Positions 1 through 64,000 of a stretch of DNA of 64,000 bases are shown here, piece by piece. This DNA comes from Phytoactinopolyspora halophila (GTDB taxonomy: Bacteria; Actinomycetota; Actinomycetes; Jiangellales; Jiangellaceae). How positions within the stretch are numbered: position 1 is the stretch's first letter; every line of letters starts with the position of its first letter. Under the pieces are notes generated by a model that worked only from the letters and a program-made list of their open reading frames with translations, was not told where the DNA came from and searched no databases. The position numbers and the translations under genes are program-made. The stretch lies in the NCBI RefSeq assembly GCF_003287285.1, contig NZ_QMIG01000018.1:1-64000 (forward strand). Direction: 5' to 3'.

Positions 1-47
1 AACCAGCTGCTCATTGCAAGCACCGATTGAACCTGCCATGGAGCCAT

Positions 48-67
48 CTAGTGTTCATGATCAGCGG
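48..67. repeat. half-copy of the TGATCATGAACACTAG palindromic repeat
   Basis: Only the right arm (CTAGTGTTCATGATCAGCGG) of the dispersed palindrome is present. The matching left arm is not found in the first 47 bases, so this is either a truncated copy or one whose left half has diverged. Bases 1-170 otherwise hold no convincing gene. Confidence 0.75.
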
Positions 68-191
68 GATCAGCGGGAGGAAGCGGCGGTGGGTGGACGG
101 TGTTCGCTGGTTGCTGACGGCATGGCCAAGTGCGGCCCAGTGGGGCAGGATCTGAGCAGGCAGCGGCAGCATGCGGGAAGAAGGCGGGCCA

Positions 192-1496
192 GTGAACGCG
201 AGCGAGACACGTCAGTTCGATGCAGTCGACATCATCCGGACCAAGCGGGACCGGGGCGAGCTCTCGGCAGGCCAGATCGATTGGGTGATCGACGCCTACA
301 CCCGCGGTGCCGTCGCCGACGAACAGATGTCGGCGCTGGCCATGGCCGTCGTGCTGAACGGGATGTCGCGCCCGGAGATCTCCCGCTGGACCGAGGCGAT
401 GGTGCGCTCGGGTACCCGGATGGACTGGACGGGAGTCGGCCGGCCGACCACTGACAAGCACTCCACGGGCGGCGTCGGCGACAAGATCACCCTGCCGCTC
501 GCCCCGACCGTCGCGGCCTGCGGTGCGGCGGTGCCCCAGCTCTCCGGTCGCGGTCTCGGTCACACGGGCGGCACTCTCGACAAGTTCGAATCGATCCCGG
601 GCTGGCGAGCGTCGCTGTCCGGCACCGAGATGTTCAACGTGGTGCGTGACGTCGGCGCGGTGGTGTGCGCCGCGACCGATGATCTCGCCCCGGCGGACAA
701 GCGCCTCTACGCCCTGCGTGACGTCACCGCGACGGTCGAATCGATCCCGCTCATCGCCAGCTCGATCATGAGCAAGAAGATCGCGGAGGGCACGGGAGCG
801 CTCGTGCTGGATGTGAAGGTCGGCTCGGGCGCGTTCATGAAGGACGTCGAATCCGCGAGCGAGCTCGCCCGCACCATGGTGGATCTCGGAACCGACGCGG
901 GGGTGCGCACGGCGGCCCTGCTCACGAACATGCAGACACCGCTCGGTTTGGCGGTCGGCAACGCGCTCGAGGTGCGCGAGGCCCTCGAGGTCCTGGACGG
1001 CGGAGGTCCCGACGACGTCGTCGAGCTCACGGTGGCCCTCGGCCGGGAGATGCTCGCTGCCGCCGGAATATCGGGCAAGGACCCAGCGGACGCGCTGCGC
1101 GACGGCTCGGCGATGGACGTCTGGCGCGCGATGATCGCCGCGCAGGGTGGCGCGCCGGACGCGCCGCTGCCCAGCGCGCGCGAGACGCACACGGTCGAGG
1201 CGCCGGCATCGGGAATCGTGGCGAGTCTCGACGCCTACGCGATCGGCCTGGCCTCGTGGCGGCTCGGCGCGGGGCGTTCGCGCAAGGAAGACGCGGTACA
1301 GGCAGCGGCTGGCGTGCAGATGCACGCCAAGCCCGGCGCCCTGGTCCGGGGCGGCGAGCCCTTGCTGACGCTGCACACGGACGAACCGGAGCGGTTCGAG
1401 CGTGCGTTGCAGGCGCTCGACGGCGCGTTCACCATCACGCCGCCGGATTCGCGTCCCGACCTGCTGCCCCTGATCATCGACCGGGTGGGGGAGTGA
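192..1496 (+). CDS. deoA: thymidine phosphorylase
   Basis: Phosphorolyses thymidine or deoxyuridine to the base and 2-deoxyribose-1-phosphate in the cytoplasm. About 434 aa, normal for the family. The glycosyltransferase family 3 phosphate-binding signature KHSTGGVGDK is near residue 85, followed by SGRGLGHTGGTLDK and the pyrimidine phosphorylase C-terminal domain (EAPASGIVASLDAYAIG). An in-frame ATG lies at 171. The GTG at 192 is preferred because a purine-rich AAGAAGG sits about 7 nt ahead and because family N-termini begin close to FDAVDIIRTKRD. Its product feeds the downstream mutase (pmm) and aldolase (deoC). No neighbour on the same strand overlaps it inside the window; a partner such as cytidine deaminase may lie to the left. 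Confidence 0.95.
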   Translation: MNASETRQFDAVDIIRTKRDRGELSAGQIDWVIDAYTRGAVADEQMSALAMAVVLNGMSRPEISRWTEAMVRSGTRMDWTGVGRPTTDKHSTGGVGDKITLPLAPTVAACGAAVPQLSGRGLGHTGGTLDKFESIPGWRASLSGTEMFNVVRDVGAVVCAATDDLAPADKRLYALRDVTATVESIPLIASSIMSKKIAEGTGALVLDVKVGSGAFMKDVESASELARTMVDLGTDAGVRTAALLTNMQTPLGLAVGNALEVREALEVLDGGGPDDVVELTVALGREMLAAAGISGKDPADALRDGSAMDVWRAMIAAQGGAPDAPLPSARETHTVEAPASGIVASLDAYAIGLASWRLGAGRSRKEDAVQAAAGVQMHAKPGALVRGGEPLLTLHTDEPERFERALQALDGAFTITPPDSRPDLLPLIIDRVGE

Positions 1497-1515
1497 CGGG
1501 ACGAGGACCGCGGAA

Positions 1516-2712
1516 TCACCGACCGTCGACGACGCTCATGGTCTGCCGGGCGATCTCCAGTTCCTCGTTGGTAGGTACCACGGCGACGACGGTGCTCGCG
1601 CCGTCCGGAGAGATGAACCGGGTGCCGGAGCCACGGGAGGCGTTGCGCACGTGGTCCACCTCGATGCCGAGGCGGCGCATGCCGGCGAGCGAGCGGGACC
1701 GCACCCAGGAGTCGTTCTCGCCGACCCCACCGGTGAACACCACCGCGTGTACCTCGCCCAAGGTCGCCAGGTAGGCGCCGACGTACTGGCGGATCCGGTA
1801 GCAGTAGATGTCCCGGGCCAGCTTCGCCGCGTCGTCGCCGTCCGAGGCGAGCTGGTGGACCTCACGCATGTCGCGCACTCCCGTGAGGCCGAGCACGCCG
1901 CTGTGCCGGTTGAGCATGTCGTCGAGCTCGTCCACGGACATCCCGGCGGAGCGCCGCAGGTGGAAGAGGATTCCGGGATCGAGGTCGCCGCTGCGCGACC
2001 CCATGACCAGGCCTTGCAGCGGGGTCAGCCCCATCGAGGTGTCGATCGAGGCACCATCCCGGATCGCCGTGGCCGAGGCGCCGTTGCCCAGGTGCAACAC
2101 GATGATGTTCGTCCGTGCCGGATCCCTGTTCAGCAGCCGTGCCGTCTCCCGCGTGACGTAGGACACGGACGTGCCGTGAAAGCCGTACCTGCGCACGTGA
2201 TGCTCCGCCGCCACGTCGCGGTCGAGCGCGTACGTGTAGGCCACCGGAGGCAGGCTCTGGTGGAACGCGGTGTCGAACACGGCCACGTGCGGGAGGTCGC
2301 TCAAGGCGCGTCGCGCGACCGTGATTCCGGCGAGGTTCGGCGGGTTGTGCAGCGGCGCGAGGGCGGACAACTCGTCGATGGTCCGCTCCACGTCGTCGTC
2401 GATGGTGACGGGCTCGGCGAACGTCTCGCCACCGTGTACGACGCGATGTCCCACGGCCCGGATACCGACGTCGGACAGGCGTGGGCCGTGCTGCTCGAAC
2501 AGGTCGAGCATCGCGGCCAGGCCGGCCTCGTGGTCGGGCATCTCGACGTCCTTCTCGAGTGGTTCGCCCGACCACTCGTGCCGGATGTGTCCGCCGTTCT
2601 CGCCGATCCGTTCGGCCAGCCCGCGGGCCGGCATGCTGCCGTCGTCTGCGTCGATGAGCTGGTATTTGATCGACGACGATCCGCAGTTGAGCACGAGCAC
2701 CATTGCGCTCAT
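1516..2712 (-). CDS. ackA: acetate kinase
   Basis: Interconverts acetate plus ATP with acetyl phosphate plus ADP. The 398-aa length is typical. The ASKHA-fold N-terminal motif VLVLNCGSSSIKY, the HRVVHGGE motif (family signature 2), and GFHGTSVSYVTRETA are all present, as is VFTGGVGEN near the C-terminus. A second in-frame ATG at codon 4 is an alternative start. The gene is convergent with deoA, 19 bp away. It points away from a luciferase-like gene that separates it from pta, although the two enzymes normally work as a pair. Confidence 0.97.
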   Translation of the reverse strand: MSAMVLVLNCGSSSIKYQLIDADDGSMPARGLAERIGENGGHIRHEWSGEPLEKDVEMPDHEAGLAAMLDLFEQHGPRLSDVGIRAVGHRVVHGGETFAEPVTIDDDVERTIDELSALAPLHNPPNLAGITVARRALSDLPHVAVFDTAFHQSLPPVAYTYALDRDVAAEHHVRRYGFHGTSVSYVTRETARLLNRDPARTNIIVLHLGNGASATAIRDGASIDTSMGLTPLQGLVMGSRSGDLDPGILFHLRRSAGMSVDELDDMLNRHSGVLGLTGVRDMREVHQLASDGDDAAKLARDIYCYRIRQYVGAYLATLGEVHAVVFTGGVGENDSWVRSRSLAGMRRLGIEVDHVRNASRGSGTRFISPDGASTVVAVVPTNEELEIARQTMSVVDGR

Positions 2713-2771
2713 CGCACACCCCGTAGTTGGTTCTTACTCACCCTGTCAGTCTCTACCCTTACGGTGTTCGC

Positions 2772-3728
2772 ATGGTGACAAGACGCGCACACGTGGGCAT
2801 GTGCTTCGACCGGACCTTTCCCGCTTCGCTGGTCAATGAATTCGCTCACCGCCTGGACGGTCGAGCCGACCAACTGTGGGTGATCGAGGACTGCTTCTAC
2901 ACTGCAGGAATCAGCCTGGCCGCCTCCGCTGCCGCGGTGACCGACCGGCTCACCGTCGGGATCGGTATTCTCCCGGCGGTGGCGCGGCAGGCGGCCGTCG
3001 CCGCAATGGAGATCGCCACACTGTGCGCGTTGGCACCCGGCCGAATCTTGCCGGGGATCGGGCACGGTGTCCAGTCCTGGATGGAGCAGATGGGAGCGCG
3101 CCCGGCATCGCCCCTGGCGGCGCTGGACGAGGTGATGGTGGCGGTACGCCGCCTCTTGCACGGGGAGCGGGTCACCTCTGCCGGGCGCTACGTCACGCTC
3201 GACGACGTTCAGCTCTACCATCCGCCGGACGACGTCCCGCCGCTGCTCGCTGGCGTGCGTGGCGCGAAATCCATGGAGCTGGCCGGGCGGGTCGCCGACG
3301 GAGTGGTCCTGGCGGAGCCGGCCGCCCCGTCGTACGTGCGCTGGGCATACGAGAACGCCGGGCAGCCGGTTCCGTTTCATCTCGCGGTCTTCTCCGTGCT
3401 GTGTGTCGAGCGGGATCGCCGTACGGCCTACCAGACCATGGCGCCATGGCTGGCTTCGCTGCTCGACCAGCCGACACCGGGTATCACCACGCTGCCATTT
3501 GCATCCGAAATGCTGGAGCACTACCGCGAGCACGGCGTCGACGGCCTGGTGACCATGCCTCCCGAGTGGTGGCGCGAGCTGGCCCCGATCGGCACCATGG
3601 ACGACGCGATGGCGCACGTTCGAGCGCTCGAGGAGGCCGGGGTGGACAGCATCGGGTTGTGGCCCGCCCGCGACGTCGAGACCGCCAGGGGGCAAGTCGA
3701 CGACGTGCTCCAGCTCGCCGAGCGCTGA
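2772..3728 (+). CDS. LLM-class flavin-dependent oxidoreductase (probably F420-linked)
   Basis: A luciferase-like TIM-barrel oxidoreductase of about 318 aa. Visible family features are TDRLTVGIGILPAVARQ, a stretch like the conserved G-x-G-x-G (GRILPGIGHGVQSWMEQMG), and PPLLAGVRGAKSMELAGRVADGVVL. The upstream ATG at 2727 would add 15 residues lying in the probable promoter, so the ATG at 2772 is chosen. It sits between ackA and pta on the opposite strand. In mycobacteria the F420-dependent glucose-6-phosphate dehydrogenase gene fgd1 lies beside pta-ackA, so the neighbourhood is suggestive. However, the residues around the substrate pocket (ADQLWVIEDCFY rather than the FGD1 SDHF motif) do not support calling it Fgd. 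The substrate is unknown. Confidence 0.8.
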   Translation: MVTRRAHVGMCFDRTFPASLVNEFAHRLDGRADQLWVIEDCFYTAGISLAASAAAVTDRLTVGIGILPAVARQAAVAAMEIATLCALAPGRILPGIGHGVQSWMEQMGARPASPLAALDEVMVAVRRLLHGERVTSAGRYVTLDDVQLYHPPDDVPPLLAGVRGAKSMELAGRVADGVVLAEPAAPSYVRWAYENAGQPVPFHLAVFSVLCVERDRRTAYQTMAPWLASLLDQPTPGITTLPFASEMLEHYREHGVDGLVTMPPEWWRELAPIGTMDDAMAHVRALEEAGVDSIGLWPARDVETARGQVDDVLQLAER

Positions 3729-3769
3729 ACGCCCGGCGGGAACGCGGACGGTACGGATCCCGTCGGCGA

Positions 3770-5926
3770 TCAACGGGTGGCATCCTTCGCCGCCGCTGCG
3801 TCCTCGCCGACCGCCTGGGCCTGGATGGCGGTGATCGCGATGGTGTTGACGATGTCGCGGACCTGCGCGCCCCGGGACAGGTCGTTCACGGGCTTGCGCA
3901 GACCCTGCAGCACCGGGCCGATCGCCACCGCGTCCGCGCTGCGCTGGACCGCCTTGTACGTGTTGTTTCCGGTGTTCAGGTCCGGGAAGACGAAGACAGT
4001 GGCCCGGCCGGCCACCTCGCTGTCTGGGAGCTTGGTGCGTGCCACGCCGGCGTCGACGGCCGCATCGTACTGGATCGGACCTTCGATCGACAGGTCGGGC
4101 CGGCGGCTGCGCGCGAGGGTGGTCGCCGTGCGAACCTTGTCGACGTCGGCGCCCGTACCGGATTCCCCGGTCGAGTACGAGAGCATGGCGACCCGGGGTG
4201 GCACACCGAACTCCTCGGCGGTCTGGGCGGAGGAGATCGCGATGTCGGCGAGCTGCTCGGCGCGCGGATCGGGGTTGACGGCGCAGTCTCCGTAGACCAG
4301 GACCCGATCCCGCAAGCACATGAAAAACACACTCGACACGGTCGAGACGTCGGAACCGGTCTTGATCACCTCGAATGCGGGCCGGATCGTGTCGGCCGTG
4401 GTGTGTATCGCCCCGGACACCATGCCGTCGGCGTATCCGAACAGCACCATCATCGTGCCGAAGTAGGAGACGTCGACGATCTGATCGTGGGCCGCTTCGA
4501 CCGTGGCGCCCTTGTGCGCGCGCCGTCTCGCGTACTCCTCGGCGAAGCGTTCCCGCCACGCGCTGCGGTGCGGGTCGATGATCGTCGCGGCGGACACGTC
4601 GGCACCCGCGTGAGTGGCGGCTTCTCGCACGCGGTCCGGATCGCCGAGCACGGTGAGGTCGGCGATCCCGCGTCGCAAGACCGAGTCCGCGGCCCGCAGG
4701 ATCCGCTCGTCGACACCTTCGGGCAGGACGATGTGTCGCCGGTGCTGCCGTGCACGGTCGACGAGCCGGTGCTCGAACATCAGTGGCGTGACGGCGCTGC
4801 TCTCGGCGACGTCGACCAGATCGAGCAACGCTTCCTCGTCGACGTGTTCATCGAACAGCGTCAACGCGGTTTCGACCTTGCGCGTCGCGTCCCTGGTGAG
4901 CCGGCCGCGGACGCCGGCGAGCGCGGTGGCCGTGGTGAAGGTGTCACCGGGCATGGTGATGATCGGCAGGTTGACGTCCAGGCCGTCGATCAGGTTCGTG
5001 ATCTGCGGTGGCAGGTCGAACCCGCCGTTGAGTACCACACCGGTCAGCGCCGGGAAGGTCCGCGCGGAATGTGCCATGAGGACGCCGATCAGGACGTCGG
5101 AGCGGTCCGATGGCGTGATGACCACGCTGCCCTCGGTCAGGCGGTCGAGTACGTGCGGAAGTGTCATTCCGGCGATGACGAAGTCGTGGACCTCACGGCC
5201 CAGATGGGCCGGATCCCCGCGGTACAGCGTGCCGCCGTGATCCACGAGGTCGGCGACCGTGGGGGCGGACAGCAGCTGCTCTTCTGGCAGCGCGAATGCC
5301 GGCGACATCGCGCCGAGGGCGGTCCGTATGGTGTCGACGGCGTCCGGCTCGACGCGGTTCGCCACGATTCCGAGCAGCTGCCCCGAGTTGGCGGCGACCT
5401 CGGTGGCCGCCGAGTCGGCCATGGCCCGGAGTTCTTCCGGCGAGCGGCCGCGTCCGTTCAGGACCAGGAGCAGCGGCGTCCCGAGGTTCGCCGCGATCCG
5501 CGCGTTGAACGAGAACTCGGTGGGGTTGTCGACGTCGGTGTAGTCGCTGCCGACGACGAGCACCGCGTCGCAGTGCTCGGCCATGCGGTGATACCGGTCC
5601 ACGATGGTGCCCAGCGCCGCGTCGCGGTCGGCGTGTACGTCCTTGTAGGTCACGCCGGCGCACATCTCGTAGGGCAGGTCGACGCCGTCGTGGGCGAGAA
5701 GGAGATCCAGGACGTAGTCCGAAGGAGCCGTGACGGCGGTGGAATCCGGTGACCCATCCTGCCCGGCCGGTTCGGCCGGCCGGGCGGTCCCGGCAGAGCT
5801 ACGTACGATCGGCCGGAACACGCCAACTCGTCCGATGCGCCTGGTCAGAGCCGTAAGAATGCCGAGTGCGACGGTCGACTTGCCCGTCTCTCCGGTCACC
5901 GAGGCGAGATAGACATTGCGGGCCAC
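3770..5926 (-). CDS. pta: phosphate acetyltransferase, long form
   Basis: Converts acetyl phosphate plus CoA to acetyl-CoA and phosphate. The 718 aa correspond to the long Pta architecture. An N-terminal P-loop, BioD-like domain carries SVTGETGKST at residues 9-18. A central DRTGG domain follows around residues 215-330. The C-terminal PTA catalytic domain starts near residue 390 and includes FGYADGMVSGAIHTTADTIR and FVFPDLNTGNN. The gene is convergent with the luciferase-like gene, leaving 41 bp. With ackA it completes the route from acetate to acetyl-CoA. Confidence 0.96.
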   Translation of the reverse strand: MARNVYLASVTGETGKSTVALGILTALTRRIGRVGVFRPIVRSSAGTARPAEPAGQDGSPDSTAVTAPSDYVLDLLLAHDGVDLPYEMCAGVTYKDVHADRDAALGTIVDRYHRMAEHCDAVLVVGSDYTDVDNPTEFSFNARIAANLGTPLLLVLNGRGRSPEELRAMADSAATEVAANSGQLLGIVANRVEPDAVDTIRTALGAMSPAFALPEEQLLSAPTVADLVDHGGTLYRGDPAHLGREVHDFVIAGMTLPHVLDRLTEGSVVITPSDRSDVLIGVLMAHSARTFPALTGVVLNGGFDLPPQITNLIDGLDVNLPIITMPGDTFTTATALAGVRGRLTRDATRKVETALTLFDEHVDEEALLDLVDVAESSAVTPLMFEHRLVDRARQHRRHIVLPEGVDERILRAADSVLRRGIADLTVLGDPDRVREAATHAGADVSAATIIDPHRSAWRERFAEEYARRRAHKGATVEAAHDQIVDVSYFGTMMVLFGYADGMVSGAIHTTADTIRPAFEVIKTGSDVSTVSSVFFMCLRDRVLVYGDCAVNPDPRAEQLADIAISSAQTAEEFGVPPRVAMLSYSTGESGTGADVDKVRTATTLARSRRPDLSIEGPIQYDAAVDAGVARTKLPDSEVAGRATVFVFPDLNTGNNTYKAVQRSADAVAIGPVLQGLRKPVNDLSRGAQVRDIVNTIAITAIQAQAVGEDAAAAKDATR

Positions 5927-6028
5927 GGGGCGAGGCTAGCGCGCGCCGGTGAATGTTGACGATCGGCCGTCTCATCGTGGTCGGCAATCGACGATGACCA
6001 GGCGCTGAGCGGGTGTACCGTCGCGAGT

Positions 6029-7165
6029 ATGGCTCCTACATGGGAAGAGATCCGCGCGGCGCCGAAGGTGATACTTCACGATCATCTCGACGGCGGTTTG
6101 CGGCCAAGCACGGTGGTCGATCTCGCGTCCCGGGTCGGGCACGAGCTACCGGCGAGCGATCCGGAGGAGCTCGGCAGGTGGTTCGTCGAAGCGGCCGACT
6201 CGGGCTCGCTGGAGCGCTATCTGGAGACGTTCCAGCACACGGTCGCGGTGATGCAGACGAGCGAGGCGCTGACCCGGGTAGCGGCCGAATGTGCCGAGGA
6301 TCTTGCCGCCGACGGCGTCGTCTACGCGGAGGTGCGCTACGCCCCGGAACAGCACCTGGACGCCGGGCTGACGCTGGACGAGGTGGTGCGGGCCGTCGAG
6401 GCCGGGTTCCGGGAGGGCGAGCGCCGTGCGGCCGAAGCCGGCCGGCCGATCCGCGTGGCGACCCTGCTCACGGCCATGCGCCACGCCGCGCGCTCCCGGG
6501 AGATCGCCGAGCTCGTCGTCCGCTACCGCGACACCGGTGTCGTGGGCTTCGACATCGCTGGAGCGGAGGCGGGATTCCCGCCCACGCGCCATCTCGACGC
6601 GTTCGAGTATCTGCGCCGGGAGAACGCCCATTTCACCATCCATGCGGGTGAAGCGTTCGGATTGCCGTCGATCTGGGAGGCGCTCCAGTGGTGCGGGGCC
6701 GACCGGCTCGGTCATGGCGTGCGGATCGTCGACGATCTCGCGGCGTCCGAGGATGGGAATGTCAAGCTCGGACGGCTCGCGGCCTACGTGCGGGACAAAC
6801 GCATCCCGCTGGAACTGTGCCCGTCGTCGAACGTGCAGACAGGCGCCGCGCCGTCGATCGAGGAGCATCCCTTCGGCCTGCTGACCCGGCTGCGGTATCG
6901 CGTCACGGTGAACACCGACAACCGGTTGATGAGCAACACGTCCATGTCTCGCGAGCTGGCGTTGCTCTCGGAAACGTTCGGCTACGACCTTGACGACTAC
7001 CAGTGGTTCGCGGTCAATGCGTTGAAGAGCGCGTTCATCCCGTTCGACGAGCGGCTGGCGTTGATCAACGACGTCGTGAAACCCGGGTATGCCGCGTTGA
7101 AGGCGCAGCGCACGCTCATCGGGCTGCGTCCCGTGGCTGCTCCGGGTGCGTCATCCGCCAGATGA
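6029..7165 (+). CDS. add: adenosine deaminase
   Basis: Hydrolytically deaminates adenosine and deoxyadenosine to inosine and deoxyinosine. The 378-aa protein shows the metal-binding HDHLDGG motif near residue 19 (bacterial family HxHLDG), the [10 protein letters not shown] catalytic motif, [12 protein letters not shown], and the [13 protein letters not shown] metal-ligand region. The gene starts at ATG 6029, about 100 bp downstream of and divergent from pta. Its products are substrates for the purine nucleoside phosphorylase encoded at 14.5 kb. Confidence 0.95.
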
Positions 7166-7267
7166 GGGTGTCACGGCGGCGGTCGGCACGTCGTCGCACC
7201 GGGGTGGTCGCATCATCGCGAGGGACCCGGGGACGGTGCCTGGGGTTCGTCAGGAGGTCTCAGCATC

Positions 7268-7292
7268 TAGTAATGTGTTATGCGCACTACTA
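7268..7292. promoter_or_regulatory. candidate PadR operator (imperfect dyad)
   Basis: An imperfect inverted repeat, TAGTAATGTG-TTATG-CGCACTACTA, matches at 8 of 10 arm positions. It lies 25 bp before the padR start in an AT-richer patch. PadR proteins usually bind ATGT-N8-ACAT-like sites and repress their own operons. Autoregulation is inferred from position. Confidence 0.45.
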
Positions 7293-7317
7293 AGTTTCGC
7301 ACAATAGAGGAGCGCGC

Positions 7318-7653
7318 ATGGACACCAGTCAGCTCCTGAAGGGCGTGCTCGACCTCGCCGTGCTGGCGGTCCTGCGGAGCTCGGACGGATACGGGTACGA
7401 CGTCGTGCGGCGGCTGCGCGCGGCCGGTTTCGACGAGGTGGCCGACGCGTCCGTGTACGGCACGCTTCGCCGGCTCTACCGGGCAGGCGCGCTGACCACG
7501 TACCTCGTGCCGTCGGAGGAAGGGCCGAATCGCAAGTACTACAGCCTGAACCGGGCCGGCCGGGACCAGCTTGAGCGGTTGGAGAAGACCTGGCACGAAT
7601 TCGCCGGCAGCATGGCCGGCCTGCTCGAGAGCGACACCAAGGAGGCAGTGTGA
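7318..7653 (+). CDS. PadR family transcriptional regulator
   Basis: A 111-aa protein with a PadR winged helix: LLKGVLDLAVLAVLRSSDGYGYDVVRRL, then ASVYGTLRRLYRAGALTT and the wing GPNRKYYSLNRAGRDQLERL. It belongs to the short PadR subfamily 1 type that usually controls a co-transcribed membrane or efflux gene. A good AGAGGAG ribosome site precedes the ATG. Its stop codon overlaps the next gene's GTG in a GTGA arrangement, so the two are translationally coupled. The effector is unknown. Confidence 0.9.
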   Translation: MDTSQLLKGVLDLAVLAVLRSSDGYGYDVVRRLRAAGFDEVADASVYGTLRRLYRAGALTTYLVPSEEGPNRKYYSLNRAGRDQLERLEKTWHEFAGSMAGLLESDTKEAV

Positions 7654-9008
7654 ACATGCCCGGAGACGGCGACCACCCAGCTGCCGCGGCGTACCTCGCC
7701 GCGGTCCGGGACGAGCTGAGTGACCTCCCGCCCGAAGACCTGGCCGACGTCATCGACGACTTGCGCGAGCACCTGAACGACGTGACCGTGGAGCTCGGCG
7801 TGAACACCTCGGGGCAGGCGCTGGTCGACCGGTTGGGTCCACCGGCTGAGTACGCCGCCGAGCTGCGCCGGGCGGCCGGCATGCACGCGCCGGCGGAACC
7901 GGCTCGCCCGGCGGGCTTCGGCCGGCGGCTCCTGCGTTTCCTGATCGCCACGCTGACCGGCGCCGCCGCCCTGTTCGTCGCGCTGGCGGTCGTCGGTGTG
8001 CTGTTCGTGGACGACGAGGCGGTGCTCATGCTGATGCCAGCCGTCGTCGCGCTCGCCAGCGCTACCGCGTTCCTGCTGCCCTTGCTGCTGCGCGCCGATG
8101 ACCGGCGAGCCGAGCTGGCAAGCCTCCCTGGCGCGGGCGCCGCCCTGCGGCTTCATCGATGGTTCCGCCAGCAGGCCTGGGGCGAGCCGGCGCTCGAGTA
8201 CGTGCGGTCATTGCGCCCGGCGTGGTGGATGGTGCGGGCGGCTGCTCTGGGGCTGATCGTCGGCTTCATCAGTACGGCGAGCTTGGGGCTGGCGGTCTTC
8301 CTGGTGACCGCTGTCGCCTCCGTCTGGGCCGGTCGCAGGACCGTCGACGGCGCGGTCACCGGGATGCGGCTGTGGGCGCTGAACGCCGCCAACGCGGGGC
8401 TGGCTATCGCCGGCGTTGCCGTGGCCACCAGTGTGCTCACCGCGCAGGATCACGTTGAGTATGTGGCCTCGCCGCCTGCGGAGCGTCCCGAGCCGAGTGC
8501 AGCCGACGAGCACGCCGGTCACGCTGCCGACGTGGAATTCGAGCTGGCCGCCGACACGGAGGTCAGCAACATCTTCCCGTACGGCCCGGACGGCGAACTC
8601 CTCAGGGGCGTGCGCCTGTACGACCAGAACGGCGAACCGCTCCAGATCCCGGCGACCGGTAGATGCGTTGAAGATGCGAGACCGGGAGAGACGTTCGTCG
8701 TGGCAAACCCCTGGGCCCGACACGTGTTCCCGCGGGAGAGCGTGACGGTCAACGACCAGGGGCGGTGTGGTGTACCCGAGCTGGCGGCGCCGTTTGGTGA
8801 TCACCTGCCCGATATCGCCGCGTCGTCGGACACCGGGCCGGGCTCCGACGACGCCGGGTCAAGCTCCGGCGACGGGTCAAGCTCGGGCGACGCCACCGGC
8901 GACCCATCGGGGGAGTCTCCGGGCGACGCCGCTGGCTCATCTGCGGAGTCGCTGGACGGGCTCGACCGTCCCTCGTCGTCGCAACCACCAGTGGACGACG
9001 ACAAGTAG
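7650..9008 (+). CDS. HAAS-domain membrane protein of a PadR operon
   Basis: A 452-aa membrane protein. Residues 1-85 resemble the HAAS/DUF1700 signalling domain (YLAAVRDELSDLPPEDLADVIDDLREHL), a domain commonly encoded next to PadR regulators. Four hydrophobic segments follow: about residues 96-120, 124-148, 193-215 and 245-262. The rest is a probably extracytoplasmic region rich in Glu and Asp, with two Cys that could form a disulfide (GRCVEDARP, QGRCGVPEL). The last 80 residues are Ser/Gly/Asp low-complexity. It starts at GTG 7650, overlapping padR by 4 bp. The role is probably signal transduction or envelope stress sensing, but this is inference. Confidence 0.75.
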   Translation: MNMPGDGDHPAAAAYLAAVRDELSDLPPEDLADVIDDLREHLNDVTVELGVNTSGQALVDRLGPPAEYAAELRRAAGMHAPAEPARPAGFGRRLLRFLIATLTGAAALFVALAVVGVLFVDDEAVLMLMPAVVALASATAFLLPLLLRADDRRAELASLPGAGAALRLHRWFRQQAWGEPALEYVRSLRPAWWMVRAAALGLIVGFISTASLGLAVFLVTAVASVWAGRRTVDGAVTGMRLWALNAANAGLAIAGVAVATSVLTAQDHVEYVASPPAERPEPSAADEHAGHAADVEFELAADTEVSNIFPYGPDGELLRGVRLYDQNGEPLQIPATGRCVEDARPGETFVVANPWARHVFPRESVTVNDQGRCGVPELAAPFGDHLPDIAASSDTGPGSDDAGSSSGDGSSSGDATGDPSGESPGDAAGSSAESLDGLDRPSSSQPPVDDDK

Positions 9009-9061
9009 CTCTCGGCCGAGCGCGCGAGAGCACCCCGGGTATACGGCACCACCGATGCGCA

Positions 9062-9127
9062 CTTCTTGGCCGTGTGGAACGCTTGGAACGTTTCATTCAC
9101 CGCTGAACGTTCCACACGGCCAAGAAG
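9062..9127. repeat. long perfect inverted repeat (terminator-like)
   Basis: The 20-bp left arm CTTCTTGGCCGTGTGGAACG and its exact complement on the right are separated by 26 bp. It lies between the convergent membrane-protein and aldehyde dehydrogenase-like genes. It is a plausible bidirectional terminator, although no T-run follows either arm. The arm sequence differs from the common TGATCATGAACACTAG family. Confidence 0.7.
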
Positions 9128-9136
9128 ATGGGTGCC

Positions 9137-9226
9137 GAGTGGCAACGGGCAGGGGCCGGTGCCGGGCAAGGGCCAGCAACGTGCAAGGGGGTCGGTGCCG
9201 GGGCAGGGGCTGGTGCCGGGCTCGAG
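9137..9226. repeat. short GC-rich degenerate repeat tract
   Basis: Four loosely repeated GGTGCCGGG(G)CA/CT blocks with GGGCAGGGGC spacers fill the gap between the inverted repeat and the stop codon of the aldehyde dehydrogenase-like gene. No gene or tidy structure is visible here. Confidence 0.5.
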
Positions 9227-10099
9227 TCAGATCCCCACCGGGTGCCACACCGTCTTGGTCTCCAGGAAGCTGGTGATCCGGCCGAGGCCGGGCTCCGCTG
9301 TCCAGTCGGGTTCCTTGGCGGGCGCCCGGACGACCCGCTTGAGGTTTTCCGTCGCGGCAAGTTCCAGCTGGACGGCGTGTTCGTCGTCGCCGGCGACGCC
9401 GGCCAGATCGATCGCGTTGACGTCCATGTGCGACGCGAGCGTCGGCGCGGTGTCGCCGACGCGGCCGGTGAGGATGTTGGCCACGCCACCGGGCACATCT
9501 GAGGTCGCCAGCACCTCGCCGAGCGCGATGGCGGGCAGCGGCCGTTCGTACGAGGACGTCACCACCGCCGTGTTTCCACCGACGAGTACCGGCGCCAGCA
9601 CCGATACCAAGCCCAGCAACGACGAGCGCTGCGGTGCCAGCACGGCCACGACCCCGGTGGGTTCTGGCACCGAGAAGTCGAAGTAGGGACCGGCTACCGG
9701 GTTGCTCGATCCCACGACCTGGGCGATCTTGTCCGACCATCCGGCATACCAGACCCAGCGGTCGATGGCCTCGTCCACGACCTTCTCGGCCCGCGAGCGG
9801 CCCAGCCCTTCGCTGGATCCGACCTCGTCGACGAACTGGGCGCGGCGGCCCTCCATCATCTCCGCGACGCGGTAGAGCACTTGCCCGCGGTTGTGGGCGG
9901 TGGCCTCGGACCAGCCGGGGAACGCCTTGCGGGCCGCAGCCACGGCGTCGCGCGCGTCTTTTCGCGACGCCCAGGCGGCGTTGGCGAGAAACCGCCCCTT
10001 CGAGTCGGTGACCTGGTACGAGCGTCCCGACTCCGAGCGCGGGAACTTCCCGCCGATGTAGAGCTTGTACGTCTTCTTCACGGCCAGTCTTTCGCTCAC
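9227..10099 (-). CDS. truncated aldehyde dehydrogenase family protein, probably non-catalytic
   Basis: About 290 aa with clear ALDH N-terminal homology (YKLYIGGKFPRSESGRSYQVTDSKG; PTGVVAVLAPQRSSLLGLVSVLAPVLVGGN). It ends where a normal enzyme (about 480 aa) would continue into the catalytic domain. No equivalent of the active-site Cys motif (GQxC) is present. The GTG start overlaps the stop of the full-length aldehyde dehydrogenase by 4 bp, so the pair is translationally coupled. The C-terminus (ITSFLETKTVWHPVGI) is tidy rather than frameshifted, which argues for a maintained short paralogue that may pair with or regulate the full enzyme. That function is inference. Confidence 0.75.
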   Translation of the reverse strand: MSERLAVKKTYKLYIGGKFPRSESGRSYQVTDSKGRFLANAAWASRKDARDAVAAARKAFPGWSEATAHNRGQVLYRVAEMMEGRRAQFVDEVGSSEGLGRSRAEKVVDEAIDRWVWYAGWSDKIAQVVGSSNPVAGPYFDFSVPEPTGVVAVLAPQRSSLLGLVSVLAPVLVGGNTAVVTSSYERPLPAIALGEVLATSDVPGGVANILTGRVGDTAPTLASHMDVNAIDLAGVAGDDEHAVQLELAATENLKRVVRAPAKEPDWTAEPGLGRITSFLETKTVWHPVGI

Positions 10100-11544
10100 G
10101 CTGCCTCGCCCACCTTCAGGTACGCCTCGAGCCCGTGCCGGCCGCCCTCGCGGCCATAGCCGGATTCCTTGTAGCCACCGAACGGCGACGACGGATCGAA
10201 CTTGTTGAACGTGTTCGCCCACACGACGCCTGCCCGTAGCTGCTGCGACATCCACAGGATGCGGGATCCCTTGTCCGTCCACACGCCAGCGGAGAGCCCG
10301 TAGGGCGTGTTGTTCGCCTTCTCGACGGCTTCCGCGGGAGTGCGGAAGGTCAGCACAGACAGCACCGGTCCGAAGATCTCTTCCCGGGCGATGCGGTGGG
10401 CCTGCGATACGCCGGTGAACACGGTCGGCGGGAACCAGAATCCGCGGTCGGGCAGCTCGCACGGCGGAGACCAGCGCTCGGCGCCTTCGGACTCGCCGAC
10501 GTCGGACAGCTCGCGGATACGGGCCAATTGCTCCGCCGAGTTGATGGCGCCGACGTCGGTGTTCTTGTCCAGCGGGTCTCCCACGCGCAGCGTGGTCAGG
10601 CGCCGCTTGAGCCGGGCGAGCACGTCGTCGTACACGGATTCTTGAACGAGCAGCCGCGATCCGGCGCAGCAGACGTGTCCCTGGTTGAAGAATATGCCGC
10701 TGACGATGCCCTCGACGGCCTGATCGAGCGGGGCATCGTCGAAGACGACGTTCGCGGCCTTGCCGCCCAGCTCGAGCGTCGCCTTCTTCGACGTGCCGGC
10801 GACGCTGCGGGCAATTGCCTTGCCGACTTCCGTCGAGCCGGTGAACGCGATCTTGTCGACGTCCGGGTGTTCGACCAGCATCTGGCCGGTGTCGCCGGCA
10901 CCGGTGATGATGTTGACGACGCCAGGTGGCAGCTCGGCCTGCTGGCAGATCTCCGCGAACAGCAGCGCGCTCAACGGAGTCGTCTCGGCCGGCTTGAGGA
11001 CGACGGTGTTGCCGGTGGCCAGTGCCGGAGCGATCTTCCAGGCGAGCATGAGCAGCGGGAAGTTCCAGGGAATGATCTGCCCCGCCACGCCGTAGGGCTG
11101 CGGGTTGGTGCCGAATCCCGCGTAGTTGAGCTTGTCCGCCCAGCCGGCGTAATAGAAGAAATGCGCGGCGACCTGCGGGATGTCGGCGTCACGGGACTCG
11201 CGGATCGGCTTGCCGTTGTCGATCGACTCCAGCACGGCCAGCTCGCGGGAACGTTCCTGGATGATGCGCGCGATGCGGAACAGGTACTTGCCCCGGTCCC
11301 GGCCGGAGAGCGAGGACCACGTCTTCGTGTACGCGGTACGCGCGGCGGACACGGCCGCGTCGACGTCTTCCCGGCCCGCCTCGGCGATCTCGGCGAGCAC
11401 CTCCTCCGTGGCCGGGTTGACCGACTTGAACGACGTCCCCTGGGTGGGATCGACGAAACGGCCGCCGATGAAGAGCCCGTACGAGCTCTTGATATCGACG
11501 ATCGCGCGCGACTCGGGTGCCGGTGCGTATTCGAACTTCGTCAT
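10096..11544 (-). CDS. aldehyde dehydrogenase (NAD-dependent)
   Basis: A full-length ALDH of 482 aa. It has the cofactor-domain motif IPWNFPLLMLAWKIAPALATGN, GSTEVGK, the catalytic glutamate in TLELGGKAANVVFDDA, and the catalytic cysteine in FFNQGHVCCAGSRL. An ORF extends upstream of this point, but the ATG at 11544 (MTKFEYAPAP) lies 61 bp after deoC and fits family N-termini. Its place after deoC suggests oxidation of the acetaldehyde released by deoxyribose-phosphate aldolase. It is followed without a gap by its short paralogue. Confidence 0.92.
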   Translation of the reverse strand: MTKFEYAPAPESRAIVDIKSSYGLFIGGRFVDPTQGTSFKSVNPATEEVLAEIAEAGREDVDAAVSAARTAYTKTWSSLSGRDRGKYLFRIARIIQERSRELAVLESIDNGKPIRESRDADIPQVAAHFFYYAGWADKLNYAGFGTNPQPYGVAGQIIPWNFPLLMLAWKIAPALATGNTVVLKPAETTPLSALLFAEICQQAELPPGVVNIITGAGDTGQMLVEHPDVDKIAFTGSTEVGKAIARSVAGTSKKATLELGGKAANVVFDDAPLDQAVEGIVSGIFFNQGHVCCAGSRLLVQESVYDDVLARLKRRLTTLRVGDPLDKNTDVGAINSAEQLARIRELSDVGESEGAERWSPPCELPDRGFWFPPTVFTGVSQAHRIAREEIFGPVLSVLTFRTPAEAVEKANNTPYGLSAGVWTDKGSRILWMSQQLRAGVVWANTFNKFDPSSPFGGYKESGYGREGGRHGLEAYLKVGEAA

Positions 11545-11605
11545 CGCTCGTCCTCGGCTCGTTTCTGCCTCTCCGCCGGCGGATGGCAGGTGTCGGGTGG
11601 CAGGT

Positions 11606-12577
11606 CTAGTCCAGGGTGAAGTAGTCCGGGCCGGCATAGCGGCCGGTGATCATCTTCTGCCGCTGCATTAGCAGATCGTTGAGCAGGCTCGACGCGCCGA
11701 AGCGGAACCACTCCGGGGCGAGCCAGTCTTCTCCGGCGGTCTCGTTGACCAGCACGAGATAGCGGATCGCGTCCTTCGTGGCCCGGATGCCCCCGGCGGG
11801 TTTGACGCCGATCTGGCGGCCGGTGGTGTCCCGGAAGTCGCGGACGGCTTCGAGCATCACCAGCGTGACCGGGAGCGTGGCTGCCGGGGCAACCTTTCCC
11901 GTACTGGTCTTGATGACATCGGCCCCGGCGAGCATGACCAGCCAGGATGCCCGGCGGACGTTGTCGTAGGTGCTGAGCTCGCCGGTCTCGAGGATCACCT
12001 TCAGGTGTGCGTCCCCGCAGGCTTCCTTGACCGCGGCGATCTCCTCGAAGACCTGGCCGTAGTGGCCGGCCAGGAAAGCACCGCGGTCGATGACCATGTC
12101 AACCTCGTCAGCTCCGTCGGCGACGGCCTCGCGCGTGTCCGCCTGCTTGACCTGGAGGCTCGTGCGCCCCGAGGGGAATCCGGTGGCGACGCTCGCGACC
12201 TTGACCGTGCTGCTGCCCAGGGCGGCCCGGGCGGTGGCGACGAGATCGGGGTAGACGCACACGGCGGCGACCGGTGGAACGGTGGGATCCGACGGGTCCG
12301 GGCGCTGCGCCTTGGAGCACATGGCGCGCACCTTGCCGGGCGTGTCCTGGCCTTCGAGCGTGGTTAGGTCGATCATGGAGATCGCGAGGTCGATGGCGAA
12401 CTGCTTCGCCGTCGTCTTGATCGACCGGGTGGCCAGACCGGCGGCACGTGCCTCCGCGCCCACATGGTCGACGGCGGGCAGGCCGTGCAGGAACTGCCGC
12501 AAGGACGCCTCGGAGGACGTCACGTCTGATAAGCGCACCTCGTCCAGCGTTGTCACATCCCCGAGTCTAGGCGTCAC
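11606..12577 (-). CDS. deoC: deoxyribose-phosphate aldolase
   Basis: Cleaves 2-deoxyribose-5-phosphate to glyceraldehyde-3-phosphate and acetaldehyde through a lysine Schiff base. The 323-aa protein is a long-form DeoC with VCVYPDLVATA, EVDMVIDRGAFLAG, the Schiff-base lysine region DVIKTSTGK, and VKPAGGIRATKDA. Its start may instead be the GTG at 12556 (codon 8), which would trim a non-conserved N-terminus. It lies 26 bp after pmm and ahead of the aldehyde dehydrogenase pair, all on the minus strand and probably one operon. Confidence 0.95.
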   Translation of the reverse strand: MTPRLGDVTTLDEVRLSDVTSSEASLRQFLHGLPAVDHVGAEARAAGLATRSIKTTAKQFAIDLAISMIDLTTLEGQDTPGKVRAMCSKAQRPDPSDPTVPPVAAVCVYPDLVATARAALGSSTVKVASVATGFPSGRTSLQVKQADTREAVADGADEVDMVIDRGAFLAGHYGQVFEEIAAVKEACGDAHLKVILETGELSTYDNVRRASWLVMLAGADVIKTSTGKVAPAATLPVTLVMLEAVRDFRDTTGRQIGVKPAGGIRATKDAIRYLVLVNETAGEDWLAPEWFRFGASSLLNDLLMQRQKMITGRYAGPDYFTLD

Positions 12578-12603
12578 GTGACGGTGGAAACACTCCCCAA
12601 CTG

Positions 12604-14364
12604 TTACAAGCCGAGGGCAGCGCCGATGTCGGTTCTCATCGAAGCGATCCGGGTTCCGGCAACGGAGCGGGCGTGATCCAGATCACCGTCCGACACCGGT
12701 ACGACCGCTTCGAGATAGCACTTCACCTTGGGTTCGGTCCCGCTGGGACGCACGATGACACGCGAGTCGTCGGCGGTGACGTATCGCACGCCATCGGTCG
12801 GGGGCAAGCCATCGACCCCGGTGCTCAGGTCATGGCGCGCGGTCACGGGAGAGCCGGCGAGCTCCGCCGGCGGATTGCGGCGCAACCGGCGCATCGCGTC
12901 GGCGATGTGCTTGGTGTCCTCCACGCGGATCGACAGCGGCTCGGTGGCATGGACCCCGTGGGTACGGGCGAGGTCATCGAGGACATCCCAGAGCGTGCGG
13001 CCCGCGGCCTTCGTTGCGGCGGCGAGATCGGCGAACAGGACGGCGGCGGACAGCCCGTCCTTGTCGCGCACGGATTGCGGATCCACGCAGTATCCGAGCG
13101 CCTCCTCGTAGCCGTAGGTGATGCCGGGCACGCGAGAGATCCACTTGAACCCGGTCAGGGTCTCGACGTGATCGATGCCGTGGGCGGCGGCGATCCTGCC
13201 CAGCAGGCGGGAGGACACGATCGTGTTGACGAACACGCGCTGAGGGTGTTCGCCGTCGGTGCCGGACCGGGCAAGGTGGAAGCCGAGCAGCGCGCCGACC
13301 TCGTCGCCGTGCAGGATCTGCCAGCCCGGGGTGTGCGCGACGGGCACGGCGACGGCGAGGCGGTCAGCGTCGGGATCGTTGGCGAGGATGAGGTCGGCAC
13401 CGACCCGGCTGGCCAGGTCGATGGCGAGATCGAGCGCCCCGGGCTCCTCCGGGTTGGGAAAGGCGACGGTGGGAAAGTCCGGGTCGGGATCGGCCTGTTC
13501 GGGCACCGGATGAACGTCGCCGAAGCCGGCCCGGGCGAGCGCGTCGACGGCCAGCTCACCGCCGACACCGTGCAGCGACGTGAGCACGATACGCAGGTCC
13601 CTGCGGCCGTCCTGGCCCGGTTCGGTGGCGGCGACGCCGACGCCGGGGGTGTCGCCGCCGGTGACGTCGGGCGCGCTGCGAGGGTTCGCCGCCATCCGGG
13701 CCACCGAGGTGACGTAGGCGTCGATCGTCTCCTCGTCGACCGTGTGCCAGCCGTCGGTGGCGCGTCGAACGTGGGTGGTGAAGTGGACGTCGTGGATGTA
13801 CGACGCGATCTCGGCGTCGATGGGAGCGACGATCTGCGAACCGCCGTCGGGCCCGCCCAGGTAGACCTTGTATCCGTTGTCGCGTGGCGGATTGTGGCTG
13901 GCGGTGACCATGACCCCGGCATCGGCGGCGAGGTGGCGGATGGCGAAGGCCAGCGCGGGCGTGGGAAGCTGCCGGGGCATTAGCCACGCCTCGATTCCGG
14001 CGGCCGTGAGGACGGCTGCCGTGTCCAGGGCGAACGTGTGCGAGCCGTGCCGCGCGTCGTAACCGACCACGACCCGGTGCTGCTCGCCCCGGACCGGCTC
14101 GCGCATGGCGTGCAGATAGCTGGCGAGCCCGGACGCGGCGCGGATGACCACCGAGCGGTTCATCCGGTTCGGGCCTGCTCCCAGCACACCTCGCAGGCCG
14201 GCGGTGCCGAACGTGAGGAATCCGGAGAAGCGGTCACCGAGCTCGGCGAACGCGTCGGGCGAGCCGGCCGCGGCGCGGTCGATGAGGGCCTGCAGCTCGG
14301 CCCGGGTGGCGGGATCGGGGTCGTCAACGAGCCAGCTGCGGGCCTGGTCCAGCACGTCGTTCAT
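12604..14364 (-). CDS. pmm: phospho-sugar mutase (phosphomannomutase/phosphopentomutase type)
   Basis: An alpha-D-phosphohexomutase superfamily enzyme of 586 aa. It has GTAGLRGVLGAGPNRMN at the N-terminus, the phosphoserine loop TASHNPPRDNGYKVY, the metal-binding loop NDPDADRLAV, GYEEALGY and a C-terminal VRPSGTEPKVK phosphate-binding loop. Enzymes of this length and context in actinobacteria act on ribose/deoxyribose phosphates as well as hexoses. Position between punA and deoC supports conversion of (deoxy)ribose-1-phosphate to the 5-phosphate. The exact substrate cannot be read from sequence. Confidence 0.92.
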   Translation of the reverse strand: MNDVLDQARSWLVDDPDPATRAELQALIDRAAAGSPDAFAELGDRFSGFLTFGTAGLRGVLGAGPNRMNRSVVIRAASGLASYLHAMREPVRGEQHRVVVGYDARHGSHTFALDTAAVLTAAGIEAWLMPRQLPTPALAFAIRHLAADAGVMVTASHNPPRDNGYKVYLGGPDGGSQIVAPIDAEIASYIHDVHFTTHVRRATDGWHTVDEETIDAYVTSVARMAANPRSAPDVTGGDTPGVGVAATEPGQDGRRDLRIVLTSLHGVGGELAVDALARAGFGDVHPVPEQADPDPDFPTVAFPNPEEPGALDLAIDLASRVGADLILANDPDADRLAVAVPVAHTPGWQILHGDEVGALLGFHLARSGTDGEHPQRVFVNTIVSSRLLGRIAAAHGIDHVETLTGFKWISRVPGITYGYEEALGYCVDPQSVRDKDGLSAAVLFADLAAATKAAGRTLWDVLDDLARTHGVHATEPLSIRVEDTKHIADAMRRLRRNPPAELAGSPVTARHDLSTGVDGLPPTDGVRYVTADDSRVIVRPSGTEPKVKCYLEAVVPVSDGDLDHARSVAGTRIASMRTDIGAALGL

Positions 14365-14402
14365 CGCGGCCGTCCTTCGTCGGATCCTTCTACACGCCCC
14401 TC

Positions 14403-14458
14403 CCGCTGATCATGAACACTAGTGGGGCTATGTAGCCGGATAGTGTTCATGATCATGG
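14403..14458. repeat. TGATCATGAACACTAG palindromic repeat, copy 1
   Basis: Arms CCGCTGATCATGAACACTAG and TAGTGTTCATGATCAtGG surround a GGGGCTATGTAGCC core that itself pairs. The copy is slightly degenerate at its right end. The TGATCATG arm supplies the TGA stop codon of punA at 14453-14455. It lies between punA and pmm, which run in the same direction. Confidence 0.85.
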
Positions 14459-15325
14459 GAGGTGGGGGACGATCTGGGCGAGCAGATTGCTGATGCGCGG
14501 AGCTGCCGCCTCGCCGGCCTCGACCACTTCCGCGTGACTCAGCGGGGTCGGGCTGATCCCGGCGGCCAGATTCGTGACCAGCGAGATGCCGAGGACCTCG
14601 ACGCCTGCCTCGCGAGCCGCGATCGCCTCCAGCGCCGTCGACATACCGATGAGATCGCCGCCGATACGTTTGGCGAACTGGATCTCGGCCGGCGTCTCGT
14701 AGTGCGGCCCGGGGAACTGTACGTAAACCCCCTCGTCGAGGGTGGGATCGACCTGACGAGCGGCGGTGCGCAGGCGTGTCGAGTACAGGTCGGTCAGGTC
14801 GATGAACGTGGCACCCTCGAGTGGTGATGTTGCTGTCAGGTTGATGTGGTCGCTGATCAGGACTGGTGTTCCCGGCGGCCACTCCTCGCGCAGGCCACCG
14901 CAGCCGTTGGTGAGCACCAGCGTCGAGACACCGGCGGCGGCCGCAGTCCGGACGCCGTGCACGACGGCACGCACGCCGCGCCCCTCGTACAGGTGGGTGC
15001 GGGCGCCGAGTACCAGCGCATACCGGGTGGCGCTGCTACCGTCAGGCGGCGCGATCGCGATCGAGCGGATCGTGCCGGCGTGTCCCTCGACGGCCGGAGC
15101 GCGGAACCCGGGAATGTCGGTCGCGGGGATCTCGGCGACGGTCTGGCCGATGAGTTCCGCTGCGGCCTTCCAGCCGGAACCGAGGACGAGCGCGACGTCG
15201 TGCCGTTCGACGCCGGTCAGCTCGGCGATCCGGGCGGCCGCTGCGCGAGCGTCGTCGTGTGGGGACGTCGAGCTCGGGGCCGGCGTGGAGGATGCGGACG
15301 TCGAAGTCGGATTCATATCAGACAC
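14453..15325 (-). CDS. punA: purine nucleoside phosphorylase
   Basis: Phosphorolyses inosine, guanosine and their deoxy forms to the base plus (deoxy)ribose-1-phosphate. Trimeric PNP family: VALVLGSGWKAAAELIG, GHAGTIRSI, HLYEGRG, VLTNGCGGLREEW, VYVQFPGPHYETPAEIQFAKRIGGDLIGMST, and the substrate-binding VTNLAAGIS. The start is uncertain. GTG 15352 lies inside a palindromic repeat, so GTG 15325 or ATG 15316 is more likely; residues before ARAAAARIAELTG are Ser/Thr-rich and unconserved. The stop codon is provided by a palindromic repeat. It precedes pmm-deoC-aldH on the same strand. Confidence 0.93.
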   Translation of the reverse strand: MSDMNPTSTSASSTPAPSSTSPHDDARAAAARIAELTGVERHDVALVLGSGWKAAAELIGQTVAEIPATDIPGFRAPAVEGHAGTIRSIAIAPPDGSSATRYALVLGARTHLYEGRGVRAVVHGVRTAAAAGVSTLVLTNGCGGLREEWPPGTPVLISDHINLTATSPLEGATFIDLTDLYSTRLRTAARQVDPTLDEGVYVQFPGPHYETPAEIQFAKRIGGDLIGMSTALEAIAAREAGVEVLGISLVTNLAAGISPTPLSHAEVVEAGEAAAPRISNLLAQIVPHLP

Positions 15326-15348
15326 GTCGTCGACGCTACCGCTCCTTT

Positions 15349-15406
15349 CCACTGATCATGAACACAACTCGACGACATAGGACGACAAGTGTTCATGATC
15401 AGCGGA
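15349..15406. repeat. TGATCATGAACACTAG palindromic repeat, copy 2
   Basis: CCACTGATCATGAACACAAC and AAGTGTTCATGATCAGCGG flank a TCGACGACATAGGACGAC core. This copy lies in the divergent gap between punA and lpdA. A simple terminator role is therefore unlikely here; it would sit in the promoter or 5' leader of one or both genes. Confidence 0.85.
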
Positions 15407-15430
15407 AGGGGGCGTGGGAGAATTGGGGCC

Positions 15431-16807
15431 GTGACACGCGTAGCGATTCTCGGCGGGGGTCCTGGAGGTTACGAGGCGGCGCTGGTGGCCGCACAACTGG
15501 GTGCCGAGGTGACATTGATCGACCGGGATGGTGTCGGTGGATCAACGGTGCTCACCGACTGCGTGCCGAGCAAGACACTGATCGCGACCGCAGAAGTACT
15601 CACCGAGGTCGCCGAGTCGTCAGAGCTCGGCCTCGATCTGGGCGAGGAGGCCGTTCGGGTCGACCTGGCGAGGGTCAACGCGCGTGTCATGCGGCTGGCA
15701 CGGGCCCAGTCCGCGGACACGGAGGCCGCCGTAGAACGCTCGGGCGTGCGGATCGTGCGTGGCGCCGGACGTCTCGCCCCCGGCGATCGCGTCATCGTCG
15801 ACCTGAACGACGGCGGCACGGAAGAGTTCATCGCCGACGTCGCGCTGCTGGCCACCGGGGCGCGGCCCCGTATCCTCCCCGATGCCCAGCCAGACGGCGA
15901 GCGGATCCTGAGCTGGGAGCAGGTCTACGATCTCGACGAGCTTCCCGAGCGGCTGATCGTCGTCGGTTCCGGCGTCACCGGCGCGGAGTTCGCCAGCGGG
16001 TACAACGCGCTCGGCGCGGACGTCGTGCTCGTTTCCTCGCGGGACCGCGTCCTCCCCAGCGAGGACGCCGATGCCGCTCGCGTGCTGGAGGACGTGTTCG
16101 CCCGGCGCGGGTTGACGGTGCTGTCCAAATCCCGGGCCGAGTCGGTGAAGCGGCAGGGTGACGGCGTGCTCGTCACCCTCTCCGACGGGCGCACGGTCGA
16201 AGGCTCGCACTGCCTCATGGCGGTCGGCTCGGTGCCGAACACGGAGAACCTCGGTCTCGACGAGTGCGGCATCGCGGTGGACTCGCGCGGCTTCGTGACG
16301 GTCGACCGGGTCTCGCGCACGTCGGCCCGTGGCGTCTATGCGGCCGGTGATTGTACCGGTGTGCTCATGCTCGCCTCCGTCGCGGCGATGCAGGGCCGCA
16401 CCGCGATGTGGCATGCGCTGGGCGACGCCGTGCGGCCGCTCGACATGAAGACCGTTGCGGCCAACGTCTTCACCGCCCCGGAGATCGCGACCGTCGGCTG
16501 GAGCCAGGCGGCCATCGACGCCGGCGAGATCGACGCGCGCACCGTCAAGCTGCCGCTGTCCACGAACGCGCGCGCGAAGATGCAGGGCATCTCCGATGGG
16601 TTCGTCAAGCTGTTCTGCCGGACGGGTACTGGAATCGTCGTGGGAGGGGTGGTGGTGTCACCGCGCGCCAGCGAGCTCATCCATCCCATATCGCTGGCAG
16701 TGGAGGGATCGTTGACGGTAGATCAGCTGGCCCGGACGTTCGCGGTGTACCCCTCGCTGTCGGGCTCCCTGGCCGAGGCATCTCGCCGTTTACGGCATCG
16801 CGACTGA
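15431..16807 (+). CDS. lpdA: NAD(P)H-quinone dehydrogenase, LpdA type
   Basis: An FAD flavoprotein of 458 aa in the pyridine nucleotide-disulfide reductase fold. It has GGGPGGYEAALVAAQLG, the second Rossmann motif GSGVTGAEFASGYNALG, YAAGDCTGVLMLASVAAMQGR and the dimerisation domain ending YPSLSGSLAEASRRL. At the redox site it has GGSTVLTDCVPSKT, a single Cys instead of the CxxxxC pair of lipoamide dehydrogenases. That is the hallmark of the mycobacterial LpdA (Rv3303c) quinone reductases. The ORF extends upstream into the palindromic repeat (MFMISG...), which is an artefact; GTG 15431 is the natural start. Confidence 0.92.
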   Translation: MTRVAILGGGPGGYEAALVAAQLGAEVTLIDRDGVGGSTVLTDCVPSKTLIATAEVLTEVAESSELGLDLGEEAVRVDLARVNARVMRLARAQSADTEAAVERSGVRIVRGAGRLAPGDRVIVDLNDGGTEEFIADVALLATGARPRILPDAQPDGERILSWEQVYDLDELPERLIVVGSGVTGAEFASGYNALGADVVLVSSRDRVLPSEDADAARVLEDVFARRGLTVLSKSRAESVKRQGDGVLVTLSDGRTVEGSHCLMAVGSVPNTENLGLDECGIAVDSRGFVTVDRVSRTSARGVYAAGDCTGVLMLASVAAMQGRTAMWHALGDAVRPLDMKTVAANVFTAPEIATVGWSQAAIDAGEIDARTVKLPLSTNARAKMQGISDGFVKLFCRTGTGIVVGGVVVSPRASELIHPISLAVEGSLTVDQLARTFAVYPSLSGSLAEASRRLRHRD

Positions 16808-16872
16808 GCGCATCGTCTCCGCGAAACACACACGGCCAGTGGGCGGTGTGGATGGCGAGCGCCGTCTCGGCG

Positions 16873-18126
16873 TCAGAAGCCTCCGAGGTCGAGGCCACCT
16901 CCGAAGTCACCTCCGGCGTCACCGAAGCCACCACCGAAGTCGCCACCGCCCTCGCCGAAGCCACCACCGAAGCCGCCCGCGTCAGCGCCGGCGCCGTACG
17001 CCATCGGGGCGGCCATGGTGGTACCGAGCATCGTGCCCACCATCATCGCTGGTAGAACGGCGCCGAAGTAACCAGCGGCCCAGGGGCTGTATGCGGATCC
17101 GGCCTCCCAGTAGGGGCGACGCTCGCCGTCGCCAGCGGGCACGAGCCGAACGTCGGGGTCGGTTCCCTGCTTGAGGCGCAGCGCGTCGGCCTGGCACGCG
17201 GGTACGGGCCTGGGGGCGCCGCCTGCGGGTGCCCACTCGACATCCTCGACCGATGGGCCGTGTCTCGGGTCGAAGAAGCACGGGGCCCGCCGTTCCGGCA
17301 GGGCCGTGCCGTTCAACCGGGCCTCGACACAGCCGAGGAGCCAGCGGCCTTCTTCGAGCGCGTGGGTGACCGCCTTGAGGTCATCGGGCTTCTCCGCGCC
17401 GTCGGCGTACATCTTCGCGTTCTCGTAGAGATCGAGCGCGCGCTCGTACTCCCGTCGGGCCTCGACCGGGACGTTCGAGTTCGCCTGGACGTTGAGATCG
17501 AGTTCGGACAGCCGCTCGCCGTAGGCGGTGATGTCCTCGTCGAGTGCCCCGCGCACCTGCCGTAGCTGTGCCATCTCGCGGCTGCGCCGGTTCCGCCGGT
17601 ACAGCAGGTATCCTCCACCGCCGGCGGCGAGCAAGATGCCCAAGGGGAGGAGGCCACCGCCGCCCTCACTCGGCGCCGACGTGCCCGATCCGGCTGCCCC
17701 ACCGTTCTGTCCGGCGTTCTCGGCGGCGTTTTCCAGTCGCGCCGTCATCGTCTCGATGAACGTGAACGTATCGGGGGAGTTGTTGAGGATCTGTGCTGCT
17801 TCGGAACTCAGGGCCGCGTTGTCGAACTCGAAGGTGTACGCGTCACCTCGCACGTTGTTGGGATTCGTCGACGAGTAGAGCACGATGTGGGTGCCCTCCC
17901 CGTGTTCCGTGGCGAGTTGCTGCGCACCCTGTTGGCCCTGGGCTGCCTCGGGAAGCACGGCGAACCAGATTGGCGTGGAGGCGCCTTCGAGGAGCTCGGC
18001 AGCCTCATCTTGTTCATTGTCCAGGAACGGCGCGCCGGCCTCTTCCAGCTCCGCCTCGGCGTCGGGGTGGACGTAGAGGTGCGAATCCCTCAGTGCCTGC
18101 CCTGCTTCGTCCCACGCGTTCGACAT
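16873..18126 (-). CDS. uncharacterised membrane protein with YVxP ectodomain, C-F-x-[ND]-P-x-H-G motif and Gly-rich tail
   Basis: 417 aa from ATG 18126; an in-frame GTG at 18183 would add 19 residues. The N-terminal domain begins ALRDSHLYVHPDAEAEL and has PIWFAVLP. A single membrane segment (LLPLGILLAAGGGGYLLY, about residues 157-175) is followed by a basic stretch. The second domain carries CFFDPRHGP (C283, H289), then VPACQAD, where the last Cys of a possible zinc site is Asp. Another hydrophobic stretch and a GGFGGGFGEGGG-type glycine/aspartate tail end the protein. It is paralogous to the proteins at 18830-21996. I do not recognise a named function; membrane association with an external sensor-like domain is inferred. 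Confidence 0.7.
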   Translation of the reverse strand: MSNAWDEAGQALRDSHLYVHPDAEAELEEAGAPFLDNEQDEAAELLEGASTPIWFAVLPEAAQGQQGAQQLATEHGEGTHIVLYSSTNPNNVRGDAYTFEFDNAALSSEAAQILNNSPDTFTFIETMTARLENAAENAGQNGGAAGSGTSAPSEGGGGLLPLGILLAAGGGGYLLYRRNRRSREMAQLRQVRGALDEDITAYGERLSELDLNVQANSNVPVEARREYERALDLYENAKMYADGAEKPDDLKAVTHALEEGRWLLGCVEARLNGTALPERRAPCFFDPRHGPSVEDVEWAPAGGAPRPVPACQADALRLKQGTDPDVRLVPAGDGERRPYWEAGSAYSPWAAGYFGAVLPAMMVGTMLGTTMAAPMAYGAGADAGGFGGGFGEGGGDFGGGFGDAGGDFGGGLDLGGF

Positions 18127-18236
18127 ACCACCATCATCCAACTTGTGGATGTGGCGTGCCAGACTCTGGTCGATCGGGCTCACCCGCCGGTGTCACCCAC
18201 GCGCTTGGAAGATCAGGCCCAGGTGCGTTCACCAGC

Positions 18237-18632
18237 TCAGTGTGAGGACTGCTCCACCAGATGCTCGGGTGTCACCCGCACGGTGACTCGACGCTCGTCC
18301 TCGGCCAGCTCCCGGAAGTCTGCCCCGGTGTACTTGTGCGCGAGCCGGTGGATCACCTCGTTGCCGTCGTCGGTGGTGAACGTCGCCGTGCCGCTGACGC
18401 TGGCCCAGCTGAAGGCATGGTCGGGGTCGAGCACGCTCACCGAGACCGATGGATTTTCCCGCAGGTAGCGCTCCTTGGCCCGGCCGATCGCCGTGTTGAA
18501 CAGGACGGTGTCGCCTTCGACGTCTAGCCACACCACGGAGTTGTGCGGGCTCCCGTCCGGGCGGATGACGGTGACCCATCCCAGGATCGGCCGGGCGAAC
18601 AGGGAACGTGCATGGTCGGTCAGTGTCGGCAT
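18237..18632 (-). CDS. PPOX-class pyridoxamine 5'-phosphate oxidase-like protein
   Basis: A 131-aa split-barrel flavin/F420-binding protein: LGWVTVIRPDGSPHNSVVWLDVEGDTVLFNTAIGRAKERYLRENPSVSVSV. This is the typical layout of F420-dependent (FDOR-B-like) proteins in actinobacteria. The ATG at 18632 is chosen because a GAGGAG ribosome site lies 8-9 nt upstream; the longer ORF to 18677 has none. It stands alone between two members of the YVxP membrane family, with an inverted repeat just upstream. The substrate is unknown. Confidence 0.85.
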   Translation of the reverse strand: MPTLTDHARSLFARPILGWVTVIRPDGSPHNSVVWLDVEGDTVLFNTAIGRAKERYLRENPSVSVSVLDPDHAFSWASVSGTATFTTDDGNEVIHRLAHKYTGADFRELAEDERRVTVRVTPEHLVEQSSH

Positions 18633-18702
18633 CGAGCGGTTCTCCTCGTCGATATGGAGTCGATATGGATCGGCCAATGTGCCGGCACCAGAGTAGCGGG
18701 AA

Positions 18703-18777
18703 CGACATCGCTACCCAGACGTGCGCCAAACCGGCCTGTGTGGGCGGAAAAACCGCACGTCTGGATATCGATGTCGG
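18703..18777. repeat. long imperfect inverted repeat (second class)
   Basis: Left arm CGACATCGCTACCCAGACGTGCG pairs with CGCACGTCTGGATATCGATGTCG with three mismatches across a 29-bp spacer. Each is 23 bp and lies between same-strand genes, after the stop codon at 18830. The AGACGTGC core also occurs in the inverted repeat at 41.5 kb. Terminator function is inferred. Confidence 0.7.
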
Positions 18778-18829
18778 GTCTGGGCGATCAAGGTGGGATC
18801 GAAGGCAGCCGGGCCGGTTACGTGACCGG

Positions 18830-19969
18830 TTACATGCCGGCGAGGACTCGCTCGACCAGGTTGGAACGCAACGCCCCGTATCCCGTCGATGCCCACGGTT
18901 CGAATCCGGATTCATAGTAGGGCACGTCCTGGCCGTCCACGGCGACCTGGAGGATATCCGGCTCGACACCGTCGCCGACCTGCTCGGCACATATCGTGCA
19001 CGCCGCCACCAGCGTTCCTGTCGAAGCCACGTCTCCGCTTCCCGAACGCTCACCGGGCAACGCGACGTTCTTCGCGGCGGCCCCGTGCAGGGGGTTGAAG
19101 AAGCAGGGTGTCGGTAGTGGTTGCCGGCGTAGCGACTCGTTTCCCACGGCGCGACGCAGGTGCGCCTCTCCCATCTCGGCCAGGACCAGCGCGCCCACGG
19201 TGTCGGCGAAGCCGGCACTGCCCTCCTGCGTGCGCCGCGCCGCGTCGTAGGCGTCGAGCGCGGACCGGTACTCGGCCAGCGGCCGCCCGCTCGCAGGCAC
19301 GTCCACGCTGTCGAGCCGCTGTCCGAGCTCCAGGATCGCCGTTCGGGCCTGCTCGTCGACTGCGTCCATCCGCGCGCCGCGCACCGCTTCGCGTACGTGT
19401 GCCGGCACCGAGAACGCCGTGGCCACTCGCTGGCTGCCGCGGCGTATCCGGGCGCGATGTGCGAGAGCCAAGATCGCCGCTGCCACCAGGATGAAGCCGA
19501 CGGTCGCGACGGAGAGTCCGAGCAGCGCTTCCGTATCCGACGAGGACTCCGTTTCCGTCCTCTCTTCTCGCATCTCCTGGTGCACCTCGTCGCCGGTGCC
19601 GGTGGCGACGAGTTCGACGAAGCGTTCGAGCTTGGCGCCAGCCCCGGATTCTTCTTGCGCGACGCTGCGAGCGCCGGATTGGCTGGCGACGTCGTATTCG
19701 CGCACGGTCAGGTAGTCGTTCCAGTCCACCGAGGCGTAGACGCCCGGCTCGCCGAGCTTTTCGTGCACCAGCGCCAGGAGCTGTCCGGCGTCACCGCCGA
19801 ACTCGTCCTCGTAATCCATCGACACGTACACGACGTAGATGGGCACGGGCGAGCCGTCGACCAGCTCGGTCAGGGTCTCGACCCGTTCCTCGGGCAGTGC
19901 ACCCGGTTCGACGTGCACCGGAGATTCGGCGAGCTCGTCCGCGATAGTGGCGGCCCGGTCAGTCGACAT
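18830..19969 (-). CDS. uncharacterised YVxP / C-x5-H...CxxC membrane protein
   Basis: 379 aa from ATG 19969, which has a GAGGAGACCG ribosome site. N-terminal ectodomain-like region: LAESPVHVEPGALPEERV followed by PIYVVYVSMDYEDEFGG. One membrane helix (LSVATVGFILVAAAILALAHRAR) is followed by a basic cytoplasmic stretch, a helical region, then CFFNPLHG (C289, H295), ACTICAEQ (C324, C327) and PYYESGFEPWASTGYGAL. The C-x5-H plus CxxC set could bind zinc. The start overlaps the stop of the preceding gene by 11 bp, so it is co-translated with the two upstream genes. Homologues are hypothetical proteins as far as I can tell. Confidence 0.72.
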   Translation of the reverse strand: MSTDRAATIADELAESPVHVEPGALPEERVETLTELVDGSPVPIYVVYVSMDYEDEFGGDAGQLLALVHEKLGEPGVYASVDWNDYLTVREYDVASQSGARSVAQEESGAGAKLERFVELVATGTGDEVHQEMREERTETESSSDTEALLGLSVATVGFILVAAAILALAHRARIRRGSQRVATAFSVPAHVREAVRGARMDAVDEQARTAILELGQRLDSVDVPASGRPLAEYRSALDAYDAARRTQEGSAGFADTVGALVLAEMGEAHLRRAVGNESLRRQPLPTPCFFNPLHGAAAKNVALPGERSGSGDVASTGTLVAACTICAEQVGDGVEPDILQVAVDGQDVPYYESGFEPWASTGYGALRSNLVERVLAGM

Positions 19970-20543
19970 CGGTCTCCTCGGGAATCCACTGGGTACGATC
20001 CTCGTGGAACATCCGCTCCAGGGCGCTGGCGAAGCTTCCCTCGGGGACCACCCGATCGTGCCACGCCAGGGCATCACCGTCGCGGTCGACCGACGACAAC
20101 CGCCGATCCTGATCGATGACGGCATAGTAGCCGTCGAGGCCGACCTCATCGGAAAGTGCGATCACGGCCGCATCCCGGTTCCCGCCCATGCCGTCCGTCT
20201 TGACGACGGGGGCAACGACGACGAATGTGGGCGGCCCGGATTCGAGCGCGTCCACGATGTCGTCTCGTTCGTCTGGTGGCAGCAGGTAGGACAGCGCGGG
20301 ATCGACGTAAAGGGGCGATTCCTCCAGGGCGTCGGCGGCATCCTGCAACCGCTCGTCGGCACCGGGAAGGTCCGCGAACTCGGCCAGCTCGGCCCGGGTC
20401 GTCCACGGATGCTCGGGACCTTCGGGCTCGCGGTTGGCGAACCACGACACGCCCGCCCCGACGAGCCCGGCGAGCGCCCCGATGGCGAGGACCGCCCGGT
20501 GCCTGCTGCGCGTCTCGTGTCGCCCCTGCCGTTCACCGTTCAT
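19959..20543 (-). CDS. uncharacterised small membrane-anchored YVDP-domain protein
   Basis: 194 aa from ATG 20543, with a GGAGG ribosome site 7 nt ahead. Near the N-terminus is a membrane anchor (AVLAIGALAGLVGAGVSWF). The rest is the same external domain as its neighbours: LEESPLYVDPALSYLLPPDERDDIVDAL, then PTFVVVAPVVKTDGMGGNRDAAVIALSDEVGLDGYYAVID. It lacks the C-terminal cysteine/histidine domain. It overlaps both flanking genes by 11 bp (20533-20543 and 19959-19969), a matched spacing that suggests coupled translation at fixed ratio. Confidence 0.7.
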   Translation of the reverse strand: MNGERQGRHETRSRHRAVLAIGALAGLVGAGVSWFANREPEGPEHPWTTRAELAEFADLPGADERLQDAADALEESPLYVDPALSYLLPPDERDDIVDALESGPPTFVVVAPVVKTDGMGGNRDAAVIALSDEVGLDGYYAVIDQDRRLSSVDRDGDALAWHDRVVPEGSFASALERMFHEDRTQWIPEETDVD

Positions 20544-21996
20544 GCGCCAGCCTCCCCGGAAGTGCCGTTCCGGCTCGGGCGCCGGCGAGGACGAGGTCGG
20601 CGACGTCGTCGCGCAGGGCACCGCAGCCGGAGACCGACCACACGTCTTGCCGATGGTAGTACGGCTGCACCTTCCGGCCGTCCCGGATCCGCAGGATGTC
20701 GGGCAGTTCGCCCCGCTGCACGGCGCCGGCACACCGCTCGCAGGCGGGCACCCGCACCGACGACGGATCGCCCGGTACCGGGGTGGTGGTCGCGTGCTCG
20801 CCGTGCATCGGGTTGAGGAAGCACGGCCGCGGCGGATCCTGCGGCCCTTCCCGGGCGGCGGCTACGGCGTACTCGGCGAGCACGGCGCCGCCCACGATGT
20901 CGGCGGGGTCATCACTGTGGCGCAAGGCCAATGCCGCGTCGGCGTACGTGCGAACCCGCTCCCGGTGTCCCGCGTCGGTTTCCGGGGCATGCTCACCTTC
21001 ACCCGGGGGTCCGCCCGGAGCTGTGGCGAGCGGGTCGGTCTCGGGTTCGCGCCGCCACCGGTCGAGCTCGGCGAGCGCGGCCTGGAACCGCTCGCGTGCG
21101 GGGGCTACGTCCGTGGGCTCGCCGATCGCCGCCTGGCGCGCGGCCCTGTGGTTGAGATACGCGTTCGCGACGACGGCGACGGTGATGGCAGCGACGATGC
21201 CGACGGCCACGTGGGGGCGGTCTGGCGACGTCTTCGACGGCGACGCCGTCAGCTCGCGCTCCGCCTCGGAGGCGAAGAAGTCGACCTTCGTGCGCAGCAT
21301 CAGCGGGTCCTCGGCGAGCTCGGCGACGGCGTCGACGGCGATCTCCTCGTTGTCCGGCGCGAACGGATCGCGTATCTGCGGGGCCAGCCAGAGGTATGCT
21401 CGCGCTTCGGCCGCGGGGGTGAGCTCGCCGTCCACCTCGTAGGTGGCGCCGTGCAGGGCGATTCCGGCGTCCTCGGGTGCGACGTCGTCGAGCCCGGGCG
21501 CGATCGCGTGCACGGTCTGATCGATCCCGACGACGTAGAGCGCGTCCTCGCCGATCCGGTTGTGCAGCAGCCTGGCCATCTCCTCCGGTTCCATGAACGG
21601 GTCGTCCTCGCGCCGGGGCAGGTCGTCACCGGGGAGGCGATTGACCAGGACGACATACGCCTGGTGGGGGAAGTCGTCGAGGTCGGAGCGGAGTAGTTCA
21701 CGCACGGCGGCGGCGTCGCCGTTGCCCATGGCCCGATCCATCACGATGGGGTCGTCGTCCAGCAACTCGACGATCTGATCCATCCGCCCGTCGACGTCGG
21801 TGACCTCGACCCCGACGTCTGCGCCGCGTTGGCCGTCGTGCTCGCTTCGGCTCGCCATCCCGGCGGGCCCAGCCGTGATCGCCAGCGCGGGTGACGCCAG
21901 CGAGACGGCCGTCACCGCGGCCGCGCCGAGGGCCGCCGGAACCGCTGGATTCGCCCGGGCGGGCCTGCGCCAGAGTCCCTTCGCACGCCAGAACAC
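20533..21996 (-). CDS. uncharacterised exported/membrane protein with C-x5-H...CxxC domain
   Basis: 487 aa from GTG 21996. Residues 16-40 form a signal peptide or anchor (AALGAAAVTAVSLASPALA). The external domain contains QAYVVLVNRLPGDDL and EDALYVVGIDQTVHAIAPG. A second helix lies near residue 268 (HVAVGIVAAITVAVVANAYL). The C-terminal domain has CFLNPMHG (C392, H398), VPACERCAG (C419, C422) and QPYYHRQDVWSVSGCGAL. It begins only 4 nt after the stop of the carboxylase alpha-subunit gene, so it is probably co-transcribed with it. The function is unknown. Compared with its paralogues the YVDP motif at the domain start is less obvious. Confidence 0.7.
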   Translation of the reverse strand: MFWRAKGLWRRPARANPAVPAALGAAAVTAVSLASPALAITAGPAGMASRSEHDGQRGADVGVEVTDVDGRMDQIVELLDDDPIVMDRAMGNGDAAAVRELLRSDLDDFPHQAYVVLVNRLPGDDLPRREDDPFMEPEEMARLLHNRIGEDALYVVGIDQTVHAIAPGLDDVAPEDAGIALHGATYEVDGELTPAAEARAYLWLAPQIRDPFAPDNEEIAVDAVAELAEDPLMLRTKVDFFASEAERELTASPSKTSPDRPHVAVGIVAAITVAVVANAYLNHRAARQAAIGEPTDVAPARERFQAALAELDRWRREPETDPLATAPGGPPGEGEHAPETDAGHRERVRTYADAALALRHSDDPADIVGGAVLAEYAVAAAREGPQDPPRPCFLNPMHGEHATTTPVPGDPSSVRVPACERCAGAVQRGELPDILRIRDGRKVQPYYHRQDVWSVSGCGALRDDVADLVLAGARAGTALPGRLAHER

Positions 21997-22000
21997 CGGT

Positions 22001-23797
22001 TTAGCGTGCCGTTTCGTCCCTGATCTCGCAAATGATGCCGCCGTTGGAGACCGTGGCCCCGATCTCGGCGTCGAGCGCGGTGACGGTTCCCGACTTGTGC
22101 GCGTTCAGCGGCTGCTCCATCTTCATCGCTTCGAGGACCACGATGGGGTCGCCGGCGGTCACCTTCTGGCCTTCTTCGGCGACCACCTTGATGATGGTGC
22201 CCTGCATGGGGGAGACGAGGGAGTCACCGGTGGCCGAGGTGGCGCCGGACGTACTGGACTTGCGCCGGACAGGTTTGCGGGTGGTGGCACTCGAGCCCGT
22301 CCCGGTCGAGCTGGCGCCGAGCCCGGCTGGCAGGACCACGTCGAGTCGCTTGCCCCCGACCTCGACGGTTACGCGTTCCCGCTCCGCCGGCGCCGCGGTG
22401 TCCTCGGCTCCGGTCGCGGGGTGCGGCTGGATGGTGTTGTGCCACTCCGTCTCGATCCACCGGGTGTGGACGGTGAACGGCTTGCCCGGATCGGCCGGGG
22501 CGAAAGCGTCGTCATCGAGTACGGCACGGTGAAACGGGATGACCGTGGCCAGGCCGGACACCTCGAACTCGGCGAGTGCCCGGCGGGAGCGCTCGATCGC
22601 CTGCTCGCGATCGGCACCGGTCACGACGAGCTTGGCCAGCAGGGAGTCGAAGTTCTGCCCGATCACGCTGCCCTGTTCGACGCCCGCGTCGAGGCGCACG
22701 CCGGGCCCGGACGGCGGCCGGAACGCGGTGACCGGGCCGGGGGTGGGCAGGAAGTTGCGCCCCGCGTCCTCGCCGTTGATGCGGAACTCGATGGAATGCC
22801 CCCGCACTGGCGGGTCGTCGTAGCCGAGTTCCTCGCCGTCGGCGATGCGGAACATCTCGCGCACCAGGTCGATGCCGGTGACCTCTTCGGTGACCGGATG
22901 TTCGACCTGCAGCCGGGTGTTGACCTCGAGGAACGAGATGGTGCCGTCGGCGCCGACGAGGTACTCGCACGTCCCCGCTCCGACGTAGCCGGCCTCGCGC
23001 AGGATGGCCTTCGACGCGCGATAGAGCTCGGCGTTCTGCGCGTCGGTCAGGAACGGCGCCGGGGCCTCTTCGACGAGCTTCTGGTGGCGGCGTTGCAGGG
23101 AGCAGTCACGCGTGGAGACCACGACGACGTTGCCGTGCTCGTCGGCCAGGCACTGGGTCTCGACGTGGCGGGGGCGATCGAGGTAGCGCTCGACGAAACA
23201 CTCGCCGCGACCGAACGAGGCGACGGCCTCGCGTACCGCCGAGTCGTAGAGCTCGGGTATGTCGTCGATGGTGCGGGCGACCTTCAGGCCGCGCCCGCCT
23301 CCGCCGAACGCGGCCTTGATCGCAACCGGCAGTCCGTGCTGCTCGGCGAAGGCGACGACCTCGTCGGCACCGGACACCGGCTCGGGAGTTCCCGCGACGA
23401 GGGGCGCTCCCGCTCGTTGGGCGATGTGCCGGGCGCTGACCTTGTCGCCGAGGGCGGTGATGGCGGACGGTGGCGGGCCGATCCAGGTCAGCCCGGCCGT
23501 GCCCACGGCCTCGGCGAACTCGGCGTTTTCCGCGAGGAAGCCGTAGCCCGGGTGCACGGCATCGGCACCCGCACGCGTGGCGATGTCGATGATCTTGCTG
23601 ATGTCCAGGTAGGTCTCGGTGCTGGTTTCCCCGCCGAGGGCGTAGGCGTCGTCGGCGAGGCGGGCGTGTGGCGCGTCCCGGTCGGGGTCGGCGTAGACGG
23701 CGACGCTGCCAATCCCCGCGTCCTTGCAGGCGCGGATGACCCGCACGGCGATCTCACCGCGGTTTGCGACAAGCACCCTGGTGACGCGACGTTTCAC
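22001..23797 (-). CDS. accA: acyl-CoA carboxylase alpha subunit (biotin carboxylase + BCCP)
   Basis: A 598-aa fusion of biotin carboxylase and biotin carboxyl carrier protein. The N-terminal [18 protein letters not shown], the ATP-grasp [11 protein letters not shown] loop, the catalytic [17 protein letters not shown] and [18 protein letters not shown] are present. At the C-terminus a low-complexity linker (residues about 475-515) leads to the biotinyl domain with the attachment lysine in [12 protein letters not shown]. It supplies carboxybiotin to one or more of the beta subunits nearby (25.3 and 29.7 kb). Which substrate (acetyl-, propionyl- or other acyl-CoA) cannot be told. The gene leads the operon that includes the three membrane proteins downstream. 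Confidence 0.95.
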
Positions 23798-23910
23798 GAC
23801 CTCTCCCTTCAGTGGCCTGTTGCTACAGGCTAGCTGACGGCATTGATCACTGTCGGATCACGTTGGCCGTCGCTGGGCCACCTGCTGGCCAGGCATGATT
23901 GGCTGGACAT

Positions 23911-23968
23911 CCGCTGATCATGAACACTAGTCGAGTACATAGGTCGGTTAGTGTTCATGATCAGCGGG
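23911..23968. repeat. TGATCATGAACACTAG palindromic repeat, copy 3
   Basis: A full copy: CCGCTGATCATGAACACTAG, core TCGAGTACATAGGTCGGT, then TAGTGTTCATGATCAGCGGG. It lies in the divergent promoter region between accA and the acyl-CoA dehydrogenase gene, 48 bp before the latter's start. Confidence 0.9.
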
Positions 23969-24015
23969 AGGGCGCGCGAGGGCGCGCGAGGACGAGAGCA
24001 GGATGGTGAGGAACG

Positions 24016-25182
24016 ATGACGTTCGAGCTTTCCGCAGATCACGAGGAATTCCGCAAGGTCGTCCGCGAGTTCGCCGAGGCGGAAATCGCACCCCACGCCG
24101 CGCGATGGGACCGCGAGCATCACTTTCCCGTCGACGTGGTGCGCGCCATGGGTGGGCTCGGCCTGTTCGGGCTGACCGCTCCGGAAGCCTACGGCGGGGC
24201 CGGCGGTGATCTCACCAGCCTGTGTGTGGCCATCGAGGAGATCGGCAGGGTCGATCAGTCGCTTGGCATCACGCTGGAAGCAGCCGTTGGGCTGGGCATC
24301 AACCCGATCCTCACCTATGGCACCGACGAGCAGAAGCAGCGCTGGCTGCCTGACCTCGTGGCGGGCCGGGCGCTCGCGGCGTTCGGCCTGACCGAGCCCG
24401 GCTCCGGTTCGGATGCGGGTGCGACGAAGACGCGGGCGACGCTCGACGGTGACGAGTGGGTGATCGACGGATCCAAGCAGTTCATCACCAACTCCGGAAC
24501 CGAGATCACGTCCTGCGTGACGATCACCGCCCGCACCGGCACCGATGCCCGGGGCAAACCGGAGATCTCCACCATCATCGTCCCCTCGGGAACGCCCGGA
24601 TTCACCGTCGAGCCGGCGTACGACAAGCTCGGCTGGCACGCGTCGGACACGCACCCCCTCAGCTTCAGTGGCGCCCGCGTCCCGGCCGATCACCTGCTCG
24701 GTACCCGTGGCCAGGGATTCGCGCAATTCCTGGCCACCCTCGACGAGGGCCGGATCGCGATCGCGGCGCTGGCTGTCGGCTGCATCCAGGCGATGCTCGA
24801 GGCATCGGTCAGCTACGCGAACGAGCGCACGGCGTTCGGCGTGCCGATCGGGAACAAGCAGGGAGTGGCCTTCCAGATCGCCGATCTGCAGGTGATGGTG
24901 GAGTCGGCGCGGCTTCTGACCTACAAGGCCGCCGCGATGCGCGATGCCGGCAAGCCGCGCGATGCGGTGAAACAGGCAGCCGCTCGTGCCAAGCTCCACG
25001 CCACCGAGAACGCCGTGACGGCCACCCGGATCGCCACCCAGGTCCACGGCGGGTACGGCTTCATGGAGGAGTATCCCGTCGCGCGCTTCTACCGGGACGC
25101 GAAGATACTCGAGATCGGCGAGGGGACGAGCGAGGTGCAGCGGATGCTGATCGCTCGTGGCCTCGGCCTTTCCGTCGAATGA
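24016..25182 (+). CDS. acyl-CoA dehydrogenase
   Basis: An FAD-dependent alpha,beta-desaturase of acyl-CoA thioesters, 388 aa. Family motifs include FGLTEPGSGSDAG, DGSKQFITNSG, RTAFGVPIGNKQGVAFQIADLQ, QVHGGYGFMEEYPVARFYRD and the catalytic-base region EIGEGTSEVQR. The GAGGA ribosome site lies just before ATG 24016. It is 91 bp upstream of a carboxyltransferase subunit on the same strand and next to accA, so the set resembles a branched-chain acyl-CoA degradation cluster. Substrate assignment (isovaleryl-, isobutyryl- or 2-methylbutyryl-CoA) would be a guess. Confidence 0.93.
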   Translation: MTFELSADHEEFRKVVREFAEAEIAPHAARWDREHHFPVDVVRAMGGLGLFGLTAPEAYGGAGGDLTSLCVAIEEIGRVDQSLGITLEAAVGLGINPILTYGTDEQKQRWLPDLVAGRALAAFGLTEPGSGSDAGATKTRATLDGDEWVIDGSKQFITNSGTEITSCVTITARTGTDARGKPEISTIIVPSGTPGFTVEPAYDKLGWHASDTHPLSFSGARVPADHLLGTRGQGFAQFLATLDEGRIAIAALAVGCIQAMLEASVSYANERTAFGVPIGNKQGVAFQIADLQVMVESARLLTYKAAAMRDAGKPRDAVKQAAARAKLHATENAVTATRIATQVHGGYGFMEEYPVARFYRDAKILEIGEGTSEVQRMLIARGLGLSVE

Positions 25183-25273
25183 GACCCGGCGGTCCGGCTT
25201 GCGGGCAGCCGAGCCCCCGCGCACGACGCCTCAGCCGGCAGGCGGCGGACGACGATACGGTGGAGAATGAGGT

Positions 25274-26803
25274 ATGGCCGAGGATCACTACGCTGACGTC
25301 GCGGCTGCGCGCGAAGCTACGCTGGCTCCCTCCGATGCCGGGGCCGCGAAGCTGGAATCGCAGGGCAAGCTCTACGTGCGTGACCGGCTGGCGTTGCTGT
25401 TCGACGAGGGCACGTTCGTCGAAGACGGGCAGCTGGCCAACGCGCAGGCGCAGGGCCTGCCGGCGGATGGCGTCGTCACCGGGCGCGGGCTCGTCGACGG
25501 CCGCCCGGCCCTCGTCGTCGCCAACGATTCCACGGTCAAGGCCGGATCGTGGGGAGCGCGCACGGTGGAGAAGATCGTGCGCACCACCGAGCTCGCGTTG
25601 CGCGACGAGCTGCCGCTCTTCTGGTTCATCGACTCGGCTGGCGCGCGTATCACCGATCAGGTCGAGCTGTTTCCGGGACGCCGTGGAGCGGGGCGGATCT
25701 TCCACAACCAGGTCGCGCTGTCGGGCAAGGTCCCGCAGATCTGCTGCCTGTTCGGGCCGAGCGCGGCCGGTGGTGCGTACATCCCGTCGTTCTGCGACAT
25801 CGTGATCATGGTCGAGGGCAACGCGTCCATGTACCTGGGCTCGCCGCGGATGGCCGAGATGGTGGTGGGCGAGCGGGTCGGCCTGGAGGAGATGGGCGGC
25901 GCGCGCATGCACGCCAGCGTCTCCGGGTGCGGGGATAATCTCGCCGCCGACGACGCGGACGCGATCGAGCAGGCCAGGGCGTTCTTTTCGTACCTTCCCG
26001 GTTCGTGGCGTTCCGAGCCGGCGTGGCAGCCGCCGGCGCCGCCGTCGCGCACGTTCGAGCGCGGGCTGATCCCCACCGACGACGCCACCGGTTACGACAT
26101 CCACGACGTCATCGATGCCATCCTGGACTCCGACTCGTTCTTCGAGATCAAGCCGCTGTTCGCGCCCGAGCTGGTCGTTGGCCTGGGACTGCTGGATGGC
26201 CAGGTGGTCGGCGTCGTCGCGAACCAGCCGGCGGTCAAGGGTGGCGTGCTGTTCGTCGACTCGGCGGACAAAGCCGCCCGGTTCATCTGGATGTGCGACG
26301 CGTTCAACATCCCGCTGATCTATCTCGCCGACGTGCCCGGGTTCATGATCGGCTCGGCGGTCGAGCGGCAGGGCATCATCCGTCACGGCGCGAAGATGAT
26401 CACGGCCGTGTCGGAGGCGACCGTCCCGACCGTGTCCGTGATCGTCCGCAAGGCATACGGGGCCGGCCTGTACGCGATGTGCGGTCCCGGGTTCGGCCCG
26501 GATGCCTGCCTCGCGCTTCCCACGGCCAAGATCGCGGTCATGGGGCCGGAGGCGGCGATCAACGCGGTCTATTTCAACAAGATCGCCGCGATCGAGGACG
26601 AGACGGAGCGCGCGGCCTACGTCGAGAAGCTTCGCCAGGAGTACGAGGCGGACATCGACATCGTGCGCCTGGCTTCCGACCTAGTGATCGACGCGATCGT
26701 CGAGCCGGAGCGGGTGCGCGAGGAGCTCGTGGCCCGGCTGGCGGCTGCCGCGCACAAGGATCGGCATTTCTCCGGCCGCCGGCACGGCGTCCCGCCGGTC
26801 TAG
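25274..26803 (+). CDS. acyl-CoA carboxylase beta (carboxyltransferase) subunit
   Basis: A 509-aa carboxyltransferase with paired crotonase-like halves. The N-half has KLYVRDRLALLFDEGTFVE, DELPLFWFIDSAGARI and the oxyanion-region GPSAAGGAYIPSFCD. The C-half has GVVANQPAVKGGVLFVDSADKAARFIWMCDAFNIPLIYLADVPGF and GAGLYAMCGPGFGPDACLALP. The MC/PC motifs are diverged from the AccD/PccB protein at 29.7 kb (here MCGPGFGPD versus MGSKHLGAD), so it probably handles a different acyl-CoA, such as methylcrotonyl- or geranyl-type. Its TAG stop sits at the very edge of a long palindrome shared with maf. Confidence 0.92.
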   Translation: MAEDHYADVAAAREATLAPSDAGAAKLESQGKLYVRDRLALLFDEGTFVEDGQLANAQAQGLPADGVVTGRGLVDGRPALVVANDSTVKAGSWGARTVEKIVRTTELALRDELPLFWFIDSAGARITDQVELFPGRRGAGRIFHNQVALSGKVPQICCLFGPSAAGGAYIPSFCDIVIMVEGNASMYLGSPRMAEMVVGERVGLEEMGGARMHASVSGCGDNLAADDADAIEQARAFFSYLPGSWRSEPAWQPPAPPSRTFERGLIPTDDATGYDIHDVIDAILDSDSFFEIKPLFAPELVVGLGLLDGQVVGVVANQPAVKGGVLFVDSADKAARFIWMCDAFNIPLIYLADVPGFMIGSAVERQGIIRHGAKMITAVSEATVPTVSVIVRKAYGAGLYAMCGPGFGPDACLALPTAKIAVMGPEAAINAVYFNKIAAIEDETERAAYVEKLRQEYEADIDIVRLASDLVIDAIVEPERVREELVARLAAAAHKDRHFSGRRHGVPPV

Positions 26804-26879
26804 CCCCAGTTCCGCTGATCATGAACACTAGGCGACCACATAGGTCGCCTAGTGTTCATGATCAGCGGAACCGGGGCTA
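26801..26879. repeat. TGATCATGAACACTAG palindromic repeat, copy 4, extended to 79 bp
   Basis: The common repeat is extended so that the whole span between two convergent genes is one palindrome. The arms run 26801-26837 and 26843-26879 with a single mismatch and a 5-nt loop (ACATA). The outermost triplets are the TAG stop codons of the carboxyltransferase gene (plus strand) and maf (minus strand). It is a strong candidate bidirectional terminator. Confidence 0.92.
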
Positions 26880-27509
26880 TCGCCAGAGATCGGTGATGGC
26901 GACCCCGAAGTCGGCCAGCAGGTTGCGCAGCAGCGGCAGCGAGAGTCCGACCACGTTGTGGTGATCGCCCTCCAGGCCGGCGACGAACGGCCCGCCATAC
27001 CCGTCGACGGTGAAGGCGCCAGCAACCCGCAACGGTTCTTCAGTGGCGACGTAGGCGTCGATCTCGGCGTCGGTGAGCTCGGCGAAGTGCACCCGCGTCG
27101 ATGCCGTCGACCCGATCGCCCCTCCGGTCCCGGCGGCCGTTGTCGAGCGGATGTCGACCAACCAGTGCCCGGTGTGCAGAGCGCCCGTCCTGCCTCGCAT
27201 GGTGCGCCAGCGGCTGGCGGCGTCGGCCGCGCTGGCCGGCTTTCCGTAGATCTGACCCTCGAGTTCGAGTATCGAATCGCAGCCGAGCACCAGGAACTCG
27301 CCCGCCGCCCGCGCGCTCACCGCCTCGGCCTTCGCCCGGGCCAAGGTCAGCGCCGCGTCTTCGGGGGCCAGCTTGCCGAACCTGGCTTCGGTGCTGGCCA
27401 GGACCTGTTCCTCGTCGACCTCTGGATCGTGCACGACGGGTTCGATACCAGCCGAGCGCAGTGTCGCCAGGCGGGCTGGCGATGTCGAGGCGAGAAGCAA
27501 TCGCGTCAC
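26877..27509 (-). CDS. maf: Maf family nucleoside triphosphate pyrophosphatase
   Basis: House-cleaning pyrophosphatase that hydrolyses dTTP/UTP or modified nucleotides; Maf proteins are linked to septum inhibition. The 210-aa protein has the N-terminal LLLASTSPARLATLRSAGI (family SxSPRR region), LARAKAEAV, LGCDSILELEGQIYGKP, and the C-terminal VDGYGGPFVAGLEGDHHNVVGLSL. It starts at GTG 27509. Convergent with the carboxyltransferase gene across the extended palindrome. Subfamily specificity cannot be decided by eye. Confidence 0.93.
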   Translation of the reverse strand: MTRLLLASTSPARLATLRSAGIEPVVHDPEVDEEQVLASTEARFGKLAPEDAALTLARAKAEAVSARAAGEFLVLGCDSILELEGQIYGKPASAADAASRWRTMRGRTGALHTGHWLVDIRSTTAAGTGGAIGSTASTRVHFAELTDAEIDAYVATEEPLRVAGAFTVDGYGGPFVAGLEGDHHNVVGLSLPLLRNLLADFGVAITDLWR

Positions 27510-27649
27510 GCGCCCATACCTTACCGAAGTTGATCACGAAGATGTTGCCGGGTGGTCAACATCGCGCCCGCGACCGTCGCCACGCCGGAGGTTTGTGCCG
27601 TATGTCGAGATGTCGAGTTTCGCGGTGAGCTGGGGGAATCCGTCCGGGC

Positions 27650-29326
27650 TCAGAGGCTGGCCAGGGCATCTTGGAGCGGGTCGAGCCCCAGGGCGCCCAG
27701 ATCCAGAACGGCACGGTGGAAGTCCGGGAGGGAGAACGCCTCGCCCTTGCGCTGGCGGGCATTCTCCCGCGCCTCCAGGAAGATCCGTTCACCGACTTTG
27801 TACGACGGCGCCTGGCCGGGCCAGCCGAGATACCGGGTGGTCTCGAACCGGTTGATCTCGGGCGCCTGCCGAGTGTGGCGGCTGAGGAATTCGTACACCG
27901 CGTCACCGGTCCACGGCCCGGCATCGAGGCCGTCGTTGCGGACCACCTCCGCGGGTATCTCGAAACCCAGGTGCGCCCCGATGTCGACGACGACCCGAAC
28001 CGCGCGCATGGCCTGGCCGTCGAGCATGCCGAGGCGGTCGCCAGGATCATCGAGATACCCCAGCTCGGCCATGAGCCGCTCGGCATAGAGCGCCCACCCT
28101 TCGGCATGCCCCGAGACACCCGCGAACAGCCGCTGCCAGCGGTTCAGGATGTCGGACCGGTACGCCATCTGGGCGATCTGCAGATGGTGGCCGGGGACGC
28201 CTTCGTGGAAGACGGTGGTGGTCTCGCGCCACGTGGAGAACGTGTCCACTCCTTCGGGAACCGACCACCACATACGGCCGGGTCGGGCGAAGTCTTCGCT
28301 CGGCCCGGTGTAGTACACGACGCCGTCCTGGGTGGGCGCGATACGGCATTCGAGCCGCTGGATCGGCTCGGGGATCTCGAAGTGCGTCCCGTTGAGCGCG
28401 GCGATCGTGCGATCGGAGAGGTCTTGCATCCATGCCCGGAACGCCTCGGGGTTCGCGATCGTCCGGGATGTGTCGGCGTCGAGGGCGGCAACGGCGTCGT
28501 CGACCGAACCGCCCGGAACGATCTGCTGCGCGATCCCGGCCATCTCGGACTCGATCCGGTACAGCTCGTCGAGACCCCACGCGTATGTCTCGTCGAGATC
28601 GATCTCGGCGCCCAGGAAATACTGGCTGGCGATCTGGTAGAGATCCCGGCCGACGGCGTCTTCGGTGCGGGCGCGCGGGGTCACGTCGTCGGCGAGATGA
28701 CGGGCGAAATCGGCGTAGGCGGACGAGGCGGTGGCGGCCAGCCGATCCAGCTCCGCGCGCAGGTAGTCAGGCGCCGATCTGGCGAGCTGCTGGAAGAACC
28801 CTTCGGCGGCCTGGTTTGCCTGCTCGATGACTGCGCGGACTTGGCGCCGGGCTGGGGGCAGCCCGGCGGCGATGTCCGCCTCGATCGTGGCGCGGTACCC
28901 GTCGAGGCTGCCGGGCACCGCCCGTAGCCGCCTCGCGATGGCCGCCCAGTCCTCGTCGGTCTCGGTGGGCATGAGGTCGAAAACTTCGCGGACCTCGTGC
29001 GCCGGGCTCGCGACGTTGCGCAGCGCGCGGTCGAGCCCGGCGTCGTGCACCCGGACCTCCTGGGTGAGCCGTTCCCGCATGGCCTCGGCGGCGACCCGCT
29101 CGCGCTCGTCACGCGCGTGCGCCGAGTCCAGCGCTCGGAGGGTGCGCTTGACCAGTGCGTTGCGCTCGGCGAACCCGTCGGGCGAGAGGTCGGTGGATTC
29201 GGCGTGATGGCCCGCGACGCCGGCAATGGTGGCCTGGAACGGGTCGAGCTGGACGAGCTCGTCGACGTAGGCGTCGGCGACGTCGTCGACGGTGGTGGGC
29301 GATGTCTCGGTGGGGGTCTCACTCAT
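27650..29326 (-). CDS. DUF885 family protein (putative zinc carboxypeptidase-like)
   Basis: 558 aa matching the DUF885 family. The family contains a gluzincin-like HExxH core: here TTVFHEGVPGHHLQIAQM near residue 370 and GHAEGWALYAERLMAELGYL downstream, which would supply the third ligand. The N-terminal half is a long helical region (HHAESTDLSPDGFAERN to RHLADDV). No signal peptide, so it is cytoplasmic. It lies alone between maf and accE, with 140 bp of featureless sequence before maf. Peptidase activity is inferred from the motif; the substrate is unknown. Confidence 0.88.
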   Translation of the reverse strand: MSETPTETSPTTVDDVADAYVDELVQLDPFQATIAGVAGHHAESTDLSPDGFAERNALVKRTLRALDSAHARDERERVAAEAMRERLTQEVRVHDAGLDRALRNVASPAHEVREVFDLMPTETDEDWAAIARRLRAVPGSLDGYRATIEADIAAGLPPARRQVRAVIEQANQAAEGFFQQLARSAPDYLRAELDRLAATASSAYADFARHLADDVTPRARTEDAVGRDLYQIASQYFLGAEIDLDETYAWGLDELYRIESEMAGIAQQIVPGGSVDDAVAALDADTSRTIANPEAFRAWMQDLSDRTIAALNGTHFEIPEPIQRLECRIAPTQDGVVYYTGPSEDFARPGRMWWSVPEGVDTFSTWRETTTVFHEGVPGHHLQIAQMAYRSDILNRWQRLFAGVSGHAEGWALYAERLMAELGYLDDPGDRLGMLDGQAMRAVRVVVDIGAHLGFEIPAEVVRNDGLDAGPWTGDAVYEFLSRHTRQAPEINRFETTRYLGWPGQAPSYKVGERIFLEARENARQRKGEAFSLPDFHRAVLDLGALGLDPLQDALASL

Positions 29327-29344
29327 GCGCGCACCCTACGCCCC

Positions 29345-29407
29345 GCCCCGCTGATCATGAACACTAGTCGACCTATGTACTCGGCTAGTGTTCATGATCA
29401 GCGGGGG
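29345..29407. repeat. TGATCATGAACACTAG palindromic repeat, copy 5
   Basis: CCCCGCTGATCATGAACACTAG, core TCGACCTATGTACTCGG, then CTAGTGTTCATGATCAGCGGGG. It ends two bases before the accE stop codon and lies between same-strand accE and the DUF885 gene. Confidence 0.9.
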
Positions 29408-29408
29408 G

Positions 29409-29630
29409 TCAGGTCGGCAGGCCGCTCGCCCGCCACGCTCCCGGGCCCGGACGCAGCTGAGGGCGCACCGACCGCCAGTACGCGGCCCACGTGGACGGCC
29501 GCGGCTGCGGCGCTCGCGCCTCGGCAGTGGCGGCAGCCTTGGCCACGATGACGGTGGTCAGCGCCGCGAGCTCGTCGTCGGTCGGGTTTCCCCGGACCAC
29601 GCGCACCAGCGGCTCCGTCTCCTCGCTCAT
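29409..29630 (-). CDS. accE: acyl-CoA carboxylase epsilon subunit
   Basis: A 73-aa AccE-type protein: LVRVVRGNPTDDELAALTTVIVAKAAA, the family signature, then a Pro/Arg-rich middle and WAAYWRSVRP near the C-terminus. Epsilon subunits stabilise the alpha-beta acyl-CoA carboxylase complex and are found in actinobacteria. The ORF continues upstream to 29705 but that part is a degenerate palindromic repeat; ATG 29630 (MSEETEPLV) is the likely start. It follows the beta subunit gene on the same strand, which is the usual arrangement. Confidence 0.88.
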   Translation of the reverse strand: MSEETEPLVRVVRGNPTDDELAALTTVIVAKAAATAEARAPQPRPSTWAAYWRSVRPQLRPGPGAWRASGLPT

Positions 29631-29654
29631 AGTGCGCAGTCTAAGCCTTTGTCC

Positions 29655-29705
29655 ATGATCATGGACGATTCCGGTCCTATATGAACTGGTACTGTTCATG
29701 ATCAC
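29655..29705. repeat. TGATCATGAACACTAG palindromic repeat, degenerate copy 6
   Basis: CCATGATCATGGACGATTCC on the left and TACTGTTCATGATCACGCATG on the right keep the TGATCATG and GTTCATGATCA ends but have lost most inner arm pairing. It separates accE from the beta subunit gene, so it lies within a likely operon. Confidence 0.65.
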
Positions 29706-29723
29706 GCATGAGGGGCAGGCAGG

Positions 29724-31415
29724 TCACAACGGGATGTTGCCGTGTTTCTTCGGCGGCAGGGTCTCCCGCTTGGTGCGCAACGCCCGCAATGCTTGTGCGA
29801 CGGCGGATCGGGTGCGGGACGGCTCGATGACGGCGTCGACGTAGCCCCGTTCGGCCGCGACGTAGGGGTTGGCGAGCGTGTCCTCGTACTCGGTGACCAG
29901 CTCGGCCCGGCGAGCCTCGGGATCTTCCGCCGCCGCGATGTCGCGCCGGTAGAGGATGTTCACGGCCCCCTGCGCGCCCATGACGGCGATCTGCGCCGTG
30001 GGCCAGGCGATGTTGACGTCCGCACCCAGATGCTTCGAGCCCATGACGTCGTACGCGCCGCCATACGCCTTCCGCGTGATCACGGTCACCAGCGGCACCG
30101 TGGCCTCGGAGTAGGCATAGATCAGCTTGGCCCCACGCCGGATGATGCCGTTCCATTCCTGGTCCGTCCCGGGCAGGAAGCCGGGGACGTCGACGAAGGT
30201 CAGCACCGGGATGTTGAACGCGTCGCAGGTGCGTACAAACCGGGCGGCCTTCTCCGACGCGTCAATGTCCAGCGTGCCGGCCAGATGCATGGGCTGGTTG
30301 GCGACGACGCCGATGGGATAGCCGTCGAGCCGGCCGAATCCGACGACGACGTTCGTGGCGAACAGGGGGTGCACCTCGAGGAACTCGTCGTCGTCGAGAA
30401 CGGTCTCGATCAGCCGCCGCATGTCGTAGGGCTGGTTGGGGCTGTCCGGGATGAGGGTGTCGAGCGTGCGGTCGTGGTCGGTGACCTCGTACACGGGTTC
30501 GTCGACCTCGTACGTGGGCGGCTCGTCCAGATTGTTCTGTGGCAGGTAGGACAGCAGGGCCTTGACGTAGTCGATGGCGTCTGACTCGTCGGAGGCCATG
30601 TAATGTGCGTTGCCGCTCTTGGTGTTGTGCGAGTTGGCCCCGCCGAGTTCCTCCATGGTGACGTCCTCACCGGTGACCGTCTTGATGACGTCCGGGCCGG
30701 TGATGAACATCTGCGAGGTCTGGTCCACCATCACCGTGAAGTCGGTGAGCGCGGGCGAATACACGTGCCCGCCGGCCGCCGCTCCCATGATCAGGGAGAT
30801 TTGTGGGATCACCCCGGAGGCATGGGTGTTGCGGCGGAAGATCTCCCCGTACAGCCCGAGCGAGACCACGCCCTCCTGGATCCGCGCGCCGCCGCCCTCG
30901 TTGATGCCGACGAGCGGGCAGCCGGTTTTCAGTGCGAAGTCGATGATCTTGACGATCTTCTCGCCGTAGACCTGCCCCAGGCTTCCACCGAAGACGGTCA
31001 CGTCCTGGCTGAACAGCGCGATCTGCCGGCCGTTGACCATGCCGATACCGGTGACGACGCCGTCGCCGTATGGGCGATTCTGCTCCATGCCGAACGCCGT
31101 GGAGCGGTGCCGGGCGAGTTCGTCGAACTCGACGAACGATCCCTCGTCGACGAGCATCTCGATCCGCTCGCGGGCGGTGTTCTTTCCCCGCGCATGCTGT
31201 TTCTCCACGGCACGGGCCGAACCGGCGTGGGCCGCTTCCTCCATCCGATTCCGGAGATCGGCGAGCTTTCCGGCCGTCGTGTGAATGTCCGGGCTGCTGT
31301 CCGAGTCATCACGTGCCAGGTCATCACCTGCCGGGCCGTCAGGTGTCTGGTCGCCGCCCGTCGGGCCGGTGCCTGCCGGGGCATCGCTGTCCGAGCCGTC
31401 GTGCATAGCGGTCAT
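29724..31415 (-). CDS. accD: acetyl/propionyl-CoA carboxylase beta subunit
   Basis: A 563-aa carboxyltransferase of the AccD5/PccB type. It has [33 protein letters not shown], the biotin-site loops [41 protein letters not shown] and [16 protein letters not shown], and the acyl-CoA loops [22 protein letters not shown] and [22 protein letters not shown]. The first 45 residues are an acidic, repetitive extension (Asp/Gly/Pro/Thr) absent from most homologues and coded by a locally repetitive stretch. ATG 31415 has a GGAGGG ribosome site. It probably forms a complex with AccE (29.4 kb) and the alpha subunit (22.0 kb). Confidence 0.95.
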
Positions 31416-31533
31416 GCATCCCTCCGGATCGCTGGTCCCATAGCAGGGTAGAACAGAGCGTTCTGGGGTATGGCCGGCGATGCCGATCAGCCGGCCGATG
31501 CGCGACCTGTCAGTTCAACTGTCACTCCAGCCG

Positions 31534-32586
31534 TCAGTTCAGCGCGAGGCGAGATTCCAGCCCGGGGAGCTCGTTGGCGGCCGCCAGCTGGAACAGCTCG
31601 ATGGCGAAGGAATCCTCGGTCTGAGTGACGGCGACGCGCACCACCTCGTCGTTCACGTCACCGTTCTCGAGGCTGTCGCCCGCGAGGACTTCCACGTCAG
31701 GCTGCACGAAGTGATCCGCGTAGGGCTGGCCGGACCCGGGTATCTCGCCGGAGGCGATCGCGTCTTCGATATCGCTGGCCAGGCGTTCGGCTTCGCCAGA
31801 CGGGGGAGCGACACAGATGATCCCGATGACGGTGTCGGGATCATCCTCGTCGGGTCGCACGCCGTAGGAGGTCGGGTAGTCGCCAGCCGCGGCGAAGCCG
31901 GCTCCCACGACGTCGCCCAGGCAACTGGCGAGCTCGCTGACGAGCGGGTCGGCGGCGAGCGTGTCGCCGTCCGTATCGACGATCGACATGTCCGCTTCCG
32001 CGCTGCCCACCGCGACATCCTCGGCGAGTGGAACGATCTGGGGAATCGTGACGGCGAGCGGGTTGGTGCCGAGATCGTCCAGGGTGAGAACGTCGTCGCC
32101 GGTCCAGCCGGCATCGTTGGCCGCGGATGTGATCTCGTCGCCGTCTTGGCCGCCTTGGAGGAGAGTGAGCGCGGCCGGTGGCTGTCCGGTGGTGATGGCC
32201 GACTCCGCCTCCGAGGGGTGGATGGCGAGCTCGTCTGGTAGCTCGGTGCGATGCTGGAAGAGGGCTCCGCTGCCGAGGCCGGCAAGCGAGCCCCAGGTGC
32301 CGTCGACCGTTCCGCCGGACAGTTCGTCGATGCGGCTGGCATTGCCGAACTCGACGTAGCTTCGCGTGCTCTCGTCTGCTCGGAACCGGCTCAGCGACTC
32401 TTCCAGCGCGGTTCCCCCGGTTTCGCCGGTTCCATCGGTTCCCCCGGTTTCGCCAGTGCTGTCGGTGCTGCTGGACGAGCCGCATCCGGAGGCGGCCACG
32501 GCGGTGGCGGCGAGGATCACCACGATGGTCGGCAACCGGGCGCGGAGTGAACGTCGCCGGTGCGAGGCATCTGAACGCATGGGCAT
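31534..32586 (-). CDS. uncharacterised lipoprotein
   Basis: About 350 aa from ATG 32586 (or the ATG at 32580). A basic N-terminus, hydrophobic segment TIVVILAATAVAA and lipobox ASGC predict lipid modification near residue 34. A short Gly/Thr/Glu repeat (STGETGGTDGTGETGGT) follows, then a soluble domain beginning LEESLSRFRADESTRSYVEFGNASRI. Family membership is not recognised. The C-terminal half has a periodic Asp/Glu-rich composition. The ORF could be extended to 32649 but only into a palindromic repeat. It has no visible operon partner. Confidence 0.75.
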   Translation of the reverse strand: MPMRSDASHRRRSLRARLPTIVVILAATAVAASGCGSSSSTDSTGETGGTDGTGETGGTALEESLSRFRADESTRSYVEFGNASRIDELSGGTVDGTWGSLAGLGSGALFQHRTELPDELAIHPSEAESAITTGQPPAALTLLQGGQDGDEITSAANDAGWTGDDVLTLDDLGTNPLAVTIPQIVPLAEDVAVGSAEADMSIVDTDGDTLAADPLVSELASCLGDVVGAGFAAAGDYPTSYGVRPDEDDPDTVIGIICVAPPSGEAERLASDIEDAIASGEIPGSGQPYADHFVQPDVEVLAGDSLENGDVNDEVVRVAVTQTEDSFAIELFQLAAANELPGLESRLALN

Positions 32587-32620
32587 GGAGGGATTGTAGT
32601 TCGCGCGCCCGCCTCCCCAC
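32587..32620 (-). promoter_or_regulatory. candidate leaderless promoter of the lipoprotein gene
   Basis: On the minus strand TACAAT lies exactly 6 nt before the ATG at 32586, with no ribosome-binding sequence between. A sigma-70-like -10 at that distance would start transcription at the initiation codon, a common actinobacterial arrangement. The -35 region is not obvious. Confidence 0.4.
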
Positions 32621-32630
32621 GTCCCCATAT

Positions 32631-32690
32631 CCCCGCTGATCATGAACACTAGTCGGGCATAGGTCGCTTAGTGTTCATGATCAGCGGGAG
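32631..32690. repeat. TGATCATGAACACTAG palindromic repeat, copy 7
   Basis: CCCCGCTGATCATGAACACTAG, core TCGGGCATAGGTCGC, TTAGTGTTCATGATCAGCGGG. It occupies the divergent gap between the lipoprotein gene and ppc. Confidence 0.9.
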
Positions 32691-32766
32691 GGGACAGCGG
32701 GACGGGGAGGAGCGGCGCGCGGGTGGGGAGAGCTTCCCCTTGGCCGAGGGTCATACGCTAGGCGAC

Positions 32767-35421
32767 GTGGCCCCTACCGCTACTGGATCCCGTGAAGCTG
32801 CCCGATTCGAAATGCCCGACGCATTGCGGGCCGACGTCCGCGTGCTCGGCGAGGCACTCGGCCAGGTGCTGCGCGAATACGGTGGCCAGGGTCTGCTCGA
32901 CGACGTCGAGCGGCTGCGCGAGCTGGTCATCGCCTCGCACCACGAGGACCTCACCGTGGGCGACGACGCCGCCGTGCAGGCGGAGCGGCTGGTCGCGTCG
33001 TGGTCGATGGAACGATGTGAGGAAGTGGCGCGGGCGTTCACGGCGTACTTCCACTTGGTGAACACCGCGGAGGAATACCATCGCATCCGCGCCCTGCGCG
33101 CCGGCGACCGTGGGGACGACTCCCTGCCCGGGGCGCTCGCCCAGACGATCAACGAGCTCTCGGATACCGCCGGCATGGACGAGGTCAACACCCTGCTGTC
33201 CGCGCTGGAGTTCCGCCCGGTGCTGACGGCGCACCCGACAGAGGCGCGCCGGCGTGCCGTCGTCAACGCGATCAGGCGGGTCGCGGAGCTGCTCCCGCGC
33301 CGCGACGACCCGCGGCTCGGGGAGTCCGAGTCGGCAGAGACGCACCGGCTGATCGTGGAGAACGTCGACGTGCTCTGGCGCACCGCACCGCTACGTGCCG
33401 AGCGGCCCGGCCCGCTCGACGAGGTACGTACGGCGATGACGGCGTTCGACGACGTGTTGTTCCACGTCGTGCCCCAGGTGTACCGGCGGGCCGACACGGC
33501 ACTCGGCGGCGGCGACAGCGAGATGCGTGCACCGCAGGTTCCCGCGTTCGTGCGGCTGGGCTCCTGGATCGGTGGCGACCGTGACGGCAACCCCTACGTC
33601 ACGAGCGCCATTACCCGGCAGGCGATGGCCATCCAGTCCGATCACGTGCTGGCGGCGTTGGAGAACGCGTGTGCCACGGTGGGGCGGTCGATGACGCTGG
33701 ATGCGGCGACGACGCCGCCGTCGCCAGAGATCAGCCGGATGCTCGGTGACGCGGAAGCTGCCCAGCCGGAGCTGTACCAGGATCTCGCGACCCGCTCGCC
33801 CAACGAGCCGCACCGCATCGCATTGCTCTACGTCTCCGCGAGGGTGGCGGCCACCCGCCGCCGCGACGCGGATCTGGCCTACGAGGACGCGGACGAGATG
33901 CTCGACGAGCTTCGTACGATCCAGGCGAGCCTCGTGCAGGCCGGTGCGCTGCGCCAGGCCTATGGGGAGTTGCAGAGCCTGGTGTGGCAAGTGGAATCGT
34001 TCGGATTCCACCTGGCCGAGCTGGAGATCCGGCAGCACAGCGCGGTTCACGAGGCGGCGTTGGAGGAGATTCGGGCTGGCGGTGAGCTATCCGAACGGAC
34101 CCAGGAGGTCCTCGCGACCATCCGGGTGATGGCACAGATCCAGGCGCGTTTCGGGCCGCAGGCGTGCCGCCGCTACATCGTCTCGTTCACGCGTTCCGCG
34201 GCCGACATCGCGGCGGTGCACGAGCTCGCCCGCTATGCTCTCGACGGGCGGCCGATCGAGCTCGACGTCGTGCCGCTGTTCGAAACCGGCGCGGACCTTG
34301 ACGCGGCGGTCGACGTGCTGGAAGAGACGCTCGATCTGCCCGAGATTCAGGAGCGGCTCGACGCCACCGACCGCCGGTTCGAGGTGATGCTGGGGTACTC
34401 GGATTCGGCGAAGGACGTGGGCCCGGTGTCGGCGACCCTGAAGCTGTACGAGGCGCAGGCGAAGCTGACCGAGTGGGCCGCCTTGCACAAGATCACGCTG
34501 ACCATGTTCCACGGGCGCGGCGGGGCGCTCGGCCGTGGTGGCGGGCCGGCCAACCGCGCGGTGCTGGCGCAGGCGCCGGGCTCCGTCGACGGCCGGTTCA
34601 AGCTCACCGAGCAAGGCGAGGTCATCTTCGCGCGGTACGGAAACCCGGCCATCGCCCGGAGGCACGTCGAGCAGGTCTCGTCGGCCGTCTTGCTGGCGTC
34701 GACCCCGGAGGTGGAGGAACGTGCCAGCGCGGCGGCGGTCGAGTTCGCCGAGCTGGCACGCACGCTCGATGCTGCGGCGCAGGAGGCGTACCACGCGCTG
34801 GTGCGTACGGAAGGGTTCGCCGCGTGGTTCGCCCGGGTCACGCCGCTGGAGGAGGTGGGCTCGCTTCCGCTGGGGTCGCGACCGGCACGGCGGGGCCTGG
34901 CGGTCTCGTCGCTGGAAGATCTTCGCGCCATTCCGTGGGTGTTTTCCTGGGCGCAGACCCGGGTCAACCTTCCGGGTTGGTACGGGCTCGGCTCCGGGCT
35001 GGCGGCGGTGGCAGATATCGACCTGCTGCGCCGCGCCCGCGAGGAGTGGCCGCTGTTCACCGTGATGCTCGAGAACGTCGAGATGTCGCTGGCCAAGACG
35101 GACCGGCGGATCGCCAGCCGGTACCTGGAGTTGGGAGATCGGCCGGAGCTGACCGAGATGATCATGGCGGAGCACGAGCTCGCCACCGAGTGGGTGCTGA
35201 AGGTCACGGGCCACAGCCGGTTGCTCGAGGACCGCCGGGTGCTGGGCCGGGCAGTGGCGTTGCGCAATCCCTACGTCGACGCCCTGTCCTATCTCCAGGT
35301 CCGCGCCCTGCGGACGTTGCGCACGGGCGACGATGCCGGCGCCGCGGACGAGGCGGCGAGCCGGCGGCTGCTGCAGATCAGCGTCAACGGCGTCGCGGCC
35401 GGTCTGCAGAACACCGGCTGA
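32767..35421 (+). CDS. ppc: phosphoenolpyruvate carboxylase
   Basis: Carboxylates PEP to oxaloacetate, the main anaplerotic reaction. 884 aa from GTG 32767. Catalytic motifs: VLTAHPTEARRR (essential His), GSWIGGDRDGNPYV, VMLGYSDSAKDVGPVSATLKLYEAQ and FHGRGGALGRGGGPANRAVLAQAPGSVDGRFKLTEQGEV; the C-terminal QISVNGVAAGLQNTG is intact. The ORF extends 96 nt upstream through the palindromic repeat (MFMISGRG...), which is not likely to be translated. The nearby biotin ligase gene follows on the same strand after 100 bp. Confidence 0.96.
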   Translation: MAPTATGSREAARFEMPDALRADVRVLGEALGQVLREYGGQGLLDDVERLRELVIASHHEDLTVGDDAAVQAERLVASWSMERCEEVARAFTAYFHLVNTAEEYHRIRALRAGDRGDDSLPGALAQTINELSDTAGMDEVNTLLSALEFRPVLTAHPTEARRRAVVNAIRRVAELLPRRDDPRLGESESAETHRLIVENVDVLWRTAPLRAERPGPLDEVRTAMTAFDDVLFHVVPQVYRRADTALGGGDSEMRAPQVPAFVRLGSWIGGDRDGNPYVTSAITRQAMAIQSDHVLAALENACATVGRSMTLDAATTPPSPEISRMLGDAEAAQPELYQDLATRSPNEPHRIALLYVSARVAATRRRDADLAYEDADEMLDELRTIQASLVQAGALRQAYGELQSLVWQVESFGFHLAELEIRQHSAVHEAALEEIRAGGELSERTQEVLATIRVMAQIQARFGPQACRRYIVSFTRSAADIAAVHELARYALDGRPIELDVVPLFETGADLDAAVDVLEETLDLPEIQERLDATDRRFEVMLGYSDSAKDVGPVSATLKLYEAQAKLTEWAALHKITLTMFHGRGGALGRGGGPANRAVLAQAPGSVDGRFKLTEQGEVIFARYGNPAIARRHVEQVSSAVLLASTPEVEERASAAAVEFAELARTLDAAAQEAYHALVRTEGFAAWFARVTPLEEVGSLPLGSRPARRGLAVSSLEDLRAIPWVFSWAQTRVNLPGWYGLGSGLAAVADIDLLRRAREEWPLFTVMLENVEMSLAKTDRRIASRYLELGDRPELTEMIMAEHELATEWVLKVTGHSRLLEDRRVLGRAVALRNPYVDALSYLQVRALRTLRTGDDAGAADEAASRRLLQISVNGVAAGLQNTG

Positions 35422-35521
35422 GGTGCTGACCGGGATACGGTGACTACCGTCGAGCGCGGCATTCACGCTGGCGTGCGGTGACCTGCTGGAGATGGCCGGT
35501 GGGCCGGACAGGGAGGACGGC

Positions 35522-36373
35522 ATGTGGGACGTGCGACGGGTCGCGGAGACCGGATCGACCAATGTCGACGTCGCCGATCTGGCCCGGGACGGCGCCCCCG
35601 AGGGAATCGTTCTCGCGGCGGAGTATCAACGTGCGGGGCGAGGACGGCTGGACCGCACCTGGCAGGCTCCGCCCGGCACGAGCCTGGCCGTGTCGTTCCT
35701 GCTGCGGCCGACAGACGTGGCGCCCGAGCGCTGGGCGTGGCTGCCGCTGCTGGTGGGTGTGGCGGTCGTCGACGCCGTCGAACAGCTCACCGATATCCGC
35801 GCGGTGCTGAAGTGGCCCAACGACGTCCTGGTGGGTGAGCGCAAGCTCGCCGGAATCCTGGTCGAGCAGGTACAGGAGGAGGCTGGTGCGGCGGCCGTGG
35901 CCGGTGTCGGTCTCAACGTCGCTCAGCGTGCGGAGCAGCTTCCGCCGACGGGAACGTCGCTGCTCGTCGCGGCTGGCGGCGCGGACGAGAGCGGCAGCGC
36001 GGGTGAAAGCGGCGACGCGGGTGCGGACCGCCGCGCGGGTGCGGACGACGGTGCGGGTGCGGACGGCGACGTGCCGGAACCCCCGAGCTTCGACGACGTG
36101 TTGGAGGTGCTGATCGACCGGTTCGCGGCGCGCTACGAGGCCTGGCGTTCCCACGGTGGCGATCCGGAGTCCGAGTTGGCGCAACTGTACCGGCGCCGCT
36201 GCGCGACGCTCGGCCGGTGGGTCCGGGTCCAGTTTCCGGATCACCGGTTCGCTGAGGGCGAGGCGGTCGATCTCGATTCGTCTGGCCGGCTCGTCATCCG
36301 AGGTAGCGGCGGGTTGTGGACCGTGGGCGCGGGGGACATCGTGCACCTGCGCCCGGCACCCGGTACCGCGTGA
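35522..36373 (+). CDS. birA: biotin--[acetyl-CoA-carboxylase] ligase, class I
   Basis: Attaches biotin to the biotinyl lysine of carboxylases, presumably the EAMKM site of the accA product. About 283 aa from ATG 35522, which has a GGGAGGA ribosome site; ATG 35492 would add 10 residues. Motifs: ETGSTNVDVADLA, the biotinoyl-AMP loop AEYQRAGRGRLDRTWQAPPGTSLAVSFLLRP, LKWPNDVLVGERKLAGILVE and VAGVGLNV. There is no N-terminal DNA-binding domain, so it is not a BirA repressor. A Gly/Ala/Asp low-complexity insertion (about residues 158-180) lies between the catalytic and C-terminal domains. Confidence 0.95.
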   Translation: MWDVRRVAETGSTNVDVADLARDGAPEGIVLAAEYQRAGRGRLDRTWQAPPGTSLAVSFLLRPTDVAPERWAWLPLLVGVAVVDAVEQLTDIRAVLKWPNDVLVGERKLAGILVEQVQEEAGAAAVAGVGLNVAQRAEQLPPTGTSLLVAAGGADESGSAGESGDAGADRRAGADDGAGADGDVPEPPSFDDVLEVLIDRFAARYEAWRSHGGDPESELAQLYRRRCATLGRWVRVQFPDHRFAEGEAVDLDSSGRLVIRGSGGLWTVGAGDIVHLRPAPGTA

Positions 36374-36463
36374 CGGCCGGCGAACGGAGCGGTGACGACA
36401 ATCGTCGTCGCGGGTCCGGCCGTGTCGTCAACACGGAGCCTCCACACGTGCCAAGATTCGCCT

Positions 36464-37009
36464 ATGCGCTTTCCCGAGAAACTCCTCAGCGAGGGCGAGA
36501 GTGTCGAGTTCCACCTGCGGACGCACGCGAAGGCACTGATTACGCCGATCGTGGTCCTGATCGTCACGGGAGCCGCGGCGGGCTTCGGGCTGGGCATCCT
36601 GCCCGACGACGACGGCACCGGGGTGACAGTCGGTCGATGGGTGATCATCGGTGCTGCCGTGCTCGTCGTCCTCATCTGGTCGCTGTGGCCGTTCCTCACG
36701 TGGCTCACAACCACGTACACCGTGACAAACGTCAGGCTCATCACCCGCACCGGCGTCATCTCCCGTACGGGCCGTAACATCCCGCTGCGCCGGATCAATG
36801 ACGCGGCTTTCGAACAGCGGCTGATCGACCGGATACTGCGGTGTGGCACGCTCATAGTCTCGGCAGCGAGCGAAGAGGGCCAGATCAAGCTCTACGACGT
36901 GCCCCGGGTGCATCACGTGCAGCTCCGGCTGAGCGAACTCGTCGGCGAGGCGCACGACGAGGGATGGGTGCGCGATGACGAGGGGCCCGAGGAGAACGAC
37001 GACCAGTGA
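36464..37009 (+). CDS. membrane-anchored bacterial PH-domain protein (YdbS-like)
   Basis: 181 aa. Two hydrophobic helices, about residues 23-43 (ALITPIVVLIVTGAAAGFGLGIL) and 55-80 (VIIGAAVLVVLIWSLWPFLTWLT), precede a bPH_2 domain (TTYTVTNVRLITRTGVISRTGRNIPLRRINDAAFEQRLIDRIL). The C-terminus is acidic. It starts at ATG 36464; an upstream ATG in frame at 36392 lacks support. It ends in a GTGA overlap with the cyclase gene, so the two are translationally coupled. The function is unknown; such proteins are often envelope-associated. Confidence 0.85.
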   Translation: MRFPEKLLSEGESVEFHLRTHAKALITPIVVLIVTGAAAGFGLGILPDDDGTGVTVGRWVIIGAAVLVVLIWSLWPFLTWLTTTYTVTNVRLITRTGVISRTGRNIPLRRINDAAFEQRLIDRILRCGTLIVSAASEEGQIKLYDVPRVHHVQLRLSELVGEAHDEGWVRDDEGPEENDDQ

Positions 37010-37995
37010 CCAACGAGCATCCGACGCAGGACGAGCTCGAACAGCTCCTGCTCGGAGCCTCCCGCCGGTACACGTTCGACCAGATCGCGGAAGCGGCCGG
37101 TCTGCCGGTGGATGAGGCCCGCCGGTACTGGCGCGCGCTGGGCTTCCCGGATGTGGGGGACGAAAAGGCGTTCACCGTGTGGGACCTCGAGGCGTTGCGC
37201 GGTGTGCGGGAGCTGATCGATTCCGAGGCGGTGGACCGCGACACGGCGGTCCAGATGGTTCGTGCCCTGGGTCGGATGACGGGACGGCTGGCCGAATGGC
37301 ATGTCGAGACGCTGGCCGAGATCGTGGAGGAAAACGAGGCGACCCGCACGGGCGCCGGCAGCAGGCTCAGCTCGGCATATGACATGGCGCAGCGGTTGCT
37401 GCCCGAGTTCGAGCGACTACTGATCTATGCCTGGCGTCGCAAGCTGGCGTCGTCGGTGAACCGGCTGATCGCGATCGCGGAAGTGGGCGAATCACCGCTG
37501 CTTGCCGCACCAGCCTCGGTGGGCTTCGCCGACCTCGTGTCCTTTACCCGGCTGTCGCGCGGGATGAGCGTGGAAGCGCTGGGTGAGCTGGTCGAGAAGT
37601 TCGAAGCGACGACGAACGACATCATTTTCGGCTGCGGTGGTCGAGTGGTGAAGACGCTCGGTGACGAGGTCGTCTTCGTGGCTGACACCCCACTGACGGC
37701 GGCAACGATTGGATGTCAGCTCGTGGAACAGATCGGGCCCGAACCGAAGCTTCCCGACATCCGCGTGGGCATCGCCACCGGGCCGGTGGTGGCGCGCCTC
37801 GGCGACGTCTTCGGCACGCCGACCAATCTCGCGGCGCGCCTGACCGCAGTGGCCGAGCGGAACTCGGTCCTGGTGGATTCCACCACAGCGGAAGCCCTGG
37901 AAGAGGAGCCCAGCGTCGCGCTGCGCGCCCTGCCTCCGATCAGCGTGCGCGGGATTGGCCCCGTGGAGGTTTACACGGTGAGCCCGCGTATCTGA
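37006..37995 (+). CDS. class III adenylate/guanylate cyclase with N-terminal regulatory domain
   Basis: 329 aa. Residues 20-60 form a MerR-like helix-turn-helix adenylate cyclase regulatory domain (YTFDQIAEAAGLPVDEARRYWRALGFPDVG). The class III cyclase domain begins at VGFADLVSFTRLSRGM, in which D is a metal ligand, followed by VVKTLGDEVVFVAD (substrate-specifying Lys and second metal Asp), RVGIATGPVVARLGDVFGTPTNLAARLTAVAERN. The catalytic residues therefore look intact, with an adenylate-type Lys. GTG 37006 overlaps the PH-domain gene stop. It lies 138 bp upstream of enolase. cAMP synthesis is likely, but GTP use cannot be excluded. Confidence 0.88.
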   Translation: MTNEHPTQDELEQLLLGASRRYTFDQIAEAAGLPVDEARRYWRALGFPDVGDEKAFTVWDLEALRGVRELIDSEAVDRDTAVQMVRALGRMTGRLAEWHVETLAEIVEENEATRTGAGSRLSSAYDMAQRLLPEFERLLIYAWRRKLASSVNRLIAIAEVGESPLLAAPASVGFADLVSFTRLSRGMSVEALGELVEKFEATTNDIIFGCGGRVVKTLGDEVVFVADTPLTAATIGCQLVEQIGPEPKLPDIRVGIATGPVVARLGDVFGTPTNLAARLTAVAERNSVLVDSTTAEALEEEPSVALRALPPISVRGIGPVEVYTVSPRI

Positions 37996-39414
<1,419 letters not shown>

Positions 39415-39415
39415 C

Positions 39416-40009
39416 ATGCCACCTTCCCGTCGCGCGCCCGGTGCACGCCCCTCGGGGGGTGCACCGACCAATCGGCGTCCAGCGACGCGAAGTGCCCGTT
39501 CGGGCACCCGGAACACTCGCGGCGCTGGGCGACCCCGGGTCAGCGTCGAACGTGCGGACGGTGCGAGATCGGGTTCGTCGTCGATGCGCCCGCGGACGGC
39601 TCGAGGTTCGGGCGGCCGGCCCTCGGTCACCGGGCGGGCGGCCGTGCTCGCGCTCGTTCTCGCCGTGTTGCTGGTCTCGTACGCGTACCCGTTGCGGGCG
39701 CTGTTCGAGCAGCACGGCGAGCGGGCCGAGCTCGAACAGGAAGCCGAAGAGCTCAGAGAACGGGTGGACGAGCTGGAAACCGAGCTGGAGCTGTGGGAGG
39801 ACCCGTCCTATGTCGCCCTTCAGGCTCGGCAACGGTTGGGGTTCGTCATGCCGGACGAGCAGGGGTATGTCGTGATCCGTCCGGAGAAGGACGAGGAGGG
39901 CGAGACGGGCCCTGAAGGATTGCCACCAGCCGGAGAGGGAACGTGGTACGAACGGTTGTGGAGCTCGGTCGAGGCCGCCGACGAGATCCCGCCGGAGGAG
40001 TTGCCGTGA
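39416..40009 (+). CDS. septum formation initiator (DivIC/FtsB) family protein
   Basis: 197 aa from ATG 39416, one base after the enolase stop. The first 75 residues are a basic, low-complexity cytoplasmic tail (Arg/Ser/Gly/Pro). One membrane helix follows (AAVLALVLAVLLVSYAYPL), then a coiled coil (GERAELEQEAEELRERVDELETELELWEDPSYVALQARQRLGFVMPDE), the defining DivIC/FtsB pattern, and a Pro/Glu-rich external tail. It is expected to join the FtsQ-FtsL divisome subcomplex. The long basic N-tail is typical of actinobacterial homologues. It ends in a GTGA overlap with the DUF501 gene. Confidence 0.9.
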   Translation: MPPSRRAPGARPSGGAPTNRRPATRSARSGTRNTRGAGRPRVSVERADGARSGSSSMRPRTARGSGGRPSVTGRAAVLALVLAVLLVSYAYPLRALFEQHGERAELEQEAEELRERVDELETELELWEDPSYVALQARQRLGFVMPDEQGYVVIRPEKDEEGETGPEGLPPAGEGTWYERLWSSVEAADEIPPEELP

Positions 40010-40521
40010 CGGCCGGCACCGTGACGGACGCCGACCTCGATATTGTGAAACGTCAGCTCCGGCGTCCGTTGCGGGGTGTGCGGCGGGTGCCGCACCGGTG
40101 TCGCGACGGGCACCCCACCGTCGTGGAGACCGAACCCCGGCTACCCGACGGCACACCGTTCCCCACCTTGTTCTACCTGACCTGCCCGCGTGCGGTCGCC
40201 GCCGCGTCCACGCTGGAATCGAACGGTGTCATGGTGGAGCTCGCCGAGTGGGTGTGCTCGTCGCCCGACGTGGCTGCCGGTTATCGGGCCGCGCACGACG
40301 ACTATCTGGCGCGGCGCGAACGTATCGCACAGGTTCCGGAGATCGCTGGAGTGTCGGCCGGTGGGATGCCGAATCGCGTCAAATGCCTGCATGCCCTGGT
40401 CGCGCACAGCCTGGCCGTCGGGCGGGGAATCAACCCGGTGGGTGACGAGACCTTGAATCGCATGGCCGACCTCGAGGAGAAACCCTGGACTCCCACGACC
40501 TGCACGTGGACACCCACGTGA
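40006..40521 (+). CDS. DUF501 family protein
   Basis: 171 aa from GTG 40006, overlapping the divIC stop by 4 bp. It has the conserved DUF501 features RCRDGHPTVVETEPRLPDGTPFPTLFYLTCPRAVAAASTLES and GVSAGGMPNRVKCLHALVAHSLAVGRGINPVGDE, with conserved Cys and His residues (C in LTCPRA; CLHALVAH). Genes of this family are almost always between divIC and ppx in actinobacteria. The biochemical function is not known. Confidence 0.9.
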   Translation: MTAGTVTDADLDIVKRQLRRPLRGVRRVPHRCRDGHPTVVETEPRLPDGTPFPTLFYLTCPRAVAAASTLESNGVMVELAEWVCSSPDVAAGYRAAHDDYLARRERIAQVPEIAGVSAGGMPNRVKCLHALVAHSLAVGRGINPVGDETLNRMADLEEKPWTPTTCTWTPT

Positions 40522-41447
40522 GACGAGTTGCCGCCGTCGACTGCGGCACCAACTCGATCCGCCTGCTGGTCGCCGACGCCGATCCCGCCTCGGGACGCCA
40601 GCATGACCTGGACCGGCGCTTGCGCATCGTGCGGCTGGGGCAGGATGTGGATCGAACCGGACGGCTCGATCCGCAGGCGCTGGAGCGCACCATGTCGGCA
40701 CTGGCCGAATACGCCGAGGTGATGCGAGCCCTCGAGGTGGAGCGGGTGCGCATGATCGCCACGAGCGCCACCCGCGACGCGTCGAATTCGGCGGAGTTCG
40801 TCGACGGCGTCCGGGAGCTCCTGGGCGTCGAGCCCGACGTGGTGAGCGGCGACGACGAGGCACGGCTCTCCTTCGCCGGAGCCACCAGAGAGATCCACGG
40901 TGATCGGCGAGCGCCCTACCTGGTGGTCGATGTCGGCGGCGGGTCCACGGAGTTCGTTTCCGGGATCTCGGAGCCCGAGTCGGCTCGCAGTGTCGATATC
41001 GGCTCGGTCCGGCTCACCGAGCGGTGCTTCGGGTCCGATCCGCCCACCTCGGCGGAGGTGAGTGCCGCGCGAAAGGTCATCGAGGCGGCATTGGACGATG
41101 CGGCACGTACCGTGCCGTTGATTGACGCCGGAACGGTGATTGGCCTGGCCGGAACCATCACGACGGTGGCTGCCATTCACCTGGGATTGGCCGAATACGA
41201 CTCCTCGGCCGTGCACCTGTCCCGGATTCCGGCCGGTGCCGTGGCCGAGATCAGCGACAGGCTTCTCGCCGCCTCTCATGAGCAGCGGGCCGCGATACGG
41301 GTGATCCATCCCGGCCGGGTGGACGTCATCGCGGCCGGTGCGCTCATCCTGCGCTGCGTGGTCGAGCGCACCGGCGCCTCCGGGGTGCTGGTCAGCGAGC
41401 GCGACATCCTCGACGGCATCGCGTGGAGCCTGGTCGCCGACGTCTGA
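40518..41447 (+). CDS. ppx: exopolyphosphatase / guanosine pentaphosphate phosphohydrolase family protein
   Basis: 309 aa from GTG 40518, which overlaps the DUF501 stop by 4 bp; GTG 40506 is an alternative. ASKHA-fold Ppx/GppA motifs: VAAVDCGTNSIRLLVAD (phosphate-1), MIATSATRDASN, VVSGDDEARLSFAGA, YLVVDVGGGSTEFVSG, and GLAGTITTVAAIHLGL. It is short relative to E. coli Ppx (513 aa), matching the actinobacterial single-domain forms. It would hydrolyse polyphosphate or pppGpp. It is last in the eno-divIC-DUF501-ppx cluster and is followed by an inverted repeat. Confidence 0.92.
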   Translation: MRRVAAVDCGTNSIRLLVADADPASGRQHDLDRRLRIVRLGQDVDRTGRLDPQALERTMSALAEYAEVMRALEVERVRMIATSATRDASNSAEFVDGVRELLGVEPDVVSGDDEARLSFAGATREIHGDRRAPYLVVDVGGGSTEFVSGISEPESARSVDIGSVRLTERCFGSDPPTSAEVSAARKVIEAALDDAARTVPLIDAGTVIGLAGTITTVAAIHLGLAEYDSSAVHLSRIPAGAVAEISDRLLAASHEQRAAIRVIHPGRVDVIAAGALILRCVVERTGASGVLVSERDILDGIAWSLVADV

Positions 41448-41467
41448 TCCTGCCCGGCGCTACGCCG

Positions 41468-41537
41468 ACTTCGATGCCGAGACGTGCGAGAATCCCGGAA
41501 TTCTGGCCTAATAGTGCACGTCTCGGCATCGAAGTTG
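41468..41537. terminator. inverted repeat between convergent ppx and amidase genes
   Basis: Perfect 20-bp arms ACTTCGATGCCGAGACGTGC and the complement are separated by 29 bp that contain a smaller CCGGAATTCTGG-like dyad. It sits between convergent genes, so a bidirectional terminator is likely. It lacks a T-run. The AGACGTGC core is shared with the inverted repeat at 18.7 kb. Confidence 0.7.
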
Positions 41538-41602
41538 GGTGCGAAGGAAGTCGGGTACGGAAAACACGCGCGGGGGGCGGTTTCCGTACCCGGACTGCGT
41601 AC

Positions 41603-43597
41603 TCAGCGTGGTGCACCCCGCGCGGCCGGCATGAGGTCAACATCGTCGCGGTCGACGTACATCATCCGGTGGCCGAGCTGGATCTGCACGTACTCCATCT
41701 CACCTCTGACGACCGTCCAGTCGCCGGGCGAGGAGCCGTCGTACGTCGTCGACCGGTAGTACTCGCTTTGCAGCGTCGGACCGGCGGCATACCGCTCGCC
41801 CGCGCTGATCGTGTACTGCAACGGAACGATGTCCTGGACGGGCACCTCGTCGAACGCCTCCGGCTCGGGATAGGCACGCCCGTACACGGGAATCTCGTCC
41901 AGGCCAGGCTTCGGGGTGGCGACGAAGCCTCGCGACCACACGGCGGCGCGATCCTCGGGCGGATTGTGGAACCACGCCTTCTGGCCGAGATACCAGATCG
42001 CCGTCCAATCACCATCGTGATCGGCGATCGCAAAGGTCTGTCCCGCCGATGCCCTCGCCCCGTGATCGGAGATGTGCATCGTGGCCGGTGAGCCATCGGG
42101 GTGAAGACCGATGTCGGTGACGAGCGGCGCGTCGTGGCTGGGCTCGCTGTGCAGGATGACCGACGACGATCCGCGGGCCGGGCAGGGTTCACCCCGTTCG
42201 TCGCACCCGGTGAAGGCGGGCTGGTTGGTAGCGAAGTCGGGATCGATCGTCACCAGGCCCGTCTGAGGGGTGCCCGTGGTGCGGGGCGAGGCGCCCATCA
42301 GGTCGAAGTAATGGCTCCAGTCCCAGTAGGGGCCCGGATCCCAGTGCATGCCGGGAACGTAGGCCGGCGTGATACCGGGGATGTTGTCGTGGCCGATGAT
42401 GTGGTGCCGGTCGAGTGGGATGTCGAACTTCTCCGCCAGGTGCCGCACGAGCTTTGCCGACGTGCGATACATCGCTTCGGTGTACCAGGAGCCGTCGGCG
42501 GCGAAGCCCTCGTGCTCCAGTCCGATCGACTTGGCGTTGACGAACCAGTTGCCCGCATGCCAGCCGACGTTCTCGCTTTCCAGGTGCTGGGCGATGTGGC
42601 CGTCGGAGGAGCGCAGGGTGTAGTTCCAGCTCACCCAGTCCTTGTCTTGCGCCAGATCGACGGTAGTGTCGAAGTACCCTTCGGCGTCGTGGATGACGAT
42701 GTACTCGATCTCCTGCTGTTCGGGCCGGTTCCCGAGGTCGTGGTTTCCGTAGCTGCCCACGTCGGTGCCGTCACCTCGTAATTCGTAGGGCGCGGGCAGC
42801 CACTCGCAGGAGATGTCCAGGGGACACTCGATCTCGTCGGGACGATCCGGTTGGCGTAGGTCCAGCTCGTCGAGCCACGAACGGTCCGGGGAGATGCCCG
42901 GGTGCGCGTCGAGGACGACGCGCTCGCCGTCGTCGACTCGTCGTTCCATGCCGGTGCGGATGGTGTCGTATACCTCGTCGGCGAAGAAGGCGGCCGCATC
43001 GAGCGTGTCGGCACCGCTGTAGCGGGCGACCGCGCCGTACCAGTCGGCGGGATCGGTCTCGCTGCCCGTCGGTGCGCCCAGGTCCTCCTGGTGCGCGGCG
43101 AGTAGCGCGGCGCCACCACGGATGTTGGTCCCCGCGTCCGTGCGCAATTCGGACTCGTCGAGGCCGGTCAGCCCGGCCGCCTTGTCGAGCGTGTTCAGGG
43201 CGGCGGGATCGGGAGGCGGTGCGCCGTGCCGGGTGGTGACCGCGGAGTCCCGGCCGTCGTCACCGCGCCGGTCGTACTCGAGGTCGTGCTGGGGCTCGGT
43301 GCCGGGTCCATCGATCTCGTCGGCATCGGTGAGGTGCATGGGGCCGAACCCGCCGCTCGTGCTGGGCTCGCCGGCGTGCGTGTCCCAGCGTGATTGCAGG
43401 TAGGACACGCCGAGCAGGACGGGGAGAGGTACTCCGTATTCCTCGGCCGCGGCGGCGTACTGATCGTGCCGGGACTCGGGGGCCGGTGAGGTTACCGAGG
43501 TTGCGACGGTGGGTGCGACGGAGAACGGAACGAGGAGTGCGAGGCCGGCCAGGCCGGCACCGAGGTGGTGGCGGGAAAGCGGGGATCGTCGACGCAT
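41603..43597 (-). CDS. secreted peptidoglycan hydrolase: N-acetylmuramoyl-L-alanine amidase with lytic-transglycosylase-like N-domain
   Basis: 664 aa from ATG 43597, with a GGAGG site 4-5 nt ahead. A signal peptide (HHLGAGLAGLALLVPFSVAPTVA) is followed by a goose-lysozyme/SLT-like region (EYGVPLPVLLGVSYLQSRWDTH...GGFGPMHLTD). A central amidase_2 domain has EYIVIHDAEGYFDTTVD, QHLESENVGWHAGNWFVNAKSIGLEHEGF and HHIIGHDNIPGITPAYVPGMHWDPG, with the zinc ligands His-His-Asp/His in the expected order. The C-terminal 200 residues may be SH3-like repeats. It is divergent from the uracil-DNA glycosylase gene. The role would be cell-wall remodelling. Confidence 0.88.
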   Translation of the reverse strand: MRRRSPLSRHHLGAGLAGLALLVPFSVAPTVATSVTSPAPESRHDQYAAAAEEYGVPLPVLLGVSYLQSRWDTHAGEPSTSGGFGPMHLTDADEIDGPGTEPQHDLEYDRRGDDGRDSAVTTRHGAPPPDPAALNTLDKAAGLTGLDESELRTDAGTNIRGGAALLAAHQEDLGAPTGSETDPADWYGAVARYSGADTLDAAAFFADEVYDTIRTGMERRVDDGERVVLDAHPGISPDRSWLDELDLRQPDRPDEIECPLDISCEWLPAPYELRGDGTDVGSYGNHDLGNRPEQQEIEYIVIHDAEGYFDTTVDLAQDKDWVSWNYTLRSSDGHIAQHLESENVGWHAGNWFVNAKSIGLEHEGFAADGSWYTEAMYRTSAKLVRHLAEKFDIPLDRHHIIGHDNIPGITPAYVPGMHWDPGPYWDWSHYFDLMGASPRTTGTPQTGLVTIDPDFATNQPAFTGCDERGEPCPARGSSSVILHSEPSHDAPLVTDIGLHPDGSPATMHISDHGARASAGQTFAIADHDGDWTAIWYLGQKAWFHNPPEDRAAVWSRGFVATPKPGLDEIPVYGRAYPEPEAFDEVPVQDIVPLQYTISAGERYAAGPTLQSEYYRSTTYDGSSPGDWTVVRGEMEYVQIQLGHRMMYVDRDDVDLMPAARGAPR

Positions 43598-43630
43598 CGA
43601 GCCTCCAAACACGTGACTGTGGCGACGGGG

Positions 43631-43660
43631 TGTGACGTCGATCTCACATGTGGCGTCACA
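43631..43660. promoter_or_regulatory. TGTGA/TCACA-containing dyad upstream of the amidase gene
   Basis: TGTGACGTCGATCTCACA has CRP-like half-sites but with an 8-bp spacer instead of the usual 6. An adjacent TGTGGCGTCACA follows. The cluster of half-sites lies 34-63 bp upstream of the amidase start, in the divergent promoter region. The identity of any binding protein is uncertain. Confidence 0.3.
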
Positions 43661-43776
43661 GTGCGGATCATCCTGCCGGACATGAAAATAATCCGTCAAT
43701 ATTCGGGGCAAAGACGTTATATCTGAAAATCGTTCGTCAAGCGGTCACGTGGAGAGGCCCATGGAGAATGGTCCCC

Positions 43777-44688
43777 ATGGATGCCGACGCCGAGCGCGCC
43801 CGCCTTGCCCACCCCGTCACCGGCGAGATCTTCCCCAGTCCGGTCGAGCCGGGGAGCGGCTGGCCGGATGACGTCGCTGACGAATCGACACCCGTCGCGC
43901 GCGGCGCGGAGGGCGTCGCCGAGCTCGCCGCCGACGCCTCCCTGGAACAGGTCACCGCGCGATCCTCCGTGTGCCGGGCCTGTTCGCGGCTGGTGCGGTG
44001 GCGCGAGGAGGTGGCCTCGGGCAAGCGCCGCTCGTTCGACGCGCAGCCGTACTGGGGGCGGCCGACACCCGGCTGGGGCGCTCGCGCACCGCGCATCCTG
44101 GTCGTCGGCCTCGCCCCGGCGGCACACGGCGGGAATCGCACGGGACGGATCTTCACTGGCGATCGCAGCGGAGACTGGCTATTCGCCGCGCTCTACCGGG
44201 CTGGCCTGGCCAACCAGCCGACATCCGAGCATGCCGGCGACGGGCTCGAGCTCCGCGAGACACGGATCATGGCCGCGGTGCGCTGTGCACCGCCGGACAA
44301 CAAGCCGGCACCCGGTGAGCGCGACACCTGCGCGCACTGGCTGGATCGCGAGGTGTCGCTGGTGCTGCCAACGGTTCGTGCGGTGGTCGCGCTCGGCTCG
44401 TTCGCCTGGACGGCAGCGTTGACGACATTGGCCCGGTCCGGAGTGAGCGTCCCCCGGCCGCGGCCGAAGTTCGGGCATGGCAGCGAGGTCGTGCTGGAGC
44501 GCCTGGCTGGAGAGGGTACGGGTGCGAGTGGGGACGGGCAGGTCCCGGTTCACGATCCCGCGCCGAGCGGCGATCTTGCGCCGATACGCCTTCTCGGCTC
44601 GTACCATCCGAGCCAGCAGAACACGTTCACCGGCCGGCTGACCGAGGAGATGCTCGACGCCGTTCTGGCCCGCGCTATGTCCGCGTGA
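43777..44688 (+). CDS. family 5 uracil-DNA glycosylase (UdgB type)
   Basis: Removes uracil (and in this family hypoxanthine) from DNA. About 303 aa from ATG 43777, which has GGAG 10 nt upstream; ATG 43768 is possible. Motif A is [27 protein letters not shown], which lacks the catalytic Asp of family 1 and fits UDGb. Motif B is [14 protein letters not shown]. Four Cys ([24 protein letters not shown]) would hold the iron-sulfur cluster. The last codons lie within a tandem repeat that continues past the stop. The gene is divergent from the amidase gene. Confidence 0.92.
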
Positions 44689-44780
44689 TGCCGTTCTGGC
44701 CCGTGCCTCGTCCGCCTGAGCCGTTCTGCCCCGTGCCTCGTCCTTGTGATGCCGTTCTGGCCCGTGTCTTGTGCTCGTGG
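44659..44780. repeat. 30-31 bp tandem repeat, four units, overlapping the 3' end of the glycosylase gene
   Basis: Units begin GCCGTTCTGGCCCG at 44659, 44690, 44720 and 44751. The first is inside the glycosylase gene and codes [10 protein letters not shown] plus stop. Units 2 and 3 would read [10 protein letters not shown]-stop and A-V-L-P-R-A-S-S-L-stop, so each unit also carries an in-frame TGA. This looks like tandem duplication of the gene's 3' end. Confidence 0.75.
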
Positions 44781-44865
44781 CTGGGGCACGGGCGCCGGGT
44801 CGTCGCCCGTTGTGCGCGGGCTAGCTGAACTCCTCGACCGTGTACGGTCCTGCGGTCCGCGTGGC

Positions 44866-44904
44866 ATCTCATAATGCGGTCGATCATCGTTCACTATATG
44901 AGAT
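44866..44904. promoter_or_regulatory. inverted repeat ATCTCATA...TATGAGAT in the metQ upstream region
   Basis: Eight-base perfect arms are separated by 23 bp in an AT-rich patch 33-71 bp upstream of the leader ORF start at 44937. A CATAAT -10-like element overlaps the left arm. It could be an operator or promoter region for the leader and metQNI. No known methionine regulator motif is matched convincingly. Confidence 0.4.
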
Positions 44905-44936
44905 TTGTCGGTCCTGATTTGAAGACCGAAGGTCTA

Positions 44937-45056
44937 ATGCTCATGATGAAGACCATGTGCCGAATCTCGTTCCACCAATGCGAACTCATGTCGACGGCCC
45001 CGAGCTGTCGCATGGCGATGATGTGTGGAACAGGCATGCGTCGGTGTCGCTCCTGA
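44937..45056 (+). CDS. putative Met/Cys-rich leader peptide of the methionine transporter operon
   Basis: A 39-codon ORF beginning MLMMKTMC and ending CGTGMRRCRS contains nine Met and five Cys, 36% of residues. An ATG two thirds of a turn upstream at 44874 would make a 60-aa version with 11 Met and 5 Cys. A GAAGG ribosome-binding sequence lies 4-5 nt ahead of ATG 44937 and overlaps the dyad AGACC-GAA-GGTCT. It sits 189 bp upstream of metQ. Composition and position suggest ribosome-mediated sensing of methionine and/or cysteine charging. Translation has not been shown, and the opposite strand is also open, so this remains a hypothesis. Confidence 0.5.
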   Translation: MLMMKTMCRISFHQCELMSTAPSCRMAMMCGTGMRRCRS

Positions 45057-45115
45057 GGTGAGCGAGCTGATCTGGCGCGGGGCTCCGCACGCGCCGCCGG
45101 CGCGGTATTTCTTCG
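45047..45115 (+). promoter_or_regulatory. attenuator-like RNA with mutually exclusive hairpins
   Basis: Three stems are visible downstream of the leader ORF. TCGCTC/GAGCGA (45047-45065) holds the leader stop codon in its loop. GGCGCG (45074-45079) can pair with CGCGCC (45090-45095). The same CGCGCC can instead pair with GGCGCG (45099-45104) over a GCC loop, followed by GTATTTCTT, a terminator-like arrangement. The two last stems exclude each other. Confidence 0.45.
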
Positions 45116-45245
45116 TCCGCGGCGATCCCGCCGCCGATTCGCTTGTGCCCACGTAACAGCCCTGACCGGTGCCTACGTGCGCCGCAACGACCCAGTACGC
45201 GATGAGCCAGGCCACCCCTGACCGTCGCCCGCCAGGTGGAAGGAC

Positions 45246-46163
45246 ATGAAGAACATGATTCGTCAGAGTGCCACGTTGATCAGCGTCCTCGCCGCAGGTG
45301 CCGTGCTCGCGGCGTGCGGCGGCAACGATCAGACCGAGGTCGCCACAGGCGACAGTGGCAGCCCGATCAAGATCGGTGTGGTTGGTGCCAGCGAGGACTA
45401 CTGGCAGATCTTCAGCGATCTCGCTGCCGAGGAAGGTATCGAGATAGAGCTGGTGAACTTCACCGACTACACGCAGCCCAACCCCGCGCTGTCGCAGAAC
45501 CAGCTCGACCTCAACCAGTTCCAGCACATTCAATACCTCGCCGCGTACAACGTCGCCAACGACGAGGACCTCACGCCGATCGGCGCGACCGCGATCTATC
45601 CCCTCGGCTTGTACTCCACGGAGCACACGTCGATCGAGGACATTCCGGACGGCGGCGAGATCGCGATTCCCAACGATGAGACGAACCAGGCCCGGGCGCT
45701 TCTCGTCCTCCAGGATGCGGGGCTGCTCACCCTCGAAGGTGGCGGGGACTCGACGTCGCTGCCGTCTGACGTCGTCGAGGAAGAGTCGAAGGTGACGGTG
45801 ACGCCCGTTGCTGCCGAGCAGACTGCCGTGGCGCTGAACAGCGTGGATGCGTCGATCATCAACAACGACTTCGTCGAGGACGCCGGCCTGGAGCCGACGG
45901 ATGCGCTGTATCAGGACGATCCCGATTCGCCCGCGGCGCAGCCGTACATCAATGTCTGGGCCGCGCGTGCCGGGCACGAGGACAACGAGACGTTCCAGAA
46001 GTTGATCGACATCTATCACGAGGACGAGGTTCAGGAGGCGGCGCTGCGGGCGTCGGGTGGTACGGCGGTGTTCACGGAGAAGCCGGCCTCGGAACTCCAG
46101 GAGATCCTCGATGAGGTCGAGTCCAACCTGGAAGCCACCGACGACGACACCACTTCCCCATGA
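45246..46163 (+). CDS. metQ: methionine ABC transporter substrate-binding lipoprotein
   Basis: 305 aa. Signal peptide with lipobox (LISVLAAGAVLAAC, Cys near residue 24) anchors it to the membrane. The NlpA/MetQ domain follows: IKIGVVGASEDYWQIFSDLAAEEGIEIELVNFTDYTQPNPAL, LNQFQHIQYLAAYN, LYSTEHTSIEDIPDGGEIAIPNDETNQARAL, and ASIINNDFVEDAGL. It binds methionine for MetN/MetI. The stop codon TGA is the first triplet of a perfect 23-bp hairpin repeat placed between metQ and metN. A Met/Cys-rich leader lies upstream. Confidence 0.95.
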   Translation: MKNMIRQSATLISVLAAGAVLAACGGNDQTEVATGDSGSPIKIGVVGASEDYWQIFSDLAAEEGIEIELVNFTDYTQPNPALSQNQLDLNQFQHIQYLAAYNVANDEDLTPIGATAIYPLGLYSTEHTSIEDIPDGGEIAIPNDETNQARALLVLQDAGLLTLEGGGDSTSLPSDVVEEESKVTVTPVAAEQTAVALNSVDASIINNDFVEDAGLEPTDALYQDDPDSPAAQPYINVWAARAGHEDNETFQKLIDIYHEDEVQEAALRASGGTAVFTEKPASELQEILDEVESNLEATDDDTTSP

Positions 46164-46210
46164 TCATGAACATTAACGGCTCCGTGCGGAGCCGTTAATG
46201 TTCATGATCA
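46161..46210. repeat. TGATCATGAACATTA palindromic repeat, copy 8, perfect hairpin
   Basis: A 23-bp perfect stem (46161-46183 with 46188-46210) closes a GTGC tetraloop. The outer 11 bases TGATCATGAAC match the dispersed family, but the inner arm (ATTAACGGCTCC) differs. It lies within the metQNI operon and provides the metQ stop codon. It would form a very stable RNA hairpin, perhaps damping metNI expression relative to metQ. Confidence 0.92.
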
Positions 46211-46241
46211 GCGGAGATTGGGTGCGCTGCGGGAGAGTGTG

Positions 46242-47444
46242 ATGATCAGTTTTCGTGAGGCGACGAAGGTCTTCGGCTCCGGCCCGGACGCCGTGCGAGC
46301 CGTCGACTCGGTCACCCTCGACGTCGGAGAAGGCGAGATCTTCGGCGTGATCGGATACTCGGGGGCAGGCAAGAGCACGCTCGTGCGCCTCGTCAATGCC
46401 CTCGAGACCGTCACATCGGGTCAGGTGGTGGTCGATGGCCACGACGTCACGACGCTCGGCGAATCGGAGCTACGGCAGCTGCGTGCCAGTATCGGGATGG
46501 TCTTCCAGCAGTTCAACCTGATGAAATCGCGGACCGTCGCGGGCAACGTCGCCTACCCCCTGAAGGTGGCGAGGTGGCCGAAGGAGAGGCGCAAGCAGCG
46601 CGTGGCCGAGCTACTCGACTTCGTCGGCTTGGCGGACAAGGCTCGTACCTACCCGGGACAGCTCTCCGGCGGGCAGAAGCAGCGCGTGGGGATCGCCCGG
46701 GCGCTGGCCACCTCGCCGAAGATCCTGCTCGCGGACGAGGCCACGAGCGCGCTCGATCCGGACACCACGCAGGACGTTCTCGCCCTCCTCAAGCGGGTGA
46801 ACCGGGAGCTGGGCGTCACGGTCGTTGTCATCACCCACGAGATGGACGTCATCCGCTCGATCGCGCAGCGAGTCGCGGTCATGGAGCACGGCAAGGTAGT
46901 CGAGCACGGTCGTGTCTACGACGTCTTCGCGGCGCCGCGGGAGCGTGCCACCCGGAGGTTCGTCGGGACGGCCCTGCGCGACCGCCCGACGCCGGAGGTG
47001 CTCGAACGGCTCAGGCACCGGCATCCCGGCAGGATGGTGACGGTAGGCGTCCGCGACGGCCAGGGCAGCGGCACCGACCTGACGGCGACGCTGCGCAGGC
47101 ACGGCGTGGACGGCTCGATCGTGTTCGGCGGAATCACCGAGATCGACGAGCGTCCATTCGGCAGCCTGACGGTCGAGCTTGCCGGCGACGAGGAATCGAT
47201 CGACGCGCTGATCGCGGAGCTGCGTCGCACGGCAGACGTTCACGACCTGGGAACTCGGGAGCATCCGCGCAACGATCCCTCCGCCGTCGTGGCGGGTGAC
47301 GAGCAGCCGTCATCACCGGACGCACCCGGCATCTCCGGCGCCGGCGGCGCCGACGAGATCGCTGGCCCCGCGACCGGCCTCTCCGCTGGCTCGGCGACCG
47401 GCCTCGGCACGCCTCCCGAGAGATCGTCTGGAGGGTTCCAGTGA
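46242..47444 (+). CDS. metN: methionine ABC transporter ATP-binding protein
   Basis: 400 aa from ATG 46242. ABC ATPase motifs: Walker A GYSGAGKST, Q-loop MVFQQFNLM, signature LSGGQKQRVGIARAL, Walker B ILLADEATSALD, and H-loop VVITHEMD. The C-terminal NIL (ACT-like) domain, residues about 255-335, is the methionine-binding regulatory domain of MetN (GVDGSIVFGGITEIDERPFGSLTVEL). A Pro/Ser/Gly-rich tail follows. The stop overlaps the metI start as GTGA, giving translational coupling. Confidence 0.96.
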   Translation: MISFREATKVFGSGPDAVRAVDSVTLDVGEGEIFGVIGYSGAGKSTLVRLVNALETVTSGQVVVDGHDVTTLGESELRQLRASIGMVFQQFNLMKSRTVAGNVAYPLKVARWPKERRKQRVAELLDFVGLADKARTYPGQLSGGQKQRVGIARALATSPKILLADEATSALDPDTTQDVLALLKRVNRELGVTVVVITHEMDVIRSIAQRVAVMEHGKVVEHGRVYDVFAAPRERATRRFVGTALRDRPTPEVLERLRHRHPGRMVTVGVRDGQGSGTDLTATLRRHGVDGSIVFGGITEIDERPFGSLTVELAGDEESIDALIAELRRTADVHDLGTREHPRNDPSAVVAGDEQPSSPDAPGISGAGGADEIAGPATGLSAGSATGLGTPPERSSGGFQ

Positions 47445-48103
47445 ACAGCGACTGGTCCACGCTCGCTCCCATCTTGCTGGAGTCCCTGCGCGAAACCCTC
47501 TACATGGTGTCGGTCACCCTGCTGATCAGCGGGGCGCTCGGACTCCTCATGGGGGTGTTGCTGTACGCGACGCGCCGGGGCAACCTGCTCGAAAACGCCG
47601 CGATCTTCACCGTGCTCAACATCGCGGTGAACATCGTGCGGCCGATCCCGTTCATCATCTTCATCACCGCCGTCGGGCCGTTGACGCTGATGACGATCGG
47701 GACGACGATCGGCAACGAGGCGGTGATCTTCGCGATGTCGATCATGGCATCGTTCATCACCGCGCGAATCGTCGAGCAGAATCTGGTGGCGACCGATCCG
47801 GGAGTGATCGAAGCTGCGCGGGCCGTCGGGGCGTCGCGGCTGCGCATCATCCTCACCGTGCTCATCCCGGAGTCGCTGGCGCCACTCGTTCTCGGTTACA
47901 CCTTCCTGCTGATCGGCATCATTGACATGTCGGCGCTTGCCGGTTACATCGGCGGCGGCGGCCTCGGTGATTTCGCCATCGTCTATGGCTACCAGCGGTT
48001 CAACTGGGAAGTGACGTTCGTGACGGTGGTCGTCATCGTCGTGCTCGTCCAGCTCGCCCAGGTGCTCGGAAACTGGTTGGCCAGAAAGGCGCTGCACCGC
48101 TAG
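47441..48103 (+). CDS. metI: methionine ABC transporter permease
   Basis: 220-aa MetI permease with five predicted membrane helices. Family landmarks are TLYMVSVTLLISGALGLLMGVLLY, RPIPFIIFITAVGPLT, and the EAA coupling loop EAARAVGASRLRIILTVLIPESLAPLV, followed by ALAGYIGGGGLGDFAIVYGYQRF. It starts at GTG 47441 within metN. It completes the MetQNI importer. The gene converges on an unknown gene 18 bp downstream. Confidence 0.96.
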   Translation: MNSDWSTLAPILLESLRETLYMVSVTLLISGALGLLMGVLLYATRRGNLLENAAIFTVLNIAVNIVRPIPFIIFITAVGPLTLMTIGTTIGNEAVIFAMSIMASFITARIVEQNLVATDPGVIEAARAVGASRLRIILTVLIPESLAPLVLGYTFLLIGIIDMSALAGYIGGGGLGDFAIVYGYQRFNWEVTFVTVVVIVVLVQLAQVLGNWLARKALHR

Positions 48104-48120
48104 GCGAGGGAAGTAGCTGG

Positions 48121-49596
48121 TCAGGCGATCGGTACCGATCCCGCCCTGGGGCGCGGCCCCGACGTTGGGTGCGATCCTGACGACGCGGAGGCGGAGGCGT
48201 GGGCGTGCTCCGACAGCCGGTCGACCTCCTCGCGCAGGGCGGCGATCGCGTCGGACGTAGCGTCGACGGCCTCGCGCGGGTGGGGAAACAGCGTCAGCTC
48301 GGCCGTTGTGGATTCGTCGGGTGCCGTGGACGCGGCCAGCTGTGCGATCTTCTCGGTGACACCGGCAACGCGGGTGGCGTCCGCGAGATCGTCGAGCTCC
48401 CGGGAGAGCGCGCGCAGGCGGTCGCGGTATGCCTCCAGACGATCGACACGCTCGTCGAGGTGGGCGACAAGCGTGTCGAGGGATGCCCACGACGACGTGT
48501 ACACCGCGTTCGCACGTCGGCCCGTCTCGGAACGCTCCGGTGGCCGGTCGCCCATCTCCATGCGTAGCTGTGCGATGCGGTGACTCCGAAGCGCGATCTG
48601 CCGGACCTCGGCGTCGAGGTCGATGCGCAGCCCGTCGTCGAGTCTGGTCGAAGCCCAGGCGGACGTGGCGCGGATGTGGGCGACGACGGCCATAAGCCGC
48701 GAGAGGACGTCGCTCTCCCGGCCGGCCGATTTCTTGATCTTGGCAGTGTCGACGGTGACGAGTGCCCGCAGGACGGCGCTGACGTGTTCCTGCGATACCG
48801 CTGTGCTGGATCGTTGTCGAGCTGCGGGGGTGACGCTGGCGAGATGGCAACCGCCCATGGGCAGGCATGCGGCGAGGTGCCGGTGGACTTCGCTGCTGGG
48901 CCAGTAGTCGAACAGGCTCAGCTGCCGCTCGACCATGTCGAGATCGATGACCGTGCCCGTGTCCGAGGGAATCTGTTCCCGGTCGATGACGTAGACGGCG
49001 CGGCCGTGCGCGCTGGACACCCAGTGCGCCTGGGCGCGGAGCGACCTGAGGACACCAGACGTGGCGGGGGCAGCCCGGTTGCGTACGAGCCGTGCCAGAT
49101 GCTCTTCGACGAGATCGTCGTCGAAGACGTTCAGGTTCGAGCCGAAGACCTCCGTGCGGCCGTAGCCGGAAGTGATCGACAGCCGGCTGCGGAACCTGCG
49201 GTTGAGCCGCCACGATTGGACGTCGTCGGCCAGTGCCTGGCGCCGGATCCAGGTGACGGGCTCGTCGGTGCTCTGAAGTGCTATGACGCGGCCGTTGGTG
49301 ATGATGAGGCAGTCGGCGTCCGGTTGCTTGCCGTCGAGGCGCACGAGAAGTTCGACGCGTTCGCCGGGCACGAGTTTGAGACCGCCGAGTATCTTCGCCT
49401 CGAACGCGTCCTGGACATCACGACCTACTCGCACGTTCTCGCCTTCCGAATTCGTGGACCGAAGCCACCAGACCTTTCCACCGTTTACTTTCACAGGTGA
49501 TATGACTGTGCGCAACCGAGATCGTGAAGGTTGATCCGTTTTGCCTCGGAAGTCAGGCGAAAGGGGAAACCCTGCGGCCGGGTCGATGCGCGGCAT
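48121..49596 (-). CDS. uncharacterised coiled-coil protein divergent from ndh
   Basis: About 491 aa from ATG 49596 (MPRIDPAAG). The reading frame stays open upstream to 51132, but that stretch is antisense to ndh and is not taken as coding. The N-terminal part looks like a small beta-rich domain (VRVGRDVQDAFEAKILGGLKLVPGERVELLVRLDGKQPDADCLIITNGRVIAL). The C-terminal half has heptad-like helices (LDTLVAHLDERVDRLEAYRDRLRALSRELDDL). No membrane segment or signal peptide. The start is 11 bp from a perfect Rex operator. I do not recognise the family. The exact start could also be further downstream, near VISPVKVNGGKVWW. Confidence 0.7.
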   Translation of the reverse strand: MPRIDPAAGFPLSPDFRGKTDQPSRSRLRTVISPVKVNGGKVWWLRSTNSEGENVRVGRDVQDAFEAKILGGLKLVPGERVELLVRLDGKQPDADCLIITNGRVIALQSTDEPVTWIRRQALADDVQSWRLNRRFRSRLSITSGYGRTEVFGSNLNVFDDDLVEEHLARLVRNRAAPATSGVLRSLRAQAHWVSSAHGRAVYVIDREQIPSDTGTVIDLDMVERQLSLFDYWPSSEVHRHLAACLPMGGCHLASVTPAARQRSSTAVSQEHVSAVLRALVTVDTAKIKKSAGRESDVLSRLMAVVAHIRATSAWASTRLDDGLRIDLDAEVRQIALRSHRIAQLRMEMGDRPPERSETGRRANAVYTSSWASLDTLVAHLDERVDRLEAYRDRLRALSRELDDLADATRVAGVTEKIAQLAASTAPDESTTAELTLFPHPREAVDATSDAIAALREEVDRLSEHAHASASASSGSHPTSGPRPRAGSVPIA

Positions 49597-49606
49597 CTGG
49601 AGCGTA

Positions 49607-49636
49607 AATAGCTTGTGAACATGTTCACAAGCTATT
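49607..49636. promoter_or_regulatory. Rex operator (30-bp perfect palindrome)
   Basis: AATAGCTTGTGAAC-AT-GTTCACAAGCTATT is a perfect 30-bp palindrome. Its core TTGTGAACATGTTCACAA (49613-49630) matches the TTGTGAA-N4-TTCACAA binding site of the redox repressor Rex, which is released when the NADH/NAD+ ratio is high. In Streptomyces, Rex controls respiratory genes. It lies between ndh and the divergent coiled-coil gene, and could repress both. Confidence 0.88.
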
Positions 49637-49728
49637 AGGGTAAGAGGTGTCGGGACACACGAGGCAGGGTCGCGATGGCGCGCCACGGCCTGGTTGGATA
49701 TTCCAAGACTCGGACAGAGGCGTGACGA

Positions 49729-51051
49729 ATGACCCAAGAGAACGCTCCGCACATCCTCATCCTCGGCGGTGGCTACGTCGGGATGTACACGGCACTCGGG
49801 CTGCAGAAGAAGCTTGGCCCGGGGCAGGCCCGGATCACGGTCGTCGATCCCCGCTCCTACATGACCTATCAGCCATTCCTGCCCGAGGCGTCTGCTGGCT
49901 CGCTGGAACCGCGGCACGTCGTCGTGCCGTTGCGCCGCGTGCTTCGCCGGTGCCACGTGATCACGGGGCGGGTCACCTCGATAGCTCACGCGGACAAGCG
50001 CGTCACGGTAGCGCCGGAGGAGGGAGAGCCGTACGAGCTCACGTATGACACCCTCGTCCTCGCGCTGGGCTCGATCCCCCGGACGCTGCCCATCCCGGGT
50101 CTGGCCGACAACGGGATCGGGTTCAAGCAGGTTGAAGAGGCCATCGCGTTGCGTAACCACGTCCTCGATCGGCTCGATATCGCGGCGTCCACAACCGATG
50201 AACACGCCCGTCGCCGCGCGCTCACCTTCGTCTTCGTCGGTGGCGGCTTCGCCGGTGCCGAGGCGCTGGGCGAGCTCGAGAACATGGCCCAGTACGCGCG
50301 CAAGCGGTACTACCCGCAGATCGGGGCTCGCGAGATGCGCTGGGTTCTGGTCGATGCTGCAGACCACATCCTGCCCGAGGTGGGCGCCGAGATGGGCGTG
50401 TACACCGTCGAGGAGCTGAGCAAGCGAGGAATCGAGATCCGGCTCAAGACGTTCCTCGAATCGTGCGAGAACGGCCATGTCGTGCTGTCGAAGGGCCGGC
50501 CCTTCGACGCGGATACGATCGTGTGGACCGCCGGTGTCAAGGCGAATCCGGTATTGACCGAGAGCGACGTCCCGCTGGACGGGCGCGGCAGGGTCAGCTG
50601 CACGCCGGAGCTGCGCGTGACGGGTCTCGATGATGCCTGGTCGGCGGGTGACAACGCCGCCGTGCCGGATCTCACCGCCGACGATCCCGACGCCGTGTGC
50701 GCGCCCAACGCGCAGCACGCCGTACGGCAGGCGAAGCTGCTGGCGAAGAACATCGCCGCGACGTTGAAGGGGAAGCAGCCCAAGGCCTACCGGCACAAGT
50801 ACGTGGGGTCGGTGGCAAGCCTCGGCTTGTATCGCGGGGTCGCGCACGTGTATGGCGTGAAGGTCAAGGGATTTCCCGCGTGGTTTATGCACCGCACGTA
50901 TCACATGAGCAAGATGCCGACCTTCAACCGGAAGGCGCGTGTGGTGGTCGATTGGACGATGGCCCTGCTGTTCCGCCGTGAAGTGGTGACGCTGGGGCGG
51001 ATGCGCATGCCCCGCGAGGAGTTTCGCCGCGCCGCCACCACGAAGCATTAG
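49729..51051 (+). CDS. ndh: type II NADH dehydrogenase (NDH-2)
   Basis: A non-proton-pumping NADH:quinone oxidoreductase of 440 aa with two dinucleotide-binding folds: ILILGGGYVGMYTALGLQKKLG for FAD, and TFVFVGGGFAGAEALGELE for NADH. YDTLVLALGS and the second FAD contact GLDDAWSAGDNAAVPDL are present. The C-terminal amphipathic region typical for membrane attachment is around WFMHRTYHMSKMPTFNRKARVVVDWTMALLF. A Rex operator lies 93-122 bp upstream. It is followed by a cyclopropane-fatty-acid synthase gene after 18 bp. Confidence 0.96.
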   Translation: MTQENAPHILILGGGYVGMYTALGLQKKLGPGQARITVVDPRSYMTYQPFLPEASAGSLEPRHVVVPLRRVLRRCHVITGRVTSIAHADKRVTVAPEEGEPYELTYDTLVLALGSIPRTLPIPGLADNGIGFKQVEEAIALRNHVLDRLDIAASTTDEHARRRALTFVFVGGGFAGAEALGELENMAQYARKRYYPQIGAREMRWVLVDAADHILPEVGAEMGVYTVEELSKRGIEIRLKTFLESCENGHVVLSKGRPFDADTIVWTAGVKANPVLTESDVPLDGRGRVSCTPELRVTGLDDAWSAGDNAAVPDLTADDPDAVCAPNAQHAVRQAKLLAKNIAATLKGKQPKAYRHKYVGSVASLGLYRGVAHVYGVKVKGFPAWFMHRTYHMSKMPTFNRKARVVVDWTMALLFRREVVTLGRMRMPREEFRRAATTKH

Positions 51052-51069
51052 AGGAGTGAGAAACTGAGC

Positions 51070-52362
51070 ATGATGAGCGCCGGGGGAGCCGCAGGACGAA
51101 TCGCCGGACTGGTCGAGCGAGTGCTGGCGCAACCGTCGCCGCTGGCGATTCGGGCGTGGGATGGATCACGTGCCGGTCCGGCAGACGGCCCGGTCATCGT
51201 GGTGACCTCGCGCCGGGCTCTCCGGCGGGTGCTATGGCAGCCTGACGAGCTGGGTCTGGCCCGCGCCTGGGTAGCCGGCGAGCTCGACGTCGAGGGAGAC
51301 CTTGAAGAGGCCCTGGCCGAACTCGAGACCGTGCTGGACCGGGTGGATTCCCGCCCCAAGCTGTCGGCCTCCGACCGCGCGGAGGCGCTGCGCTCGGCCG
51401 TGTTGCTCGGTGCGCTCGGCCCGCAGCCGAAACCCCCGGTGATCGAAGCCGAGCTCGCCGGCGAGCGGCATTCCAAGAAGCGGGATCGTGCCGCGATCAG
51501 TCACCACTACGACGTCGGGAACGATTTCTACGAGCTCGTCCTGGGCTCGTCAATGGTGTACTCCTGCGCGTACTGGACCAAGCCAGACGATCCCGCATAC
51601 ACGCTGGAGGATGCGCAGCGGGACAAGCATGACCTCGTCTGCCGCAAGCTGGGCCTCGAACCCGGAATGCGGCTGCTGGACGTCGGTTGCGGGTGGGGCT
51701 CGCTCGTCTTGCACGCCGCCCGCGAGTACGGCGTCCGGGCCGTGGGCGTGACGTTGTCCGAAGCGCAGGGCGAGTTCGCCCAGCGCCGGATCGACGATGC
51801 CGGGATCGGTGATCTCGCCGAGGTCCGGGTTCAGGATTGGCGGGACATCGACGACGGCCCGTATGACGCCATCGCCAGTGTCGGTATGGCCGAGCACCTG
51901 GGCGCGAGGAACTGGCCGTCATATACCGCGCGGCTGTACGAGCTGCTCAGCCCGGGTGGCCGGCTGCTCAATCAGCAGATTGTCCGGGCAGCACAGCGGC
52001 ACGCGACGCACCGAAGCGGCCGTCGGCGCACGTTCATCGACGCCTACGTCTTCCCCGACGGCGAGCTCATGCCGATCGGGGACATCGTCAGCGAGCTGGA
52101 GGGTGCCGGGTTCGAGGTACGCGATGTCCACAACCTTCGTGAGCACTATGCCCGCACGCTGCGCGCCTGGGTGGACAATGTGGAAACGGCCTGGATGCGT
52201 GCGGTGCGGTTGGCCGGTACGGCCCGCGCGCGAGTGTGGCGGCTGTACATGACGGGCTCGGCGCTCTCGTTCGACGCGGGACGGATCGCGATCCATCAGG
52301 TTCTGGCGGTGCGGCGCGACGACGAGGGCCGCAGTCACGTTCCGATGGTCCGTACGGTTTGA
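51070..52362 (+). CDS. cyclopropane-fatty-acyl-phospholipid synthase family methyltransferase
   Basis: 430 aa, SAM-dependent. Domain order: an N-terminal region of about 140 aa, then SHHYDVGNDFYELVLGSSMVYSCAYW, the SAM-binding LDVGCGWGSLVLHAAREYGVRAVGVTLSEAQ, and SIGMAEHLG-like SVGMAEHLGARNW. The HYDVGNDFY and GVTLS motifs fit CFA synthases. It may act on membrane lipid acyl chains. It could be co-transcribed with ndh and so be under Rex, but that is inference. Start ATG 51070 or 51073. Confidence 0.9.
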   Translation: MMSAGGAAGRIAGLVERVLAQPSPLAIRAWDGSRAGPADGPVIVVTSRRALRRVLWQPDELGLARAWVAGELDVEGDLEEALAELETVLDRVDSRPKLSASDRAEALRSAVLLGALGPQPKPPVIEAELAGERHSKKRDRAAISHHYDVGNDFYELVLGSSMVYSCAYWTKPDDPAYTLEDAQRDKHDLVCRKLGLEPGMRLLDVGCGWGSLVLHAAREYGVRAVGVTLSEAQGEFAQRRIDDAGIGDLAEVRVQDWRDIDDGPYDAIASVGMAEHLGARNWPSYTARLYELLSPGGRLLNQQIVRAAQRHATHRSGRRRTFIDAYVFPDGELMPIGDIVSELEGAGFEVRDVHNLREHYARTLRAWVDNVETAWMRAVRLAGTARARVWRLYMTGSALSFDAGRIAIHQVLAVRRDDEGRSHVPMVRTV

Positions 52363-52371
52363 TGGTGTCTC

Positions 52372-52890
52372 GTGAGCCTCATCGCCGTTACCGTCATCGG
52401 GCATGATCGCCCCGGAATCATCGCCGAAGCGACGAGCGCGCTGGCGGAGCTCGGGATCAACCTCGAAGACTCGACCATGACCCGCCTGCGTGGCCATTTC
52501 GCCATGATGCTGCTCTGCGAGGGAGATACGACCGTCTCGCAGGTCGAGCGCGCGCTCGGTGATCTGGCCGCAGACGGCACGTTGCAGGTCAGCGCGCGCG
52601 AAGTCGACCGGGACGAGCCCGGTACGTCGAGCGGGCGCCCGTACGTGCTCACCGTGCACGGCGGCGACCGGCTCGGTATCGTCTCGGCGGTGACGAGCGT
52701 GCTGGCCCGCGCGGGTGGGAACATCACCGATCTCACCACGCGCCTGACGAACGATCTCTATATGGTTGTCGCGGAAGTGGATCTGCCGGTGGATGCCGAC
52801 GAGTCGGTCCTGGCGGCCGAGCTCACGGCCATCGGTCGCCAGCTCGGTATCGACGTCGCGTTGCGAGCGCAAGAGACGGACGTCTTGTGA
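52372..52890 (+). CDS. double ACT-domain protein (glycine cleavage repressor-like)
   Basis: 172 aa with two ACT domains: SLIAVTVIGHDRPGIIAEATSALAELGINLEDSTMTRLRGHFAMMLLCEG and PYVLTVHGGDRLGIVSAVTSVLARAGGNITDLTTRLTNDLYMVVAEV. This layout matches the GcvR/ACT-regulator family. No DNA-binding domain. Amino-acid binding and regulation by protein contact are likely but the ligand is unknown. It starts at GTG 52372 and overlaps the next gene by GTGA. Confidence 0.88.
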   Translation: MSLIAVTVIGHDRPGIIAEATSALAELGINLEDSTMTRLRGHFAMMLLCEGDTTVSQVERALGDLAADGTLQVSAREVDRDEPGTSSGRPYVLTVHGGDRLGIVSAVTSVLARAGGNITDLTTRLTNDLYMVVAEVDLPVDADESVLAAELTAIGRQLGIDVALRAQETDVL

Positions 52891-53432
52891 GCCTGCACGA
52901 TTGGTCGGTGCATGACCTGGGGACCGAAGGGCAAGTGCGCGAGGTGCTCCGGGCGCCGGACGCGGTGCTGTCGACGCCCTCGGAGAAGGTTGACCCGGGC
53001 GATGCGAGCGTCGTCCAGCTGGCGGCCGACCTCGTGGCAACGATGCGCGTGTCGCCCGGATGCGTGGGACTGGCAGCCAATCAGGTGGGGCTGGCCTGGC
53101 ACGTCTTCTGTGTCGACGTGACGGAGCATCCCAAGGCCAGAACGACACACGGCACGTTCGTCCTGTGCAATGCGCGGGTTGTCGAGGCGTCGCGCAAGGA
53201 GAAGGGCCGCGAAGGGTGCATGTCGGTGCCGGAGCTCACCGGTGATGTCAAACGCGCGACGCGCCTGACGGTCACCGGCCAGCTACCGCCCAGCGGTGAC
53301 GAGATCGTGGTGGAGACCGACGCGTTCGAGGCCCGGGCCGTGCAGCATGAGATCGACCACTGTGACGGTTTTCTCTTCCTCGACCGGGTCGCTGGGGCAC
53401 ACGCCGTTTACGCGCGTAAGACCTACCTGTAA
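52887..53432 (+). CDS. def: peptide deformylase
   Basis: Removes the N-formyl group from new proteins. 181 aa. The three metalloenzyme motifs are intact in slightly variant form: GCVGLAANQVGLAW (motif I, GxGLAAxQ), REGCMSVPE (motif II, EGCLS with Cys ligand) and VQHEIDHCDGFLF (motif III, HExDH). The GTG start at 52887 overlaps the ACT protein stop by 4 bp. Followed by a stem-loop and then a tRNA gene. Confidence 0.94.
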   Translation: MSLHDWSVHDLGTEGQVREVLRAPDAVLSTPSEKVDPGDASVVQLAADLVATMRVSPGCVGLAANQVGLAWHVFCVDVTEHPKARTTHGTFVLCNARVVEASRKEKGREGCMSVPELTGDVKRATRLTVTGQLPPSGDEIVVETDAFEARAVQHEIDHCDGFLFLDRVAGAHAVYARKTYL

Positions 53433-53446
53433 GGCGGGGGCCGTGG

Positions 53447-53463
53447 GCTACCCTTCGGGTAGC
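53447..53463 (+). terminator. short GC stem-loop after peptide deformylase
   Basis: GCTACCC-TTC-GGGTAGC, a perfect 7-bp stem with a UUC loop, lies 15 bp after the def stop. There is no T-run, which is common in high-GC terminators. Confidence 0.6.
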
Positions 53464-53519
53464 GACGGGAACCATAGCCAATGGTCACGCGGTGACGTAC
53501 AGTGCTTTTCGTCGGGAAT

Positions 53520-53593
53520 GCCCCCGTAGCCCAATAGGCAGAGGCAGCAGACTTAAAATCTGCACAGTGTGGGTTCGAATCCCACCGGGGGCA
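53520..53593 (+). tRNA. tRNA with anticodon UAA (nominally tRNA-Leu), short variable loop
   Basis: A 74-nt cloverleaf. The acceptor is GCCCCCG/CGGGGGC with discriminator A; anticodon arm GCAGA-CTTAAAA-TCTGC gives anticodon TAA at 53554-53556; T arm GTGGG-TTCGAAT-CCCAC. The variable loop is only 5 nt (ACAGT). Bacterial tRNA-Leu normally has a long extra arm, so this is a class I body with a leucine UAA anticodon. CCA is not encoded. Confidence 0.9.
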
Positions 53594-53787
53594 CGGCACA
53601 GACGGGTTGTTGGACCAACACGCGTGCAAAGCACCACGCCAAGCTGCAGGCCCAGCCCGGCATTGACTCGGCCCGCTTGCGCCGGCATCCGGATCTGAGG
53701 CGACGAAACCTACTTCCCGGGCATCGTGACACGAGACAACGCGTTGGCCTGGTCCCACCACGCACCCACTCGATCTGGACATCTTGA

Positions 53788-54495
53788 TCAGCGACCTTGG
53801 CCTGGCGGCATGGCCGATGTGGCTTGTGCGATCAGCCCGTCGACGAAGGCCCGGAGTCCCTCGGGGTAGGTGTCTTGCGCGGCCAGCGTTGGCCATTGAT
53901 CGCTGACGGCGGCTAGGTGTGGCATCCGGGACTCGTCGAGGCTGCTGAAGAAGGCGCCACGATCGGCAGGGCGTTCGTTGCCCGCCCGCCGGCGGTGGGA
54001 GTGGGCGCGGACGAGGATCTCTCCGACGGTGTAATACCAGATGTTGCGGAAGACATGGACGGCCTGTTCGGGTGTACATCCGTGGTCGATCGCTCCGGCC
54101 AGGATGGTTTCGACCAGCCACAGGGCTGATTCGCCGAGTCGGGCGATGAACCCGTCGGCTGTGAGGACCTCTGCGGCCCACGGCCAGTCTGCGAGGGCAT
54201 CGTGGATGGCGGTGGCGGTCGCGATGATGCGCTCTCGCGGGTCGGTGGGCAGGTCGGGGTGCGGAATCTGGTCCGCGTATTCGGTGATCAGCAAGAACAG
54301 CAGATCCTCTTTGTCCTGTACGTGGTGGTACAGCGTCGTCGCCCCGACGCCGATCTCGACGGCTAGGCGGCGAATGGTCAGCTTTTCCCAGCCGTCCCGA
54401 TCGATGAGCCGACGGGCTGCGGCCAGGATCTGCCTGCGGGAGGTCGCCGGCGGCCGGCCGATACGGCCGTGCGGTGCATTGGGTTGGGGCACCGT
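53788..54495 (-). CDS. TetR family transcriptional repressor
   Basis: About 235 aa from GTG 54495; a TTG at 54528 could extend it. The N-terminal helix-turn-helix is RQILAAARRLIDRDGWEKLTIRRLAVEIGVGATTLYHHVQDKEDLLFLL. The C-terminal half is a helical ligand domain with WLVETILAGAIDHGCTPEQAVHVFRNIWYYTVGEILV. It is divergent from an MFS exporter across a 40-bp perfect palindrome that would be its operator. The regulator and exporter together form a typical drug-response pair; the inducer is unknown. Confidence 0.92.
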   Translation of the reverse strand, partial: TVPQPNAPHGRIGRPPATSRRQILAAARRLIDRDGWEKLTIRRLAVEIGVGATTLYHHVQDKEDLLFLLITEYADQIPHPDLPTDPRERIIATATAIHDALADWPWAAEVLTADGFIARLGESALWLVETILAGAIDHGCTPEQAVHVFRNIWYYTVGEILVRAHSHRRRAGNERPADRGAFFSSLDESRMPHLAAVSDQWPTLAAQDTYPEGLRAFVDGLIAQATSAMPPGQGR

Positions 54496-54570
54496 CCCAT
54501 GATGCTGTCTCGCCGCTTCCGCGCCCAAAATCGGGTGGCTTCGACCTCCGGGATCGACAGCGGGGTGATC

Positions 54571-54610
54571 CGTATGGGAATTTAGGAACGCGTTCCTAAA
54601 TTCCCATACG
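54571..54610. promoter_or_regulatory. 40-bp perfect palindrome, TetR operator
   Basis: CGTATGGGAATTTAGGAACG followed by its exact complement fills the intergenic region between the TetR and MFS starts, 26 bp upstream of the MFS start codon. The inner TAGGAACGCGTTCCTA resembles the GGAACGCGTTCC operators of other TetR proteins. Confidence 0.88.
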
Positions 54611-54636
54611 ACAACAGTGCAAGGGACTGAACCGCG

Positions 54637-56073
54637 GTGACAAACACGGAATCAGCAAGCGGAAAATCGGTCACCGATCGGGGTGCTCGGCCAGGACTCA
54701 CCCTTGCCGCAGTGGCTGTCGTGCAGTTCATGGTGTCGGTGGACCTGTCGGTCGTGAACGTCGGACTCCCGCGGATCGCTGCTGGCCTCGGCTTCAGCGC
54801 AGTTGACCTGACCTGGGTGATCCACGCCTACGCCCTCACTTTCGGTGGGCTACTCCTGCTGGGCGGCAAGATCGCCGACCGGTACGGTCTCAAGCGTGTC
54901 CTACTGCTCGGGCTCGCCGTGTTCGCACTAGCGTCCCTCGCCGGTGGCTTCGCGCAGGAACCCTGCCATCTCGTCGCTGCCCGCGCCGTGCAAGGCATCG
55001 GGGCCGCCACGCTGGCTCCGGCCGCGCTGGCGCTGTTGACCGCGACGTTCCCCTCCGGCAAGGCCCGAGTCAAGGCCTTCGGCGTGTGGAGCGCGATGAA
55101 CGCTGGCGGGGGCGTGCTTGGCGTCCTGATCGGCGGTGTTCTTACCGAGTACGCGGGCTGGCGATGGGTAATGTTCGTCAGTGTTCCGATGGCCGTTGGC
55201 GCGCTTCTCCTGGCTGGGCGCGGTGTCGCCGACGATCTGCATACCGGGCGCAGCGGCCGTCCGGACGTATTGGGGGCCGTGCTGGCCACGGTGGGAATGA
55301 TCCTGCTCGTGTTCGGCATCGTCCGCACAGACGAACATTCCTGGACCTCGCCGGTCACGCTGACGTCCCTGCCGGTCGCCGTCGCACTGTTGGCCGCATT
55401 CGTCTATATCGAGCGGACCACCACCCGCGACGCGCTCATCCGGCTCGGCCTCTTCGCCAACCGCTCGGTGGCCGGTGCCAACGCCTACAATCTCATTTTC
55501 GGCGCTACCATGGCCTCAGCCTTCTATTTCGTGTCCCTCTACATCCAACGAGTGCTCGGCGCCAGCCCGGCCATGACAGGAATCCAGCTCCTGCCGCTTG
55601 CGCTTGGTGTGATCGTCGGCTCCGTACTTGCCACCAAACTCGGCTACCGTGTCGCTCGCCGGACTCTCATGGTCGCGGGCGCATTGATTGCCGCGGTTGG
55701 GTTCGCCTGGTTCGGCCTCATCAGTGCTGACGGATCTTTCGTCACTGACGTCATTGGTCCGTCGATTGTCACCGGCGTCGGATTCGGGCTCTGCCTCGGG
55801 CCCGTTGTCTCCACTGCCACGGTGGGCGTCGCGTCTCACGAGACGGGCACTGCCTCGGGCCTGCTGAGCAGTTCACGCCAGGTCGGCGCGTCAGTCGGAC
55901 TGGCCGTGCTCGGCACCGCCGCCCAGCACCGTACCGGCCAGAGCGCCACGCTCGAGGCCCTCAACGACGGATACGCGCTCGGCATGATAATCGGCGCCGT
56001 GCTCTGGGTGGTCGCCGCTCTCATCGCCCTCACTGTCCTTCCCCGCCCAAGCACAGCAGCACTTGCCCGGTGA
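54637..56073 (+). CDS. MFS drug exporter, DHA2 (14-helix) type
   Basis: 478 aa, EmrB/QacA-like. It starts VVQFMVSVDLSVVNVGLPRIAAGLGFSAVDLTWVIHAYALTFGGLLLLGGKIADRYG, the DHA2 motif order, with motif A GGKIADRYGLKR. About 14 hydrophobic segments are visible across the protein, with motif C-like GAMNAGGGVLGVLIGGVLT (here SAMNAGGGVLGVLIGG). It starts at GTG 54637. It is probably repressed by the divergent TetR protein. The drug or metabolite exported is not predictable. Confidence 0.92.
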   Translation: MTNTESASGKSVTDRGARPGLTLAAVAVVQFMVSVDLSVVNVGLPRIAAGLGFSAVDLTWVIHAYALTFGGLLLLGGKIADRYGLKRVLLLGLAVFALASLAGGFAQEPCHLVAARAVQGIGAATLAPAALALLTATFPSGKARVKAFGVWSAMNAGGGVLGVLIGGVLTEYAGWRWVMFVSVPMAVGALLLAGRGVADDLHTGRSGRPDVLGAVLATVGMILLVFGIVRTDEHSWTSPVTLTSLPVAVALLAAFVYIERTTTRDALIRLGLFANRSVAGANAYNLIFGATMASAFYFVSLYIQRVLGASPAMTGIQLLPLALGVIVGSVLATKLGYRVARRTLMVAGALIAAVGFAWFGLISADGSFVTDVIGPSIVTGVGFGLCLGPVVSTATVGVASHETGTASGLLSSSRQVGASVGLAVLGTAAQHRTGQSATLEALNDGYALGMIIGAVLWVVAALIALTVLPRPSTAALAR

Positions 56074-56095
56074 GGACCCCTTACACTGTCGAAAC

Positions 56096-56172
56096 AGCAC
56101 GCTCCTGTTGAAGCTTTCGATGGCGTTGGTCGTGCAAGGCCCGACCTGGTTCCAGCCGATCAACAGCAGCCG
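56096..56172 (-). pseudogene. IS256-like transposase remnant
   Basis: On the minus strand the stretch reads LLIGWNQVGPCTTNAIESFNRSVLF. TTNAIES followed by FNR is the conserved signature of IS256 (mutator) transposases. Only about 25 codons remain, with no other part of the element visible. It is squeezed between the MFS and MBL-fold genes. Confidence 0.5.
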
Positions 56173-56205
56173 AGCCACATGAACTGCCCCGGGGGCACGG
56201 AGGTG

Positions 56206-57108
56206 ATGCACATCGAGCGGATGGCACCAGGCGTTTCGGTTGCGGCGCGACTTCCGGGAGGGTGGTTTCGCAACAACACCGGCTGGGTCACGGGATCGTC
56301 GGGCACGGTCATGGTGGACACGGCGGCGACGGAGCACCTGACACGGCGGCTGATCGATCAGATCGGTATCGATTCTGCAGAACTGCGGATCGTGTTGACC
56401 CACGCCCACGGTGACCACGTTAACGGGGCGGGTCTGCTGGCCCGTCGTGGCGCGAGCGTGTATGCGGCCGAAGCCGCCTGTGCGGACGTTCGGGCCGGGC
56501 CACACACCTTTCCCAGCGTGTTCGACGCACCGGATGGCATGTGGGGTGCGATCGATCCGCCGGAGCGGATCGAGCCGGTGTCCGAGCGCACGATGTTCGA
56601 TCTGGGCGACCGCCGGGTGATGGTTGTTCCGGTTCCGGAGACCGCGCACACCCCGGGTGATCTTGTGGTGTACGACGACGTCTCGGGCACGCTGTTCGCC
56701 GGGGATCTGGTGTTTTCCGGAGTGACCCCGTTTGCGTTGCAGGGCAGGATCACCGGGTGGTTGCGGGCGTTGGATTGGCTCGACAGCTTCGACGCCGCGC
56801 GGGTGGTGCCGGGGCACGGGCCCGTGCCGGCCGACGCCGCGGTGCTGACCGGAATGCGGGAGTACTTTCACTGGTTGCTGGAGGTCACCACCGAGGAGAC
56901 CTGCGATTTCGGTGCGCTGACCGAACGGGCCCGGCAGCGATGGGCCGGGTGGCACGATCAGGAGCGACATCCGGTGAACCTGCGAGTCGCCTACTCCGAG
57001 AATCACGGCACCGATCTGGATCTTGCCGAAGGCATCGGTGCCATGCTGCACGCTGCTGGCGGCCCGATCCGGCTGGATCTCAACACCGCCGGTGACGCTG
57101 CACTGTGA
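56206..57108 (+). CDS. MBL-fold metallo-hydrolase
   Basis: About 300 aa from ATG 56206 (GGAGGTG just upstream); ATG 56179 would add 9 residues. Zinc-binding motifs: THAHGDHVNG (HxHxDH), ETAHTPGDLVVY (His), LFAGDLVFSG (Asp) and VPGHGPV (His). The N-terminal layout (MAPGVSVAARLPGGWFRNNTGWVTG) is like the small-molecule SoxH/quinoprotein-relay-type MBL group. The substrate is unknown. It sits right after a 12-bp sequence identical to the tRNA 3' end region. Confidence 0.85.
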   Translation: MHIERMAPGVSVAARLPGGWFRNNTGWVTGSSGTVMVDTAATEHLTRRLIDQIGIDSAELRIVLTHAHGDHVNGAGLLARRGASVYAAEAACADVRAGPHTFPSVFDAPDGMWGAIDPPERIEPVSERTMFDLGDRRVMVVPVPETAHTPGDLVVYDDVSGTLFAGDLVFSGVTPFALQGRITGWLRALDWLDSFDAARVVPGHGPVPADAAVLTGMREYFHWLLEVTTEETCDFGALTERARQRWAGWHDQERHPVNLRVAYSENHGTDLDLAEGIGAMLHAAGGPIRLDLNTAGDAAL

Positions 57109-57129
57109 GGCTCCGTCTCTCCGTCCCGA

Positions 57130-57396
57130 TCACGACGTGACGGCAGTCTGCTGGACCGTGGCGAGGTCGCCGTACTCGACCACCCCTCGGATGTGACGGT
57201 GTGTCACCTCGGCGACGCGTTGGCCGAGTGCTGCGGCTGTCCGCAGATCGCTGTGGCCGGGTACCTCGTCGGCGGGCCGGTCTACGTCGGCTTGTGCCAT
57301 GGCGCCGAGCCAACTTCCGAGCCGGTTGTGGCCGGGACGCGTCGCGCTCCCTCTGCCACGGCCTCGGCCTGCTTGGCCGTGTGCCCGTATGTTCAA
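57130..57396 (-). pseudogene. C-terminal remnant of a flavodoxin-fold NAD(P)H oxidoreductase
   Basis: On the minus strand, GSWLGAMAQADVDRPADEVPGHSDLRTAAALGQRVAEVTHRHIRG resembles the C-terminus of WrbA/NAD(P)H-dependent FMN reductase-like proteins, where SDLRTAxxLGxRVAE is typical. The N-terminal flavin-binding part is absent and the upstream sequence changes to the divergent MarR remnant. It is called a fragment; confidence is limited because the motif is short. Confidence 0.45.
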
Positions 57397-57789
57397 TCCG
57401 GGACGGCCCTTGACTTCGTCGACGACCTGATCGCGACGTGGCCGGACGAACTACCGGAGATCGCCGGGCTGCCGCTCGAGCTGGCCAAGCGTGCCGCGCG
57501 CCTGACGGCGCTCATGGACCAGTCCATAGACACGGAGCTGGAAAGGCTGGGCCTGACACGCGCGGAATTCGACATCGTGGCGACGCTTCGCCGGCAGGGT
57601 GCGCCGTACCGGCTACGCCCCACAGATCTGTCGAAAGGCCTGCTGCTCTCGTCCGGTGGCACGGCAACGTGCTCCGGCGCCTTCAGGCCAGGGGGTGCCA
57701 GCGCTCGCGCCACTGCGGACGCGCTACGGGAGGTCTTGATCGCACTCGGGGACACTGCGCCGCATGCGAGCGCGGCGCCTGATGGATAG
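57379..57789 (+). pseudogene. MarR family regulator, frameshifted and internally deleted
   Basis: Frame 1 gives ELAKRAARLTALMDQSIDTELERLGLTRAEFDIVATLRRQGAPYRLRPTDLSKGLLLSSGGT, a clear MarR core helix. At about 57660 the reading frame slips: the expected N-V-L-R-R-L-Q-A-R-G continues only in another frame. The wing is then missing, and the original frame resumes as DALREVLIALGD, a MarR C-terminal helix. The gene is thus broken by an indel plus a deletion. Confidence 0.7.
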
Positions 57790-57844
57790 GGCAGTGCCTG
57801 GAGCGTCGTAGCTGCGGACATCCCGACCACGCTCTCCCGGATGC

Positions 57845-58711
57845 CTACGGGCCCTTCGCCAGCAGCTCGCGCGCCTTCGCAAGTGTGGTCACGTCGGCCA
57901 CCGTCCACGGTCCCGACCGGATGGCCACGACGTGTTCGAACCCGAGTTCGCGAAGGGCATGGCAACGGTCGGCGAACTCGGAGGGCGCTTCTCCCGGTTC
58001 GAAGCGGGTGCTCACCGTGGTGGTGATATCCGAATACGCTCGCCCCTCGGCGTCGCAGTGTTTGGCCAGCACGCTCAGCTTGTGGCGCAGCGTGGCGCCG
58101 CCGTCGGGCACGTCGAAGAGGTTGCACGCGTCGGCATGCCGGGCCACCATGCGCAGGGTCTTGTTCTCTCCCATCCCGCCGATGAGGATTGGCGGGTGGG
58201 GCTGGCTCACTGGTTGGGGGATGTTCACGGGCCGTTCCAACTGGTAGTGGCTGCCCTCGAACGGAGATTCGTCGCCGGTCCACATCTGCAACGCCAGCCG
58301 CAGGATCTCGTCCAGCCGGGCGAACCGTTCGCTAACGGGTGGGAGCGGCAACCCGAGCGCTTGGCACTCGCTCTCGCTGTAGCCGCTACCGATTCCGAGC
58401 CATGCCCGCCCGTTGGAGAGCACGTCGAGCGTGGTCACCGCCTTGATCAGCAGCGCGGGAGGGCGATAGGTGGCGGCGGACACCATGGTGCCCAGCCGGA
58501 CGTGCTGGCTCTGGCCGGCCAGAAATCCCAGGGTCGTGTAGGCCTCGAGCATCTCGGCCTCGAGCGTGGAGGTGGGGTCGACCTGTAACAGGTGATCGGC
58601 AACCCACACCGTGTCCAGGCCGCCGTCGTCGGCGCGCTGCACGATCCGGCTCAGCTCAGCGCCCGGTGTCTGGGGCCAGGAGTAGTTCGTGATGTTGATG
58701 TCGACCCGCAT
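57845..58711 (-). CDS. LLM-class F420-dependent oxidoreductase
   Basis: About 288 aa from ATG 58711, preceded by GAGGAAGG. Features: MRVDINITNYSWPQTPGAELSRIVQRADDGGLDTVWVADHLLQV, YTTLGFLAGQSQHVRLGTMVSAATYRPPALLIKAVTTLDVLSNGRAWLGIGSG, and PPILIGGMGENKTLRMVARHADACNLF. This is the common F420-type luciferase fold (WVADHLLQV; GIGSGYSE). It is distinct from the similar protein at 2.8 kb. The substrate is unknown. Confidence 0.9.
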   Translation of the reverse strand: MRVDINITNYSWPQTPGAELSRIVQRADDGGLDTVWVADHLLQVDPTSTLEAEMLEAYTTLGFLAGQSQHVRLGTMVSAATYRPPALLIKAVTTLDVLSNGRAWLGIGSGYSESECQALGLPLPPVSERFARLDEILRLALQMWTGDESPFEGSHYQLERPVNIPQPVSQPHPPILIGGMGENKTLRMVARHADACNLFDVPDGGATLRHKLSVLAKHCDAEGRAYSDITTTVSTRFEPGEAPSEFADRCHALRELGFEHVVAIRSGPWTVADVTTLAKARELLAKGP

Positions 58712-58805
58712 GTGTACGCCTTCCTCGAGGTGCCGCGCCCCCACCTCTGCGGTCATGGCGGTGCGGGCACGCTGCTGGTGCGCCGTGGTTGGGATGTGAG
58801 CCGAT

Positions 58806-59030
58806 CTACTGATCGGCCATGGACGACAGTTGAATGTTCACGATCTTGTGGTCGCTCTCGTCGTCTACCGCGACCAGCGTGAGACGGAACCGGCCCGAAA
58901 ACGGCTTGCCCTGGTAGGCCGCCTCTTGGTTCAGCACGCCATTGATCACGGCGACGTCGCCCTGCAGCTCGGCGACTGTCCATCGATCGACCAGCTCGCG
59001 CGCCGGTGCGTCTGCACCCGTCGTCGACAT
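58806..59030 (-). pseudogene. NTF2-like (DUF4440-type) protein with in-frame internal deletion
   Basis: 74 aa: ELVDRWTVAELQGDVAVINGVLNQEAAYQGKPFSGRFRLTLVAVDD followed by IVNIQLSSMADQ. Intact NTF2-like relatives have about 125 aa. The first helix joins directly to the later beta-hairpin AAYQGKPFSGRFRLTLV, so about 50 central residues are lost without a frameshift. It could be a functional short form, but a pseudogene is more likely. Confidence 0.55.
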
Positions 59031-59070
59031 CAGTCATCTCCTTTCCGGTCCCGCACCAAAGCATAGATCG

Positions 59071-59096
59071 CTAATCATTAGATATCAATCAATTAG
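59071..59096. promoter_or_regulatory. candidate MarR operator 1
   Basis: CTAATCATTAG (perfect 11-bp dyad) runs into ATTAGATATCAATCAATTAG, just upstream of the MarR start. The same motif occurs ahead of the membrane protein gene at 59.7 kb. Confidence 0.5.
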
Positions 59097-59126
59097 ACGG
59101 CTATGTTTCTTGGTACCATGGCTGCC

Positions 59127-59582
59127 ATGTCGGCGCCCAGGGAGCTCCCGATCGGGATAGCGTTGTCGAACACTGCCAAGGCCGTCAGCCGCGCCTTCGA
59201 TGAGGCGTTGAGCGAGGCAGGGGGTTCGCGGCCGATCTGGCTGATCCTGATGTCCCTGAAGAACCGGTCGGTGGCCAACCAGCGTGAACTTGCCGACGCG
59301 GTGGGTATTCGCGGTGCGACACTGACCCACCATCTTGCCGCGATGGAAGACAGCGGGCTGGTCACGCGCCGTCGTGACCCGGCGAATCGCCGGGTCCATC
59401 TCATGGAACTCACGCCCGAAGGGGAGGCTGCGTTCCTGCGATTGCGAGATGCCGCGGTCACCTTCGACCGCGCACTGCGCGCCGGGATGTCCGACGATGA
59501 GGTGGGCCACCTTCGCGAGCTCCTCGACCGGCTCCGGGCGAACGTGGCTGGCTATGAACCGGCGGATGACGGCCAGGTGTAG
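59127..59582 (+). CDS. MarR family transcriptional regulator
   Basis: About 151 aa from ATG 59127; ATGs at 59103 and 59118 could extend it. Winged helix: AVSRAFDEALSEAGGSRPIWLILMSLKNRSVANQRELADAVGIRGATLTHHLAAMEDSGLVTRRRDPANRRVHLMELTPEGEAAFLRLRDA. The wing (RRRDPANRRVHLMEL) is intact. Two AT-rich TTAG/CTAA dyads, here and before the next gene, suggest it represses itself and the downstream membrane protein. The inducer is unknown. Confidence 0.9.
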   Translation: MSAPRELPIGIALSNTAKAVSRAFDEALSEAGGSRPIWLILMSLKNRSVANQRELADAVGIRGATLTHHLAAMEDSGLVTRRRDPANRRVHLMELTPEGEAAFLRLRDAAVTFDRALRAGMSDDEVGHLRELLDRLRANVAGYEPADDGQV

Positions 59583-59658
59583 CCCGCGTCGCGCGGGGTG
59601 ATCACGTCCACGAGCGAGCGTGCATCCGTGGGCGATGCGGCAGGGGGTCTCTGCGGAA

Positions 59659-59689
59659 CATTAGACATCGAATCATTAGTAATCTAATG
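59659..59689. promoter_or_regulatory. candidate MarR operator 2
   Basis: ATTAGACATCGAATCATTAG, similar to operator 1, is followed by AATCTAATG, so CATTAGA/TCTAATG arms span the whole site. It lies 79 bp upstream of the membrane protein ATG. Confidence 0.5.
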
Positions 59690-59767
59690 TTTTCGGAGGC
59701 GGTCTGCCCACGTTCCCGTGAGCCGGCCCGTCACGTCACGAACCGCGAAGCTGCTGAGGAGCCGACC

Positions 59768-60469
59768 ATGACGACACGACAGAACACCACCGATCCGCCC
59801 GCCGTCACGGCCCCTGGGCCGTCGCTCGTCGCACCTGCCGTTACCTTTGTGGCGTCGTTCGTCGCGAGCCTGATTCTCGGGCCCATCCTCGGTGCGGGTG
59901 CCGCGCCGTCACCGTTCTCGGACGCGGACGCCGCCCGCGACTACTTTGCCGACAACCCGACGGTCTCTCAGATCACGGGCCTCGTGCAGTTCGGTGCGGC
60001 GATCGCGCTCGGCGTGTTCACCGCCGCGTCGCTATCGAGGATGCGACAGCTCGTGCCGAACACATCCGCTCCCGCCATCGGCGCGGTCGGTGGGAGCCTC
60101 TCCGCGATCTTTCTGGCAATCAACGGAGTGCTGCAATGGGTGCTCGGCCAGGCGGACATCACCCACGATGAGGCTCTCGTGCAGGCATTGCACCACCTCT
60201 ACTTCGGTGCTGGGGGACCAGCGCACGTGGGGACGCTCGGCTTGCTCGTCGCTGGTATCGCCTGGATGGCGATCTCTGCAGGCGCGTTGCCTCGATGGTT
60301 GTCCGTGGTAGGCGTCGTGATCGCGTCGATCTCAGTCGTCTCGCTGATCACGTTCCTGACTTCCGGAGCCGCCCCGCTCGTCGCAATCGGCCGGTTCACC
60401 GCCATGATCTGGATCGTCGTAACCGCCGTCTTGGTGTCCCGCAGCCGGCGGACGCGCACGGACGGATGA
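59768..60469 (+). CDS. DUF4386-like membrane protein
   Basis: 233 aa from ATG 59768, preceded by a GAGGAG site. About six hydrophobic segments: LVAPAVTFVASFVASLILGPIL, ITGLVQFGAAIALGVFTAAS, AIGAVGGSLSAIFLAINGVLQWVLG, VGTLGLLVAGIAWMAISAG, WLSVVGVVIASISVVSLITFL and VAIGRFTAMIWIVVTAVLV. The layout resembles DUF4386 or related small integral membrane proteins. The function is unknown. It is probably controlled by the neighbouring MarR protein. Confidence 0.75.
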   Translation: MTTRQNTTDPPAVTAPGPSLVAPAVTFVASFVASLILGPILGAGAAPSPFSDADAARDYFADNPTVSQITGLVQFGAAIALGVFTAASLSRMRQLVPNTSAPAIGAVGGSLSAIFLAINGVLQWVLGQADITHDEALVQALHHLYFGAGGPAHVGTLGLLVAGIAWMAISAGALPRWLSVVGVVIASISVVSLITFLTSGAAPLVAIGRFTAMIWIVVTAVLVSRSRRTRTDG

Positions 60470-60530
60470 TTTCTCGTCGATCGTCGCTCGTGGTGGAGCC
60501 GGGTGAGATCGCCCTACGCTCTGCGGAGCC

Positions 60531-61913
60531 CTACTCGGAATCCTGTCTACGGACCGTTTCGGTGTCCGCGTCATCGCCTGACTCCGAATCTGTTGTCGAG
60601 ACCGGTCCCCGATCATCTGCCGGTGGTTGCGCGGTGCCCGCGGTGGTCATCCGTACGGTGTTGCGGCCGTCGTTCTTCGCCTCGTAGAGCGCGGAATCGG
60701 CGGCGAGGAGGAGCTCGTCGAGCGTCGTTGTCTCATCGGGGACGTAGAACACTCCACCGAGCGATGCACTGATGGTGACGGTTTCGTCGGTTTGATCAGG
60801 GGGTTGGAGGACGATGGACTGGATGCGCAGGCGGATGCGTTCAGCTACCCGGTGCACGTTCTGAGCCGAGCCGACATCGGAGACGAGGACCGTGAATTCC
60901 TCACCGCCCCATCGGCCGCACGCATCCAATTCGCGCACCTCGCTACGCAACTCTTCGGCGACTGACTTGAGAGCATCGTCGCCGAATGAATGGCCGTAGG
61001 TGTCGTTGAGGCTCTTGAAGTGATCCAGATCGACGATGAGCAGACCGAGGTTCGTCTGGTGATGTCGTGCCCGGGACAGCATTTCCGCGGCGAAATCGTG
61101 CCACCGTCCTGCGGTCGCGAGGCCGGTCTTGCTGTCGATGCGTGCGGCATGCTCGTACTGGCTCACCAAGAGACTGCGGCCGAATACGACCATGGCAATC
61201 ATCACGCCTAACAACGCGAGCGGCTGGTGGACGACCAGTATGGCGCTGACAAACCCTAGACCGAATGCAGCAGCGTCTACGAGTTGCTCATTGAAGTTCT
61301 CGAATAGATCGCTTGCGCGCACCGTGGGGTTATAGAGGGCCAGAGCAGCCAGCACCAGGCCGAAGTTGACCGCCCAGCAAAATACCGCGGCCAGAACAAT
61401 GACGCCTACGTCTACGAGGGATACTGGCAGCGACTCGCTTGGGATGCCCGGGTAGGCCGACATTCCCGCTGACAGGATCAGTATTGCTGTCTGAGCTCCC
61501 AACAGAGTGGTTGCCCCGGAATAGACCCGTCGATACGGCACAGCCTTGCGTTCTTTGACGCGATACCACATAAGCAGAGCCGTGACCAAGACCAGCGCAG
61601 AGGCCAGAGCAGGGGGTAACACGATGACCCCGGCGAAGAACCAGACATTTGTAGGGTCCACATGGGCTACGTAGGCCTGATGCGCGAATGAGCGTCGACG
61701 CTCGATGTGTCGAGTTAATTCGATTGATGCCCAGGCAAAACCAGCCAAGATACCGAATCGCGCGAGATCCTCGACGTCTATGCGCACGAGAAACGCAGTG
61801 CCTGCTGTGACAACGACGGCGAGGCTGTTAACGACAAGAATCAGAACGAGCACTGACTTGGGCACGCGCCATAGCGCCCAGCCTCGACACCACTGCCACG
61901 TTCGCCGTGTCAC
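60531..61913 (-). CDS. membrane-bound GGDEF diguanylate cyclase
   Basis: 460 aa. The N-terminal half has about seven or eight membrane helices (VLVLILVVNSLAVVVTAGTAFLV; VWFFAGVIVLPPALASALVLVTALLMW). The GGDEF domain starts near residue 265: TGLATAGRWHDFAAEML, LIVDLDHFKSLNDTYGHSFGDDAL, and the active-site GRWGGEEFTVLVSD. The inhibitory site RELD lies exactly five residues before GGEEF, so both the catalytic site and the I-site look intact. The GTG start overlaps a small upstream ORF by 4 bp (GTGA). It would make c-di-GMP in response to a membrane signal. Confidence 0.92.
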   Translation of the reverse strand: MTRRTWQWCRGWALWRVPKSVLVLILVVNSLAVVVTAGTAFLVRIDVEDLARFGILAGFAWASIELTRHIERRRSFAHQAYVAHVDPTNVWFFAGVIVLPPALASALVLVTALLMWYRVKERKAVPYRRVYSGATTLLGAQTAILILSAGMSAYPGIPSESLPVSLVDVGVIVLAAVFCWAVNFGLVLAALALYNPTVRASDLFENFNEQLVDAAAFGLGFVSAILVVHQPLALLGVMIAMVVFGRSLLVSQYEHAARIDSKTGLATAGRWHDFAAEMLSRARHHQTNLGLLIVDLDHFKSLNDTYGHSFGDDALKSVAEELRSEVRELDACGRWGGEEFTVLVSDVGSAQNVHRVAERIRLRIQSIVLQPPDQTDETVTISASLGGVFYVPDETTTLDELLLAADSALYEAKNDGRNTVRMTTAGTAQPPADDRGPVSTTDSESGDDADTETVRRQDSE

Positions 61914-62119
61914 ACGTGCACCTGCCTCTGCTTGGTCAGATCCACACCCTCTGTGGGCACGTGTGCCACATAATATCCGAATCGTCCGTCAAGCAATATG
62001 GACAATAGGTGCAAATTGAGATCGGCTGGCCGGGGCGGCGGAAGCATGCTGTCTCGCCAAGTAGTGCGGGGGTCTTTGAATGCGATCGCTGGATAGTTCC
62101 ATCCCACTTGGCGGTGCAT
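61910..62119 (-). CDS. small uncharacterised ORF coupled to the GGDEF gene
   Basis: A 69-codon ORF (MHRQVGWNYPAI... ending TKQRQVHV). It contains a Pro-rich stretch (MLPPPRPADLNLHLLSILLDGRFGYYVAHV). Its TGA stop overlaps the GGDEF GTG start in the GTGA form common in this genome, which argues that it is translated. The ribosome-binding site is weak and the frame stays open upstream. No family recognised. It could be the surviving end of a broken longer gene. Confidence 0.4.
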   Translation of the reverse strand: MHRQVGWNYPAIAFKDPRTTWRDSMLPPPRPADLNLHLLSILLDGRFGYYVAHVPTEGVDLTKQRQVHV

Positions 62120-62176
62120 CGACGTGTCTTCGTGCCTAGCCCCTGCTTGGGATTCCGGACGGAAGGAGGTTTCGTG

Positions 62177-62200
62177 ATGCGCGCGAATAGCTGGGACTGA
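62177..62200 (+). CDS. micro-ORF encoding MRANSWD (copy 1)
   Basis: ATG-CGC-GCG-AAT-AGC-TGG-GAC-TGA preceded by GGAGG at 7-nt spacing, an excellent ribosome-binding site. The peptide MRANSWD is seven residues. No modifying enzyme or receptor is recognisable next door; the nearest genes are an MFS exporter (opposite strand) and the GGDEF protein. It may be a leader peptide, a tiny precursor peptide or a chance ORF kept in a repeat. Confidence 0.35.
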   Translation: MRANSWD

Positions 62201-62246
62201 CGTACCGGAGAGAGTGGTCAGTCGAGTGTCGAGAGGAGGTTTCGCC

Positions 62247-62270
62247 ATGCGCGCGAATAGCTGGGACTGA
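62247..62270 (+). CDS. micro-ORF encoding MRANSWD (copy 2)
   Basis: Identical 24-nt ORF with the same GGAGG at 7-nt spacing, 70 bp after copy 1. The two bases that vary lie between the SD and the ATG, so the coding part is fully conserved. Confidence 0.35.
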   Translation: MRANSWD

Positions 62271-62309
62271 CGTACCGTGGCGGTGCTTGCATGTGGCTCG
62301 TCATTGACT

Positions 62310-63551
62310 TCAACTGGCAGGTCTCGGTTTAGGCGGAGAACTGGGACGAGGCGACGACGCCCGGATCCATCGGTACGCCGCAACGGCGGTGACCATCGTG
62401 CCCAGAAGGGCTGCACCAGCGATGGTCACCGCCGGCGCGACGATCTGCGCGACGAGTCCAGCGGCGACGATCCCGATACCTTGCGCTGCCCGGAGTCCGG
62501 CGATCGCTACGCCAATCGCTTGACCCCGGCGCTCCGGTGGTGCAATGCGGACGTACGTGGCTTGGGTCACGATGTCGTGTGCGGAAAAGAACCCGCTGAG
62601 GGTCCACAAGGTGACCGTTGCCGCGAGTCCTGGCGTCCATCCGGTGGGCAAGAGGACTAGGCTGCTGAACACTGCCATGGGGCCGAGCAGCGTGAGCCGG
62701 CGATCAGGGTTGATCACGCGGAGGAGGGCCATGCCGACGACCGTCCCGGCCGGGTTCGCGGCGAGTAGCCATCCCACGGCGGCCGTTCCTGCGCCGAGTT
62801 CGTCGGCGTAGGGCACGGCCAGGCCCTCGGGAACGGCGTAGAACCCCGAGCAGCAGGCGATCGCCATTAATGTGCGTAACCGTGCATTGTTGATGACGAT
62901 CGTCCAACCCTGCCGAACAGCCTCCCAATGCCCTCGTTCGCTCGCACCATTCGCGTCGTGGGTGGGCCGGTACAGGCTGATGCCGAAATGGATGATGGTG
63001 GCGGATACGACGAATGTCGCGCAGTCGATCAGTAGCGCGGTATGGACGCCCAGGTGAGCCACGAGCGCGGCGCCCGCGCCGAAGCCGATGCCGAACCCGG
63101 CTTGCGAGGTGATCGATATGGATCCCAACCCGACCGTCAGCCGATCGCCGGGAAGCATGTCGGCCAGGATCGCCTGCCTCGATGTGGCGAACGGCGCCGC
63201 GATCAGTTGGACGAGGAAGAGCAGGCCGGCCTGTGCGGCCAACGGCATCCCCGGTATCGCCATAGCCGCGACCAGTACGGCGCGAGCTAGATCGGTGCTC
63301 ACCATGACGGTGCGCCGCGGGAAGCGGTCAGCGAGTCCGGCGAGGGCGGCACCGCCGATCAAGTCCGGGAGGAACGTCAAGGCGAAGGTCAATGCCGAGA
63401 GGCCGGCCGAGCGGGTTTGATCGTAGACGAGGATCGTGATGGCGACTCGAGCCAGCTGGTCACCGACGACGGATAGCGCATGCGCGGTCCACAGCCGGCG
63501 AAATTCGGGCACCGCGAAGACGCTGCGGAACGAAGCTGGCGACTCGGACAT
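62310..63551 (-). CDS. MFS transporter (MFS_3 / DHA3-like)
   Basis: 413 aa with about 12 hydrophobic segments. It starts SFRSVFAVPEFRRLWTAHALSVVGDQLARVAITILVYDQTRSAGLSALTFALTFLPDLIGGAALAGLADRFPRRTVM, typical of DHA3/enterobactin-exporter-like proteins. It likely exports a small molecule. It faces two tandem MRANSWD micro-ORFs at its 3' side, on the opposite strand. The gene is divergent from a dehalogenase remnant. Confidence 0.85.
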   Translation of the reverse strand: MSESPASFRSVFAVPEFRRLWTAHALSVVGDQLARVAITILVYDQTRSAGLSALTFALTFLPDLIGGAALAGLADRFPRRTVMVSTDLARAVLVAAMAIPGMPLAAQAGLLFLVQLIAAPFATSRQAILADMLPGDRLTVGLGSISITSQAGFGIGFGAGAALVAHLGVHTALLIDCATFVVSATIIHFGISLYRPTHDANGASERGHWEAVRQGWTIVINNARLRTLMAIACCSGFYAVPEGLAVPYADELGAGTAAVGWLLAANPAGTVVGMALLRVINPDRRLTLLGPMAVFSSLVLLPTGWTPGLAATVTLWTLSGFFSAHDIVTQATYVRIAPPERRGQAIGVAIAGLRAAQGIGIVAAGLVAQIVAPAVTIAGAALLGTMVTAVAAYRWIRASSPRPSSPPKPRPAS

Positions 63552-63553
63552 AG

Positions 63554-63886
63554 ATGGATGAGTATGGTCGTCTGCATGACATAGGGCAATTCGTCATGAC
63601 AGTACGTTGCATCCGCCGGAAGCCGGGGTCACCACAGCGGCCGGCTGTCCACGGCTATACCCGCTCCGACATCATGCACGTGGCGCAGAGCCGGTATCAC
63701 GACATCGTTGCGGTGGAGAAGCTCGGTTATCGGACGTGCTGGATCGAGCGCCGGCGCGAAAAGGTCGGGTACGGCGCCACGCCCGAACCGGCGGAAGTGG
63801 CAACTCCGGACCTGCATTTCTCGACGCTCGCGGAGGTCGCGCATGTGGTACGCGCCGACGTCGAGGGCCAGCAGGCCGGGAGATGA
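63554..63886 (+). pseudogene. C-terminal remnant of a HAD-type haloacid dehalogenase
   Basis: From about 63668 the translation DIMHVAQSRYHDIVAVEKLGYRTCWIERRREKVGYGATPEPAEVATPDLHFSTLAEVAHVV matches the C-terminus of type II 2-haloacid dehalogenases (HVAQS.xHD and WIxRR). The N-terminal catalytic Asp motif (DxDGTL-like) is absent and the preceding codons are unrelated. It is not a full gene. Confidence 0.7.
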
Positions 63887-64000
63887 TGCAGAGCCGGCCC
63901 GTCGCTCGTTCCCCTGTACGCCCGCGACGTTGTATCCTAGGAGTTGGTCGTAGTTTTTGTGTTCGTGTTCTGCACGCTCGCAAGTAACGAGGTTGCGGGC
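63887..64000. other. right window edge, AT-richer non-coding stretch
   Basis: GTTGTATCCTAGGAG and GTAGTTTTTGTG give this segment a lower GC content than its surroundings. A promoter for a plus-strand gene beyond the window edge is plausible. No complete feature is visible. Confidence 0.3.

Follow-up and report, generated by a model that had tools for sequence, protein, structure and literature searches.

What is the function of four neighbouring genes, P1 to P4, that encode related membrane proteins and that have no usable match in Pfam, in NCBIfam, or, by sequence, in the PDB? The genes lie in a single-strand run (accA, P4, P3, P2, a small gene, and P1) in a 64-kb window, that is, the whole stretch of DNA analysed here. 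A sequence-only reading of the window had proposed that they constitute one family of membrane proteins, each having an external domain and one membrane helix, and three having a cytoplasmic Cys/His domain that could bind zinc.

P1-P4 belong to one family

Open reading frames are present at all four positions that the sequence-only reading had given. The accA-type biotin carboxylase/carrier gene (22001..23797, minus strand) is directly upstream of P4, on the same strand and 4 bp away. P4 (20533..21996, minus strand; 487 aa), P3 (19959..20543, minus strand; 194 aa), and P2 (18830..19969, minus strand; 379 aa) form a triad in which successive genes overlap by exactly 11 bp, as had been claimed (20533-20543 for P4/P3 and 19959-19969 for P3/P2); P3 and P2 are each preceded by a good or plausible ribosome-binding site (GGGGAGG and GAGGAG, respectively). 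P1 (16873..18126, minus strand; 417 aa), a separate gene of the family with phylum-wide orthologues, is parted from the triad by a small gene unrelated to P1-P4 (18237..18677, minus strand), which, named by eye from its sequence and not by family search, appears flavin/F420 pyridoxamine-oxidase-like and which, by gene order, is a conserved neighbour of P1 in Jiangellaceae. Because accA, P4, P3, P2, the small gene, and P1 share one strand, tandem duplication next to P1 is the probable origin of the triad.

The window also contains seven dispersed palindromes, mostly intergenic (14408-14454, 15354-15400, 23916-23962, 26817-26863, 29353-29399, 32638-32682, and 46162-46209), having the approximate consensus CGCTGATCATGAACACTAGTCGA-N-CTAGTGTTCATGATCAGCGG with arms about 35-38 bp apart; the palindrome core, GTTCATGATC, occurs 17 times vs. 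0.12 expected.

BLASTP comparisons of the C-terminal parts yield E-values of 2e-12 for P1/P2, 2e-17 for P2/P4, and 1e-5 for P1/P4, and comparison of the P2 and P3 ectodomains yields 3e-7. These values indicate that P1-P4 are related beyond chance and, together with the identical order of elements in the predicted structures of P1 and P2, support the proposal of one family.

Common to P1, P2, and P4 are four elements: ectodomain, membrane helix, helical hairpin, and C-x5-H...C-x2-[CD] domain. In P1, the order is a TPM-like ectodomain (residues 1-141; 17704..18126, minus strand; SHLYVHP motif), a membrane helix assigned by hydropathy and charge (residues 157-175; 17602..17658, minus strand; positive charges on its C-terminal side), the hairpin, a C-x5-H...C-x2-D domain, a hydrophobic stretch, and a Gly-rich tail. 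P2 has a TPM-like ectodomain (residues 1-146), a membrane helix (residues 152-170), the hairpin, and a C289-x5-H295...C324-x2-C327 domain. P4 has an N-terminal hydrophobic segment (residues 22-40), a degenerate TPM-like ectodomain, a membrane helix (residues 263-281), and a C392-x5-H398...C419-x2-C422 domain. P3 comprises an N-terminal signal-anchor helix (residues 17-35) followed by a TPM-like ectodomain (SPLYVDP motif) only. For P3, an identification as CU044_5270 was rejected, the match scoring 25.5 of 100 bits and covering the N-terminal helix region only.

Other parts of the shared layout needed correction. The motif S-x-[LV]-[YH]-V-x-P, which had been ascribed to all four proteins, is present in three, P4 reading DDDPIVMDR at that position. 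The order of ectodomain and then single membrane helix does not hold for P3, in which the helix comes first, or for P4, in which there is the additional N-terminal hydrophobic segment. P1 has Asp as the second residue of the C-x-x-[CD] pair, P2 and P4 have Cys, and the tail given as PYY...W...GYGAL reads GCGAL in P4 and PYWE..SPWAAGYFGAV, followed by the Gly-rich end, in P1.

N-terminal hydrophobic segments in P3 and P4, and signal-peptide-like N-termini in Streptomyces P1 and in a P2 relative (genome G057), are observed; P1 and P2 of Jiangellaceae have no evident signal peptide. Because the net charge within 12 residues after the helix is +4 in P1 and +5 in P2, the positive-inside rule favours a topology having the N-terminus outside and the C-terminus inside. 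Most of the Rv1476 proteins examined have the same arrangement as P1 and P2 (N-terminal domain, no signal peptide, one membrane helix).

The ectodomains of P1 and P2 are predicted to have a divergent TPM fold

AlphaFold models of P2 (mean pLDDT 88.9; alignment of 56 sequences) and P1 (mean pLDDT 83.3; alignment of 47 sequences) contain, in the same order, a helix, a strand, a helix, a strand, a helix, two strands, helices, the membrane helix, the helical hairpin, and a small beta/Cys-His domain. Single-protein structure prediction, which had been proposed for all four proteins as a check on the family, thus yields, for P1 and P2, one order of elements and not unrelated folds. Foldseek comparison of the P2 model to the PDB returns TPM domains as all top five matches (5anp BA41, twice; 2kpt cg2496; 2kw7 PG_0361; and 7tbr), with probabilities of 0.97-1.00 and TMt of 0.52-0.61, the sixth match dropping to 0.41. 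For the P1 model, the best match is again a TPM domain (2kpt; probability 0.98), and the next is at 0.47. Foldseek E-values for both proteins are modest (all >0.001; 0.03 and up), and the assignment rests on consistency, that is, on two models, from alignments that partly share sequences and are not fully independent, giving the same top fold class.

The Pfam model for TPM (PF04536) is not matched above cut-off by any of P1-P4 or by any protein of the window genome. Comparison of the family by hhalign yields 12-15% with a classical TPM set (PF04536 relatives) and uneven values, 0.9-61%, with Rv1476 relatives; since these scores are barely above controls, homology to classical TPM is not claimed from profile comparison alone. 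Profile A3 matches one bona fide PF04536 protein over ectodomain and helix (2.7e-6), and profile A1 matches one Rv1476 protein (6.7e-6), E-values that refer to a fixed database size of 10,000 and to scores to which the membrane helix contributes. The Pfam cut-off for Rv1476 (PF20381, mycobacterial membrane protein) is reached by none of P1-P4, and 6/56 family members give weak matches (best 0.043); a distant family member, L218, passes it, with 40.2 vs. 26 bits. This protein (L218:5537-6829; pspA at 4700-5458), which has no C-x5-H motif, forms a bridge from the family to mycobacterial Rv1476.

We conclude from the models that the ectodomains of P1 and P2 would have a divergent TPM fold, on the Rv1476 side of the superfamily; the ectodomains of P3 and P4 appear TPM-like by sequence homology only. 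The predicted fold is that of PF04536 proteins (cg2496, BA41, PG_0361, and TLP18.3/Psb32), and the actinobacterial ones among them resemble the family in their TPM-helix-coiled-coil-Gly-rich layout; however, P1-P4 have no Pfam match and weak profile similarity, and PF04536 proteins have no cytoplasmic zinc-like domain. Likewise, Rv1476 is distantly homologous to P1-P4 in the ectodomain and, like the family, has an N-terminal domain that lacks a signal peptide and precedes a single membrane helix, but the window proteins fail the Pfam cut-off and Rv1476 has no Cys/His domain.

A TPM ectodomain could, in principle, have catalytic activity outside the membrane, as a phosphatase or an ATPase/ADPase, with the C/H/C/[CD] domain merely stabilising the protein. 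We consider this very unlikely: no polar ectodomain residue is near-invariant among the 56 sequences, in which the best-conserved positions are small, hydrophobic, or structural, and the phosphatase reading of TPM has itself been doubted (PMC12419801).

The Cys/His domain has the signature of a metal site

The only invariant residues among 56 diverse sequences are C289, H295, and C324 (P2 numbering), and position 327 is C in 42/56 and D in 14/56. These columns define putative metal sites in P2 (C289, H295, C324, and C327; 18989..19105, minus strand) and in P1 (C283-x5-H289...C311-x2-D314; 17185..17280, minus strand), where each column is invariant or C/D-only. Of 169 distinct relatives, all 169 retain the third Cys, and the fourth ligand position, which is C (56) or D (113) and nothing else, changed at least five times on the tree; the C-x5-H positions served to select this set, so that their invariance is partly by construction, and the third and fourth positions were not used. 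Strict alternation between Cys and Asp at the fourth position is a signature of a metal ligand. The pattern suggests that the C/H/C/[C or D] set binds metal, most likely zinc, and gives indirect support to the earlier suggestion of a zinc site.

The four conserved ligands, C, H, C, and [C/D], are as in a treble-clef-order zinc finger, and the predicted succession of a C-x5-H turn, a beta hairpin, and C-x2-[CD] at a helix start resembles a treble-clef finger in element order only. The strict conservation of Cys, and the C-x2-C pair in P2 and P4, would also be expected if the domain were a redox or metal-stress sensor in which a change in thiol state signals across the membrane. The second Cys has been exchanged several times, always for Asp, as would fit a metal ligand; most members can therefore have no C-x2-C disulphide, and we regard such a sensor as quite improbable.

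The family is widespread in Actinomycetota and expanded in Jiangellaceae

A first scan of genome contigs with P2 alone returned no relatives. With P1, 571 relatives were found among the contigs scanned, the best 80 of the 571 being mostly from Streptomyces and Kitasatospora, and relatives in other classes of Actinomycetota were found in 15/149 sampled genomes of the phylum at E <=0.001. The profile searches that had been suggested thus recover relatives across Actinomycetota; a phage search gave no match. We conclude that the P1-P4 family is widespread in Actinomycetota and is not a local curiosity.

A tree built from the C-terminal half places the P1 orthologues together in a single clade (100/99), separate from the P2/P4 group. 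The P4-P3-P2 triad, with P3 as its conserved middle gene, is present in several Jiangellaceae, and twice in some genomes, in whole-genome searches. Translational coupling and the conserved gene order support the earlier proposal that P4, P3, and P2 form a complex, which would be a hetero-complex. Such a complex might be a hetero-oligomeric surface assembly unrelated to PspA, serving, for example, envelope assembly: the coupled genes keep their order in Jiangellaceae even when relocated, and the Cys/His-bearing members all have C-x2-C and stand apart from the P1 clade. We think this rather unlikely, the domain architecture being the same as that of the P1 family, so that a wholly different role needs extra assumptions.

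Variant arrangements were also seen. In another class, there are tandem family pairs (L209:4331-7157 and L212:3-2388), the former comprising one C-x2-C and one C-x2-D protein. In one Jiangellaceae genome, a helix plus Cys/His protein with no ectodomain lies beside a full-length protein and adjoins a sigma-factor-like gene (L048:6505-8594). Near a P1 orthologue, a gene (L052:8729-10246) fuses pentapeptide repeats to the membrane helix and hairpin of the family and has no Cys/His domain.

P1-family genes adjoin pspA in several deep lineages and lie downstream of accA in Actinomycetia outside Streptomyces

Gene-neighbourhood analysis across Actinomycetota, which had been proposed as a check, identified two recurrent contexts: pspA/pspAA in deep lineages, and accA in Actinomycetia outside Streptomyces. 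In the six first-found deep loci (L213-L218), the adjacent gene encodes PspA_IM30 in 6/6 (1.6e-24 to 1.3e-31), and PspAA is next in 3/6. In a larger sample, a P1-family gene is beside pspA in 11 genomes with five family codes (f47, f83, f59, f71, and f73), usually with pspAA. The two genes occur in both co-directional and divergent orientations, which indicates that the adjacency survived inversions. L218 adjoins pspA yet has no C-x5-H motif, indicating that the association does not require the zinc domain. No pspA was seen near family genes in L209-L212 and L243-L248, where some contigs are short, or in the window itself and any of the loci examined from Streptomyces and Jiangellaceae. The single PspA of the window genome is encoded on a different contig (C11).

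Separately, three loci in other Actinomycetia (G001:C112, G023:C1, and G028:C67) have a classical PF04536 TPM coiled-coil gene no more than about 2 kb from pspA.

Placement of accA, lpdA, and other neighbours by tblastn shows that P1 follows accA on the same strand in 27/27 P1-bearing Actinomycetia loci in which accA was found, in many of them immediately, and that lpdA is on the far side of P1 in most such loci. This, together with the one-strand run in the window and the 4 bp between accA and P4, is what would be expected if P1-P4 served acyl-CoA carboxylase (AccA) and membrane-lipid supply, tethering or assembling the carboxylase at the membrane or reporting the state of envelope lipids, with the PspA link secondary or lost. 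However, the Streptomyces loci examined have no accA within about 6 kb, the Jiangella triad is located elsewhere, amid transporter genes, and the deep-lineage neighbour is pspA, not accA; moreover, because lpdA and pnp are kept too, the adjacency may reflect inherited chromosomal order. We consider a role in carboxylase and lipid supply to be the main rival explanation, and an unlikely one; it does not exclude a role in the Psp system, since both concern membrane upkeep.

Proposed function: a Psp-type receptor or assembly factor in the membrane

As far as is known, PspA depends on a receptor in the membrane in every system that has been studied, and, outside Proteobacteria, Bacillus, and mycobacteria, few such receptors are known. 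We put roughly even weight on the reading that P1-P4 act in a Psp-type system of membrane maintenance, pspA being a membrane-repair gene, as a one-piece actinobacterial receptor or assembly factor at the membrane that combines TPM and zinc domains and that has expanded to P4-P3-P2 in Jiangellaceae. According to this proposal, each of P1-P4 would span the membrane once and carry an extracytoplasmic TPM-fold domain that senses or holds envelope-side partners; P1, P2, and P4 would also have, on the cytoplasmic side, a helical hairpin and, at its end, a small domain that binds metal (most likely zinc), which together would bring PspA or related peripheral factors to the membrane, in the manner of YdjH plus YdjG in Bacillus subtilis. 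P1 would be the ancestral, phylum-wide member, and the Jiangellaceae triad, made by coupled translation, would probably be a hetero-complex to which P3 adds an extra TPM domain. The function would presumably be kept where family genes lie away from pspA.

In B. subtilis, YdjH serves PspA as its membrane anchor. Deletion of ydjG or ydjH abolishes membrane recruitment of PspA, and YdjH interacts with PspA, YdjI, and YdjG (PMC8581546). One survey describes pspA operons that encode TPM and zinc-ribbon proteins and describes YdjH as a TPM protein (PMC11237479). The P1-P4 family resembles pspA-ydjGHI in having a TPM domain plus membrane helix, a zinc-type domain in the same system, and, in part of the family, a pspA neighbour. 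It differs in that one protein here corresponds to two in B. subtilis (YdjH, TPM; YdjG, zinc ribbons), in that its motif is C-x5-H...C-x2-[CD] and not zinc ribbons, in that no band-7 partner was seen, and in having other neighbours in Actinomycetia. Compared to the PspAA/PspA dyads of Actinomycetota, whose genes are direct neighbours of P1-family genes in deep lineages, the family would be a third, membrane-bound component.

No mention of the P1-P4 family was found in the searched parts of Psp surveys, and neither a family model nor a description of a fused TPM-helix-Cys/His protein was found in the article texts searched. The TPM domain and its link to pspA are already known (PMC11237479); the fused TPM-helix-Cys/His form appears, from these texts, to be new.

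The results assign a TPM fold, at the level of prediction, to a large set of proteins having no Pfam model. They also provide a concrete candidate for a PspA receptor, in a family that is phylum-wide, that is beside pspA in deep lineages, and that is present in Streptomyces. More tentatively, the family may be the missing PspA membrane receptor in most Actinomycetota, having an outside TPM sensor fused to an inside zinc module, and Jiangellaceae may possess a three-protein complex, comprising two full receptors and a TPM-only modulator, alongside the single-protein P1.
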